Positions 1 to 52,067 of a stretch of 52,067 bases of DNA are shown in pieces. How positions within the stretch are numbered: the first letter of the stretch is position 1; the number at the start of each line of letters is the position of its first letter. Origin of the DNA: Actinomycetota bacterium (lineage in GTDB: Bacteria; Actinomycetota; Actinomycetes; Nanopelagicales; Nanopelagicaceae); assembly GCA_947489605.1 (NCBI GenBank), contig CANLEG010000002.1:1-52067 (forward strand), read 5' to 3'. Below the pieces are notes generated by a model. The model was not told the origin of the DNA, did no database searches, and saw only the letters and a program-made list of their open reading frames with translations. The position numbers were made by a program, and so were the translations under genes.

Positions 1-247
1 AAAAGCAGCACGCGATTACATGCGCGTGATGTTTGCTGGCGCACACGATGAAGTTCCAGATAAGCAAGGTCGCGTAACAATTCCAAGTGGACTTCGCACC
101 TATGCAGGTTTAGAAAAAGATTGCGTTGTCATCGGTGCAAATACTCGTTTAGAAATTTGGGATAACGCAGCTTGGGATTCTTATTTAGCGGATCGTGAAA
201 AAACTTTCTCTGATGTTTCATCGGAGGTGCTTCCAGGCCTTTTCTAA
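1..247 (+). CDS. mraZ: MraZ, C-terminal part (5' end outside window)
   Basis: The reading frame is open from base 2 through the window edge, so the ATG at 20 is internal and the gene is cut by the window start. The visible 81 or so residues match the second MraZ/AbrB-like half: a [13 protein letters not shown] motif, then [16 protein letters not shown], a repeat of the DxxGR fold that forms the DNA-binding ring. MraZ is a nucleoid-associated transcription regulator that in other bacteria binds repeats upstream of the division and cell-wall cluster it heads. Its binding sites would lie outside this window. The identification is firm; the start is not visible. Confidence 0.93.
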
Positions 248-252
248 ATTGC

Positions 253-326
253 GGCCATCGCCGACCTCTATAACGACGCCCCTTCCCCGGCGCCGTTACC
301 CCCAGATCCGTCGGCCGGCGATGACC
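253..326 (+). ncRNA. GC-rich nested hairpin in the mraZ-rsmH leader (candidate mraW-type RNA motif)
   Basis: Bases 253-263 pair with 316-326 in ten of eleven positions, with a perfect CATCGCCG/CGGCGATG core. Inside it 271-280 pairs with 289-298 in nine of ten positions around an 8-nt C-rich loop. The element is markedly GC-rich within AT-rich DNA and sits between the mraZ stop and the rsmH Shine-Dalgarno. No T-run follows, so it is not an ordinary terminator. A conserved structured RNA upstream of mraW (rsmH) has been reported in Actinobacteria; whether this is that motif needs a covariance search. Confidence 0.5.
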
Positions 327-385
327 AGAGTTTAGAAAAGTTTAGAAGGTGCATTAAAAGAGTAAGAACTAGAAAGGGGGAGAAG

Positions 386-1336
386 ATGCAGGACGCGTTA
401 CATATTCCAGTAGCACTTGATCGTTGTATTGCACTGCTCTCTCCTGCAATCGAAGCAAGAAGTAATCCAGTAATAGTTGATGCCACACTCGGTATGGGTG
501 GACATACAAAGGCGCTGCTTTTGAAATTCCCAAATCTTAAAATCATCGCACTAGACCGTGATTTGAGTGCGATAGCAATTGCAACTACTAATTTAAGTGA
601 ACTTAGTAGCCGAGTTGAAATTATCCACGCTGTTTATGACGAATTAGATGAAGTCCTTTCAAAGCTAGGAATTACTGAAGTTGATGGAATTCTCTTTGAT
701 TTAGGCGTTTCTTCAATGCAACTTGATCAAGCAGATCGAGGTTTTGCGTATTCGCAAGATGCACCCCTCGATATGCGAATGGATCAGAGTAGTGGACCAA
801 GCGCATTAGACATTTTAAATACTTATTCTTACGGTGAATTAGTTCGAGTAATTCGCAACTATGGTGAAGAGAAATTTGCTACGAAAATCGCTGACAACAT
901 AATCAAAGCCCGCGAAAGCGGAACGCTTAAGACCACAAAGGATTTAGCAGAACTTGTGAAGAACAGCATTCCGGCGCCAGCAAGACGAACCGGTGGAAAT
1001 CCTGCGAAACGCACATTCCAAGCACTTCGTATTGAAGTGAATCAAGAACTTGCGGTTTTAGAGCGAGCAATTCCTAAAGCAATAAGAGCTATTCGAATCG
1101 GTGGTCGCCTAGTCGTTATGTCTTATCAATCCCTTGAAGACAAAATTGTGAAGCGAGCGTTTACGGACGTAATCGGTTCAAATTCACCGTTGGGTTTGCC
1201 CTTTGATCTGCCAAATTCGGCAGCAAGTTACAAGTTAATTATTAGTGGCAGTGAAGGCGCTAGCGATTCTGAAATAGAAGTAAATGCCAGAGCCCAATCA
1301 ATGCGCCTACGTGCTTTGGAACGGGTGGCTGCCTAA
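386..1336 (+). CDS. rsmH: 16S rRNA (cytosine1402-N4)-methyltransferase
   Basis: RsmH (MraW) uses S-adenosylmethionine to methylate N4 of C1402 in the decoding centre of 16S rRNA. The 316-residue length is normal. Visible motifs are the SAM-binding ATLGMGGHT near residue 33, LFDLGVSSMQLDQADRGF near 107, DMRMD, RTFQALRIEVNQEL and the C-terminal SYQSLEDKIVK. The ATG at 386 follows the strong Shine-Dalgarno GAAAGGGGGAG and the structured leader described above. The stop overlaps the ftsL start by one base (TAATG), so translation is probably coupled. Very confident. Confidence 0.97.
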   Translation: MQDALHIPVALDRCIALLSPAIEARSNPVIVDATLGMGGHTKALLLKFPNLKIIALDRDLSAIAIATTNLSELSSRVEIIHAVYDELDEVLSKLGITEVDGILFDLGVSSMQLDQADRGFAYSQDAPLDMRMDQSSGPSALDILNTYSYGELVRVIRNYGEEKFATKIADNIIKARESGTLKTTKDLAELVKNSIPAPARRTGGNPAKRTFQALRIEVNQELAVLERAIPKAIRAIRIGGRLVVMSYQSLEDKIVKRAFTDVIGSNSPLGLPFDLPNSAASYKLIISGSEGASDSEIEVNARAQSMRLRALERVAA

Positions 1337-1722
1337 TGGCAATTCTTGCTCTTCCACCGCTGATCAGGCCTCGTCTTGCGCTGAAGCAGGTTGTTGAAAA
1401 TGTTAGCGATGCCCAGAGCGCCCTTGCATCACAGAGATTAGACACACGTAATTTTATTTTCGTAATAGCAAGTGCGATAACACTTAATTTTTTGGTAATT
1501 GCAGGAATTAATATCTTAATGACCCAGGATGCCTTTACTCTTCAGGAACTTAAGAGTCAACGCAACACGGCACTTGATCAGAAGGACGCAATTCTAAATA
1601 TTGTTAATCAGAAGAATTCACCAGTAAATCTCTCAAACGTTGCCATTCAAATGGGAATGGTTCCAGCCACAAAAATTGGATACTTTAATTATTCAGAGCT
1701 GAATGCCCAGGTGACAAGATGA
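1336..1722 (+). CDS. ftsL: FtsL-like division protein
   Basis: This is a 128-residue bitopic membrane protein with a basic, roughly 40-residue cytoplasmic tail, one membrane segment at about residues 42-62 and a short extracytoplasmic part with coiled-coil character (QELKSQRNTALDQKDAI). Sequence similarity in this family is weak, so the call rests on topology, size and its position between rsmH and ftsI, where actinobacterial FtsL always lies. FtsL bridges FtsQ and FtsB to the septal synthase FtsW-FtsI. It overlaps rsmH by one base and ftsI by four. Confidence 0.8.
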   Translation: MAILALPPLIRPRLALKQVVENVSDAQSALASQRLDTRNFIFVIASAITLNFLVIAGINILMTQDAFTLQELKSQRNTALDQKDAILNIVNQKNSPVNLSNVAIQMGMVPATKIGYFNYSELNAQVTR

Positions 1723-3512
1723 GTCACCAAGCGCTGGTTCATAAGCGAATTAGGGTTCTACTAGTCGCAACATTCGCGCTATTTGGAATCATTATTGCGC
1801 AACTATTCTCGGTTCAAGTTGTGAGAGCTGGAACTATTAGTGAGCGAGCATCCAAAGAACTTCTTAATACCTCAATCCTTTTGGCTCCTCGAGGGGTTAT
1901 CAGTGACGTTAATGGCGTAGAACTTGCGCGAAGTGTTGCCGCTATAACAATTGTTGTTGATCAAACTCAAATTACAAATCCAGAATTAACCGCAAAAATT
2001 ACTAGCCCGGTCCTTAAAATGGAAGAATCAGAATTAGTTTCACTTTTTACGGGCAAACTGAAATACAAAATAATTGTAAAGAACGCAAAGCCTGCTATGT
2101 GGAGTCAATTACAGAACACTGTTTCAAATTACAACAAAGAAGTGCTTAAAGAGAGAAGTGGCCTATCTAAGCGAATCGTGGGCTTCTTCTCAGAGCGGGC
2201 ATACATCCGCGAATATCCAACCGGAACTCTCGCATCTTCTTTAATCGGCTTTATAAATCATGAAGGTGTTGGGGCGGCTGGAATCGAGAGCAGCCTTAAT
2301 AGTGAATTATCAGGAATAAATGGCCAATACATTTATGAAAATGGTGCTGGAACAATAATTCCCGGTTCAGCAAAGATTAGAACAGAAGCGAAAGCAGGAA
2401 CTTCAATCCGGCTTACCGTCGACCGTGATATTCAGTGGGTGGCACAAGATGCAATAAGCAAAGCGGTAAAGAGTTCAAAGGCTAAATCTGGGACTGTAAT
2501 TGTGATGGATCCGAAAACGGGAGCAATAATCGCGCAGGCAAGTGCGCCAACATTTAATCCATCAAAGCCAATTGTTGGCAATTTGAATGTAATTAGAAAT
2601 CCAGCTGTGCAAGATGTTTACGAACCGGGATCTACTGGAAAAGTTATTACATATGCTGCCGCGCTAGAAGAGAAGAAGTTGACGGCCAACTCAGTTTATA
2701 CAGTGCCTTATTCAATGAAAGTAGCGGGAACTAAGTTTTCAGATCACGAACGCCATCCAACTCAGAGATTAACTGCGACTGGCGCCCTTGCAGTATCGAG
2801 CAATACCGCTGCGATTAAAGTTGGACAACAACTTGGGAGCAAGACTCTGTATCAATATCTAACAGATTTTGGTTTCGGGAAAAGCACGGGTTCGCATCTG
2901 CCAGGTGAATCTGCTGGCTTATTGCGCCCAGTTAGTGATTGGTCAGGAACTTCGCTTCCTACGTTCGCGTTTGGTCAAGGGTATTCAGTAACTGCGCTAC
3001 AGGCAACAAGTGTGTTCGCAACTATCGCTAACGATGGTGTTCGAATTACGCCAACTGTTGTTGCTGGTACTACCGATGAAAGCGGAAACTACATTCCAGC
3101 GAAAGATCAGAAGAGCAAGCGTGTAGTAAGCGCCGAGACTGCAAAAGAGATTCGTAAGATGCTGGAGAGTGTGGTGTCGGTTAATGGAACTGCGCCAACT
3201 GCGGCTATTCCTGGCTATCGAGTAGCAGGTAAAACCGGAACTGCAATGAAATTCAATTCAAACTGTAATTGCTACAGCGGCTACACCGCATCATTTATTG
3301 GCTTTGCGCCAGCGGATGCACCAGCATATGTTGTGAGTGTGACGATTCAAGAACCGCAGGGAATGCACTGGGGTGGGGCACTTGGTGGACCAGTATTTGC
3401 AAAGGTTATGAAGTTCGTCTTGCAGTCAAAGCACATTGCACCTTCAACCACAAAATTAAAGGCATATCCACTTACCGAAGCTGAACTCAAGAAAAGCGCA
3501 AGTGCAAAATGA
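1719..3512 (+). CDS. ftsI: Class B penicillin-binding protein, septal transpeptidase FtsI (PBP3)
   Basis: FtsI cross-links septal peptidoglycan. The 597-residue protein has an N-terminal signal anchor (about residues 12-34), a PBP dimerisation domain, and a C-terminal transpeptidase domain with all three catalytic motifs: S305-T-G-K308, S360-S-N362 and K505-T-G-T. The APRGVISDVNG segment near residue 55 is typical of the family. The ATG overlaps the ftsL stop (ATGA) and its own stop overlaps murE (ATGA). It works with FtsW, encoded six genes further on. No missing residues or interruptions are seen. Confidence 0.96.
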   Translation: MSHQALVHKRIRVLLVATFALFGIIIAQLFSVQVVRAGTISERASKELLNTSILLAPRGVISDVNGVELARSVAAITIVVDQTQITNPELTAKITSPVLKMEESELVSLFTGKLKYKIIVKNAKPAMWSQLQNTVSNYNKEVLKERSGLSKRIVGFFSERAYIREYPTGTLASSLIGFINHEGVGAAGIESSLNSELSGINGQYIYENGAGTIIPGSAKIRTEAKAGTSIRLTVDRDIQWVAQDAISKAVKSSKAKSGTVIVMDPKTGAIIAQASAPTFNPSKPIVGNLNVIRNPAVQDVYEPGSTGKVITYAAALEEKKLTANSVYTVPYSMKVAGTKFSDHERHPTQRLTATGALAVSSNTAAIKVGQQLGSKTLYQYLTDFGFGKSTGSHLPGESAGLLRPVSDWSGTSLPTFAFGQGYSVTALQATSVFATIANDGVRITPTVVAGTTDESGNYIPAKDQKSKRVVSAETAKEIRKMLESVVSVNGTAPTAAIPGYRVAGKTGTAMKFNSNCNCYSGYTASFIGFAPADAPAYVVSVTIQEPQGMHWGGALGGPVFAKVMKFVLQSKHIAPSTTKLKAYPLTEAELKKSASAK

Positions 3513-4990
3513 TTCGGCCAGTATCTGATTACCTAAAATCAGTTGCAGATCTATCGCGCCATGTTGGAATTGAAACCAAATTAGAATTTGTATTCTCTGG
3601 AATAACATCCGATTCGCGAACCGTTGAAGCAGGCGATCTATTTGTTGCTCTTCCAGGTTCTAAAGGACATGGAGCCAGTTACGTTGATGAAGTGGCCGCT
3701 TCTGGTGCGGTTGGAGTAATTACGGATAAAGCCGGCGCAGAGATAATTGGCAGAAAACTTCCAGTAATTATCTTGACCGACCCTCGTAGGATGCTGGGAG
3801 ATATTTGTTCTTGGTTTTATGGATCACCATCGAATTCGTTAAACGTTGTCGGCATAACTGGCACAAATGGCAAAACAACAACAGCAATCATTTTGAACCA
3901 GATTTTGAAAATTGCTGGTAAGTCGACCGGTCTAATAGGAACAAATGGCATTGAAATAGGCCCCGAAAAATTGGTAGCGAGTTACACAACTCCAGAAGCA
4001 AGCGAGTTACAAAGTCTTCTAGCGACCATGAGTGAGCGACATATTTCACATGTTGCGATGGAAGTTAGCAGTCACGCGCTTGAAGCAAAAAGAGTTGCTG
4101 GAACGAAATTCGCAGTTGTTGGCTTCACAAATTTAACGCAAGATCACTTGGATTTTCATGGCGATATGGCTTCCTACTTTGCGGCGAAATCAAAGTTATT
4201 TACTAATGAATATTGCGATCTTGGCTTTGTAAACATTGATGATAAATATGGCCGAGAATTGTTTAATACTTCCCAAATTCCAGTCATTTCATTAGCGCGC
4301 GAAAACACCAGCGCCCAGTGGCACTATGAACGCATTGAATCGACGCCACGTGGGTATGCAGTTGCGATTCGGGGGACTGGCGGTATTTTGATTGAAGGCG
4401 ACTTCAATTTAATTGGTGAACATAACTTGGATAATCTTCTGATGGCTGTTGCGATAGCTGCGCAATTTGAAGTTGATCCACTTGTAATTGGTAATAGCTT
4501 GGCGCTAGTGCAAGCGGCTGCTGGAAGGCTAGAGAGTATCGATATCGGTCAGAAATTTATGGCGCTAGTTGATTATGCGCATACTCCAGATGCTGTTACT
4601 AGAACTCTGGGTACGCTTCGGAAAAGTGTTAGCGGACGGCTGATCGTAGTTTTAGGTTGCGGTGGCGACAGAGATAAAACAAAGCGACCAATCATGGGAC
4701 AAGAACTAGTTGCTGGTTCCGATGTATCAATCTTCACTAGCGATAATCCTAGAAGTGAAAATCCAGAATCTATTTTGAAAGACATGGTTGCTGGGCTAGC
4801 TCTAGGAGAGACTAGTTCAGTGGTTGTTGATCGACGTGAAGCGATAGCACTTGCAGTTGCAAATGCACGGCCAGGAGATTGTGTTGTAATTCTGGGCAAA
4901 GGGCATGAAACCGGACAGGAAATTTCTGGAGTTAAGCATCCTTTTGATGATCGAATTGAACTGGCTCGAGCAATCGAGGAGCTTGCATGA
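3509..4990 (+). CDS. murE: UDP-N-acetylmuramoyl-L-alanyl-D-glutamate--2,6-diaminopimelate ligase
   Basis: MurE adds the third amino acid to the peptidoglycan precursor in the cytoplasm, using ATP. The Mur ligase P-loop GITGTNGKTTT lies at residues 115-125. The DNPR motif at residues 412-415 is the signature of enzymes that choose meso-diaminopimelate rather than lysine, so this organism very probably has DAP-type peptidoglycan. Length (493) is normal, with N-terminal, central ATPase and C-terminal ligase domains in order. It overlaps ftsI and murF by four bases each. Confidence 0.96.
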   Translation: MIRPVSDYLKSVADLSRHVGIETKLEFVFSGITSDSRTVEAGDLFVALPGSKGHGASYVDEVAASGAVGVITDKAGAEIIGRKLPVIILTDPRRMLGDICSWFYGSPSNSLNVVGITGTNGKTTTAIILNQILKIAGKSTGLIGTNGIEIGPEKLVASYTTPEASELQSLLATMSERHISHVAMEVSSHALEAKRVAGTKFAVVGFTNLTQDHLDFHGDMASYFAAKSKLFTNEYCDLGFVNIDDKYGRELFNTSQIPVISLARENTSAQWHYERIESTPRGYAVAIRGTGGILIEGDFNLIGEHNLDNLLMAVAIAAQFEVDPLVIGNSLALVQAAAGRLESIDIGQKFMALVDYAHTPDAVTRTLGTLRKSVSGRLIVVLGCGGDRDKTKRPIMGQELVAGSDVSIFTSDNPRSENPESILKDMVAGLALGETSSVVVDRREAIALAVANARPGDCVVILGKGHETGQEISGVKHPFDDRIELARAIEELA

Positions 4991-6375
4991 TCAATTTAAC
5001 GCTAAATCAAATCGCTCAAATTGTTGATGGTCTGGTCATTAATGCAGATGGCACTAAATCAACGAATGCTTCTCCAGTAATCAATTCGAACCTGGCAACG
5101 AATAAGACTTTCTTCGCCGCTTTTTCTGGCAACAATGTTGACGGGCATGATTATGTCAATGCTGCAATTTCTAATGGAGCACAATTCGCATTAGTTAGTA
5201 AAGATTGTTCTGCTCCTGCAATCAAAGTCTCTGATGTTCAGGAGGCGCTGAGCAAGTTGGCCCAGCATGTTCGCAACCAATTGACCACTTTGAAAGTCAT
5301 TGGAATTACTGGTTCGCAGGGTAAGACAACGACGAAAGATCTCTTGCGCCACATCTTGAGTGTTTCAGGGGAAACAATTGCGCCAGAGGAATCACTCAAT
5401 AATGAATTGGGAGTTCCACTTTTGATCTTGCGCTGCAGCGAAACTACAAAATACTGCATCGTAGAAATGGGTGCCCGCCATTTAGGTGATATTTCACATT
5501 TGGCAAAGATTGCGGAACCGCATATTGGTGTCGTCTTAACAGTTGGAAAAGCGCACGTTGGAGAGTTTGGTAGCCGGGAAATAATTGCGAAAGCTAAATC
5601 TGAATTGATTTCGGCACTTACCGATGGTGGAACCGCGATTCTGGGAACTTATGATGAGTTCACACCAAATATGTCGGTACCAACAGGTGTAAAAAGAATT
5701 CTCTTCGGTGAGAGCCAAAAATGTGAAGTCCGAGCCGCCGATATTGAAGTGCGTGAGGGACGGGCCCATTTCGATCTAGTAACTTCGGATGGTAGGGCAG
5801 CTGTTAGTTTGCAACTTATTGGTATGCATCAAATTGCAAATGCATTAGCTGCTGCAGCAGTAGCCACCGCACTTAACATTCCAATTGAGACCATCTCGGC
5901 CGCTCTTTCAACTGCTGAAAACGCCAGCAAATGGCGCATGGAAATATCTCAAATGGGTGAAGTAACTTTGATTAATGATTCTTATAACGCGAATCCAGAG
6001 AGCGTTGCAGCAGCTCTTCGAACCCTGGCTCTGATTTCGCAGGAAACCGGGGGCGTAAGTTGGGCGATATTGGGCAAGATGCAAGAACTCGGCGAGTCAT
6101 CCACCATCGAACATGCTGCGATTGGCAGACTCGCGTCTGAGATCGGTATCGATAATTTGGTAGCGGTCGGAATCAAAGATTTTCTTGCTGATTTGGATCA
6201 AAAAAATGATGGGGGCGCAGGCGAAGTGCATTATTTTGAATCAAAATCAGACGCAATGGCTATCGTTGAACATTTTGCTCCTGGCGATGTTGTATTAGTG
6301 AAAGCATCACGTTCTGAAGAATTTAATTTGCTCGCAGATTCAATTAAAGAGAAATTAGGGGAGGTAACTCAGTGA
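4987..6375 (+). CDS. murF: UDP-N-acetylmuramoyl-tripeptide--D-alanyl-D-alanine ligase
   Basis: MurF attaches D-Ala-D-Ala to the UDP-MurNAc tripeptide made by MurE, completing the cytoplasmic pentapeptide. The P-loop GITGSQGKTTT begins at residue 106, followed by the NNELGVPL segment and later NDSYNANPES, both diagnostic of MurF. Length 462 is standard. The ATG overlaps the murE stop (ATGA) and the stop overlaps the GTG start of mraY (GTGA). The D-Ala-D-Ala ligase gene itself is not in this window. Confidence 0.96.
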   Translation: MINLTLNQIAQIVDGLVINADGTKSTNASPVINSNLATNKTFFAAFSGNNVDGHDYVNAAISNGAQFALVSKDCSAPAIKVSDVQEALSKLAQHVRNQLTTLKVIGITGSQGKTTTKDLLRHILSVSGETIAPEESLNNELGVPLLILRCSETTKYCIVEMGARHLGDISHLAKIAEPHIGVVLTVGKAHVGEFGSREIIAKAKSELISALTDGGTAILGTYDEFTPNMSVPTGVKRILFGESQKCEVRAADIEVREGRAHFDLVTSDGRAAVSLQLIGMHQIANALAAAAVATALNIPIETISAALSTAENASKWRMEISQMGEVTLINDSYNANPESVAAALRTLALISQETGGVSWAILGKMQELGESSTIEHAAIGRLASEIGIDNLVAVGIKDFLADLDQKNDGGAGEVHYFESKSDAMAIVEHFAPGDVVLVKASRSEEFNLLADSIKEKLGEVTQ

Positions 6376-7433
6376 AGGGCATAGTTTTTGCTGGAGCGCT
6401 CTCGCTTTTGCTGAGTTTCATCTTCACGCCTTCGCTAATTCGAATTCTTGCTAAACGCGGCATTGGACAGATGATCAGAGATGATGGCCCAAAGAGCCAC
6501 CATGTAAAACGCGGCACTCCAACAATGGGTGGAATTGTTCTAATTAGCTCATCAATCATCGCCTATTTTGCAAGCCATTTGCTTACTGGCGTTGGAATTA
6601 CGGCATCAGCAATTTTAGTAATCGCGCTGATTGTTGGCCTGGGCTTAGTTGGTTTTCTAGATGATTGGCTAAAAATTTCTAGAAAACAATCAACGGGATT
6701 AACTGCGAAACAGAAACTTCTCGGACAAGCAATTGTTGCGGCGGGTTTTGCATATTCTGGATTACATTTCAAAGACGAAACTGGTCTGGCACCGATATCA
6801 ACTTATTTTTCTGGTGTTCGCGATACTTCACTAAAGCTTGGTGTGGTTTTTGTAATTATCTGGGTTATTTTTCTGGTCTTAGGAAGTTCCAATGGCGTGA
6901 ATCTAACTGATGGATTAGACGGCTTAGCTTCAGGCGCCGCAATCATGACCTTCTTAGCTTTCATTATGATTGGTGTCTGGGAGTTCGGACAAAGTTGTGC
7001 AATTTCAGATATCCCTCAGTGTTACAACGTCAGAGATCCCCTGGATATGGCAGTTTTATCTGCAGCATTAGCAGGAGCATGTGCGGGATTCCTTTGGTGG
7101 AATGCTGCACCAGCAAAAATATTTATGGGTGATGTGGGTTCACTTGCACTCGGTGGCGCAATTTCTGGAATAGCCGTTGTATTACGTGTAGAAGCTCTAC
7201 TTGCTGCACTTGGTGGACTCTTCGTTCTAATTACGCTCTCAGTGATAATTCAAACTGGATATTTCAAATTATCTGGTGGTAAGCGAGTATTCAAGATGGC
7301 ACCACTTCATCATCATTTTGAATTGTTGGGTTGGGGCGAAGTCACGATTGTAATTAGATTCTGGATTTTGGCAGGAATGAGCGTTGCAGCCGGGTTAGGT
7401 CTCTTCTATGGGCAATGGGTAGTTTCCCAGTAA
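6372..7433 (+). CDS. mraY: Phospho-N-acetylmuramoyl-pentapeptide-transferase
   Basis: MraY is the polytopic membrane enzyme that transfers phospho-MurNAc-pentapeptide onto undecaprenyl phosphate to make lipid I. The 353-residue protein has about ten hydrophobic segments and the catalytic loops: LDDWLK (Asp pair near residue 98), NLTDGLDGLA, and the HHHFELLGWGE histidine motif near the end. It starts with GTG at 6372, overlapping the murF stop. Its stop forms TAATG with the preferred murD start. Confidence 0.97.
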   Translation: MKGIVFAGALSLLLSFIFTPSLIRILAKRGIGQMIRDDGPKSHHVKRGTPTMGGIVLISSSIIAYFASHLLTGVGITASAILVIALIVGLGLVGFLDDWLKISRKQSTGLTAKQKLLGQAIVAAGFAYSGLHFKDETGLAPISTYFSGVRDTSLKLGVVFVIIWVIFLVLGSSNGVNLTDGLDGLASGAAIMTFLAFIMIGVWEFGQSCAISDIPQCYNVRDPLDMAVLSAALAGACAGFLWWNAAPAKIFMGDVGSLALGGAISGIAVVLRVEALLAALGGLFVLITLSVIIQTGYFKLSGGKRVFKMAPLHHHFELLGWGEVTIVIRFWILAGMSVAAGLGLFYGQWVVSQ

Positions 7434-8806
7434 TGTCTTACATCGCGGAGTTAAAAGCTAAAAAAATTTTAATTATCGGTGCTGGTACAACTGGTAAGGC
7501 GTTGTCCAATTATCTAAAGAGCATAAATTCTAATTTTGAAATCTTTGATGAAGTCGAGTCTAATGATCCAAGCTTGAAAGTTCTGACAACCCTTGCCGAT
7601 TCTTCGATCTACCAGTTAGCAATAGTTTCGCCGGGCTGGAAGCCAGAACATCAATTAATCCAAGGCTTGCAGGCTAATGGCGTTGAAATAATTAGTGAAT
7701 TAGATTTTGCATGGAAGATTAAATCGGAGATTAATCCCGATCAAAAGTGGGTGGCTTTGACTGGAACAAATGGGAAAACTACAACCATCCAAATGCTCGA
7801 ATCAATTCTCATTGCGGCAGGGGTTTCAGCGATTGCTTGTGGAAATGTCGGCACTACAGCCGTAGAAGCAGTGACAAGTGATAAAAAGTTCAAAGTTTTA
7901 GCTCTTGAACTTTCATCTTTCCAAATAAGTTGGAGTTCGCTTCCTACATATGAAGCTGTAGCAATTTTGAATATCGCGCAAGATCATATTGATTGGCATG
8001 GCAGTTTCGATGAATATGCAAATGCAAAAATAAAACTTCTCGCTCATACTCAAACTGCGATATTGAATCTCAATGATCCAGAGATTATTCTTCGTGGCGC
8101 TAGCTGGAGTGGTCGTAAAATATTCTTTGGGTTTGATACTCCGCAGTCGGGCGAGGTTGGAATCGTTGAGGAATTAATTATTGATCGGGCATTTGTGACA
8201 TCTGCAGATGCGGCTGAAGTAATTGCAGAAATATCAGATATCAAACCAGCCGTCCCACACAACGTAGCAAATGCAATGGCTGCTGCGGGAATAGCGTTAG
8301 CAATCGGAGTAGCCCATCCACTGATCAAGAATGGACTTTCTAACTTTAAACTTGATAAACATCGGCTTCAAAATGTTTTAACAAAAGATGGAGTTGATTG
8401 GGTAAATGATTCGAAGGCTACAAATCCACATGCTGCAACAGCTTCACTGCTTTCTCATCTCTCCAATATTTGGATTGCAGGTGGCTTAGCCAAGGGTGCG
8501 AAGATGGATGATTTAGTCCTCCGCACCGCATCTAGAATTAAAGCAGCAATCATTATTGGTAAGGATGGCGACATAATCGCCGCAGCTCTTAAGAAACATG
8601 CTCCCAATGTTGCGCTTTATGAAATTTCAAATACCACTGGTCCAAATGATCTAATGGATAAAGTTGTTACCTGCGCCCGAGATATCGCAACGATGGGGGA
8701 TACCGTCCTTCTTGCGCCAGCATGTGCATCGATGGATCAATTCTCTTCCTACGCCCAGCGTGGAGATTTATTTGCCGAATCTGTTAAAAAGTTGGTCGCC
8801 AATTGA
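7433..8806 (+). CDS. murD: UDP-N-acetylmuramoylalanine--D-glutamate ligase
   Basis: MurD adds D-glutamate to UDP-MurNAc-L-Ala. The N-terminal Rossmann segment KKILIIGAGTTGKAL and the P-loop GTNGKTTT (about residue 111) are clear, as is NDSKATNPHA further on. I chose the ATG at 7433 because it forms the TAATG junction with mraY seen elsewhere in this operon. An in-frame ATG at 7415 would add six residues and is possible. The stop overlaps the TTG start of ftsW (TTGA). Confidence 0.94.
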   Translation: MSYIAELKAKKILIIGAGTTGKALSNYLKSINSNFEIFDEVESNDPSLKVLTTLADSSIYQLAIVSPGWKPEHQLIQGLQANGVEIISELDFAWKIKSEINPDQKWVALTGTNGKTTTIQMLESILIAAGVSAIACGNVGTTAVEAVTSDKKFKVLALELSSFQISWSSLPTYEAVAILNIAQDHIDWHGSFDEYANAKIKLLAHTQTAILNLNDPEIILRGASWSGRKIFFGFDTPQSGEVGIVEELIIDRAFVTSADAAEVIAEISDIKPAVPHNVANAMAAAGIALAIGVAHPLIKNGLSNFKLDKHRLQNVLTKDGVDWVNDSKATNPHAATASLLSHLSNIWIAGGLAKGAKMDDLVLRTASRIKAAIIIGKDGDIIAAALKKHAPNVALYEISNTTGPNDLMDKVVTCARDIATMGDTVLLAPACASMDQFSSYAQRGDLFAESVKKLVAN

Positions 8807-9987
8807 AAAAACAGATGAAGAGTCACGGCAAGGTATATGCAAATTTTCTTTCGAAGCCGACTGCTTCTTATCTGCTAATTCTTGGGAGCACCGGAGCCTT
8901 AGCAGGCTTGGGTCTATTGATGGTCTTATCTGCATCATCTGTAACTTCGCTCTCGGAGAGTGGAAATACCTTCGCAATCTTTTTGAAGCAACTTCTTTTT
9001 CTAGTTTTTGGAATATTCATCTCCTACGTGACTATGAAAATGAAGCTTTCCCATTGGGAGAGCCTGGCTCGTACTGCACTTCCTATTGGCGTTGTAGCTT
9101 TAATTTTGCCAATAATTTTCGGACAGAATATAAATGGAAATCGAAATTGGATACCAATCGGACCTTTCACTCTGCAACCAAGTGAATTTGCCAAACTTGC
9201 ATTAATTCTCTACTGCGCGCTGCAATTACGCAAGCATTTAGAGCGTAAGGCAAAGGGCCTGCAATCTAATGCAGTAGGAATGGTTTCGATAGGCACAGTA
9301 GGTTTCTTGATTTTAATTTTACTTGGACGAGATTTGGGAACAGCAATAATCGTGGCCGGAATAGTTTTCGGAATGTTGTTTATCTCGGGAATAGATTTGA
9401 AAGTACTGCTTTCGATCTCAGCAATTTTCAGCGTCGGCGGGCTCGCCTTAGCTGTAACTAATCCCGCTCGACTACGTAGATTTACTGCGGTCCTAGATCC
9501 ATTCGCCCCTGAGGTTTACAAGTTAGCAGGCTGGCAACCAGCACATAGCCTTATGAGTTTGGCTAGTGGGGGACTCTTTGGAGTTGGAATTGGTGCGAGT
9601 AAACAGAAGTGGGCAAATCTTGCGGAAGCTCATACGGATTTTATTTTTTCAGTAATTGGCGAAGAGCTTGGACTTCTTGGAACTTTAACTGTTGTAATTC
9701 TCTTCGCATTATTGATTTATGCAATCTTTCGCGTTGCGATAACTACCAAAGATCTATTCCAAAAATATGTCGTGACTGGTATCGGTTGCTGGATAATCCT
9801 TCAAGTTCTAGTCAATCTAATGACGGTCGTTGGGATTATTCCGGTTATTGGCGTAACGCTTCCATTCATTTCTTATGGCGGTTCTTCATTGGTAGCCAAT
9901 TGTTTAGCAATATCTTTTGTTCTAAATGTCGCAAGCCGCGAACCAGATTTCAAGGCAGCCCGTGCAGCACGTAGGGCGGCAAAGTAA
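8803..9987 (+). CDS. ftsW: SEDS-family septal peptidoglycan glycosyltransferase FtsW
   Basis: FtsW polymerises lipid II at the septum in complex with FtsI. The 394-residue protein has about ten membrane segments, an NGNRNWIPIGPFTLQPSEFAK loop, the GRDLGTAII motif and a C-terminal PFISYGGSSL motif, all typical of SEDS proteins. It begins with TTG at 8803 inside the murD stop (TTGA). An in-frame ATG at 8815 would remove only four residues. It ends in a TAATG junction with murG. FtsW rather than RodA is inferred from the division-cluster position. Confidence 0.95.
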   Translation: MKKQMKSHGKVYANFLSKPTASYLLILGSTGALAGLGLLMVLSASSVTSLSESGNTFAIFLKQLLFLVFGIFISYVTMKMKLSHWESLARTALPIGVVALILPIIFGQNINGNRNWIPIGPFTLQPSEFAKLALILYCALQLRKHLERKAKGLQSNAVGMVSIGTVGFLILILLGRDLGTAIIVAGIVFGMLFISGIDLKVLLSISAIFSVGGLALAVTNPARLRRFTAVLDPFAPEVYKLAGWQPAHSLMSLASGGLFGVGIGASKQKWANLAEAHTDFIFSVIGEELGLLGTLTVVILFALLIYAIFRVAITTKDLFQKYVVTGIGCWIILQVLVNLMTVVGIIPVIGVTLPFISYGGSSLVANCLAISFVLNVASREPDFKAARAARRAAK

Positions 9988-11084
9988 TGTATCGAGTGTT
10001 ATTAGTTGGTGGAGGAACTGCAGGCCATGTTGAACCCGCGCTTTCCGTCGCTAACTGGCTATTAGCCAATAGCGAAGATGTCACTTGTGAGTTTGTTGGC
10101 ACTAAAAGCGGGATAGAGATGGATTTAGTTCCTGCAGCTGGATTGAAACTACATTTAATTCTAAAGGCGCCAATTCCTCGCAGCTTTAGTTTGAGTTCAC
10201 TTCTCTGGCCATTTACTTTTATCACTGCAGTGTTACAAGCTAGACGCATAGTTTCTAGCGCAGATTTGGTAATTGGTTTCGGGGGATATGTAAGCGCACC
10301 TTGTTACCTAGCAGCACGATTTAGTGGCGTTCCACTTCTCATTCATGAAGCAAATGCAATTCCAGGTTGGGCGAATAGATTGGGCGCAAAGTTTTCAGAT
10401 GAAGTGTTGACTGCCTTCTCAAGTACTTCGAAATTGAATCCAAACTGGAGCTCAGCGAAGATGGTAGGAATGCCAATTCGTGACGAAATTTTTGCAATCT
10501 CTAACTTGAGTAAATCAGATCGTTCTGCCAAATGGGATGCGACCTATCGGGAACTTGGCCTTGATCGCAGCAAGCGAACCATTTTGTTTTTCGGCGGTTC
10601 CCAAGGCGCTAAATCTATGAATGCTGCTTTGGCAGAAGCCCTACCTGAACTTTTGAAGCGTGACTTCAATGTGATTCATAGTCTTGGTAAAGGCAATCAA
10701 TTACCGAATTCGTTGTCGGGTTATGCGCCACTGGCCTATATATCTAACATGTCAGATATGTATGTTGCTAGCGATTTGGTTATAGCAAGAGGCGGCGCGG
10801 TAACTTGCGCAGAATTAGATGCCGCAAACTCGTATGCCTTAATCGTTCCGTTACCTATTGGAAATGGGGAACAGGTTGCTAATGCTGCAGATTTAATTGA
10901 GAAAGGTGCGGCAAGAATCTGTCTGAACTCAGAGTTCACAGCCGACTGGTTAATTTCAAATATTGATTCACTCGCCCTAGCGGCCGACCAATGGAACCTA
11001 AAGCGTAGCCAAACAAGTAGCGTTCCCGCTGCTGAGGTAATCGGGAAGATGATCCTAAAACAATTGTCTAGAATTAAAAGATGA
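9987..11084 (+). CDS. murG: UDP-GlcNAc:lipid I N-acetylglucosaminyltransferase
   Basis: MurG is the peripheral membrane GT-B glycosyltransferase that turns lipid I into lipid II. The N-terminal GGGTAGHVEPAL motif (residues 7-18) binds the lipid substrate side, and FFGGSQGAKSMN with ARGGAVTCAEL form the UDP-GlcNAc binding region. Length 365 is normal. The acceptor-side variant HVEPAL replaces the more usual HIxPAL. It starts in the ftsW stop (TAATG) and overlaps murC by four bases. Confidence 0.96.
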   Translation: MYRVLLVGGGTAGHVEPALSVANWLLANSEDVTCEFVGTKSGIEMDLVPAAGLKLHLILKAPIPRSFSLSSLLWPFTFITAVLQARRIVSSADLVIGFGGYVSAPCYLAARFSGVPLLIHEANAIPGWANRLGAKFSDEVLTAFSSTSKLNPNWSSAKMVGMPIRDEIFAISNLSKSDRSAKWDATYRELGLDRSKRTILFFGGSQGAKSMNAALAEALPELLKRDFNVIHSLGKGNQLPNSLSGYAPLAYISNMSDMYVASDLVIARGGAVTCAELDAANSYALIVPLPIGNGEQVANAADLIEKGAARICLNSEFTADWLISNIDSLALAADQWNLKRSQTSSVPAAEVIGKMILKQLSRIKR

Positions 11085-12469
11085 AGCTCTCTGATTTAGC
11101 GGATAAGCAGATCCACTTTATTGGTCTTGGTGGAGCAGGAATGAGCGGCATTGCAAGAATTATGCTGGCTAGAGGAATTAGTGTTTCTGGTTCAGATGCA
11201 AAAGATTCAGCAGTTTTGTCAGGTCTAAAAACTTTGGGTGCGGATGTCTTTATTGGACATCAAGCCAGCAATTTAGGAGCTGCCGATGTGCTGGTTGTTT
11301 CAAGCGCAATAGATCAATCTAATCCTGAATTAGCTGCAGCAAAAACTAAAGGCTTAACAATTCTTTCGCGTGCACAAGCGCTAGCTCTACTCATGTCTGA
11401 ATCTAAATCGGTAGCAGTCGCGGGCACTCACGGCAAAACAACTACAACTTCAATGTTAACGGTCGCCTTGCAACAAGCTGGCTTAGACCCGTCGTTTGCC
11501 ATTGGCGGAATGATTAACCGAGGCGGAACAAATGCGCATTTAGGTTCTGGTGAAATTTTCGTGGCAGAAGCCGATGAATCAGATGGTTCATTTTTAGCAT
11601 ATAAACCTTTTGGTGCAATCATCACAAATATCGAACTGGATCATGTTGATCACTTCCCAGATATCGAGGCGGTCAATCAGGTATTTCTTGAGTTTGTTTC
11701 ATCAATCCAGCCCGGTGGGTTCCTAGTTGCAGGTATTGATAGCCCAGGCGTAATTAATTTGCTTGCAAGAATCACTCGAACTGATATTGAAATAATTACA
11801 TATGGCCAGAGTGCAGACTACGCAATTTCACATGTCTCGTTACAGCCAACACAAACTCATGCGCGCATTACAAAATTAGGGAAAGTTTTGGGCGAACTTT
11901 CATTGTCCATTCCTGGCAGCCACAATATTGAGAATGCCACAGCAGCCTTGGCTACCGCACTCAAATTGGGTGCTCCAGCAGCCGAACTTTTAGTGGGGTT
12001 GGCCCATTTCAGTGGGGCAAAGCGTAGGTTCGAAAATCGAGGAATTTCCAATGGCATAACAGTCATCGATGACTACGGCCATCATCCAACTGAGGTAAAA
12101 GTAACTTTGGAAACTGCCAAAAGATTTGCAGGAACTGGCAAGGTAATAGCAATTTTTCAACCGCACAGATACTCAAGAACGGCAATGTTTGTCTCAGAAT
12201 TTGCAGAAGTTTTGGCAATTGCAGATCAGGTATTTTTGTTGGAAGTTTATGCTGCAAGTGAGCCAGCTATTCCAGGAGTTTCATCGATTTTGATTGCAAA
12301 TAAAATGTCTGCAAGCCAAGTGACCTTCGAACCATCAATGATTGAAGTAGTTAGCGCTGCTGTGGCGGCCGCGCAACCGGGAGATCTAATTATTACTTTG
12401 GGCGCTGGCGATGTTAATTTACTCGTGCCTCTTATTTTGCAGACGCTAGAAGATAAAATTGCGAATTAG
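11081..12469 (+). CDS. murC: UDP-N-acetylmuramate--L-alanine ligase
   Basis: MurC adds the first amino acid, L-alanine, to UDP-MurNAc. The UDP-binding loop HFIGLGGAGMSGIA at residues 12-25, the P-loop GTHGKTTT from residue 115, and the DDYGHHPTEV motif are all present. Length 462 is normal. It overlaps murG by four bases and the TTG start of ftsQ by eleven. murB, which often lies next to murC in other phyla, is not in this window; actinobacteria usually have it elsewhere. Confidence 0.96.
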   Translation: MKLSDLADKQIHFIGLGGAGMSGIARIMLARGISVSGSDAKDSAVLSGLKTLGADVFIGHQASNLGAADVLVVSSAIDQSNPELAAAKTKGLTILSRAQALALLMSESKSVAVAGTHGKTTTTSMLTVALQQAGLDPSFAIGGMINRGGTNAHLGSGEIFVAEADESDGSFLAYKPFGAIITNIELDHVDHFPDIEAVNQVFLEFVSSIQPGGFLVAGIDSPGVINLLARITRTDIEIITYGQSADYAISHVSLQPTQTHARITKLGKVLGELSLSIPGSHNIENATAALATALKLGAPAAELLVGLAHFSGAKRRFENRGISNGITVIDDYGHHPTEVKVTLETAKRFAGTGKVIAIFQPHRYSRTAMFVSEFAEVLAIADQVFLLEVYAASEPAIPGVSSILIANKMSASQVTFEPSMIEVVSAAVAAAQPGDLIITLGAGDVNLLVPLILQTLEDKIAN

Positions 12470-13184
12470 ATTCAATCGTTTACTTAGCTCGTTGCTTGTA
12501 ATACTAATTCTTAGTGGCTTAATTTACGGTTTAGGTTGGTCGACGCTGATTGCAGTGGATGCGATTGAAATCAAGGGAACAAATCAGCAAAAACTTATCT
12601 CAACCCAACTTGTATCAGGAGATTCGAATTTGGTCATCAACCAACCACTTGCCAGAATCAATCCTAGAAGTGAAGAGAATCTAATTGAGGATCTTGTTTG
12701 GATTAAATCCGCAAAGGTCACAAGAAATTGGTGGAGTGGAAAAGTTACAGTTCAAATTGAGCCGAGAATTCCGGTGGCCGTCTTCACAAAGAACGGTCAA
12801 GAAACGAGCACCCCTATCTATTTGGCAAGTGATGGTAAAGAGTTTTCAAGTCCACAAAGTTTCACCAAATTGGCCAAAATCTCTCTGGCTGGAAGAAGCT
12901 CTGATTCACAAGAGTCTCGACAATTAATCGCTACTTTTGTGGCAAATCTTCCGGCCGATCTACTGGCCACTTTGACTAGTTTGGAGATTACGACCGACGG
13001 GACAATCACAATGTCCACAAATTTGCGGAAGCCGGAGCTCAGAATTAATTGGGGGAGTGCTAATACGCCAGCCGATATAACCGTTAAAGCCAATGTTTTA
13101 AAGGGTCTTTTGCGCCTTCCCGAGAATAAGAAAATTACGCAGGTTGATTTAACGATTGCTAATTCGCCAATCGTGAAGCAATAG
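12459..13184 (+). CDS. ftsQ: FtsQ/DivIB division protein
   Basis: This is a 241-residue bitopic protein with a short basic tail, a membrane segment at about residues 8-28, a POTRA-like domain opening with AVDAIEIKGTNQQ, and a beta-domain carrying the SAKVTRNWWSGKVTVQIEPRIPVAVF stretch in which the RxWPxxxxVxVxER-like pattern of FtsQ can be recognised. FtsQ with FtsL and FtsB recruits and regulates FtsW-FtsI. The start is TTG at 12459, inside murC. A hairpin and T-run follow the stop, so the long cell-wall transcript may partly end here. Confidence 0.87.
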   Translation: MRIRFNRLLSSLLVILILSGLIYGLGWSTLIAVDAIEIKGTNQQKLISTQLVSGDSNLVINQPLARINPRSEENLIEDLVWIKSAKVTRNWWSGKVTVQIEPRIPVAVFTKNGQETSTPIYLASDGKEFSSPQSFTKLAKISLAGRSSDSQESRQLIATFVANLPADLLATLTSLEITTDGTITMSTNLRKPELRINWGSANTPADITVKANVLKGLLRLPENKKITQVDLTIANSPIVKQ

Positions 13185-13192
13185 TGAATCAA

Positions 13193-13220
13193 TATCGAAC
13201 TAGCATTTCGATAGATTTTT
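13193..13220 (+). terminator. Weak hairpin plus T-run after ftsQ
   Basis: TATCGAA (13193-13199) pairs with TTCGATA (13207-13213) around a 7-nt loop and is followed by GATTTTT. The stem is AT-rich, so termination would be partial at best. It lies just after ftsQ and before the ftsZ promoter, where a drop in read-through would separate cell-wall enzymes from ftsZ. Confidence 0.35.
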
Positions 13221-13256
13221 AATAATTAATTAAAAGTTTTTACTTCGTGTCGGTCG

Positions 13257-13285
13257 TTGATTGAGAGTGTGAACACGCATAGTTT
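13257..13285 (+). promoter_or_regulatory. Candidate ftsZ promoter
   Basis: TTGATT (13257-13262) is separated by 17 bases from TAGTTT (13280-13285), which would start transcription near 13292 and give a leader of about 57 bases. The leader contains a perfect 7-bp hairpin, AAATCTC (13308-13314) with GAGATTT (13320-13326), close to the ftsZ Shine-Dalgarno GAAAGAGG. The call is from consensus only. Confidence 0.45.
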
Positions 13286-13348
13286 TACCACTTAGTGAGT
13301 ATCACATAAATCTCAAGTAGAGATTTAGGGTTTAGAAAGAGGCAGATT

Positions 13349-14497
13349 GTGGCTACACCACAGAACTATTTAGCAGTCATCAAAGTTGTTGGAGTTGGTG
13401 GCGGCGGTGTTAATGCAATCAATCGAATGATTGAAGCCGGTCTAAAAGGTGTTGAGTTCATTGCAATCAATACTGATTCGCAACAATTAATAATGAGTGA
13501 TGCACATGTGAAATTAGATATTGGAAGAAAGTTAACACGTGGTCTTGGTGCAGGTGCAGCTCCAGAAATTGGAAGACAAGCAGCACTCGATCACACTGAA
13601 GAAATTGAAGAGATGCTTCGCGGTGCAGATATGGTTTTCGTAACTGCTGGTGAAGGTGGTGGCACTGGAACTGGTGGCGCACCAATAGTTGCAAAGATTG
13701 CAAAAGATTTAGGAGCGCTAACGGTTGGTGTTGTAACAAAACCATTTACCTTCGAAGGTAAGCGACGCACTGCACAAGCCGATGAAGGTATTGAACTTTT
13801 GCGTGATGAAGTTGACACTTTAATTGTTATTCCAAACGATCGTCTCCTTGCAATATCTGATCGTTCAATTAGTCAGTTAGAAGCATTTAGAAGTGCAGAC
13901 CAAGTTCTTCTCTCTGGCGTACAAGGAATCACAGATTTGATTACAACTCCAGGACTCATCAACTTGGACTTCGCAGATGTAAAGAGTGTTATGTCTGGTG
14001 CCGGATCAGCACTTATGGGTATTGGCTCTGCTCGAGGCGAAGCTCGCGCAACACGTGCAGCGGAACTCGCAATTTCTAGCCCGTTACTTGAAGCATCAAT
14101 AGATGGTGCACATGGCGTATTGCTTTCTATTGCAGGCGGTTCAGATATTGGCCTATTTGAATTGAGCGAAGCCGCTGAATTGGTTGCTCAGTCAGCACAC
14201 CCAGATGCGAACATTATTTTTGGAACAGTAATCGACGATGCACTAGGCGATGAAGTTCGCGTTACGGTAATCGCTGCAGGGTTTGATGGCGGAGCACCAA
14301 AGCGAGTTTCAGTTCCTAGCATTAATGCGGCAACTCTCTCAGGAAATGCTGACCCGATTGCATCTAACGATCCATTAGCAGTGGCGCTAGATGTGCCAAC
14401 TGTTTCAATATCAACCGGCAACAATCCGCGAAAGCGAATCACTTTCGAAGACTTGGTATCCGAAGACGATATCGATATTCCAGATTTCATGAAGTAA
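13349..14497 (+). CDS. ftsZ: Cell division GTPase FtsZ
   Basis: FtsZ is the tubulin-like GTPase that forms the Z-ring. The 382-residue protein shows the nucleotide-binding [18 protein letters not shown] segment, the signature [12 protein letters not shown] near residue 101, and the T7-loop region [12 protein letters not shown] short variable linker leads to the C-terminal peptide DIDIPDFMK, which in actinobacteria docks SepF; sepF is three genes downstream. It starts with GTG at 13349 after a good Shine-Dalgarno (GAAAGAGG) and appears to have its own promoter. Confidence 0.98.
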
Positions 14498-14522
14498 CTT
14501 CGCAGATCAACGGAGAGCAGTA

Positions 14523-15188
14523 ATGGCGCAAATATTGTTTTCTGCGCGCCATGGCGGGGTATCTCAAGGAGAATTCGGTTCCCTTAATTTTGGGGACCAT
14601 GTAGGAGATACCGCACTCGCAGTCGAAAATAATCGTAAAATTCTAAAGAAGTTGCTCAGTCAGATATCACCGATTTTTATGAATCAAGTTCATGGCAATG
14701 AAGTTATCGAAGTTGATTCGAATTCGAATTCGCCAGTTACGGCCGATGCGTTAATCACTCGTCAGGCGGGTTTGCCGTTGGCAGTTCTATGCGCCGATTG
14801 CCTACCAATTTTAATTAAAGGTTCAAAAATAGTAGGTGCCATTCACGCTGGGCGCAGAGGCATACTGAACGGAATCATTGCCGAAACTATTTCTAGAATG
14901 CGAGCACTAGGTGGCGATAACTTAGTAGCAACTATTGGACCTGCTATTTGCAGCAGGTGCTATGAAGTTGATCTTCCAATGTACTTAGATGCGATATCCC
15001 ACAACGCAGAGCTAGCAACTAATACCGAGACACATTGCTTGGATCTGAAGCGAGCTGCGCGGTCACAATTGTCTGTTCAAGGTGTTGAAGTTTCCGATAT
15101 AGAAATCTGCACTGCGCATGACTCAAATTTCTTCTCCTATCGTCGTGATGGGATTACCGGGCGAAATGTTGGGGTAATTGTTTTATGA
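14523..15188 (+). CDS. pgeF: PgeF/YfiH family (multicopper polyphenol oxidoreductase fold) protein
   Basis: This 221-residue protein is of the YfiH/PgeF (DUF152, Cu-oxidase_4) family. Visible motifs include NQVHGNEV, ADCLPI (Cys-containing metal/active site), AIHAGRRGIL and ICSRCYEVD. In E. coli the family removes mis-inserted serine from peptidoglycan precursors, and other members act on purine nucleosides. The location right after ftsZ, typical of actinobacteria, favours a cell-wall editing role, but substrate cannot be read from sequence. ATG at 14523 follows GGAGAG; the stop overlaps yggS (ATGA). Confidence 0.88.
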   Translation: MAQILFSARHGGVSQGEFGSLNFGDHVGDTALAVENNRKILKKLLSQISPIFMNQVHGNEVIEVDSNSNSPVTADALITRQAGLPLAVLCADCLPILIKGSKIVGAIHAGRRGILNGIIAETISRMRALGGDNLVATIGPAICSRCYEVDLPMYLDAISHNAELATNTETHCLDLKRAARSQLSVQGVEVSDIEICTAHDSNFFSYRRDGITGRNVGVIVL

Positions 15189-15853
15189 GTAGTCGAGACG
15201 CAGAAATTTCCGCGAATTTACAAGCGATAACTGCCCGAATAGTTAGCGCTGCCGAAAGTGCCGGTAGAAGCCCAGAAGAAATAACGCTAATTGCCGTTAC
15301 AAAAACCTTCCCTGTTACTGATGTAAAGATTCTGTATGAACTTGGAGTACGTGATTTTGGAGAGAATCGGGACCAAGAAGGTTCGGTGAAGTTTTCAGAA
15401 TTACCAGGGGATTGCAATTGGCATTTCCAAGGTCAAATTCAGAGCAACAAACTTAAATCAATCGCTGCTTGGGCAGATGTAATACATTCGATTGACGATA
15501 TTTCGCACGCCAAGAAATTGAGCTCGCTGGTGGCAAGTAAAGAAATTTTTGTTCAAGTTTCATTAGATAACTTGCCTGGCCGCGGGGGAGTAAATCCAGA
15601 GCAACTTCATGATTTTTTGGGTGAAGTAACAGCTCTAGCAAATTTGAATGTTCGAGGTTTAATGGCTGTTGCCCCCTTGGACGAACCACCTTTGGAAGCA
15701 TTCAAACGATTAAAAACGCTCTCAGAAACGGTAATAAAAACCCACCCAAATACCTGGGAAATCTCGGCCGGGATGAGCAATGATTTCGAAGCAGCCATAT
15801 CCCAAGGCGCGACACATATCCGCATAGGTAGCCAAATACTCGGAGTTCGCTAG
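15185..15853 (+). CDS. YggS/PLPBP family pyridoxal phosphate-binding protein
   Basis: This is a 222-residue PLP homeostasis protein of the YggS/PROSC family, a single TIM-barrel domain resembling alanine racemase fold III. The PLP lysine lies in LIAVTKTFP near residue 39; GENRDQEG, WHFQGQIQSNK and the C-terminal RIGSQILG, all family hallmarks, are present. Known members buffer PLP rather than catalyse a reaction. It starts inside the pgeF stop. The next gene, sepF, begins 22 bases later behind its own predicted -10 box. Confidence 0.93.
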   Translation: MSSRDAEISANLQAITARIVSAAESAGRSPEEITLIAVTKTFPVTDVKILYELGVRDFGENRDQEGSVKFSELPGDCNWHFQGQIQSNKLKSIAAWADVIHSIDDISHAKKLSSLVASKEIFVQVSLDNLPGRGGVNPEQLHDFLGEVTALANLNVRGLMAVAPLDEPPLEAFKRLKTLSETVIKTHPNTWEISAGMSNDFEAAISQGATHIRIGSQILGVR

Positions 15854-15862
15854 TCCATAAAT

Positions 15863-15868
15863 TACGCT
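15863..15868 (+). promoter_or_regulatory. Candidate -10 element for leaderless sepF
   Basis: TACGCT at 15863-15868 lies 12 to 7 bases before the sepF ATG at 15875. No Shine-Dalgarno is present in the intervening TAACCC, so a transcript starting at or next to the ATG is predicted. Confidence 0.4.
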
Positions 15869-15874
15869 TAACCC

Positions 15875-16348
15875 ATGACTAATGCATTTAGAAAAGCAGC
15901 GAACTTTCTTGGACTTGTAGATGACGAAGAAAACGGTCTATCTACTCCAATAGTGGCGCAAACAGAATCTCGTTTCAGTCGTCCACTTCGATCTGCACCA
16001 GCTGCAGTTGCGCAGGCACCTTCATATTTACAAAGTGCGCCAACTCTTTCTGCTAACGCGAATGTGGTTGTTGATCACATAGTTACTCTGCACCCACGTA
16101 TGTATAGCGATGTTCGTGGAATTGGTGAGCACTATCGTTTAGGACAACCAGTAATTATGAATTTGAGTGATATGGAAGAATCAGAACGCAAGCGGATGAT
16201 TGACTTTGCTTCAGGATTAGTCTTTGGACATTACGGAAGTATTGAAAGAGTTACTTCTAAAGTTTTTCTGCTAACGCCACCAAATGTGAAAGTTAGCAAC
16301 GAAGACAAAACAGCAGCTGCACAAGCAAGCTTCTTTAACCAGAGCTGA
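15875..16348 (+). CDS. sepF: SepF, Z-ring membrane anchor
   Basis: SepF links FtsZ to the membrane in actinobacteria, which lack FtsA. The 157-residue protein has an N-terminal amphipathic segment (TNAFRKAANFLGL), a low-complexity linker, and the conserved C-terminal domain with HPRMYSDVRGIGEHYRLGQPVIMNLSDM and the RMIDFASGLVFGHYGSIERV helix-strand. The start at 15875 gives the expected membrane-binding N-terminus. There is no Shine-Dalgarno; a TANNNT element sits 12 bases upstream. Confidence 0.95.
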   Translation: MTNAFRKAANFLGLVDDEENGLSTPIVAQTESRFSRPLRSAPAAVAQAPSYLQSAPTLSANANVVVDHIVTLHPRMYSDVRGIGEHYRLGQPVIMNLSDMEESERKRMIDFASGLVFGHYGSIERVTSKVFLLTPPNVKVSNEDKTAAAQASFFNQS

Positions 16349-16355
16349 TATTTAA

Positions 16356-16652
16356 TTGGGTCTTTTATTTCGTTTGCTGGATACTGCTCTAAATATTTTT
16401 ATTCTTGCTCTTGTTGGCCGTCTAATTTTAGATTACGTCAGAATCTTCCGTCCCTCGTGGCGCCCCAAAGGCATTGTGTTAGCTCTAGCAGAGTTTATTT
16501 TTGCGATAACTGATCCAATAGTTAATTTTGTTCGACGATTCGTACCACCACTTCGCTTAGGCCCAGTGGCATTGGATCTATCCTTCATTGTGATTTTCTT
16601 CGGCGCTCAACTTCTTTCGGGCCTTCTCTCAACTGTCGCTGCCAGTCTTTAA
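16356..16652 (+). CDS. YggT family membrane protein
   Basis: This is a 98-residue protein with two hydrophobic segments (about residues 5-25 and 75-96) flanking a basic amphipathic loop with PIVNFVRRFVPPLRLGP, the YggT signature. YggT proteins sit beside sepF in actinobacteria, firmicutes and cyanobacteria and are implicated in division or chromosome distribution. TTG at 16356 is the best start, though the Shine-Dalgarno is weak. The stop codon is shared through the palindrome TTAA with the convergent ileS. Confidence 0.88.
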   Translation: MGLLFRLLDTALNIFILALVGRLILDYVRIFRPSWRPKGIVLALAEFIFAITDPIVNFVRRFVPPLRLGPVALDLSFIVIFFGAQLLSGLLSTVAASL

Positions 16653-19600
16653 GAATTCTTAATAAGTTCTAGCCAAAGTCCTAGTTCGTTTGCATCATCA
16701 GTTTTTCCAGATACATTCTCGAATTTTGTGGCAAGAGTTTCCTCGCCAATAATTTCAAGGTTCTTTGTGATTGCAGTTGTTACTTGTGGATTGGCACCCC
16801 ATCGCACAGATATCCGGTCGCTGATTTCAAAGCCAGATTGCTTTCGCTCTTCTTGAATAGCGCGTATAACTTCGCGAACCAATCCAGATTCGATCAACTC
16901 TGGAGTAAGCGTTAAATCAAGCGCCACACTTTCACCACTGTGACTAGATACCGACCAGCCAGCCTTAGGGGTTTCAGTTATAACTAAATCCTCAAGATCG
17001 ATTGTGGCTTTTGTTCCACCATCCAGCGCAATTTCAGCACTTCCAGAAGTTCTAATTGTTGCCACTAAAGCACTGTGATCACTGGCCGCAATTGCCTTTG
17101 CAATAGCTTGAACTTCGCCGCCAAATTTTGCACCGATGGTTCGGAAATTAGCCTTAACTGAGATGCTAACTAAATCGGCCCCTGCTGAAGCAATCTCATC
17201 GAGGCTTATTACGTTTAGTTCATCTGAAATATGAGAACGGATTTCATGGTCCATTGCATCCCAGCCGCTAGCTGCTACAAGTGCGCGTGCTAAAGGTTGG
17301 CGAATCTTTATCTTTGATTCGGCTCGAGCAGCACGTCCGAGTTCTACTAGTCTGCGAGATAAGCGAACAGATTTGGACAACTTTTCATCTATCGCGGATT
17401 TGTTACTAATTGGGAAATTAGCCAAGTGCACTGATTCGCTTTCGGTAGGTTCCAAATTACGAATCATCTCTTGCCATACGTGTTCAGTAATGAATGGAAC
17501 CATTGGAGCCATAACTTTAGTTAGCTCTTTCAAGCAGTGATAGAGCGTATTCAATACTACGCTATCGCCATCCCAGAATTTGCGGCGCGATCTGCGCACA
17601 TACCAATTGGATAGGTCGTCAATAAATTCGCCAATTAAACTTCCGGCAATTTGTGAGTCATAGTTTGCATATGCATCATCTACTTTTGCAATTAAGTCAT
17701 TCAACTCGGAGAGGATCCATCGATCCATTGTCGAAGTGTCTTTTGAAAGTCCGGTCAATTTAAAATCAGATGCTTTGGCATATAACGTGAAGAAAGAGAC
17801 GGTATTCCAGTAAGTTAACAGAGTTTTACGGACAACTTCAGTTATAGCGTCATGCCCAACTCGGCGGGCACTCCATGGCGATCCAGCAGCCAACATGTAC
17901 CATCGAACTGCATCTGCGCCATGTTGATCCATAAGCGACATAGGTTCTAATACATTTCCCAAGTGCTTACTCATCTTGCGACCATCTTTATCCAAGATAT
18001 GACCAAGGCATAAAACTGTCTCGTAAGAACTTTTATCGAATACCAATGTTCCGATAGTCATGAGGGTGTAAAACCAACCTCTAGTTTGGTCAATTGCTTC
18101 GGCGATGAAGTCGGCAGGATACGAGGCTTTAAATTTCTCAATAGAACCTTCTTTGTGCGGATAGCCCCATTGCGCAAAGGGCATTGCACCAGAATCAAAC
18201 CAACAGTCAATTACTTCAGGAGTGCGCGACATTGTCTCGCTGCATTGCTCACATTTAATTGTTATGTCATCGACGAAAGGTCGGTGTGGGTCTGTCTTTG
18301 AAAGATCTGTTCCAGAGAGCTGGCCTAATTCTGCGAGAGAACCTACGCAGATCTCATGCTTGTTTTCACAGCGCCAGATTGGAAGTGGCGTTCCCCAGTA
18401 TCGATTTCTTGAAATTGCCCAATCGATATTGTTATTTAACCAATCGCCATAGCGTCCAGTTTTAATTGTTTCTGGGTGCCAATCTGTGTTGGCATTCTCT
18501 CTAAGTAAGGCTTCTTTAATCTCAGTTGTTCGGATATACCAAGATGGTTGCGCGTAATACATAAGGGCGGTGTGACAGCGCCAGCAATGAGGATATGAAT
18601 GTTCATACTGTTGCTGCTTAAACAATAAACTTCGGGATTTGAGATCTTTGATTAGAGGTTTATCTGCATCTTTGAAAAATACCCCACCAATTAAATTAAG
18701 TTCAGGCAAAAAATGCCCATCAGGTGCAATTGGGTTCACAATAGGTAAGCCATATTTTCTACAAACTGCAAAGTCATCTGCGCCGAAGGCAGGGGATTGG
18801 TGAACCAGACCGGTTCCATCTTCGACTGTCACATAATCGGCTAGAACGATGTAGTGAGCATCTGGAATTTCTACCAAATCAAAAGGTGCGACATATTTTG
18901 TGTGTTCTAGTTCGGCACCAGTAAATGTGGCAAGTACTTTACGTTCTTCACCAAGTACGGCAGCAAGGTTTGTCGCAACTACTAATCTTTCAGTCTTTTC
19001 TTCGTGGGTGATTTCAATAACTTGATATTCAATCTTTGGATTTACTGCAACCGCGGTATTGGAAACTAAGGTCCATGGCGTAGTTGTCCAAACCAAAAGA
19101 CTCGCATTTAGCTCAGCTAGCTTGCCAGAGGTAGCTTGGAACTTTACGTAGACAGATTGATCCTTAATAGTTTCGTAGCCTTGCGAAAGTTCGTGGTCAG
19201 AGAGCCCAGTGCCACATCGCGGGCAGTATGGCGCAACTCGATAATCCTGAATCAATAACCCTTTCTTCCAAATTTGCTGCAGCGACCACCAAACACTTTC
19301 GACATATTCACTAGACATCGTCCAATACGCTTCATCGAAATCAACCCAGAAACCCATGCGACGAGTCATTGCAGTGAATTCGCCAACATGTTCCTGCACA
19401 GAATTTCGACACTGATCGTTAAATTTAGCGATCCCGTATTTTTCGATATCACCTTTGCCACTAAAACCAAGTTGTTTCTCGACTGCAATTTCAACTGGAA
19501 GTCCGTGACAATCCCATCCGGCTTTGCGGATTACTTGATTGCCCTTCATCGTTTGATAACGGGGAAACAAATCTTTAAATACGCGAGCCTCGATGTGATG

Positions 19601-19774
19601 AGTTCCTGGTTTTCCATTTGCAGTTGGTGGGCCTTCATAAAATGTCCAGTTTGGCTGGCCATCGCGCGCGCTAATGGTTTTCTTAAAAATTTCTTGAGTT
19701 TCCCAGAACGAGAGAATCTGATGTTCAACGGCAGGCAGATTAATCTGCGGTGCTAGTGATTTAATCGTTGACAT
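16649..19774 (-). CDS. ileS: Isoleucyl-tRNA synthetase (type 2)
   Basis: IleS charges tRNA-Ile. The 1041-residue protein has the class Ia signature GKPGTHHIEARV in the place of HIGH, near residue 55, and the KMSKS loop as DGRKMSKHLGNV; a CP1 editing insertion lies between. The THHIEAR form and length match the eukaryote-like type 2 enzymes common in actinobacteria, which are generally less sensitive to mupirocin. The ATG at 19774 is preceded by GAGAGG ten bases away. The 270-nt leader carries a T-box. The 3' end overlaps yggT by four bases. Confidence 0.97.
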   Translation of the reverse strand: MSTIKSLAPQINLPAVEHQILSFWETQEIFKKTISARDGQPNWTFYEGPPTANGKPGTHHIEARVFKDLFPRYQTMKGNQVIRKAGWDCHGLPVEIAVEKQLGFSGKGDIEKYGIAKFNDQCRNSVQEHVGEFTAMTRRMGFWVDFDEAYWTMSSEYVESVWWSLQQIWKKGLLIQDYRVAPYCPRCGTGLSDHELSQGYETIKDQSVYVKFQATSGKLAELNASLLVWTTTPWTLVSNTAVAVNPKIEYQVIEITHEEKTERLVVATNLAAVLGEERKVLATFTGAELEHTKYVAPFDLVEIPDAHYIVLADYVTVEDGTGLVHQSPAFGADDFAVCRKYGLPIVNPIAPDGHFLPELNLIGGVFFKDADKPLIKDLKSRSLLFKQQQYEHSYPHCWRCHTALMYYAQPSWYIRTTEIKEALLRENANTDWHPETIKTGRYGDWLNNNIDWAISRNRYWGTPLPIWRCENKHEICVGSLAELGQLSGTDLSKTDPHRPFVDDITIKCEQCSETMSRTPEVIDCWFDSGAMPFAQWGYPHKEGSIEKFKASYPADFIAEAIDQTRGWFYTLMTIGTLVFDKSSYETVLCLGHILDKDGRKMSKHLGNVLEPMSLMDQHGADAVRWYMLAAGSPWSARRVGHDAITEVVRKTLLTYWNTVSFFTLYAKASDFKLTGLSKDTSTMDRWILSELNDLIAKVDDAYANYDSQIAGSLIGEFIDDLSNWYVRRSRRKFWDGDSVVLNTLYHCLKELTKVMAPMVPFITEHVWQEMIRNLEPTESESVHLANFPISNKSAIDEKLSKSVRLSRRLVELGRAARAESKIKIRQPLARALVAASGWDAMDHEIRSHISDELNVISLDEIASAGADLVSISVKANFRTIGAKFGGEVQAIAKAIAASDHSALVATIRTSGSAEIALDGGTKATIDLEDLVITETPKAGWSVSSHSGESVALDLTLTPELIESGLVREVIRAIQEERKQSGFEISDRISVRWGANPQVTTAITKNLEIIGEETLATKFENVSGKTDDANELGLWLELIKNS

Positions 19775-19824
19775 TTAATTAACGCCTCTCAAATTAAGTC
19801 CAGAAAACTTCTGTTCTCTGAATA

Positions 19825-20020
19825 ATTTGGAGGGACGGTGAGAAATCCACCGCGGTACCACCCGCCTTGTGTGAAAATATTTCACACCACTTTTTGCTAA
19901 ACAACTCAGCGCTAGTTCTACCCCATCTGCTTAATATCCCTTGAAGTAAGCAGTTGGCTCTTCTGGCAGGCTCCGAGGTGATGGCCTCATCCGCGCCTTG
20001 TTCTGAGTCGAGGGAAATTC
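19825..20020 (-). ncRNA. T-box riboswitch of ileS, ultrashort Stem I type
   Basis: Read on the minus strand, GAGG-CCATCA-CCTC (19988 down to 19975) forms a tiny stem whose terminal loop holds the isoleucine codon AUC (19982-19980). About 110 bases later comes the T-box core GGGTGGTACCGCGG (around 19864-19851), which pairs with uncharged tRNA-Ile. No T-run terminator lies between this and the start codon, and the Shine-Dalgarno GAGAGG is 35 bases past the element. This layout matches actinobacterial ileS T-boxes that control translation rather than termination. Identification is strong; exact ends are approximate. Confidence 0.9.
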
Positions 20021-20053
20021 TAGCGCGGCGAAGTTGGTGTTTATGCACTTAAG

Positions 20054-20081
20054 GTTCTAATCTGTCCGCCTTGCGTGTCAA
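20054..20081 (-). promoter_or_regulatory. Candidate ileS promoter
   Basis: On the minus strand a perfect TTGACA (20081-20076) is followed after 16 bases by TAGAAC (20059-20054). Initiation near 20047 would give a leader that includes the whole T-box. The -35 shares base 20076 with the -35 of the divergent promoter. Confidence 0.5.
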
Positions 20082-20100
20082 AATCGCGCAAAACTATAGA
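20071..20100 (+). promoter_or_regulatory. Candidate promoter of the DksA-like gene
   Basis: TTGCGT (20071-20076), an 18-base spacer and TATAGA (20095-20100) would start transcription near 20107, downstream of the GTG at 20075 but upstream of the GTG at 20123. This supports the later start for the DksA-like protein. Confidence 0.45.
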
Positions 20101-20122
20101 TTTTCAACAGACTGGTGGATCC

Positions 20123-20914
20123 GTGGCAAAGAAAATTGCAGCCAAAAAGGTAACAAAGAAGGCAGCGAAGAAACCTGCAAAAAAAGTTGTCAAAAAAATC
20201 TCCAAAAAGGTTGCCAAGAAGGCGCCAGCCAAAAAAATAGCTAAAAAAGCCCCAGCCAAAAAAGCTGCTCCGGCTAAACGTTCACCAAATATTGTTAAAC
20301 CATCATTGGCTAAGAGTGCGAAAAAAGTAGTTGGCAAGCCGTTCCCTGCGAAGCTTCAAAGTACGACAAAGGGAGATTCAACAACTATCACCGTTACCCC
20401 TAATGAAGTTGCAGTGACTGAGGTATTGGTCGAAGAGCGCCGATTGACGATGCTTCCGCCACCGCGTCCGAACAAATCAATTAAAAAAGGAACCGGACTT
20501 AAGCCGATTAAAGGAGCGCCTGCTCCGCTAATTATTTCTGAGGGTGTCGAAAATTGGACTGCTACAGAGATGAAGGCGATGCGTGGGGAGCTTTCAAAAG
20601 ATTTAATTAGATTGCGTGCTGAACTTGCTGAAGTGGAAAGTGGCATGGAGGATCTAATTAATGCAGAAGGCATGGGCGCTGGCGATGATCAGGCGGATGC
20701 TGGAACTAAAACCTTCGAACGCGAACATGAAATGTCTCTTGTTTACAATGCTCGAGATATGGTTATTCAAACCGAAAGAGCTTTAGAGCGAATTGATAAT
20801 AAAAGTTATGGCCGCTGCGAAGAATGCGAAAATTCTATTGGCAAGGCGCGCCTTCAAGTATTTCCACGCGCAACACTCTGCATGTCATGTAAGCAAAAAG
20901 AGGAACGACGCTGA
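20123..20914 (+). CDS. DksA/TraR C4 zinc-finger protein with lysine-rich histone-H1-like N-terminus
   Basis: The 263-residue protein has two unlike parts. Residues 1 to about 80 are a lysine/alanine/proline tract (repeats such as KKAPAKK), like bacterial histone-H1-type tails that bind DNA. The C-terminal 110 residues form a coiled-coil and a CxxC-x17-CxxC zinc finger (CEEC...CMSC) of the DksA/TraR family, whose members bind RNA polymerase or DNA. Similar tailed proteins lie next to ileS and lspA in other actinobacteria. I chose GTG 20123 (MAKKIAAKK) over GTG 20075 because the predicted promoter overlaps the earlier start. Its exact role is unknown. Confidence 0.85.
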   Translation: MAKKIAAKKVTKKAAKKPAKKVVKKISKKVAKKAPAKKIAKKAPAKKAAPAKRSPNIVKPSLAKSAKKVVGKPFPAKLQSTTKGDSTTITVTPNEVAVTEVLVEERRLTMLPPPRPNKSIKKGTGLKPIKGAPAPLIISEGVENWTATEMKAMRGELSKDLIRLRAELAEVESGMEDLINAEGMGAGDDQADAGTKTFEREHEMSLVYNARDMVIQTERALERIDNKSYGRCEECENSIGKARLQVFPRATLCMSCKQKEERR

Positions 20915-20934
20915 ATGCAGTAGTCAGACGGAAG

Positions 20935-21390
20935 TTGGCAGTGACGGCTTTCCTGGTGTTTCTAGCAGATTACTCAACAAAGTATGCCGCAGTAAAATAC
21001 TTAATCGAAGAGCCATTTGAAATCTTTGGCAATTTATTTAAATTTCAATTAGTTTTTAATACTGGGGCGGCATTTAGTATTGCTACGAATGCAACTATTT
21101 TTCTGTCAGGATTTTCCATGGTGGTCGCTGCAGGAATTCTGTATTTTACCTCGCGAATAGATTCGATTAAATGGGCGCTTGGACTTGGCTTAGTTCTAGG
21201 TGGCATCTTTGGAAATTTGTCCGATCGTATATTTCGCGAACCGTATGGATTGCAAGGGGCGGTTGTTGACTGGATCTCAGTTTTATCATGGCCTACATTT
21301 AATATCGCTGACAGTGCTGTTGTAGTAGGGGTATTGCTGATTGTTAACTTAATTTGGAAAAAAGTGCCCCCAAGATTGGTTACAAAATGA
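20935..21390 (+). CDS. lspA: Lipoprotein signal peptidase (signal peptidase II)
   Basis: LspA is the membrane aspartyl protease that removes signal peptides from prolipoproteins after Lgt has modified them. Four hydrophobic segments are visible, with catalytic-aspartate motifs NLSDRIF and the C-terminal FNIADSAVVVG, plus FNTGAAFS. The start is uncertain: TTG 20935 or GTG 20941 give a very short N-terminus. A CTG at 20911, overlapping the previous stop (CTGA) and preceded by AGAGGA, would give a more typical basic N-terminus (NAVVRRK). The stop overlaps the next gene (ATGA). Confidence 0.9.
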   Translation: MAVTAFLVFLADYSTKYAAVKYLIEEPFEIFGNLFKFQLVFNTGAAFSIATNATIFLSGFSMVVAAGILYFTSRIDSIKWALGLGLVLGGIFGNLSDRIFREPYGLQGAVVDWISVLSWPTFNIADSAVVVGVLLIVNLIWKKVPPRLVTK

Positions 21391-22349
21391 GTCAAGATAA
21401 ACTGGAACGCGAAGTCAGGTTTGTTTCAATACCTGAGGGTCTACATCAAGAACGGGTAGATGCCGCGCTTTCCAGGTTGCTAGGACTATCACGATCAACC
21501 ATTGTGACTTTAATTGAGAATAATGAAGTTAGCCGTAAGGGTAAATCACTCACAAAATCAGATCGCGTTAACACTGATGACTACTTAGAAATAACGATGC
21601 CTGCAATTGCAGGTGAAGCAAAGTTGACCGCAACACCAATTGAGGATTTCAAAGTTGTTTATGATGACTCAGATGTAATTGTCATTGATAAGCCAGCTGG
21701 AGTGGCTGCGCACCCAAGCCCGGGATGGCGCGGACCGACGGTAATCGGTGGTGTTATTGCTGCTGGTTATCAAGTTTCAACGAGTGGCGCAGCTGAGCGT
21801 CAAGGCGTTGTGCATCGATTGGATGTTGGCACCACTGGATTAATGGTTATTGCGAAGAACGAGAATTCATACAGCAACTTGAAACAACAATTTCGTGATC
21901 GAACAGTTACTAAGGTGTATCACGCACTTGTTCAAGGACACATGGATCCAACTGAAGGAACAATTGATGCACCAATCGATCGACATCCGCGGGAAGATTA
22001 TCGTTTTGCAGTTGTCGCAGATGGAAAACCAAGCATCACGCACTACAAAGCACTCGAATTTTTTCCAGCTGTATCGCTATTAGAAATAGAATTGGAAACT
22101 GGACGCACTCACCAAATCCGTGTGCATTTTTCTGCGCTACGACATCCGCTTGTAGGGGATATGACATATGGTGCCGACCACACAATCGCTTCACGGTTGG
22201 AAATAACTCGCCCTTGGTTGCATGCTAGAGAATTAAAATTCATACACCCAGCATCAGGTTCGGAGATCGCTTTCTTCTCTGAGTATCCGCAAGACCTGAC
22301 ACGCTGCCTAGAAATCTTGGCCAAAGGCCAACTCCCAGAAGCTCAGTAG
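21387..22349 (+). CDS. RluA-family 23S rRNA pseudouridine synthase
   Basis: The 320-residue enzyme converts uridine to pseudouridine in RNA. An N-terminal S4 RNA-binding domain (ERVDAALSRLLGLSRSTI...) precedes the catalytic domain with the active-site aspartate in HRLDVGTTGLMVIAK and the ETGRTHQIRVHF motif. The position right after lspA is typical of RluD in many bacteria, but the exact uridines modified cannot be told from sequence. The ATG at 21387 overlaps the lspA stop; an in-frame upstream TTG at 21354 lies within lspA and is less likely. Confidence 0.92.
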   Translation: MSQDKLEREVRFVSIPEGLHQERVDAALSRLLGLSRSTIVTLIENNEVSRKGKSLTKSDRVNTDDYLEITMPAIAGEAKLTATPIEDFKVVYDDSDVIVIDKPAGVAAHPSPGWRGPTVIGGVIAAGYQVSTSGAAERQGVVHRLDVGTTGLMVIAKNENSYSNLKQQFRDRTVTKVYHALVQGHMDPTEGTIDAPIDRHPREDYRFAVVADGKPSITHYKALEFFPAVSLLEIELETGRTHQIRVHFSALRHPLVGDMTYGADHTIASRLEITRPWLHARELKFIHPASGSEIAFFSEYPQDLTRCLEILAKGQLPEAQ

Positions 22350-22355
22350 TAATCT
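22350..22355 (+). promoter_or_regulatory. Candidate -10 element for leaderless dnaE
   Basis: TAATCT at 22350-22355 sits 13 to 8 bases before the dnaE ATG (22363), immediately after the previous stop codon. The gap CACCTAA has no Shine-Dalgarno, so dnaE probably has its own leaderless transcript. Confidence 0.4.
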
Positions 22356-22362
22356 CACCTAA

Positions 22363-25300
22363 ATGTCCGCTGATTCCGGCTTCGTCCACTTACACGTTCA
22401 CACCGAGTATTCCATGCTCGATGGTGCGGCACGTGTTGATGAATTAGTTAAAGAAGTCGCTAATCAAGGAATGCCAGCAATTGCTATTACTGATCATGGC
22501 AATGTTTTTGGTGCGTACGAATTTAATAAGAAAGCGATAGCGGCCGGAGTTAAGCCAATCATCGGAATCGAAGCATATGTTGCACCAGAATCTAGATTTG
22601 ATAAGCGACGCGTTAAGTGGGCTGATGGTGGCGAAGATGATGTCTCTGGTGGTGGCGCTTATACGCATATGACGCTACTTGCAGAAAATAATGAAGGTCT
22701 TTCTAATCTATTTAAACTATCTTCTCTCGCATCACTTGAAGGCTATTACTACAAGCCTCGGATGGATCGAGATTTACTTTCTAAATATGGAAAAGGACTC
22801 ATTGCGACAACCGGTTGCCCAGGTGGAGAAATTCAAACTCGTCTGCGCATGGGTGCATACAAAGAAGCAAAACAGGCAGCGAGTGAACTTCGAGATATTT
22901 TTGGGGCCGAGAACTTCTATCTAGAAATCATGGATCATGGAATTGATATTGAGACAAGAGTCAAAGCAGATCTATTGAAGTTGGGCAAAGAACTTGGATT
23001 ACCCCTTTTGGCTACAAACGATCTGCACTACACGAATCACGAGGATGCTGCTTCCCACGAAGCGCTTCTCTGCGTTCAATCAGGTTCGACACTCGCCGAT
23101 CCGAAGAGATTTAAATTTGAGAATAATGAGTTTTATTTAAAGAGTGCGAAAGAGATGCGCAAATTATTCTCTGATATCCCGGAAGCCTGCGACAACACTC
23201 TTCTTATTGCAGAACGTTGCAATATAACAATGCGCGAGAACGAGAATTTATTACCGCAGTACTCAGTGCCAAAAGGCGAAACTGAAGATTCCTGGTTACG
23301 CAAGGAATCAAATATCGGGTTGTTGGAAAAGCTTGACGGCAAAGTAGAGCCCAAGTATCAAGAACGTCTGGATTATGAATTAGAAGTCATGATCAAAATG
23401 GGATTCCCCGGGTATTTTCTTGTTGTTTCTGACTTATGTTCGCATGCAAGAAGTGTTGGAATTCGCGTTGGCCCGGGCCGTGGTTCGGCAGCAGGTTCTT
23501 TGGTTTCATACGCACTTGGAATCACTGCACTTGATCCAATAAAACACGGCTTATTGTTTGAGCGTTTTTTAAACCCTGAACGTATTTCTATGCCAGATAT
23601 CGATCTAGATTTCGATGAACGTCGGCGCTCCGAAATGATTGCATATGCCACACACAAATATGGTGAAGATCGTGTCGCACAAATTATTACCTACGGCACA
23701 ATCAAATCTAAGCAGGCCCTTAAAGATTCAACTCGCGTTTTAGGTTATCCATATGCGATCGGTGACAAATTAACTAAAGCGCTGCCGCCTTCTGTAATGG
23801 GTAAAGATATTTCACTCGCTGGTGTCTTTGATTCAACTAATGAGCGTTATGGTGAAGCGGGCGAATTTAGATCTCTTTATGAATTAGATCCAGACTCAAA
23901 ACGAATAGTTGACACTGCTCGCGGACTAGAAGGTCTGAAGCGGCAATGGGGAGTCCACGCGGCAGGAGTAATCCTTAGTAAAGAACCACTCCTGGACATA
24001 ATTCCAATTCACCGTCGCGAAGCGGACGGCGCAATAATTACACAATTCGATATGGGTGCCTGCGAATCTATCGGATTACTAAAGATGGATTTTCTTGGTC
24101 TTCGGAATCTCTCGGTTTTAGATGATTGCTTATTAAATATTAAAGCGAATAAGGGGATTGATTTAGCGTTAGAAACCCTGACTCTCGATGATGTAAAGAC
24201 TTATCAATTGCTCGGTCGCGGTGAAACCCTTGGTGTGTTTCAACTAGACGGTGGACCAATGCGGGCTCTGCTTCGTCAAATGAATCCAGATTCCTTCGAA
24301 GATATCTCGGCTGTTATTGCACTCTATCGACCTGGCCCGATGGGCGTTAATGCACATAATGATTATGCCGATCGAAAAAATAAACGACAGGTAGTTGTTC
24401 CGATTCACCCAGAACTAACTGAGTCGCTCTCTGAAATATTAGGGGATACCTACGGGCTAATTGTCTACCAGGAACAAGTAATGGCTATCGCGCAGAAAGT
24501 TGCGGGCTTTAGTCTTGGTCGCGCCGATCTTTTGCGTAAGGCAATGGGAAAGAAGAATAAAGATATTCTGGATAAAGAATTTGTTAACTTCGAAAAGGGA
24601 ATGACCGATAACGGATTTTCGAAATCTGCTATCGATAAATTGTGGGAAACACTTATTCCCTTCTCGGACTACGCATTTAACCGAGCACATAGCGCTGGCT
24701 ACGGCATGGTTTCATATTGGACGGGCTATCTAAAAGCTAATTATCCGACTGAATATATGGCTGCGTTGTTAACAAGTGTTCGCGATGATAAAGATAAGAG
24801 TGCGCTCTATTTGAATGAATGTCGTCGTATGGGAATAAAGGTTTTACCGCCTGATGTAAACGAATCTCAATCAGATTACACACCACTTGGCAATGACATC
24901 CGATTTGGGCTAACAGCGATACGAAATGTTGGCGAGAACGTTGTTGCCTCCATTGTTGCCAATCGATTAGTTGCTGGACGTTACGAATCATTCGGAGATT
25001 TCTTGGCAAAAGTTGATGCGAACGTTTGCAACAAGAAAACGATTGAATCTTTAATCAAAGGTGGCGCTTTTGATTCACTCAACCATCCGCGCAAGGGTTT
25101 GACACTTATTTATCTAGAAGCAATCGACTCTGTTATGGAAGCTAAGCGCGCAGAATCAATCGGGCAATTCGATCTATTCGGAAGTGGTATGAGTTCCGGG
25201 GCCTCCACAATTACTAACGTCGAAATTGATATTCCAAATCAAGAATGGGAGAAGGCCCTTCTTCTGAGTTATGAACGAGAGATGCTCGGTTTATATGTAT

Positions 25301-25878
25301 CTGATCATCCACTCCTCGGCGTAGAGCATTTGCTTCGTTCCTCAACTGATATGCCAATTAGCCAAATTAGTGACGAATTAATTGGTCACGAACAAATAGT
25401 CACGATTGGTGGGTTAATTACTCAGATTCAACGCAAAGTTTCTAGACGCGGAGATTCATGGGCAATTGTTACGGTAGAAGATTTGGAAGGCGCCGTTGAT
25501 GTGATGTTCTTTGCAAATTCATACACTCAACACTCAATGAATTTGATGGAGGATCGCATCGTTGTGATTCGCGGTCGAGTAGATAAACGTGAAGAGCAAG
25601 TAAAAGTTATGGCACTAGATATGTCGTTGCCAGATATTTCACTCGCTCCTACCGGGCCATTGATTATTTCGATGGACACCGTGAGATGCACGCCACCAGT
25701 TGTCGATCGCATAAAGGAGATTCTTCGCTCACACCCCGGAAAGCGCGAAGTTCACTTGAAATTAGATGATGGTCGAAAGAGTCTGGTGATGAAAATCGGC
25801 GATGACTTACGCGTAACTGCATCACCAAGTTTGAGCGCTGACTTGAAAGCAATTCTCGGCCCCGACTGTCTGGTTTAG
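22363..25878 (+). CDS. dnaE: DNA polymerase III alpha subunit
   Basis: DnaE is the replicative polymerase. At 1171 residues it is of DnaE1 type. An N-terminal PHP domain starts with FVHLHVHTEYSMLDGA and retains metal-binding histidines; the polymerase active site is PDIDLDFDERRR at about residues 411-422. YRPGPMGVN, the KKNK fingers and a C-terminal OB domain (VTIGGLITQIQRKVSRRG...) follow. It lacks the intein that some actinobacterial relatives carry. There is no Shine-Dalgarno; a TANNNT box is 13 bases upstream. Confidence 0.97.
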   Translation: MSADSGFVHLHVHTEYSMLDGAARVDELVKEVANQGMPAIAITDHGNVFGAYEFNKKAIAAGVKPIIGIEAYVAPESRFDKRRVKWADGGEDDVSGGGAYTHMTLLAENNEGLSNLFKLSSLASLEGYYYKPRMDRDLLSKYGKGLIATTGCPGGEIQTRLRMGAYKEAKQAASELRDIFGAENFYLEIMDHGIDIETRVKADLLKLGKELGLPLLATNDLHYTNHEDAASHEALLCVQSGSTLADPKRFKFENNEFYLKSAKEMRKLFSDIPEACDNTLLIAERCNITMRENENLLPQYSVPKGETEDSWLRKESNIGLLEKLDGKVEPKYQERLDYELEVMIKMGFPGYFLVVSDLCSHARSVGIRVGPGRGSAAGSLVSYALGITALDPIKHGLLFERFLNPERISMPDIDLDFDERRRSEMIAYATHKYGEDRVAQIITYGTIKSKQALKDSTRVLGYPYAIGDKLTKALPPSVMGKDISLAGVFDSTNERYGEAGEFRSLYELDPDSKRIVDTARGLEGLKRQWGVHAAGVILSKEPLLDIIPIHRREADGAIITQFDMGACESIGLLKMDFLGLRNLSVLDDCLLNIKANKGIDLALETLTLDDVKTYQLLGRGETLGVFQLDGGPMRALLRQMNPDSFEDISAVIALYRPGPMGVNAHNDYADRKNKRQVVVPIHPELTESLSEILGDTYGLIVYQEQVMAIAQKVAGFSLGRADLLRKAMGKKNKDILDKEFVNFEKGMTDNGFSKSAIDKLWETLIPFSDYAFNRAHSAGYGMVSYWTGYLKANYPTEYMAALLTSVRDDKDKSALYLNECRRMGIKVLPPDVNESQSDYTPLGNDIRFGLTAIRNVGENVVASIVANRLVAGRYESFGDFLAKVDANVCNKKTIESLIKGGAFDSLNHPRKGLTLIYLEAIDSVMEAKRAESIGQFDLFGSGMSSGASTITNVEIDIPNQEWEKALLLSYEREMLGLYVSDHPLLGVEHLLRSSTDMPISQISDELIGHEQIVTIGGLITQIQRKVSRRGDSWAIVTVEDLEGAVDVMFFANSYTQHSMNLMEDRIVVIRGRVDKREEQVKVMALDMSLPDISLAPTGPLIISMDTVRCTPPVVDRIKEILRSHPGKREVHLKLDDGRKSLVMKIGDDLRVTASPSLSADLKAILGPDCLV

Positions 25879-25880
25879 AT

Positions 25881-25886
25881 TAGAAT
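25881..25886 (+). promoter_or_regulatory. Candidate -10 element for leaderless his operon
   Basis: TAGAAT at 25881-25886 is 12 to 7 bases before the hisD GTG (25893), with TAGCGG between them and no clear Shine-Dalgarno. A leaderless his mRNA is predicted, which also leaves no room for a leader-peptide attenuator or T-box. Confidence 0.45.
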
Positions 25887-25892
25887 TAGCGG

Positions 25893-27215
25893 GTGAATCC
25901 CACCGCCATAAGAACAGTAGATTTTCGTGGGCGTTCGTTATCAAAAGCCCAATATCGCAGCGAACTTCCGCGTGCAAAGTTAGATATTGATACGGCGCTT
26001 TCAAGTATCTCTCCGATTTTAGAGACCGTTAAGACTGGAACCGAAATAGATCTCCTCAATCTCTGTGAAAAATTTGATGGAGTAAGACCAAAATCAATTC
26101 GAGTTCCCAAAGCGGAGATAAAGAGCGCGCTTGAAAATCTCAACCCTGAAATTAGAAGTGCCCTTGAAGAGGCGATTCGTCGAATCACAAAAGCGCATAC
26201 TGACCAACTTCGAAGCGAAATTTTCACCCAAGTTGTTTCTGGTGGTGAAGTTACGCACAAACAAATACCCGTTGATCGCGTTGGACTTTATGTTCCTGGT
26301 GGGCGAGCGGTTTATCCGAGTTCGGTAATTATGAATGTTGTACCAGCACAAATCGCAAAGGTTAAAAGCATTGCGGTTGCATCACCACCGCAAGTTGAAA
26401 ATGGTGGCCTACCTAATCAAACAATTCTTGCAGCCTGTGCGTTGCTTGGAGTAGATGAGGTATATGCAATTGGTGGAGCTCAGGCGATTGCAATGTTTGC
26501 TTATGGAGTTGCAGGTGTTTGTGAAAATGTTGACGTAGTAACTGGTCCCGGGAACATTTATGTTGCGGCAGCAAAGCGCGCATTACGAGGAATTGTCGGG
26601 ATTGATTCGGAAGCGGGACCTACTGAAGTCGCGGTCTTGGCTGATGAAAGCGCCATTGCCGGTGAAGTCGCTGCTGATTTGATTAGTCAGGCTGAACATG
26701 ATGTTATTGCGGCAGCGATATTGGTCACGGATTCAGTCGCGCTAGCCGATGCGGTAAAGGCGGAATTAGAAATCAGGGTTTCAAAAACAAAGCACGAAGA
26801 GCGAATTCGTACTGCACTTTCGGGTGTGCAGTCAGCGATAGTTCTAGTTGATTCGGTTGGGCAAGGTTTAGATGTTGTAAATGCCTACGCAGCAGAACAC
26901 TTGGAAATTCAAACGAAAAATTCTAAATCTGATGCGCAGCAAATTAGAAATGCTGGTGCGGTTTTCATCGGAAGATTCACCCCAGTTTCGTTGGGAGATT
27001 ATTCAGCTGGCTCAAATCACGTTCTTCCTACTGGTGGTTGCGCCTGTCATTCGAGTGGATTATCGGTTCAAACATTTCTTAAGGGTGTCAGTTTCATTGA
27101 ATATAACGAGAGCGCATTTACTGAAATTGCAGCGAATGTAATTACTCTTGCTAATTCCGAGGATCTGCCGGCTCATGGTGAAGCGATGAGCGTACGTTTT
27201 GAAGGGAAGAAGTAA
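25893..27215 (+). CDS. hisD: Histidinol dehydrogenase
   Basis: HisD is the zinc- and NAD-dependent enzyme that oxidises L-histidinol to histidine in the last two steps of the pathway. Of its 440 residues, [34 protein letters not shown] (zinc ligands) and AEHLEIQ (catalytic Glu-His) are all intact. GTG 25893 opens the histidine operon. The stop abuts the GTG of hisC without any gap. Confidence 0.96.
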
Positions 27216-28322
27216 GTGTCGAATCAAGATAATGCGAGCTGGCCAACTTGGTTACCGATTCGCAGCGCGCTTGCAGATTTGAAGCCATACGGTGCGCCAC
27301 AAATAACTGATGTCACAGCTCTAAATACAAATGAAAATCCTTATCAGTTACCTGATGTAGTTGTTAGTCAGATGCTTGAGGCCTTACCTAAGGTGTTACA
27401 GAATCTAAATCGTTATCCAGATCGTGATGCAAATGCTCTTCGTTCGTCGCTAGCTTCCTATATAAATGAAACTACATCGTATAAATTTAGCGTTGCCAAT
27501 ATTTGGGCTGCAAATGGCAGCAACGAAATATTGCAAACGCTGATGCTTGCTTGTGGGGGCAGGGGAGCGTTGGGCTTTGTACCTTCGTATTCTGTTCACC
27601 CCTTGATTGCTAAAGCCACTGGAACTTCATGGATTTCTAATGACCGCGATAAGAATTTCGATTTAGATGTTGATAAAGCCATTCAAGTAATTGCCGATAA
27701 GAAACCGGGCATTACCTTTATTACGACACCAAATAATCCGACAGGAACAGCGACTTCATATGAGGATTTAGAGAAACTAGCGATTGCAGCAAGTCAGATT
27801 GAGGGTTTGCTCATAGTTGATGAGGCGTACTCCGAATTTTCTGAAGAGAAATCGGCAGTTAATTTAATTTCAAAATACCCAAATGTTGTTGTTGTCCGAA
27901 CCATGAGTAAAGCATTTGCATTCGCTGGCGCCCGCGTCGGTTATGCAGTCTGTGATGAAGCGGTTGTGAATGCGATGCTCGTAACTAGATTGCCTTACCA
28001 TTTGAGCTCTACAACTCAAGCCCTTGCATTGGTGGCACTAAATAATTCAAAGTTGTTGCTTGCTGAAGTTGATGCCCTAATAGCCGAGCGCAATCGGGTT
28101 GCGAATGAACTTACCAAACTGGGTTTCGAAGTCTCTCCAAGTAGCGCAAACTTCTTGATCTTTAGCGGCTTCGCTGGCGATTCAAAATCAGTCTGGAAGG
28201 CGCTAGTTAGTGATGGAGTTTTAGTTCGAGATGTCGGACTTGATGGGTATTTGAGAGTAACTATTGGATTGCCGGACGAGAACCAGCAATTTTTAGCGGC
28301 AATCGCATCTCATAGGCCATAA
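27216..28322 (+). CDS. hisC: Histidinol-phosphate aminotransferase
   Basis: HisC is the PLP-dependent class I/II aminotransferase that makes histidinol phosphate from imidazole-acetol phosphate. The 368-residue protein shows NENPY near the start, TPNNPTGT, VDEAYSEF and the PLP-lysine motif RTMSKAFAFAGARVGY. The start is GTG 27216, directly after the hisD stop. The 49 bases between hisC and hisB are AT-rich and could hold a secondary promoter, but I see no convincing one. Confidence 0.95.
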   Translation: MSNQDNASWPTWLPIRSALADLKPYGAPQITDVTALNTNENPYQLPDVVVSQMLEALPKVLQNLNRYPDRDANALRSSLASYINETTSYKFSVANIWAANGSNEILQTLMLACGGRGALGFVPSYSVHPLIAKATGTSWISNDRDKNFDLDVDKAIQVIADKKPGITFITTPNNPTGTATSYEDLEKLAIAASQIEGLLIVDEAYSEFSEEKSAVNLISKYPNVVVVRTMSKAFAFAGARVGYAVCDEAVVNAMLVTRLPYHLSSTTQALALVALNNSKLLLAEVDALIAERNRVANELTKLGFEVSPSSANFLIFSGFAGDSKSVWKALVSDGVLVRDVGLDGYLRVTIGLPDENQQFLAAIASHRP

Positions 28323-28371
28323 TTACTTATTATTTTAGGTTAATCAGAAGAGAACGCTAAAGAGGAGAGAT

Positions 28372-28956
28372 ATGAGAACCGCACACGTAGTTCGCGCAAC
28401 GAAGGAATCTAGCGTTGATGTAAAAATCAATATAGATGGAACTGGTGCCATCGATATTGATACTGGCGTCCCATTCTTTGATCACATGCTCTCACAATTA
28501 GGAAAGCACGCTGGCTTTGATTTAACTGTTAAAACTAAGGGCGATGTTGATGTCGATTCCCACCATACGGTTGAAGACACATCACTTGCATTTGGCCAAG
28601 CCTTACGCGAAGCCTTAGGCGACAAAGCAGGAATTCGTCGCTTTGGTGATGCGATGGTTCCACTTGATGAAGTGTTGGTTCAAGCAGCAGTTGATCTTTC
28701 AGGTAGACCTTATTTAGTTCACCGCCAACCAGAGATAGTTGAACTAATTGGAACTTTTGATACAACTTTAGGTCGCCATATTTGGGAATCGATTGTTGCA
28801 GAAGCGCGCATCGCACTCCATGTTCGTGTTCTTGAAGGACGAAATGCACACCACGTTTTTGAAGCACAATTTAAAGCCGTGGCCCGCGCCTTGCGTGATG
28901 CTTGCGCAATCGACAATCGTGTTACCGGAATTCCATCAACCAAGGGCGTTCTTTGA
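28372..28956 (+). CDS. hisB: Imidazoleglycerol-phosphate dehydratase
   Basis: HisB dehydrates imidazole-glycerol phosphate in the sixth step of histidine synthesis. The 194-residue monofunctional form has the manganese-binding repeats typical of the family: [16 protein letters not shown] and [17 protein letters not shown] in the first half, and [20 protein letters not shown] in the second. A strong Shine-Dalgarno (GAGGAGAG) precedes the ATG. The stop overlaps the TTG start of hisH (TTGA). Confidence 0.97.
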
Positions 28957-29549
28957 TCGCAATTCTTGATTATGGTTCTGGCAATCTACGTTCTGCCGAA
29001 CGCGCTTTTCAAATTGCAGCCGAGAAAGTTGTTGTAACTCAGGATCCAAAGGTTTGCCGTGAAGCTAGGGCACTTGTAGTTCCTGGAGTTGGTGCATTTG
29101 CTGCCTGCATGGATCAATTGCTAAGTGTTGGTGGAGCAGAAATCATTGCAGAGCGAGTTGCACTGGCTCGTCCAATTTTCGGAATCTGTGTTGGAATGCA
29201 GATATTTTTTGATTCTAGTTCGGAGAAAATTCAAAAAACCGGCCTGGGTATATTGCCAGGAAATATAAGTGAAATAACTGCACCGATTTTGCCGCACATG
29301 GGTTGGAACACTGTTTCACCTGCGGAAGATTCTAAACTTTTCAGTGGAGTTGAGAACGAATCATTTTATTTCGTGCACTCTTATGCCGCGAAAGATCCAG
29401 TTAAGAGCGCCGCAAACACAATTTCAAATTATGGCGAAGATTTCCTTGCAGCTGTTGAGAAAGATTTTATTGTCGCGACCCAGTTTCACCCAGAGAAAAG
29501 TGGCGCAGCCGGCGCGAAATTGATTTCCAATTGGGTTGAATCTCTATGA
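28953..29549 (+). CDS. hisH: Imidazole glycerol phosphate synthase, glutaminase subunit
   Basis: HisH releases ammonia from glutamine and passes it to HisF. The class I glutamine amidotransferase triad is complete: Cys79 in FGICVGMQ, His179 in TQFHPEKSG and the following Glu181. I set the start at TTG 28953, which overlaps the hisB stop and gives the standard [11 protein letters not shown] beginning; an upstream in-frame ATG at 28902 lies inside hisB. Length is 198 residues. The stop overlaps hisA (ATGA). Confidence 0.95.
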
Positions 29550-30277
29550 CCTTGCCAGAGCTACAGATTTTGCCGGCAATTGATATCAAAGATGGCCGAG
29601 CCGTCCGACTCTTTCAGGGAGAATTGGCCAAAGAGAGCAATTACGGATTACCGGTAGAAGTAGCGCAAGATTTTTCTGCTACAGGTGCAAGTTGGATTCA
29701 CCTAGTTGATCTCGATGCTGCGTTTGGCATTGGTAGTAATTTTGAATTAATTCAAGAAGTTATATCCAGCGTTGACATAAAGGTAGAACTCTCTGGCGGA
29801 ATCCGAGATGATGATTCGCTCAAGCGTGCGCTTTCTACAGGTTGCAACAGAGTTAATTTAGGGACTGCAGCAATCGAAAATCCAGAGTGGACTGCAAAAG
29901 TAATTGGGCAATATGGCGAGAAGATTGCCGTTGGTCTTGATGTTAGGGGTCATACCTTGGCAACTCGCGGTTGGACCGAGCAGGGCGGTGATCTCTTTGA
30001 GATGATTTCAAAATTAGATGCAGCTGGTTGTTCGCGTTACATAGTTACAGATGTAACCAAAGATGGAACTCTTTCTGGTCCAAATTTAGAATTATTGCGG
30101 GAAGTTTGTGTCGCTACTTCTGCACCAGTTATTGCAAGTGGCGGAATATCTGCGCTGCAAGACCTGATTGATCTTCGAGCTATGACAAATCTAGGAATTG
30201 AAGGAGCGATTGTCGGTAAGGCAATTTACTCCGGAGCTTTCTCGTTAGCGCAAGCTCTGGAAGTAGCAGTTAAATGA
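29546..30277 (+). CDS. priA: Phosphoribosyl isomerase A (HisA, PriA-like)
   Basis: This (beta/alpha)8 barrel isomerises ProFAR in histidine synthesis. The [14 protein letters not shown] start, the LSGGIRDD motif and [14 protein letters not shown] are HisA/PriA hallmarks. The loop [17 protein letters not shown] resembles the actinobacterial PriA loop (ARGWT), whose enzymes also do the TrpF reaction of tryptophan synthesis. Dual function is inferred from this similarity and cannot be proved here; finding a separate trpF in the genome would argue against it. It overlaps hisH and hisF by four bases each. Confidence 0.92.
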
Positions 30278-31035
30278 CGCTAGCGAAGAGAATTATTCCG
30301 TGCCTCGATGTTGCTGGTGGCCGAGTTGTTAAAGGTGTGAACTTTAAAGATTTAGTTGATGCTGGCGACCCGGTCGAGCTAGCAAAAAAATACAATCTTG
30401 AAGGCGCTGACGAGTTAACTTTTCTAGATATTTCGGCGAGTATCGAAGAGCGCGCAACAACTCTAGAGATTGTTCGCAAGACTGCCGAACAAGTATTCAT
30501 ACCTCTCACAGTAGGTGGCGGAATTCGCAGTGCCGAAAATGTAAACGAATTACTACGAGCAGGCGCCGATAAAGTTTCAATCAATACTGCGGCAATAAGT
30601 CGACCTGATTTAATAAATGAAATTTCAGATCGATTTGGCAATCAAGTTTTAGTTTTATCGGTAGATGCCAGACGAGCAGATACAAAATCTGGATTCGAAG
30701 TTACGACACATGGTGGCCGCAATAGTTCTGGTCTAGATGCCCTTGCTTGGATTGAAGAAGGAATTCTTAGAGGCGTCGGGGAAATTCTTTTGAATTCAAT
30801 GGATGCAGATGGGACCAAATCTGGATTTGATATAGAGATGTTAAAGGCGGTCCGAAAAATTTCTAGCGTCCCAGTGATTGCAAGTGGTGGTGCCGGAAAG
30901 ATTTCAGATTTTGCTCAAGCAATTGAAGCTGGCGCAGATGCCGTCTTAGCCGCAAGCGTCTTTCACTTCGGTGAATTTACGATTGCCGATGTGAAGAAAG
31001 ATCTTGCGAAACACGGTTTCCCAATTCGCGCATGA
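30274..31035 (+). CDS. hisF: Imidazole glycerol phosphate synthase, cyclase subunit
   Basis: HisF closes the imidazole ring using ammonia from HisH and releases AICAR. The 253-residue barrel has the catalytic aspartates in [17 protein letters not shown] (Asp11) and [14 protein letters not shown] (Asp near 130), plus VGGGIRS and ASGGAG phosphate-binding loops. It starts in the hisA stop (ATGA). Many actinobacteria have an inositol-phosphatase-like gene between hisA and hisF; none is present here. Confidence 0.96.
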
Positions 31036-31059
31036 TTGAAAATAGTGGACAATAGAGGC

Positions 31060-31392
31060 ATGTCCAGCATCCCAATTTCGATTGCAGAGCGCTTAGCCGC
31101 AGGTGAATTAATTGCGGCGATTGCGCAGGATGCCGAGAATAAAGAAGTTTTGATGATGGCGTGGATGAATCAAGAAGCTCTTGAAAAAACTTTAGAAACA
31201 AAACGAGCAACGTACTGGAGCCGTAGTCGAAACTCGCTCTGGATTAAGGGCGAAACTTCTGGTCACTTCCAAGAAGTTTTATCTCTAGCTTTCGATTGTG
31301 ATAGCGATTGTATTTTGTTACAAGTGAAACAAATTGGTGCTGCCTGCCATACCGGTGAGCGTAGTTGTTTCCATAGAGAAGTAGCTTTGTAA
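31060..31392 (+). CDS. hisI: Phosphoribosyl-AMP cyclohydrolase
   Basis: HisI is the zinc enzyme that opens the adenine ring of PR-AMP in the third step of histidine synthesis. The roughly 110-residue single-domain form shows [31 protein letters not shown], the metal-binding DCDSDC, and [13 protein letters not shown] 31060 gives the usual length; GTG 31045 and TTG 31036 are in-frame alternatives. HisE (the ATP pyrophosphohydrolase) and HisG are not in the window. The stop overlaps the next small ORF (TAATG). Confidence 0.94.
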
Positions 31393-31541
31393 TGCTCAAA
31401 TTGTCATTGCTCTTTATCTCAGTTTTTGTAATCGGTTATTTAATTCTGCGCTTATCTAGACGAGGTATATCAAAGAAGTATGACCGCAAACCAGAAAATT
31501 CCTGGAGCGCATTAAATGATGGAATTGATCCCACGCTATGA
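31392..31541 (+). CDS. 49-residue membrane protein, C-terminal remnant-like form of Trp-operon-associated membrane protein
   Basis: The short frame begins in the hisI stop (TAATG) and ends in the start of the next gene (ATGA), so both junctions look like the coupled junctions of real genes here. It encodes one membrane segment (about residues 3-20), a basic SRRGISKKYDR turn and a tail ending WSALNDGIDPTL. From memory, the C-terminus of the actinobacterial Trp_oprn_chp (TIGR02234) family has a last membrane helix, a basic RY(D/E)R stretch and a WxALDxGxDPT tail, and that family often follows hisI. The first three helices would be missing. Function is unknown. Confidence 0.7.
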   Translation: MLKLSLLFISVFVIGYLILRLSRRGISKKYDRKPENSWSALNDGIDPTL

Positions 31542-32026
31542 ACTTAAACGCTATGAACCTCAAAACGAAGATCACGAAGTTTCAACCCTGGCTAACTTTT
31601 GTATTTAGATTAATTCTTGGTGGCGTTCTTCTCGTTGCAGGCGGCTTGAAGGTCACCGATCCATATGCATCTGCTACCTCGGTTCGGGCATATCAAATCC
31701 TGCCAATTGATTTGGCTAATTTCCTTGGGTTCGTGCTCCCATTTGCTGAAGTAGCTATCGGATTATTTCTAATTGTTGGAATTTGGGTTCGCCTCGCAGC
31801 AATTGCAGGTGGCTCACTAATGATCATGTTTATTATTGCAATTGGCCAAGCATGGATTCGAGGAATCTCATTAGATTGCGGATGTTTTGGGAAGGGCGGT
31901 CTTCTTGAAACCAATGAACTCCCAGTTTGGACTTACACAGTCGAAATCGCAAGAGACATTGCACTTGCGCTATTAGCTGGTTACATATTTCGCTTCCCGC
32001 AGGGTAAATTAGGTTTCGACAAATAA
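31538..32026 (+). CDS. MauE/DoxX-like redox-associated membrane protein
   Basis: The 162-residue protein has four membrane segments (about 20-36, 61-81, 86-106 and 134-152) and the conserved VAGGLKVTDP motif after the first, as in MauE/DoxX proteins. Cys114 and Cys116 lie in DCGCFG at the end of the third helix, a CxC pair fit for electron exchange across the membrane. MauE-like proteins often accompany thioredoxin-fold partners, and a DsbA-like gene follows 29 bases downstream. A second in-frame ATG at 31553 would remove five residues. Direction of electron flow is unknown. Confidence 0.8.
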   Translation: MNLNAMNLKTKITKFQPWLTFVFRLILGGVLLVAGGLKVTDPYASATSVRAYQILPIDLANFLGFVLPFAEVAIGLFLIVGIWVRLAAIAGGSLMIMFIIAIGQAWIRGISLDCGCFGKGGLLETNELPVWTYTVEIARDIALALLAGYIFRFPQGKLGFDK

Positions 32027-32055
32027 CAGCTGGTTAAACATCTAGGAGAAATGCA

Positions 32056-32757
32056 ATGGCAAACGGTAAATCAGGCGATAAAGGATTACGCGCAATCGTA
32101 ATTGGGATGATTGTTTTTGTTATAACAATCACTGGAGTTTTCATTTATTTCGATAAGAAGCCCGCAACGAATGTTGCTTCGCCAGGATCAATCTCTAAGG
32201 CCGATGGTTCAGGATTAGTCTTTAATCCAGAGTTAACCAACCAGATAGACATCTGGGAAGATTTCCAATGTCCAGCTTGTCGCAGTTTTGAAGCGGTAAA
32301 TAATGAATACATCAAGAAGGTAATTGCAGAGAAGAAGGCTAAAGTTGTTTTTCACCCACTTACATTTATTGGGGAGCGCTCAAGCAATGGAGTTAATGAA
32401 TCAATAATCGCTGCAAATGCTTCAGCTTGTGCGATGGATGAAGGCAAGTTCCTTGAGATGCACGAACTGATTTATCAGAATCAGGGAGCCGAGAATTCTG
32501 GTCGATACTCTAAAGAATTTATGATCATGCTAGGAATTAAGGCTGGCTTAAGTTCAGCTAAATTCCAAGATTGTGTAAGCAATGGAAATTACGATGACTG
32601 GACTCAAGCAAGTGCTTCGTTTGCAGCAGTCAAGAATGTTAATTCGACACCAACTGTTACCGTGAATGGTAAGGAATTGAGTCGAGAGACACCTGACAAC
32701 GACTACAACAATCCGGCTAAATTTAAAGCCGCTCTTGCTGCTGGTGGAATCAAATAA
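32056..32757 (+). CDS. Membrane-anchored DsbA-family thiol oxidoreductase
   Basis: This 233-residue protein has an N-terminal anchor (about residues 12-32) and an extracytoplasmic thioredoxin-like domain with the active-site C72-P-A-C75 in WEDFQCPACRSF, an inserted helical region, and the cis-proline region STPTVTVNG near residue 200. Two more cysteines (ASACAMDE and FQDCVS) lie in the helical part. Such proteins form or exchange disulfides in exported proteins. It has a good Shine-Dalgarno (AGGAG). Its neighbours, a CxC membrane protein before and lgt after, suggest an envelope-protein maturation group. Confidence 0.9.
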   Translation: MANGKSGDKGLRAIVIGMIVFVITITGVFIYFDKKPATNVASPGSISKADGSGLVFNPELTNQIDIWEDFQCPACRSFEAVNNEYIKKVIAEKKAKVVFHPLTFIGERSSNGVNESIIAANASACAMDEGKFLEMHELIYQNQGAENSGRYSKEFMIMLGIKAGLSSAKFQDCVSNGNYDDWTQASASFAAVKNVNSTPTVTVNGKELSRETPDNDYNNPAKFKAALAAGGIK

Positions 32758-32787
32758 TCTTTAGGGATTGTTATTAGCAAAGTCTAA

Positions 32788-33600
32788 ATGAGGAAATTTA
32801 TCCCAACTCCGAGTTCTTCAACTTTGGAGTTGGGATTTTTTACTTTTCACTACTACGCGCTAGCAATTCTTCTTGGAATTGTTGCTGCTATTTGGTTAAC
32901 AAAGAGACGCTATGCAGCAATGGGAGGAAATCCAAATGAAATTTCCGACCTTGCTTTCTTTGTAATTCCAGCTGGAATAATCGGGGGTCGGATTTACCAT
33001 GTAATAACTTCGCCCCAAAAATACTTTGGCGAGAATGGTTCACCAATTCAAGCAGTGCAAATATGGCGGGGCGGACTTGGAATTTGGGGTGCCATTGCAG
33101 TTGGTGCATTAGCAGCATTCATCTTCTTTAAAGCGAAGAAGAGATCTCTTTCGTTTTACCAATTAGCGGATGCAATTGCTCCTAGTTTATTAATCGCCCA
33201 GGGAATTGGAAGATTTGGCAATTGGTTTAATGGTGAATTATTCGGCAGACCCACATCCCTCTTCTGGGCGCTGGAAATTCCGATAGATAATCGACCAAAT
33301 GGATATGAGAGCTTCACAACATTTCATCCAACATTTCTTTACGAGGCAATCTGGTGTTTCGTAATTGCAGGAGTGATTCTGCGGTTGAAATCTTTCAAAA
33401 ATCTTGCTCGAACAGGAACCGTCTTCGCCTTCTATGTGATGGCGTATTCACTGGGTCGATTCTTTATTGAGGCGATTCGAATCGATGAGGCCAACTTGAT
33501 TCTTGGAATTCGGCTCAATCTCTGGGTATCGGGATTAATGTTTATAGGATCTTTGGCAGTTTTCTTAAGGGGAAGTTCCGGAAATACCCAGAAGATATAA
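32788..33600 (+). CDS. lgt: Prolipoprotein diacylglyceryl transferase
   Basis: Lgt attaches diacylglycerol to the lipobox cysteine of prolipoproteins, the step before LspA. The 270-residue protein has about seven membrane segments; the signature GRFGNWFNGELFGRPT (with the key arginine) and WRGGLGIWGAI are intact, as is the C-terminal GRFFIEAIRID. The usual HGG histidine position appears as RGG, as in several actinobacteria. lspA is about 12 kb upstream in the same window. The start is ATG 32788 with little Shine-Dalgarno. Confidence 0.95.
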   Translation: MRKFIPTPSSSTLELGFFTFHYYALAILLGIVAAIWLTKRRYAAMGGNPNEISDLAFFVIPAGIIGGRIYHVITSPQKYFGENGSPIQAVQIWRGGLGIWGAIAVGALAAFIFFKAKKRSLSFYQLADAIAPSLLIAQGIGRFGNWFNGELFGRPTSLFWALEIPIDNRPNGYESFTTFHPTFLYEAIWCFVIAGVILRLKSFKNLARTGTVFAFYVMAYSLGRFFIEAIRIDEANLILGIRLNLWVSGLMFIGSLAVFLRGSSGNTQKI

Positions 33601-33610
33601 GGTCAAGAGA

Positions 33611-33616
33611 TATGGT
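33611..33616 (+). promoter_or_regulatory. Candidate -10 element for leaderless VIT1-family gene
   Basis: TATGGT at 33611-33616 lies exactly 12 to 7 bases before the ATG at 33623, with TAAGCC between and no Shine-Dalgarno. Confidence 0.4.
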
Positions 33617-33622
33617 TAAGCC

Positions 33623-34330
33623 ATGGCTTTAGAGGATGTTTACCGCAGAAACGCTCATCACAAAACTCATCGTGCAGGTTGGTTGCGCGCTGCAGTTCTT
33701 GGCGCTAATGATGGTTTGGTCTCTACTGCAAGTTTGATGATTGGCGTGTCTGCTGCACGGGCCGATAGTTTTTTAATAACTGCAGGAGCTGCGGGAATCG
33801 CAGCAGGAGCAATGTCGATGGCGGTCGGAGAATATATTTCAGTTAGATCGCAGAATGACATTGAAGAATCTGATCGTTTGTTAGAGATTGAACATTTAGC
33901 AGTTGATCCAGCAGGAGAGTTGGAAGAGTTAATTGAAATCTATATGAACCGTGGTCTTGATCGTGAGTTAGCAACAAAGGTTGCTCAAGCAATGACAGAG
34001 AAAGATGCCCTTGCTGCACATCTTCGTGATGAGCTTGGGCAATTCCCACATACCAAGGCTCGACCGGTTCAAGCCTCTATAGCTTCTGCCCTAAGTTTTA
34101 CAGCCGGTGGACTTATTCCATTTGCTGGCGCACTTGCTCCAACCGTTGGCACAAAGGTTATGAGCATAATTGTCTTTACTCTTTTAGGTTTAATCGGAAC
34201 TGGCGTCTTGAGCGCTCGGATTGCGGGTTCGCCTTACCTGAAAACGACGATTCGAATTCTCATCGGCGGCTCTCTAGGTATGGCAATTACAGCGGGAATC
34301 GGATCTTTGGTTCACCTGACGGGTATATAA
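33623..34330 (+). CDS. VIT1/CCC1 family iron/manganese transporter
   Basis: The 235-residue membrane protein has five hydrophobic segments. The first carries LRAAVLGANDGLVSTASLMIGV and the second AGAMSMAVGEYISVRSQND, the two best-conserved VIT1 motifs, with the Asp and Met that line the metal path. The acidic cytoplasmic loop (residues about 90-145, rich in Glu) matches the metal-binding domain of plant VIT1. Family members export ferrous iron or manganese from the cytoplasm in exchange for protons. Substrate here is inferred. It stands alone between lgt and gltB. Confidence 0.92.
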   Translation: MALEDVYRRNAHHKTHRAGWLRAAVLGANDGLVSTASLMIGVSAARADSFLITAGAAGIAAGAMSMAVGEYISVRSQNDIEESDRLLEIEHLAVDPAGELEELIEIYMNRGLDRELATKVAQAMTEKDALAAHLRDELGQFPHTKARPVQASIASALSFTAGGLIPFAGALAPTVGTKVMSIIVFTLLGLIGTGVLSARIAGSPYLKTTIRILIGGSLGMAITAGIGSLVHLTGI

Positions 34331-34432
34331 ATCCACCCGCGATTGCTATCCTTCTTCCTGTAATCTTCACTCAGTAATTTCTTGGGCCATTGTTGTCCCG
34401 AACCACCTAAGCAAAATTTTTTAGGAGTTTTC

Positions 34433-37400
34433 GTGACCTTATTTTCAACAGTGCCAACTGCACAGGGTTTGTATGACCCAGCTCAAGAGCGCGACTCTTG
34501 TGGTGTTGCAATGGTTGCAACGTTGAAACGTAAAGCAACCCACGAAATTGTTTCCCAAGGTCTAACCGCGCTTCGCAACATGGAACATCGCGGCGCTACT
34601 GGCGCAGAGCCAGATAGCGGTGACGGCGCAGGAATTTTAATTTGTATCCCAGATGGTTTCTACCGCGAAGTTGTAGATTTTAAATTGCCCGAAGTTGGCA
34701 AGTACGCGACTGGAATTATATTTGTAGATAAATCTTTTAGCGATCGCCCTGCACTTGAGGCAATTGCCGAAGAAGAGGGACTTCAAATTCTTGGTTGGCG
34801 CGAGCTTCCAATCGACACAAAATCAATTGGCAAAACTGCGCTATCTGTTATGCCTAAATTTGAGCAAATTTTCGTAGCAGGCAAGAACAATGAATTTGAT
34901 TTAGATCTAGAACGACTTGCGTTCTGCTTTAGAAAACGGATTGAACATCGCTTCCCACTTTATGTCCCATCACTTTCGGCACGAACAATTGTGTATAAGG
35001 GAATGTTAACTACTGGGCAACTTGAAGAATTTTTCCCAGACCTCTCTGATGTTCGAGTGGTTTCCACACTTGCACTCGTGCACTCTAGATTTTCAACAAA
35101 CACTTTTCCGTCATGGCCACTTGCGCATCCTTATAGATTTATCGCCCACAATGGTGAAATCAATACTGTTCGTGGAAATCGAAACTGGATGCGTGCCCGC
35201 GAATCATTACTCGAAAGTGACATTATTCCCGGAGATTTAAATCGACTATTTCCTATCGTTGATAACGCAAGTAGCGACTCTGGCTCATTTGATGAAGTTC
35301 TAGAACTTTTATATCTTGGTGGCCGTTCACTACCGCATGCGGTATTAATGATGATTCCAGAAGCTTGGGAAAATCACGCAACCATGTCGCAGTCACGTAA
35401 AGACTTCTACGCGTTCCACTCCACAATCATGGAACCTTGGGATGGCCCGGCCTGCATAACTTTCACTGATGGAAAACAAATCGGCGCAGTATTGGATCGA
35501 AATGGCTTACGCCCATCTCGTTATTGGATTACAAAAGATGGACTTGTAGTTCTAGCAAGTGAATTTGGAGTTTTAGATTTCAAGCCAGAAGATATTGAGA
35601 GCAAGGGCCGACTTAAACCGGGTCGCATGTTCTTGGTAGATATTGAAGAAGGTCGAATCATTGAAGATGACGAGATCAAAGATGCGTTAGCAACAGCGGC
35701 TCCATATAGCGAGTGGCTCGATGCCGGACTTGTACGCTTAGAAGACTTGCCATCACGCGAACACATTGTTTACCCGCACTCATCTGTTGTGCGTCGTCAA
35801 CGTGCATTTGGTTACACCGAAGAAGAGTTAAGAATTATTTTGACACCGATGGCTAAATCTGGTGGCGAAGCACTTGGTTCTATGGGAACTGATTCACCAA
35901 TCGCTGCTCTATCGGCAAAACCAAGATTGCTTTACGACTATTTCTCTCAACTCTTCGCCCAGGTTACAAACCCTCCATTGGACGCGATTCGTGAAGAGTT
36001 AGTAACAAGTCTTGGTGGTTCTTTAGGTCCCGAATTTAATCTTTTAGATCCTGGCCCACAGTCCTGCCGTCAAATTGCTCTCGATTTTCCAGTAATTGAT
36101 AATGATGAACTTGCAAAATTGATCCACGTAAATGCTGATGGAAATCGTCCTGGATTTGCTGCTCACGTAGTTCGTGGACTTTTCCCAGTTCAAGGTGGCG
36201 GCGAAGCGCTTGCGAATCGCATCACAGAAATTCGCCAAGAAGTTTCACAAGCTATTAAAGATGGCGCCCATATAATTGTTCTTTCAGATCGCGATGGCGA
36301 TGCCGAAGATGCACCGATTCCATCTCTACTTCTAACTGCTGCGGTACATCATCATTTAATTCGCGAAAAAACTCGTACCAAAGTTGGGTTAATCGTCGAA
36401 TCAGGTGAAGTTCGCGAAGTTCACCATGTTGCACTCTTGGTTGGTTTCGGTGCTGCCGCAATCAACCCATACCTAGCTATGGAATCTGCTGAAGATTTAG
36501 TTCGTCAAGGAGTCATTACCGGAATTACTCCAGAAAAAGCTGTTGCAAACTTAATTAAGTCTCTAGGCAAGGGTGTGCTTAAAGTTATGTCGAAGATGGG
36601 TATTTCGACTATCGCTTCTTACACCGGGGCTCAAGTTTTCGAAGCTATTGGGCTTTCGCGTGAAGTTGTGGACGAATATTTTGTTGGTGTGACTTCAAAA
36701 TTAGGTGGAGTTTCAATCGACATGATTGCGCAAGAAACTGTTAAGCGCCATCACATTGCATATCCACCAGGAGGAGAAATCCCTGGCACAAAACGTTTGC
36801 CGATTGGTGGGGAATATCAATGGCGCCGTGAAGGCGAACCACATCTATTTGATCCCGAAACTGTTTTTGCGTTGCAACACGCAACTCGCAATAAGCGTTA
36901 TGACATTTTCAAGAAATATACCAACCGGGTAGATGATCAGTCGAAGCGCTTGATGACACTTCGCGGTCTATTCGAGTTCAAGACTGGAATGCGTCCAGCA
37001 ATTTCTATCGATGAAGTTGAAGGTCGTTCTGAAATTATTAAGCGTTTCTCCACTGGCGCCATGTCCTATGGTTCTATTTCTGCTGAAGCGCACGAAACAC
37101 TTGCGATAGCGATGAACCGACTTGGTGGTAAATCAAATACTGGTGAAGGTGGCGAGGATCCAGATCGCTACATTCCTGAAGCAAATGGTGATTCCCGTCG
37201 TTCAGCTATTAAGCAAGTAGCTTCTGGTCGGTTCGGTGTTACTAGCGAATATTTAGTTAATGCTGATGACATTCAAATAAAGATGGCACAAGGTGCAAAG
37301 CCTGGCGAAGGTGGGCAACTTCCTGGTGGAAAGGTTTATCCATGGATTGCAAAGGTTCGTTATTCCACACCGGGTGTTGGCTTAATTTCACCACCACCTC

Positions 37401-38953
37401 ACCATGATATTTATTCCATCGAAGATTTAGCACAACTAATTCATGATTTAAAGAACGCTAATAAAGATGCACGAGTTCACGTGAAATTAGTTGCAGAAGT
37501 TGGCGTTGGAACCGTTGCAGCTGGCGTAAGTAAAGCGCACGCTGACGTAGTTTTAATTTCTGGTCATGATGGTGGCACTGGTGCTTCACCTCTAACTTCT
37601 TTAAAGCATGCCGGAGCTCCTTGGGAATTAGGTCTTGCCGAAACTCAACAGACACTGATGTTAAATGGTTTACGCGATCGCATAATTGTTCAAGTTGATG
37701 GTCAAATGAAGACCGGACGTGACATTGTTATTGCTGCGCTCTTGGGTGGCGAAGAATTTGGTTTTGCAACAGCGCCACTAGTTGTTTCTGGTTGCGTAAT
37801 GATGCGCGTCTGCCATTTAGATACTTGCCCAGTTGGTGTGGCGACTCAAAATCCAGAATTGCGCGCTAAGTTCAATGGCAAGCCAGAATTCGTAGAGACT
37901 TTCTTTGAATACATAGCTGATGAAGTTCGCGAACATTTAGCGGCCCTTGGCTTTAGATCTCTAGAAGAAGCGATTGGACAGGTTGAATATTTAGATACCA
38001 AGAAGGCAATTACTCATTGGAAGGCAAGTGGTTTGGACCTAGCTCCGCTATTAGCTGCGCCAGTTTTCAACACCGACGCACCACGTAGAAACACCACAAC
38101 TCAAGATCACGGCTTAGCTGGGGCGCTAGATAATAAATTGATTGAACTCGCTGCGCCTGCACTTAATTCAAACGAGATAGTAAATATCGAAATGCCAATT
38201 AAGAATGTTAACCGCACCGTAGGAACAATGTTGGGTTCGGAAATAACTCGCAAATTTGGTGGGGCTGGGCTGCCTAAAGATTCTGTGAACATCAACTTTC
38301 ATGGAACTGCCGGCAACTCATTTGGTGCCTTCATTCCGCAAGGTCTAACACTTCGGCTGTATGGCGATGCTAATGATTATGTTGCGAAGGGCCTCTCAGG
38401 TGGACGCGTAATTGTTCGACCAGATGAAAAAGCAACATTTGCATCAGAGCTAAACGTAATTGCCGGAAATGTTATTGGATATGGAGCAACTGCCGGCCAA
38501 ATCTTCGTCAGGGGAAGAGTGGGCGAGCGGTTCTGTGTTAGAAACTCTGGCGCAACTGCAGTCGTTGAAGGAATTGGCGATCACGGATGCGAATACATGA
38601 CTGGTGGTATCGCATTGATTCTTGGAAGAACTGGACGAAACTTCGCAGCAGGCATGTCTGGCGGAAGAGCTTTTGTCCTTGATCTCGATGCCGCTCTGGT
38701 TAACACTGAATTAGTAGACGTTCTTTCACTGCCAGCCGATCAAGAAATATTTGTAAGAGATTTACTCTCTAACTTCGAAGTTGAAACTGGCTCTAAGGTT
38801 GCGAATGAGTTACTAAAGAATTGGGATGAGAATAAGAAACGAATTTCAATGGTTATGCCTCGTGATTATGCACGTGTGCTTGCTGCAATGGAGCGAGCCG
38901 AACGTGAAGGTTTGCCAGTAGATAAAGTTGTTATGGAGGCAGTAAATGGGTGA
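34433..38953 (+). CDS. gltB: Glutamate synthase (NADPH), large subunit
   Basis: GltB makes glutamate from glutamine and 2-oxoglutarate. I set the start at GTG 34433, five bases after TTAGGAG, giving 1506 residues; the frame is open upstream to 34382 but that part has no homology-like sequence. Cys23 in [10 protein letters not shown] becomes the N-terminal nucleophile after propeptide removal. A glutamine amidotransferase type 2 domain, central domain, FMN-binding synthase domain and the C-terminal GXGXG beta-helix follow. The 3Fe-4S ligands are [12 protein letters not shown]. It overlaps gltD by eight bases. Confidence 0.97.
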
Positions 38954-40403
38954 TCCAAAAGGTTTTTTAACAACACCTCGTGAAACTCCAACTCGCAGAC
39001 CAGTGGATGTTCGTATCCTTGATTGGAAAGAAGTTTACGAGCCTCAAGATTTATCCGCGTTGAAGAAGCAAGCAGGTCGTTGCATGGATTGTGGAATTCC
39101 GTTCTGTCATCAAGGTTGTCCGCTTGGGAACCTAATTCCAGAATGGAACGATTTAATCTGGCGCGGTGAAATGAGCGAAGCGATGGATCGCTTGCACGCA
39201 ACAAATAATTTTCCAGAATTCACTGGTCGCTTATGTCCGGCGCCTTGCGAAACTGCATGTGTTGTGGCAATCAATGCTGAAGCCGTAACTATTAAACAAG
39301 TTGAACTTCGCACAATTGAAGAAGCATTCGCAAATGGTTCTGTTATTCCGCTTCCCTCAGAAAGGCTTACCGGTAAAACTGTTGCAGTAATTGGTTCCGG
39401 TCCTGCAGGTCTAGCAGCCGCCCAACAATTGACGCGCGCTGGTCACACAGTTGCTGTTTATGAGCGCGGCGCCAAACCAGGTGGCTTACTTCGTTACGGA
39501 ATTCCAGAATTTAAAATGGAGAAATCTATTCTTGACCGCCGAATCTCCCAGATGGAGAGCGAAGGAACTCGTTTCCGCAGTGGAATAAGCGTTGGAGTAG
39601 ACATAACTGGAAGCGAATTAAAAACAAAATATGATGCAATTGTTTTGGCAGTCGGTGCAACGAATTGGCGCGATCTTCAAGTTCCTGGGCGAGACTTTAA
39701 AGGTGTTCATCAAGCAATGGAATATTTACCTTGGGGAAACGCCCAGGGGCTAAATGAATTACAAGAAGCTCCACCAATCAACGCGCAAGGTAAGCACGTG
39801 GTAATCCTTGGTGGCGGAGATACTGGCGCAGATTGTTTGGGAACTGCTATCCGTCAAGGTGCGGCAAGCATTACTCAATTAGAAATCATGCCGAGACCAA
39901 CAGAGGAACGTCCTTCCGCCCAACCGTGGCCAACTTATCCAATGATTTATCGGGTTAGCAGTGCACACGAAGAAGCTGGGGAACGGATGTTTGCGGTTTC
40001 GACAGAAGAATTTCTTGGTGATGCCAATGGCAATTTGCGCGCAATAAAACTAGTTGAAACAGAGTTAATTGACGGGAAGTTTGTGAAGGTTGAAGGTTCT
40101 GAGAAAGAACTGCCAGCAGACTTAGTATTTCTAGCAATGGGTTTCGTCGGCCCAGAAAAATCTGAACTACTTAAGCAGTTGGAAGTTACTTTTGATGATC
40201 GTGGAAATATCATCCGTGATGACAAATACCAAACTACTGTTGAAGGTGTTTACGTCGCCGGTGATGCTGGACGGGGTCAATCTTTAATAGTTTGGGCTAT
40301 TGCTGAAGGCAGAAGCGCTGCAGCTGCTGTTGATGAATTTCTGGTTGGTGAAACGCAACTGCCTTCACCGATCGAACCAACTGCCCGTTCGATGATGGTC
40401 TAG
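38946..40403 (+). CDS. gltD: Glutamate synthase, small (beta) subunit
   Basis: GltD passes electrons from NADPH through FAD and 4Fe-4S centres to GltB. The N-terminal iron-sulfur ligands are C46[12 protein letters not shown]58 and [29 protein letters not shown] binds FAD and [15 protein letters not shown] binds NADPH. Length 485 is standard. The ATG lies inside the last codons of gltB, so the two subunits are translationally coupled. No regulator of nitrogen genes is adjacent. Confidence 0.97.
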
Positions 40404-40447
40404 TGATTCTTTCGTTACACTAATAACTAAATAGGAAGCGGTTTTAA

Positions 40448-41890
40448 ATGCGTAAAGCAAAAATTGTTTGCACCATGGGGCCAGCAGTTGAGGCACCTGG
40501 GAAGGTCGAGCAATTAATTGCTGCCGGCATGAATATGGCCCGACTCAATTTGTCTCACGGTGGCTATCCGGAACATCAAGCAAGACTCGATGCAGTTAGA
40601 GCTGCAGCAACTAAAGCAGGTGTTGCAGTAGCAGTGCTTGTCGATTTGCAAGGCCCGAAGATTCGCCTTTCAAGATTTGAAAATGGACCACATGATCTGG
40701 GCCGCGGAGATATCTTCACAATTACAACTGACGAAGTTGCGGGCACGAAGGATCGAGTTGGCACCACATATAAAGGTTTACCAGGGGATTGCAAACCGGG
40801 AGATCGAATTCTTATCGACGACGGAAAGGTTACCGTCGAAGTTGTTGAAGTAAAGGGAAATGATGTTGTTACGAAGTGCATTGAGCCAGGTGCTGTCAGT
40901 AACAATAAAGGTATAAATCTTCCTGGAGTAGCGGTTTCAGTTCCAGCGCTTTCAGAGAAGGATAAAGAAGATTTACGTTGGGGCTTGCGCGCAGGTGCAG
41001 ATTTCATAGCGCTCTCTTTTGTCCGTAGCGCTAAAGATATTGAAGATGTGCATCTGATAATGAAAGAAGAAGGTATACACCGTCCAGTTATTGCAAAGAT
41101 TGAGAAGCCACAAGCCGTCGATAACCTGGTGGAAATTATCGCTGCTTTCGATGGCATCATGGTTGCGCGTGGCGACTTGGGTGTTGAAATGCCGATCGAG
41201 GAAGTTCCACTAGTGCAGAAGCGATGCGTAATGCTTTCTCGTGAGGCCGCAAAGCCGGTAATTGTTGCAACTCAGATGTTGGATTCAATGATTTCAAGTT
41301 CCAGGCCAACGCGAGCAGAAGCGACTGATTGCGCGAACGCAGTTCTAGATGGCGCAGATGCTCTGATGCTCTCTGGCGAAACAAGTATTGGTGAATTCGC
41401 AATTGAAGCTGTAACAACAATGGCGCGAATTATTGAACGAACCGAAGAGGTAATGCTTGACCGTATTCCGGCGCTACAACACGATCCCAAAACTAAGGGC
41501 GGCGCAATTACAAAAGCTGCAACAGAGGTTGGGGCAATTATTGGTGCGAAATATTTAGTGGCATTTACTCAAAGCGGAGATTCTGCACGACGAATGTCCA
41601 GACTCCGTTCTCCGATAAACATCATGGCTTTAACGCCGATGCCCGAGGTCTTTAATCAATTAGCACTTTCTTGGGGCGTCGAACCAAAAATAACTCAGAT
41701 GGTTTCTCATACCGACGAGATGGTGGCTCAAGTCGACCGAATATTGATTGATTCCCATCGTGTTGAAAAGGGCGACAGTGTCATCATTGTTGCGGGCTCA
41801 CCGCCAGGAATTCCGGGTTCTACCAATGCAATGCGCGTTCACCGTGTGGGAGACGCCGTCGAAGGAATTGCTCCGGCATATCGCAAGTAG
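40448..41890 (+). CDS. pyk: Pyruvate kinase
   Basis: Pyruvate kinase converts phosphoenolpyruvate and ADP to pyruvate and ATP. The 480-residue protein has KIVCTMGPA at the start, MNMARLNLSHG, the metal- and substrate-binding IAKIEKPQAVDN, MVARGDLGVEMP and the signature region near ATQMLDSMI. The C-terminal allosteric domain is complete. ATG 40448 follows AGGAAG at a slightly long spacing. The gene ends just before a tRNA promoter. Confidence 0.97.
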   Translation: MRKAKIVCTMGPAVEAPGKVEQLIAAGMNMARLNLSHGGYPEHQARLDAVRAAATKAGVAVAVLVDLQGPKIRLSRFENGPHDLGRGDIFTITTDEVAGTKDRVGTTYKGLPGDCKPGDRILIDDGKVTVEVVEVKGNDVVTKCIEPGAVSNNKGINLPGVAVSVPALSEKDKEDLRWGLRAGADFIALSFVRSAKDIEDVHLIMKEEGIHRPVIAKIEKPQAVDNLVEIIAAFDGIMVARGDLGVEMPIEEVPLVQKRCVMLSREAAKPVIVATQMLDSMISSSRPTRAEATDCANAVLDGADALMLSGETSIGEFAIEAVTTMARIIERTEEVMLDRIPALQHDPKTKGGAITKAATEVGAIIGAKYLVAFTQSGDSARRMSRLRSPINIMALTPMPEVFNQLALSWGVEPKITQMVSHTDEMVAQVDRILIDSHRVEKGDSVIIVAGSPPGIPGSTNAMRVHRVGDAVEGIAPAYRK

Positions 41891-41919
41891 TTAAAGTGGG
41901 GGAGTAATTCAAGTAAAAT
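41891..41919 (+). promoter_or_regulatory. Candidate tRNA promoter
   Basis: TTAAAG (41891-41896), directly after the pyk stop, is 17 bases from TAAAAT (41914-41919). Initiation near 41926 would leave about 7 bases before the tRNA. The -35 match is poor. Confidence 0.35.
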
Positions 41920-41932
41920 TATTGAAATAATT

Positions 41933-42005
41933 GCCTCGGTACTCCAACGGTAGAGAGGGCGGACTCAAAATCCGCACAGTGTCGGTTCAAATCCGACTCG
42001 AGGCA
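41933..42005 (+). tRNA. tRNA with anticodon CAA (Leu by codon), class I variable loop
   Basis: All four arms fold. The acceptor GCCTCGG (41933-41939) pairs with TCGAGGC (41998-42004) with one G-U pair. The D-arm uses CTC/GAG with GG in the loop. The anticodon stem GCGGA/TCCGC encloses CTCAAAA, so positions 34-36 are CAA (41966-41968). The T-arm GTCGG-TTCAAAT-CCGAC is canonical. The discriminator is A42005 and CCA is not encoded. CAA reads UUG leucine, and A73 fits LeuRS, but the variable loop is only 5 nt (ACAGT) whereas bacterial tRNA-Leu normally has a long variable arm. The spacer before the anticodon stem is also atypical. Confidence 0.88.
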
Positions 42006-42006
42006 C

Positions 42007-42594
42007 ATGAGTGAGAAACCAACCGCGCGAATTTTAGTTGCGGAAGATGAAGCGTTGATTCGCCTTGACCTTGTTGAAATGCTTACCGAAGCTGGTTACG
42101 AAGTTGTTGCTCAAGCTACAAATGGTGTCGAAGCAATTGCGCTAGCAAAAGAATTCAAACCCGATCTTGCAATTCTCGATGTGAAAATGCCGGAGCTCGA
42201 CGGAATTTCGGCAGCCCAAGAAATTATTGAAATCTCTCCGGTCTTGATGCTCACCGCATTTAGCCAGAAAGAATTAGTAGAGCGCGCACGAGATGCAGGT
42301 GTAATGGCATACGTAGTTAAACCATTTAGCATTAATGATTTAACGCCAGCAATCGAAATTGCAATGAGCAGGCATCTACAAATGCGTTCCCTGAAAGAAG
42401 AAGTCGCAGACCTACACGAGCGCCTTGAGACCCGGAAAATTATCGACCGCGCCAAGGGCATCTTGATGAAGGCCATGAATCTAAGTGAGCCTGAAGCTTT
42501 TGGCTGGATTCAGCGGGCGGCCATGGACCGCAGGATAAGCATGAAGGCAGTGGCCGAAGCCGTGATTTCCCCAGAGTCAGCTCTCGACCGTTGA
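42007..42594 (+). CDS. pdtaR: PdtaR-like response regulator with ANTAR RNA-binding domain
   Basis: The 195-residue protein has a receiver domain (acidic pair EDE near residue 14, phospho-Asp in LAILDVKMP, conserved Lys in VVKPF) and a C-terminal ANTAR domain with a coiled-coil (LKEEVADLHERLETRKIIDRAKGILM) and the three-helix AxxxxxAW-like end. ANTAR proteins bind paired hairpins in nascent RNA and stop termination. In mycobacteria PdtaR is phosphorylated by PdtaS; no kinase is in this window. The ATG lies one base after the tRNA 3' end, with no Shine-Dalgarno available. Confidence 0.94.
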   Translation: MSEKPTARILVAEDEALIRLDLVEMLTEAGYEVVAQATNGVEAIALAKEFKPDLAILDVKMPELDGISAAQEIIEISPVLMLTAFSQKELVERARDAGVMAYVVKPFSINDLTPAIEIAMSRHLQMRSLKEEVADLHERLETRKIIDRAKGILMKAMNLSEPEAFGWIQRAAMDRRISMKAVAEAVISPESALDR

Positions 42595-42651
42595 GCCTGA
42601 CTGTCTATATATAACAATCGGATAAAGAAGTCCTAAACCGAACTTTTTGAC

Positions 42652-42679
42652 TTGAGTTCACCTCTAGTTCACCTATAAC
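42652..42679 (+). promoter_or_regulatory. livK promoter with AGTTCACCT direct repeat
   Basis: TTGAGT (42652-42657), 16 bases, and TATAAC (42674-42679) form a reasonable promoter. AGTTCACCT occurs twice, at 42655-42663 and 42666-42674, spaced exactly 11 bases, so on one face of the helix and overlapping both promoter elements. That is the form expected of an operator for a dimeric repressor or of activator half-sites. No regulator gene is adjacent that can be paired with it. Confidence 0.5.
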
Positions 42680-42693
42680 CTTCTCATCTCCCT

Positions 42694-42730
42694 GTCCCGG
42701 GACGGAAATATCAATCTGTGCGAAGCACAG
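42694..42730 (+). promoter_or_regulatory. Structured leader of livK
   Basis: The leader between promoter and start holds a perfect 10-bp palindrome GTCCCGGGAC (42694-42703) and a perfect hairpin CTGTGC-GAA-GCACAG (42716-42730), followed by the Shine-Dalgarno AGGAAGG at 42737-42743. The hairpins may stabilise a highly expressed mRNA or be a regulator site. Confidence 0.45.
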
Positions 42731-42748
42731 GAAAACAGGAAGGTCTAC

Positions 42749-43906
42749 ATGAACAAGAACTCAAAGGTCGTTCTTGCCGTTGTAGCTGCTTCTGTTCTTG
42801 CATTAGGAACAGTCTCAGCAACAACCGCAACAGCTGCAGTTAAAGAAGTAACACTTGCATTCCAAGGTCCACTTTCAGGTGGAGCAGCGCAAGCTGGTAA
42901 GGATGAAGTTGCAGGAGCTATCTACGCAATTGCTGAATACAACGCAACAAATCCAAAAGTTAAGGTAAAGCTAATCCAGGTTGACGATCAAGGTAGCGGA
43001 ACACAAGCTGCAATCGTTGCTCCAGGAGTTGCTCGCAATAAGGCTGTAGTCGGTCTTATCGGATCTGCTTATTCAGGCGCAACTGAAAACTCATTCCCTT
43101 CATACAAGGCTGCTGGTATGCCAATGGTTTCACCTTCAGCTTCACGTGTAACACTTACAAAGCCAGGCGCACCTGATTCTGGTTTCCCAATTTTCCACCG
43201 CGTTGTTCCTAAGGACAGCCTCCAAGGTCCAGCACTTGCTCGTCTAGCAGTTAAGGGCGTAACTAGCCCAGCTGTTTACTATGTTGATGATCAATCACCA
43301 TACGGCGCAGGACTTCGCGACGAAGCACTTTCTACTTTGAAGAAGCTTTCAACAATCGTTGGCAAGGATTCCTTGCTTCCTATCGTTGGTGGCGACTATT
43401 CAGCGATTGCTGCAAAGGTAAAGGCTGCAAAGGCTAACTCAGTTGTCTACTTCGGTTACGACATTGATGCTGGTGCATTTGTTAAGTCACTTCGCGATTC
43501 TGGTTACACCGGTGTATTCGCAACTGGCGATGGATCTGCAACATCTTCTTTCATCACAACTGGTGGTAAGAAAGCAGTTGAAGATACTCGCATCACACAG
43601 GGCGAAATTCCTTTCGACAACATCGCAACAGCTGCACAAAAGGCTGCTTTCACAAAGGCATCTGGCGTAAAGGTTGCTGGCGGATACGTAACTAACACAA
43701 TCAACGCAACTAACGTATTCCTACAATGCATCAAAGAAGGAAAACTTACACGTCCAGGAATCTTGACCTGTATTAAGAATGGAACCTTCACTGATTTCGC
43801 TGGTGGAACATTCCAATTCAACCGTTACGGCGATACTAAAGATCCAGCACCAATCGGAGCTTTCTATGTTGTCGATGGCGTAATTACATATAAGCACATT
43901 GCATAA
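42749..43906 (+). CDS. livK: Branched-chain amino acid type ABC transporter, substrate-binding protein
   Basis: This 385-residue protein is a type I periplasmic-binding fold (Peripla_BP_6) protein that presents ligand to the LivHMGF importer encoded next. A signal peptide (about residues 1-29, ending near TATAA-VKE) is clear, but there is no cysteine lipobox, unlike most actinobacterial binding proteins. Conserved segments include ALAFQGPLSGGAA-like start, GLIGSAYSGAT and YYVDDQSPYGAGL. Codons such as AAG for lysine and C-ending codons are more frequent than in the neighbours, a sign of high expression. Ligand (leucine, other amino acids or urea) is not certain. Confidence 0.9.
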   Translation: MNKNSKVVLAVVAASVLALGTVSATTATAAVKEVTLAFQGPLSGGAAQAGKDEVAGAIYAIAEYNATNPKVKVKLIQVDDQGSGTQAAIVAPGVARNKAVVGLIGSAYSGATENSFPSYKAAGMPMVSPSASRVTLTKPGAPDSGFPIFHRVVPKDSLQGPALARLAVKGVTSPAVYYVDDQSPYGAGLRDEALSTLKKLSTIVGKDSLLPIVGGDYSAIAAKVKAAKANSVVYFGYDIDAGAFVKSLRDSGYTGVFATGDGSATSSFITTGGKKAVEDTRITQGEIPFDNIATAAQKAAFTKASGVKVAGGYVTNTINATNVFLQCIKEGKLTRPGILTCIKNGTFTDFAGGTFQFNRYGDTKDPAPIGAFYVVDGVITYKHIA

Positions 43907-43924
43907 ATTGCATAAATTGCTTAA
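43898..43924 (+). repeat. Three tandem 9-bp repeats giving three in-frame stops
   Basis: ATTGCATAA is repeated at 43898, 43907 and, with one change (ATTGCTTAA), at 43916. The unit is a multiple of three and includes the livK stop, so three TAA stops follow in frame. Confidence 0.8.
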
Positions 43925-43936
43925 TATGGCGTAATT

Positions 43937-43962
43937 AACTAATTTAGAAAGTTAAATTAGTT
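43937..43962 (+). terminator. AT-rich 10-bp hairpin after livK
   Basis: AACTAATTTA (43937-43946) pairs perfectly with TAAATTAGTT (43953-43962) around a 6-nt loop. It is AT-only apart from one C-G pair and has no T-run of its own; it lies directly before a stronger hairpin. Confidence 0.4.
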
Positions 43963-43968
43963 TAGAAT

Positions 43969-44000
43969 TAGTGCCTGTAGACCTTGGTTTACAGGCACTA
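43969..44000 (+). terminator. Strong 11-bp hairpin between livK and livH
   Basis: TAGTGCCTGTA (43969-43979) pairs perfectly with TACAGGCACTA (43990-44000) around a 10-nt loop, followed by TTCTTGTAAT. The trailing T-run is broken, so it likely terminates partially or protects the 3' end of the livK message, giving more binding protein than permease. Confidence 0.6.
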
Positions 44001-44047
44001 TTCTTGTAATATCGAAAGTAGATAGAGAACTTTAAGTTTAGGAGATC

Positions 44048-45001
44048 ATGAATTTTTCAGTCTTAACCAGTCAATTCTGGTCCTTAATGCTCTCAGGTAT
44101 CTCACTTGGTTTGATTTACGTATTGATAGCACTTGGTTACACCATGGTTTATGGCGTTCTTCGCCTAATTAACTTTGCAAACTCTGAAATCTTTATGGTC
44201 GGAACCTTTGCAGTTGTCTTCGCTGAAACTGGCCTTACCGGAAACGCTCTAGATTCCGAACCCCTAAAGGGAATTCAATTAATTTTAACTTTGGGCCTTG
44301 CGATGTTAATTGCAATGGCAGCTTCTGGATTTACGGCAGTAATGGTTGAGATTTTGGCCTATCGCAGATTGCGTGCACGTGGAAGCAATCGACTAGCAAG
44401 TTTGATTTCTGCAATTGGAATGTCGATTGCGCTATCTGAAGCAGCGAGTGTTTTAACACATGCGAGACCACAATCAAACCCACGGTTATTGGAGAAAACT
44501 TCACTAGGCGAAATCGCAGGGGCTAATTTCAGAGTAGATACTGTTCTTGTTCTTGTTGCTGCAATTGTGATGTTCTTACTTCTTGATCGCTTTGTGAATA
44601 AAACTCGTGTCGGTATTGCAATTCGCGCAGTTTCTATGTCCGAAGAGAACGCCAAGTTGATGGGCGTGAATCTCAACCGGGTAATTTCAGTGACATTTCT
44701 TGTCGGAGGAATTATGACTGGTGCCGCTGCATTCTTGTTTATGACGGTTTATGAGACGACAAAGTTCAATGTTGGCTTCAGCTTAGGCTTGGCGGCTTTT
44801 ACCGCGGCAGTTCTAGGTGGAATCGGTAATCTTCGTGGCGCATTCTGGGGCGGAATTACTCTGGGAATTCTGGAGACAATGTCTGCTGCGGTATTAGGCA
44901 GTCAGTGGAAGGCAGTAACAGTTTTCGTTGTCTTAGTCTTAGTACTTCTAGTTCGGCCAAATGGGTTATTTGGCGAAGCTGTTCAGCAAGCGAGGGCATA
45001 A
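44048..45001 (+). CDS. livH: Branched-chain amino acid ABC transporter, permease LivH
   Basis: This is one of the two permease subunits of the importer. The 317-residue polytopic protein shows SLGLIYVLIALGYTMVYGVLRLINFANSEIFM near the N-terminus, the RLASLISAIGMSIALSE segment and the cytoplasmic AIRAVSMSEENAKLMGVNL loop that contacts the ATPases, all typical of LivH. ATG 44048 follows TAGGAG. It lies after the two hairpins that separate it from livK, and livM begins three bases after its stop. Confidence 0.96.
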   Translation: MNFSVLTSQFWSLMLSGISLGLIYVLIALGYTMVYGVLRLINFANSEIFMVGTFAVVFAETGLTGNALDSEPLKGIQLILTLGLAMLIAMAASGFTAVMVEILAYRRLRARGSNRLASLISAIGMSIALSEAASVLTHARPQSNPRLLEKTSLGEIAGANFRVDTVLVLVAAIVMFLLLDRFVNKTRVGIAIRAVSMSEENAKLMGVNLNRVISVTFLVGGIMTGAAAFLFMTVYETTKFNVGFSLGLAAFTAAVLGGIGNLRGAFWGGITLGILETMSAAVLGSQWKAVTVFVVLVLVLLVRPNGLFGEAVQQARA

Positions 45002-45004
45002 GAA

Positions 45005-46039
45005 ATGATAAACCTTAGAGATGCTGGATCTAATTTTTGGGATAAATTAAATCGCGTTCAACGTACAACTTTTATCTTGGTAATACTAGGGTTTGTACTT
45101 CTAGTTCCATACATGGATACTTTTGGCCCAACTAGTTTTGTTAATACACCGATTGCATCATTTAGAGATGCGCTTGTATATCCAGTCGGAATGTTTGTTT
45201 TAATGGGACTTGGATTGAATATTGTTGTTGGAAAGAGTGGGCTTCTAGATTTGGGTTATGTCGCATTCTTCGCAATTGGTGCTTACACACAAGCCATTCT
45301 CTCAACAACAACTAGTTTAAATATGTGGGAGATTTTGCCAATCGGAATCGGCCTTGCAATGCTTTCCGGCGTTCTATTGGGTCTTCCAACGCTCCGACTT
45401 CGCGGTGATTACTTAGCAATCGTAACTTTAGGTTTCGGTGAAATTACCCGAATCGTAGTTTTGAACTCAAATTTCACTGGTGGCACAAATGGAATTCCAA
45501 ATATTCCGCCACCACCAAAAATTGGGCCAATAGTTTTTGACATAATGAATCCGCAAAATTATTTCTATGTAGTGATTTTAATGATTTTGCTAACTATCTG
45601 GATGGTTCGTCGTCTATCAATTCGCCGTGCCGGACGTGCGTGGGAAGCAATTCGCCAAGACGAAGATGTAGCCATGCTTATGGGCGTTCCAACCCTTCGC
45701 TACAAACTCTGGTCTTTCACAATTGGTGGTGGCGTTGGTGGTGCAGCAGGTGTGCTCTTCGCGTCTAAGGTAATGGTTATTGCACCTGGAATGTTTGATT
45801 TCCAAGTTTCAATCTTGATCCTTGCCTGCGTGGTATTCGGTGGAATTGGAAATATTTGGGGAGTGGTTCTTGGCGGAGTAGCTCTTGCATACATTCCTGA
45901 GCGAATTCGTTTCTTAACAGAAACACGCCAACTGGCCTTTGGTCTCGTTCTTGTAATCATGATGAATTTCCGCCCAGATGGAATGCTGCCGCGAAAGAAA
46001 CGCGAAAAAATTGGTGAGAAGAAGAAGGAGATCAAATAA
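45005..46039 (+). CDS. livM: Branched-chain amino acid ABC transporter, permease LivM
   Basis: This is the second permease subunit, 344 residues with 8-10 membrane segments. GLNIVVGKSGLLDLGYVAFFAIGAYTQA and LRGDYLAIVTLGFGEI are LivM signatures, and RRAGRAWEAIRQDEDVAMLMGV is the ATPase-coupling loop. The tail is very basic (KKKREKIGEKKKEIK-like), consistent with a cytoplasmic C-terminus. It overlaps livG by one base (TAATG). Confidence 0.96.
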   Translation: MINLRDAGSNFWDKLNRVQRTTFILVILGFVLLVPYMDTFGPTSFVNTPIASFRDALVYPVGMFVLMGLGLNIVVGKSGLLDLGYVAFFAIGAYTQAILSTTTSLNMWEILPIGIGLAMLSGVLLGLPTLRLRGDYLAIVTLGFGEITRIVVLNSNFTGGTNGIPNIPPPPKIGPIVFDIMNPQNYFYVVILMILLTIWMVRRLSIRRAGRAWEAIRQDEDVAMLMGVPTLRYKLWSFTIGGGVGGAAGVLFASKVMVIAPGMFDFQVSILILACVVFGGIGNIWGVVLGGVALAYIPERIRFLTETRQLAFGLVLVIMMNFRPDGMLPRKKREKIGEKKKEIK

Positions 46040-46815
46040 TGTCTGAAAAAGTTCTTGAACTCCGTAATTTAACTATGCAGTTTGGTGGCGTTAAGGCTCT
46101 TGATGATGTCAGTATTCACGTTAACAAAGGTGAGATTTGCGCTTTAATCGGTCCAAACGGAGCCGGTAAAACAACGGTATTCAATGTTGTTACTGGAGTT
46201 TATGCCGCTACTTCTGGAGATATTGTTTTCAACGGTGCATCAATTTTAGGCAAGAAGCGTCACTTAATTACCAAGCTAGGACTGGCTCGAACTTTTCAGA
46301 ATGTGCGGCTCTTTGGTGATATGACCGCTCTTGAAAACGTTATTACAGCCACAGATGTTCACAAGAAGTCTGGACTCGTCGGCGGACTGTTCGGCACTCC
46401 AAGATCTCGTCGTGAAGAACGTGAGTCAAAAGAGCGCGCACATGAACTTCTTGCGTTTTTAGGAATCGATCACCGGGCAGACCAACTTGGAAAGAACCTT
46501 CCATACGGAGACCAACGTCGTCTAGAAATTGCACGTGCACTTGGAACAGAACCACAAGTTCTACTTCTAGATGAACCAGCAGCCGGTTTTAATCCAGCGG
46601 AAAAAACCGCATTGGCAAATGATATTAAGAAGATTCGCGATGCTGGATACACCGTTTTGTTGATCGAGCACGATATGTCTCTGATTATGGGAATTTCAGA
46701 TCGAGTAATTGTTCTTGATTTTGGTAAGAAGATTGCTGATGACATTCCAAGCAAAGTTCAGAATGATCCAAAGGTAATCGAAGCATATTTAGGAGCACCT
46801 GCTGATGCGTCTTGA
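46039..46815 (+). CDS. livG: Branched-chain amino acid ABC transporter, ATPase LivG
   Basis: LivG is one of the paired cytoplasmic ATPases. The 258-residue protein has Walker A GPNGAGKTT (about residues 37-45), a long insert with RTFQNVRLFGDMTALENV, a signature region LPYGDQRRLEIARAL and Walker B VLLLDEPAAGF followed by the switch His in LIEHDMSLIM. LSGGQ is replaced by LPYGDQ, which is normal in LivG. It overlaps livF by eleven bases. Confidence 0.97.
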   Translation: MSEKVLELRNLTMQFGGVKALDDVSIHVNKGEICALIGPNGAGKTTVFNVVTGVYAATSGDIVFNGASILGKKRHLITKLGLARTFQNVRLFGDMTALENVITATDVHKKSGLVGGLFGTPRSRREERESKERAHELLAFLGIDHRADQLGKNLPYGDQRRLEIARALGTEPQVLLLDEPAAGFNPAEKTALANDIKKIRDAGYTVLLIEHDMSLIMGISDRVIVLDFGKKIADDIPSKVQNDPKVIEAYLGAPADAS

Positions 46816-47533
46816 AATTAAGGATTTACACGTTTTTTATGGAAAGATTGAAGCAATTAAAGGGATCAGTGTTGTTGTAAATCCAGGAGAAATTGTTACC
46901 TTGATTGGTGCCAATGGTGCTGGCAAAACTACTACCTTGAAAACTATCTCTGGTCTGCGTCCAGTGGCAAGTGGCTCAATTACATTTGATGGTCAAGATA
47001 TTTCAAAAATGCCAGCACACGATCGAGTTGCTCTTGGTATCTCACAAGCACCTGAAGGTCGTGGAATTTTCCCTGGCATGTCCGTTCTTGAGAATTTAGA
47101 AATTGGAAAATACTTTAGAAAAGATCGCAAGCATGAAATGAAAGAAGATCTAGAGAAGGTTTACCACCTATTTCCTAGGTTGAAAGAGCGCGCCTTCCAA
47201 GCTGGTGGAACTCTTTCCGGTGGCGAGCAACAGATGCTTGCAATCGGGCGCGCACTTATGGCCCGTCCTAAAGTGTTACTTCTTGATGAACCTTCAATGG
47301 GACTTGCACCAATGATGATTGCAAATATCTTTAAGATCATTACTGAAATTAATACTGAACTTGGAACCACAATTCTTCTAGTTGAACAGAATGCACAGCA
47401 GGCACTTCAACGCGCTCATCGCGCATATGTCCTTGAAACTGGGCATGTTGTTAAAGAGGCTAAAGCTTCAGATCTGCTAAATGATCCAGATGTTCGAGCT
47501 GCTTATCTCGGAACTGGCGCTGGCGCGCACTAA
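46805..47533 (+). CDS. livF: Branched-chain amino acid ABC transporter, ATPase LivF
   Basis: LivF is the second ATPase, 242 residues. Walker A is GANGAGKTT, the signature LSGGEQQMLAIGRAL, Walker B VLLLDEPSMGL, and the switch residue lies in LLVEQNAQ; SQAPEGRGIFPGMSVLENL is typical of LivF. It ends the importer operon. Its TAA is immediately followed by the reverse-complement stop of the convergent thioesterase gene, leaving no intergenic base. Confidence 0.97.
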   Translation: MRLEIKDLHVFYGKIEAIKGISVVVNPGEIVTLIGANGAGKTTTLKTISGLRPVASGSITFDGQDISKMPAHDRVALGISQAPEGRGIFPGMSVLENLEIGKYFRKDRKHEMKEDLEKVYHLFPRLKERAFQAGGTLSGGEQQMLAIGRALMARPKVLLLDEPSMGLAPMMIANIFKIITEINTELGTTILLVEQNAQQALQRAHRAYVLETGHVVKEAKASDLLNDPDVRAAYLGTGAGAH

Positions 47534-47941
47534 TTAACTTCGTTCGGCCAGAATCAAACAGGTAATTCTTGAGGTGCAGGTTTTTTCTCCTGCTTCATTT
47601 GTAATAACTACTTCGTAACAACAGAGTGTTTTACCAAGTGAAATTGCGGTTGCAGTTCCAATCACAAAGCCTGAGGTTGCCGACTTGTGATGTGTGGCAT
47701 TGATATCAACACCAACAATCTTGCGATTAACACCAGCATGTAGCGCAGTTCCAATCGAACCCAAACTCTCCGCAAGAACAACACTTGCACCACCATGCAA
47801 TAAGCCCATTGGTTGGGTGTTGCCTTCTACGGGCATTTTCGCAACAAGGCGTTGGGGAGTGGCTTCGAGAATTTCAATTCCCATTTTCTCGCCAAGAGCT
47901 CCGCTGCCACGCTTCTTTAGAATTTCGAAGAAATCATCCAT
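47534..47941 (-). CDS. PaaI-like hotdog-fold thioesterase
   Basis: The 135-residue protein is a single hotdog domain with GNTQPMGLLHGGASVVLAESLGSIG, the PaaI/EntH-type motif in which the HGG and following acidic residue form the active site. Such enzymes hydrolyse acyl-CoA thioesters, often aryl or short-chain; the substrate here is unknown. I chose ATG 47941 over TTG 47959 because it fits the family start and lies 13 bases after TAGACT. It is divergent from polA with 32 bases between the start codons. Confidence 0.88.
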   Translation of the reverse strand: MDDFFEILKKRGSGALGEKMGIEILEATPQRLVAKMPVEGNTQPMGLLHGGASVVLAESLGSIGTALHAGVNRKIVGVDINATHHKSATSGFVIGTATAISLGKTLCCYEVVITNEAGEKTCTSRITCLILAERS

Positions 47942-47948
47942 GTTGGGA

Positions 47949-47965
47949 AGTCTAACCAATAGACT
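47949..47965. promoter_or_regulatory. Back-to-back -10 elements for thioesterase and polA
   Basis: AGTCTA (47949-47954, read as TAGACT on the minus strand) and TAGACT (47960-47965) form a perfect inverted repeat around ACCAA. Each lies 13-14 bases before the start codon of the gene it faces, and no Shine-Dalgarno fits the gap, so both transcripts may be leaderless. Confidence 0.5.
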
Positions 47966-47973
47966 CGCCGCAA

Positions 47974-50568
47974 ATGAGCGCTAATAAAAAACTTTTGCTA
48001 ATTGATGGGCATTCTCTTGCCTATCGGGCGTTTTATGCCTTGCCCGCAGAAAATTTCGTGACTTCCGGCGGACAGCACACGAATGCCATCTATGGCTTTG
48101 CCTCCATGCTCATCAACCTAATTTCCTCTGAGAAGCCGACACATATCGCCACTGCTTTTGATGTTTCGCGGAAAACATTTCGCTCTGAACGTTTTCCAGA
48201 CTACAAAGCTAATCGTTCAGCAACGCCGGATGAATTTAGATCGCAGACAAGTTTCTTATACGAGTTAGTTAGTGGCTTTGGGATTCGGCACTTTGCAGTT
48301 GAGGGCTTTGAAGCAGACGACATTATCGCTACCTTGGCTAAGCGTGCTGAGAGTGAAGACTTTGAAGTTTTAATTTGTACAGGTGATCGAGATTCATTTC
48401 AATTAATTAACGAAAAGACAACTGTTTTATATCCAAAACGAGGTGTTACTGATTTAGCGAGAATGACGCCCGATGCAGTCTTGGAAAAATATGGTTTAAC
48501 ACCGGAGCAATATCCAGACTTCGCTGCACTTCGTGGTGATCCAAGTGATAATTTGCCATCTATTCCAGGGGTAGGGGAAAAGACTGCGGCAAAATGGATT
48601 ATTGAATTCGGTTCACTTGAAAAATTATTAGCAAATACTGTGGGAATAAGTGGCAAAGTTGGCGAGTCACTTCGCGCGAACATTGCTGGTGTGGAATTAA
48701 ACGCTGAACTTACTCACCTGAAAAGTGACATGCAGATTGCAGCGACGATTACAGATCTAAAGTGGAATGGCATTGATTCCCCCACCTTGAATCAACTCTT
48801 GGATAAACTTGAAATTAAGGCGATTAAGGATCGAGTCAAAGTCCTATCCAGCGGTGAATCAGGTTCACAAGAAGCCAAGCCAGTTGTGAAAGCGACAAAG
48901 GTGATTAGCAAGGATATTTGTTCAGCAGAACTGGATGCATTGCTAGCAAACCGAACGGAACCAATCGCGCTTCTGGTGAGTGCACCAGAAGGAAAAGTAT
49001 TGGAATATGCCGTTGCAACGAATGAGTCATCGATTTATATTGTGCGTGATTCTAAAATAGGTAACTGGTTGAAAGACGAATCTTTGCCTAAATACATGCA
49101 TGGCGCCAAAGAGATTGCGCGAGTTAACTCTATCGAAGGATTAGTTTTCGATACGGAGTTAGCTGCTTATCTGATTAACCCTGGTGGGAGAAATCTTGAA
49201 CTTTCGGATTTGACGGAACGCTTTCTCGGAATTGTTAATGCTGAACAGGAAGAATCCCTCTTCTCTCAGTTTGATGGTTTAGGCGCATCGGCTATTTATA
49301 AATTGGTTCCGATATTGAGTAGTGAACTAAATGACCGTGGCATGACTTCACTAATGCAAGAGCTAGAGATTCCGGTTCTACAAGAACTCGCACGAATGGA
49401 AGAAACAGGTATCGGTGTAGCTTCCGAGAAGTTAACGCAACTATCCGCTTTCTTCAGGGGAGAAGTTGAACGTGAAACCAGGGGAGCGCATAAGGAAGCT
49501 GGCAAGGAATTCAATGTGGGCTCGCCTAAGCAACTACAGGCTATCTTGTTTGATGAATTAGATTTACCTAAAACCAAAAAGATTAAGACTGGTTTCACTA
49601 CGGATGCTGAGAGTTTGGATTGGCTATTTGCTAAAACTAAGCACCCGATTCTGAAGCACTTACTTCGTATTCGAGAGACAAGTAAATTGCTTACAACAGT
49701 TGATGGGCTTATTGATGCCACTGCTAGCGACGGCAGAATTCACACAATTTTCCAGCAAACAGTTACAGCTACTGGACGCCTCTCTTCAACAAATCCGAAT
49801 CTGCAAAATATCCCAGTCCGCACCGAAGAAGGACGAAGGATTCGCGATTGTTTCGTTTCCAAGTCACCATATAAAATACTGTTGACCGCTGATTACAGTC
49901 AGATTGAAATGCGAATCATGGCGCACTTATCTAAAGATGCAAATTTAATTGAAGCATTCAAGATGGGTGAAGATTTGCATTCGACAGTTGCTGGATTGGT
50001 ATTTGGTGTAAAGCCTGATGGCGTCGACGCCGAAATGCGCAGACAGATAAAGGCGATGTCATATGGACTTGCTTATGGACTTTCGGCTTACGGTTTAGCC
50101 CAGCAATTGGATCTTTCGCCAACTGATGCTGCGATTTTGATGGATAAATACTTTGGTCGCTTTGGTGGCATCCGCGATTATTTAGCGCAGGTTGTTGTGG
50201 TGGCTCGCGATAAGGGTTACACCGAAACGATTATGGGACGACGACGTTATCTTCCAGATTTAACAAGCGACAATCGTGCCCGGCGTGAAATTGCAGAACG
50301 TATGGCTTTAAACGCACCGATTCAAGGCTCTGCTGCAGACATTATTAAAGTCGCAATGTTAAATGTTGCGAAGGAGTTGAAGGCACAATCTCTGAAATCT
50401 AGATTGTTACTGCAGGTTCATGATGAGTTGATTCTGGAAGTTGCTGATGGCGAAGAGCAGGCACTTATCCAATTGGTTGAAAAAGAGATGGGTAGCGCAT
50501 TTGATTTATCAGTACCGCTAGATGTGAATATTGGAATTGGCGAGAGTTGGGATTTAGCTGCTCACTAA
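47974..50568 (+). CDS. polA: DNA polymerase I
   Basis: PolA fills gaps and removes RNA primers. The 864-residue protein has an N-terminal 5'-3' exonuclease (DGHSLAYRAFYAL, GDRDSFQL, PGVGEKTA), a central 3'-5' exonuclease fold lacking the acidic DxE metal-ligand motif, so probably without proofreading as in other actinobacteria, and a C-terminal polymerase with motif A Asp640 in LTADYSQIEMR, O-helix KAMSYGLAYG and motif C H816-D-E818. ATG 47974 lacks a Shine-Dalgarno. Its stop overlaps that of the convergent MFS gene. Confidence 0.97.
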   Translation: MSANKKLLLIDGHSLAYRAFYALPAENFVTSGGQHTNAIYGFASMLINLISSEKPTHIATAFDVSRKTFRSERFPDYKANRSATPDEFRSQTSFLYELVSGFGIRHFAVEGFEADDIIATLAKRAESEDFEVLICTGDRDSFQLINEKTTVLYPKRGVTDLARMTPDAVLEKYGLTPEQYPDFAALRGDPSDNLPSIPGVGEKTAAKWIIEFGSLEKLLANTVGISGKVGESLRANIAGVELNAELTHLKSDMQIAATITDLKWNGIDSPTLNQLLDKLEIKAIKDRVKVLSSGESGSQEAKPVVKATKVISKDICSAELDALLANRTEPIALLVSAPEGKVLEYAVATNESSIYIVRDSKIGNWLKDESLPKYMHGAKEIARVNSIEGLVFDTELAAYLINPGGRNLELSDLTERFLGIVNAEQEESLFSQFDGLGASAIYKLVPILSSELNDRGMTSLMQELEIPVLQELARMEETGIGVASEKLTQLSAFFRGEVERETRGAHKEAGKEFNVGSPKQLQAILFDELDLPKTKKIKTGFTTDAESLDWLFAKTKHPILKHLLRIRETSKLLTTVDGLIDATASDGRIHTIFQQTVTATGRLSSTNPNLQNIPVRTEEGRRIRDCFVSKSPYKILLTADYSQIEMRIMAHLSKDANLIEAFKMGEDLHSTVAGLVFGVKPDGVDAEMRRQIKAMSYGLAYGLSAYGLAQQLDLSPTDAAILMDKYFGRFGGIRDYLAQVVVVARDKGYTETIMGRRRYLPDLTSDNRARREIAERMALNAPIQGSAADIIKVAMLNVAKELKAQSLKSRLLLQVHDELILEVADGEEQALIQLVEKEMGSAFDLSVPLDVNIGIGESWDLAAH

Positions 50569-51791
50569 TTGGTTTTATCAAGCGCGGTGGAGATTGCTAT
50601 CTCATCTTCGGCTTGAGTAGGTAGAGTGTTTGCTGCGTTAAGCAAAGGGTGTCCTCTTTGAATGATTAGAAAACCGATTAAGACGCAGATACTCATTAGA
50701 GCTAAGCAATACCTCGGTGAGAACGCTTCACTGATGTAGCCACTAAGCGTTGCTCCAAGGGCTGTTGCAGTTCCTTCAAATGTCCAGAGCCATCCGATCG
50801 CTGATGCTGCGGTTCCCTTGGTACGAACTTTTTCAACAATCTCCCAATAGAAAACCATCTGCATCCCACCGGCAAGGCCGAGCAATGCGGAAATTGTGAG
50901 AAGCGACCAATCGGGATTAGTGAGCGCTAAGGGAGCGCAGACAATTACCCAGAACAAATAGGTGCGCCTAAATGCAAGTAGTGGAGAAGTTTTTTTGGAG
51001 ATTAAACCAGCCAGCAAGCTTCCGAATATATTGAAAATTGCCAAGACCGCAAAAATTAATCCAGTTCGCCCTGCGACACCTTCGATAGTTGTGAATGCAG
51101 GAATTCCGGTTTCAAATAATCCATAGGCAAGCCCAATAAAAATACCCTCAGCGATTAGCAATCGGATAGCGGGGAGCTTTAGTAAATGTTGAGCTCCTTC
51201 TTCTTTCTTTTCTGGTATCCAGGTGCGCGTAACTTTAAGAATTGCCAGTGCGATTCCACCAAGCAACATGGCAGCCGCACATACGTTCAGGGCGCTCTTT
51301 GGTGAATCTGACAAGGCAAGAGATGTAACCAATACTGGTCCAATAACTGCAGTAGCACTCATCACTGCCGTATCAACAGCAAAAATACTTCGCTGCTTAC
51401 TTTCTGGAACTACTACTTTCCAAAGTGGACGAACTGCGAGATTTATTGGGGGAGCAACGGCTCCCAGAATGAAAGAAATTGCAATCAACGACGTTTTTCC
51501 GTCGGAATAATTGAATAGAACAATAAGTCCAGCATAAGACGGGACTAAAACTCGCAGTGGCCAAGTTAAACCATATTTATCAATGAATGCTGATCGAATT
51601 CCAACTGATACCGAAGAGGCCAAAGCGTTAAGTCCAACCGCCAAACCTGCTATTGAAATCGAGGAGGTTGTGTTTTGGACCTTGAAGAAAATCCCAAGTG
51701 AGATCATTCCGTAGGCCAAACGGGCGGGAATTGAGCTGATTAACAATTGCATTACGCCCGCAATTTTCAATACCTCTAAATACTCGCGCAT
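50565..51791 (-). CDS. MFS transporter, function unknown
   Basis: The 408-residue protein has about twelve hydrophobic segments and a short cytoplasmic tail, with an MFS-type pattern: an N-terminal half with AGLAVGLNALASSVSVGIRSA and a central basic loop (TRTWIPEKKEEGAQ). I see no motif that fixes the substrate. It resembles distant actinobacterial exporters placed between polA and rpsA, but that is weak evidence. ATG 51791 has no Shine-Dalgarno; TAGAAT lies 12 bases upstream. Three 15-bp repeats lie just beyond. Confidence 0.82.
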   Translation of the reverse strand: MREYLEVLKIAGVMQLLISSIPARLAYGMISLGIFFKVQNTTSSISIAGLAVGLNALASSVSVGIRSAFIDKYGLTWPLRVLVPSYAGLIVLFNYSDGKTSLIAISFILGAVAPPINLAVRPLWKVVVPESKQRSIFAVDTAVMSATAVIGPVLVTSLALSDSPKSALNVCAAAMLLGGIALAILKVTRTWIPEKKEEGAQHLLKLPAIRLLIAEGIFIGLAYGLFETGIPAFTTIEGVAGRTGLIFAVLAIFNIFGSLLAGLISKKTSPLLAFRRTYLFWVIVCAPLALTNPDWSLLTISALLGLAGGMQMVFYWEIVEKVRTKGTAASAIGWLWTFEGTATALGATLSGYISEAFSPRYCLALMSICVLIGFLIIQRGHPLLNAANTLPTQAEDEIAISTALDKTN

Positions 51792-51797
51792 TTGCCG

Positions 51798-51803
51798 ATT
51801 CTA
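51798..51803 (-). promoter_or_regulatory. Candidate -10 element for leaderless MFS gene
   Basis: On the minus strand TAGAAT (51803-51798) lies exactly 12 to 7 bases before the ATG at 51791, with CGGCAA between. No Shine-Dalgarno is present. Confidence 0.45.
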
Positions 51804-51808
51804 GACCC

Positions 51809-51853
51809 CGATTTTGGCCATATCGATTTTGGCCATATCGATTTTGACCAGAT
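51809..51853. repeat. Three tandem 15-bp repeats upstream of the MFS gene
   Basis: CGATTTTGGCCATAT occurs perfectly at 51809-51823 and 51824-51838 and with two changes at 51839-51853. Each unit contains the palindromes TGGCCA and, at the joints, ATCGAT. The block covers the region where the -35 of the MFS promoter must lie, so it may be an operator array or an unstable promoter repeat. Confidence 0.85.
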
Positions 51854-51882
51854 ACCAGCACGCAAGTAGCCTTAGCCCTTCG

Positions 51883-51899
51883 TGAATCAGCCAGATTCA
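51883..51899. promoter_or_regulatory. Inverted repeat upstream of rpsA
   Basis: TGAATC (51883-51888) and GATTCA (51894-51899) form a perfect inverted repeat around AGCCA, about 50 bases before the rpsA start. It could be an operator or an RNA hairpin. TTTACA (51905-51910) with TACTTC 17 bases later is a possible but weak rpsA promoter. Confidence 0.35.
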
Positions 51900-51950
51900 T
51901 GCAATTTACAAAATGTCCTATTCCTACTACTTCTATCCCTTCGGAGAATT

Positions 51951-52067
51951 TTGACCCCTACAGTAATCACAGTAAACGACATCGGCTCAGCCGAAGATTT
52001 TCTTGCCGCAATTGAAGGCACAATTAAGAATTTTAATGATGGCGATCTAGTTATCGGAACCGTTGTT
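51951..52067 (+). CDS. rpsA: 30S ribosomal protein S1, N-terminal part (3' end outside window)
   Basis: Only 39 codons are visible: a TTG start at 51951, four bases after GGAG, then TPTVITVNDIGSAEDFLAAIEGTI followed by GDLVIGTVV, the opening of the first S1 RNA-binding domain. S1 helps mRNAs bind the 30S subunit. The identity is supported by the polA-rpsA neighbourhood typical of actinobacteria. The gene runs off the window. Confidence 0.9.
   Translation, partial: MTPTVITVNDIGSAEDFLAAIEGTIKNFNDGDLVIGTVV

Follow-up and report, generated by a model that had tools for sequence, protein, structure and literature searches.

A short-variable-loop tRNA-Leu(CAA) of Nanopelagicaceae and the widespread actinomycetotal family to which it belongs

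Cytosolic tRNA-Leu is described in a 2023 review of tRNA identity as long-armed (PMC9976931), whereas a 73-nt tRNA gene of an Actinomycetota bacterium from the Nanopelagicaceae combines a leucine anticodon with a variable loop of 5 nt. The gene is located in the window analysed here, by which we mean the whole stretch of 52,067 nt of contig CANLEG010000002.1. The question is whether a tRNA of this shape is a working leucine tRNA, and, if so, how it is recognised. An earlier note, based on the letters of the window, had considered unusual charging, decoding of UUG with relaxed identity and a non-translational role.

Gene and cloverleaf of the window tRNA

The window contains a single tRNA gene, at 41933–42005 of the forward strand. 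ARAGORN calls it tRNA-Leu (caa) at 41933–42006, and the Rfam model RF00005 covers 41933–42005 at full length (55.7 bits, E 2e-9). The features of the locus are as follows.

40448..41890, + strand: pyruvate kinase, upstream neighbour
41933..42005, + strand: tRNA-Leu(CAA), class I (short variable loop), CCA not encoded (ARAGORN, Rfam RF00005; 86.9 bits under the model R1, which includes this sequence)
41942..41957, + strand: leucine-type D arm with a 3-bp stem CUC/GAG, no 13–22 pair, A14 A15, G18 G19 and A20a
41966..41968, + strand: anticodon CAA, reads UUG (ARAGORN)
41976..41980, + strand: 5-nt variable loop ACAGU (consensus NCAGU); U48 pairs with A15
42005..42005, + strand: discriminator base A73 (direct reading, Rfam RF00005), invariant in the 31-sequence alignment A1
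42007..42594, + strand: pdtaR, response regulator with ANTAR domain; start codon ATG, with 1 nt between it and A73

The gene is intact, and the 3' CCA is absent from it. By direct reading, the 7-bp acceptor stem GCCUCGG/UCGAGGC is followed by U8 and A9, the 3-bp D-stem CUC/GAG encloses the D-loop CAACGGUAGA and is followed by G26, the anticodon stem GCGGA/UCCGC is a perfect 5 bp with the loop CUCAAAA, and the T arm (GUCGG-UUCAAAU-CCGAC) has a 5-bp stem. Allo-tRNAs are defined by 8/4 or 9/3 acceptor branches, that is, by acceptor and T stems other than 7/5; in the window tRNA, these stems have 7 and 5 bp with every position paired.

ARAGORN, Rfam and direct reading all agree with the earlier description of a 73-nt class I tRNA with a CAA anticodon, A73, a 5-nt variable loop and a 3-bp D-stem. 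The 'weak' D-stem and the extra bases before the anticodon stem, which had been pointed out as peculiar, are not defects, because all class II tRNA-Leu examined share this layout. The D arm of the window tRNA is a normal leucine D-arm.

Distribution of short-loop leucine tRNAs

When 40 relatives were searched with the tRNA–pdtaR segment, it was matched in a further 20 genomes of the genus. All of these genus-mates carry the tRNA unchanged (21 genomes with the window), including two 'actinobacterium' MAGs (L054, L067) and one Candidatus Nanopelagicales MAG (L074), while the whole aligned segment of tRNA and pdtaR is only 73–86% identical. Close relatives of the tRNA are found throughout Nanopelagicales. 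In the alignment A1, which comprises 31 diverse short-loop tRNA-Leu relatives with the window sequence among them, the cloverleaf covaries: 98.5% of cells are paired, the covariation score is 0.64 versus 0.17 in shuffles, and the D-stem pairs (register 10–12/23–25) are seen as GC, CG, UA and AU. Given the identity in genus-mates and this covariation, the window tRNA is not a chance match. Decay of the gene finds no support; the sequence is frozen among relatives with no pseudogenisation, and the reading as a pseudogene was rejected.

A pattern for short-loop UAA/CAA tRNA-Leu was run against a set with one genome for each bacterial and archaeal species. Almost all of the matches listed belong to Actinomycetota (Mycobacterium, Nocardia, Rhodococcus, Streptomyces, Corynebacterium, Bifidobacterium, Micromonospora and other genera), with the addition of one Rokubacteria MAG. 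At least about 100 distinct pattern-matched sequences share the layout of a 5-nt loop (6 nt once), A73 and a YAA anticodon. The search pattern contained CAGTGT, so loop conservation among the loci found with it is partly circular; the loop does vary, being UCUGGU in the L198 tRNA and CAAGU or AUAGU in others.

The covariance model R1 was built from the 31 sequences of A1. It gives 85–96 bits to class I Leu tRNAs and at most 52 bits to the rest of the control set, class II Leu tRNAs among them; the score of the window tRNA is high by construction, and the L198 tRNA, which is outside the model, reaches 85.2 bits. A match of at least 72 bits is present in at least 102 of 298 Actinomycetota genomes, a lower bound obtained with 16 candidates scored per genome. 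Matches below about 70 bits are unsafe, and 6 of 108 Actinomycetota genomes were dropped accordingly; matches of 61–66 bits, where read in the search of the phylum of the Rokubacteria MAG, are tRNA-Met and tRNA-Lys. All 14 near-complete genomes examined from the window's family have exactly two tRNAs of at least 82 bits, one UAA and one CAA, and their next-best score is at most 58. That many genomes of this family give no exact pattern match does not mean that they lack the tRNA, since R1 finds both tRNAs in these 14.

The window tRNA has the features of this group, namely a CAGU loop of 4–6 nt, a 3-bp D-stem, A14A15/U48, A73 and a YAA anticodon. It belongs to a large short-variable-loop tRNA-Leu(UAA)/(CAA) family of Actinomycetota, some Methylomirabilota and many phages.

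In Methylomirabilota, the phylum of the Rokubacteria MAG, class I Leu(UAA) was found in 5 of 60 genomes. In four of these five (L480 384–670, L477, L478, L481), it comes after tRNA-Gly and tRNA-Cys. The Rokubacteria MAG itself (G475) has a second Gly-Cys-like cluster, which ends in a weak 36-bit tRNA match at C245:29079. In one genome (G034), a class II tRNA-Leu(CAA) at L041 956–1039 adjoins pdtaR on the opposite strand, and the UAA tRNA, located elsewhere in the genome, is the class I L198 tRNA with the unusual UCUGGU loop. Within Actinomycetota, tRNA-Leu(CAA) can belong to either class.

Leucine identity and decoding of UUG

In E. coli, A73, the A15–U48 pair, G18G19 and A20a are essential for leucine identity, while the sequence and folding of the long arm are uncorrelated with leucylation, and arm-less variants are still active (PMC9976931). 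This set of determinants, measured in E. coli and applied here to Actinobacteria, is complete in the window tRNA and does not vary in A1. In the tRNA complements of two genomes (G000 and G009), the combination of no 13–22 pair, A15–U48 and A73 is found in leucine tRNAs only, of both classes, and the D-loop string AAUGGCAGA is identical between class II Leu(UAG) and class I Leu(UAA).

Apparently, the class I body did not arise from another isotype. The combination of a class I body and a leucine anticodon has a human precedent, CAA-5-1, a pseudo-leucine tRNA derived from tRNA-Met (PMC8450103); a similar origin of the window tRNA is very improbable. The human gene is a recent mutant of tRNA-Met with very low expression (PMC8450103), unrelated to the window tRNA, whereas the form considered here is conserved over a phylum and has a D arm common to leucine tRNAs only. 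Within the genus, the class I Leu(UAA) comes closest, at a core edit distance of 12, other isotypes being at 16 or more; the tRNA-Met of the genome is at 18–24 rather than near-identical, and a Met-derived mutant was rejected.

Each of the 19 complete or near-complete genomes in which LeuRS was found yielded a single one, the second matches being pieces of the same frame. The LeuRS of the relatives is of the normal bacterial kind and carries editing and anticodon-binding domains; none was found in the window's own assembly, which is itself 58.6% complete. LeuRS is known to contact the tRNA elbow (PMC4810234). We propose that a tRNA that lacks the class II extra arm and retains the leucine core (A73, A15–U48, G18G19, A20a and the 3-bp D-stem) would be charged by LeuRS via A73 and the D/T-loop elbow, given that the long arm is not a determinant in E. 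coli. Presumably, the class I CAA tRNA and the class II Leu tRNAs are charged by the same LeuRS.

The use of UUG codons was analysed in the DnaE gene of the window. Against 14 orthologues from other families (308 comparisons), UUG falls on leucine in 67% of cases, and for CUN codons this value is 61–79%. All ten UUG positions at which the 14 outgroup orthologues have a consensus of at least 80% correspond to leucine, encoded there mostly by CUG and CUC. Recoding of UUG was rejected, since its positions align with leucine as those of CUN codons do. In 20 ORFs of the window, UUG occurs at 19.8 per 1000 codons and makes up 20% of leucine codons, and UUA and UUG together account for 44%.

The long-armed tRNAs of a genus-mate with a 99% complete genome (G009) were also considered. 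Its listed matches of at least 80 nt are Leu(UAG), Leu(GAG), Ser(GGA), Ser(UGA), Ser(GCU) and two Tyr. No long-arm UUR-Leu tRNA is among the matches listed, from which a very weak match could escape, and the only UUR-leucine tRNAs listed are class I UAA and class I CAA. Thus, the search for a second, class II tRNA-Leu(CAA), proposed in the earlier note, gave none among these matches.

Three independent lines of evidence, namely UUG codon use, the identity elements and the single LeuRS, lead us to infer that the tRNA is charged with leucine. The earlier view of the gene as a decoder of UUG with a class I body, leucine anticodon and A73 is well founded; its suggestion of unusual charging or relaxed identity is not, as UUG behaves as a leucine codon in DnaE, a single LeuRS was found in each of the relatives' genomes and the E. 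coli determinants are present. Judging by sequence comparison, we are confident that this is a functional UUG-decoding tRNA-Leu, charged by the single ordinary LeuRS of the cell and belonging to the widespread actinomycetotal short-loop tRNA-Leu(UUR) family. The UAA tRNA may read UUG by wobble too, so the CAA tRNA need not be the sole decoder of this codon.

The pdtaR junction and comparison with known tRNAs

The junction A73-C-(A/G)UG, at 42005–42009 in the window, is present in all 49 distinct family loci having pdtaR directly downstream, while the stretch of the PdtaR N-terminus ahead of the ILVAEDE motif ranges in length from 4 to 30 residues across them. The spacing of 1 nt leaves no room for a separate leader, so the maturation of the tRNA 3' end should leave a leaderless pdtaR mRNA; cleavage at this end would free a message beginning 5'-C-AUG or 5'-C-GUG. 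Leaderless mRNAs are common in Streptomyces (PMC4681348). The fixed junction therefore suggests that tRNA 3' processing makes leaderless pdtaR mRNA. An alternative is that the acceptor-strand GAGG, located 3 nt before the pdtaR start, is a ribosome-binding signal on the unprocessed transcript; its spacing to the start is shorter than usual, and GAGG is paired within the tRNA. We give roughly even chances to the wider scheme in which, on top of phylum-wide class I UUR-Leu tRNAs and one LeuRS, the short-armed tRNA of Nanopelagicales doubles as the 5' processing signal of pdtaR, coupling the supply of UUG-reading tRNA-Leu and of the ANTAR regulator.

The contact with an ANTAR regulator gene, fixed at 1 nt in the window's family, could also be taken as a sign that the tRNA has the non-translational role suggested earlier, or a regulatory one, for instance as an aminoacyl donor or a sensor linked to pdtaR. 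We consider this highly unlikely, since UUG is a common leucine codon, no other CAA tRNA is among the matches listed in the genus-mate G009, and in other families the same tRNA is separated from pdtaR by hundreds of bases (the pdtaR motif begins 334–752 nt downstream). A second role beside decoding is possible. An origin as a spare tRNA from a phage or island, dispensable for the host, can be dismissed almost entirely: short-loop tRNA-Leu are common in phages and a cluster-borne short-loop Leu(TAG) was reported in mycobacteria (PMC6582537), but the window tRNA is a single chromosomal copy in a fixed place, identical across the genus, with no class II counterpart among the matches listed in G009.

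The evidence favours a translational leucine tRNA. As far as the compared sequences indicate, the tRNA-Leu(CAA) of the window is real, functional and ordinary within Actinobacteria, and its class I body represents a widespread form of tRNA-Leu left out of the textbook rule. Many genomes of the phylum that includes mycobacteria and Streptomyces use class I tRNA-Leu for UUA and/or UUG and class II tRNA-Leu for CUN. This coexistence is a natural experiment in line with the E. coli finding that leucylation does not require the arm. Short-armed tRNA-Leu are a trap for isotype classifiers and bear on LeuRS inhibitors and tRNA-targeting toxins in mycobacteria. Individual short-loop genes have long been annotated as tRNA-Leu; it is the phylum-wide pattern of which no account was found in the open-access literature searched.

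In published mycobacterial data, the pattern can be discerned in part. A study of M. tuberculosis tRNAs especially names Leu-2, Leu-3 and Leu-5 as long-looped (PMC11541572), which implies, by description alone, that the other Leu tRNAs are short-looped; the paper is silent on short ones. The short-loop Leu(TAG) of a mycobacterial tRNA cluster was noted as an exception (PMC6582537). Phages of M. smegmatis that use the tRNA-Leu-CAA gene as their integration site either reconstitute it or supply a copy themselves (PMC10865867).

Leu tRNAs similar to the window tRNA occur in phages of Actinobacteria, cyanobacteria, lactobacilli and Ochrobactrum, and those read have a short loop. The tRNA-Leu(UAA/CAA/UAG) of Synechococcus phage S-CREM1, Streptomyces phage Alone3 and Ochrobactrum phage OC share the leucine layout of the window tRNA and differ in being phage-borne and in the representation of the UAG anticodon. 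A CUN-reading short-loop tRNA-Leu (UAG) was found in phage Alone3 (L046, 410–484) and in the viral contigs L331 and L300; thus, in phages, the short form is not limited to UUR anticodons. The tRNA array of L300, which also carries class I Leu tRNAs, includes a tRNA with a CTA anticodon at 10157 ('Pyl' according to ARAGORN).

The canonical class II tRNA-Leu of the window's own genome (UAG, L011; GAG, L015) have the same D-arm layout, A15–U48 and A73, but a variable arm of 13–15 nt instead of 5 nt. The short-loop tRNA-Leu(CAA)/(UAA) of other Actinomycetota (Mycobacterium asiaticum L077, Streptomyces L117, Corynebacterium L073) share with the window tRNA the NCAGU loop, the 3-bp D-stem, A15–U48 and A73, and differ from it in the sequence of the acceptor and anticodon stems. 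Unlike them, most of the Nanopelagicales copies abut pdtaR directly.
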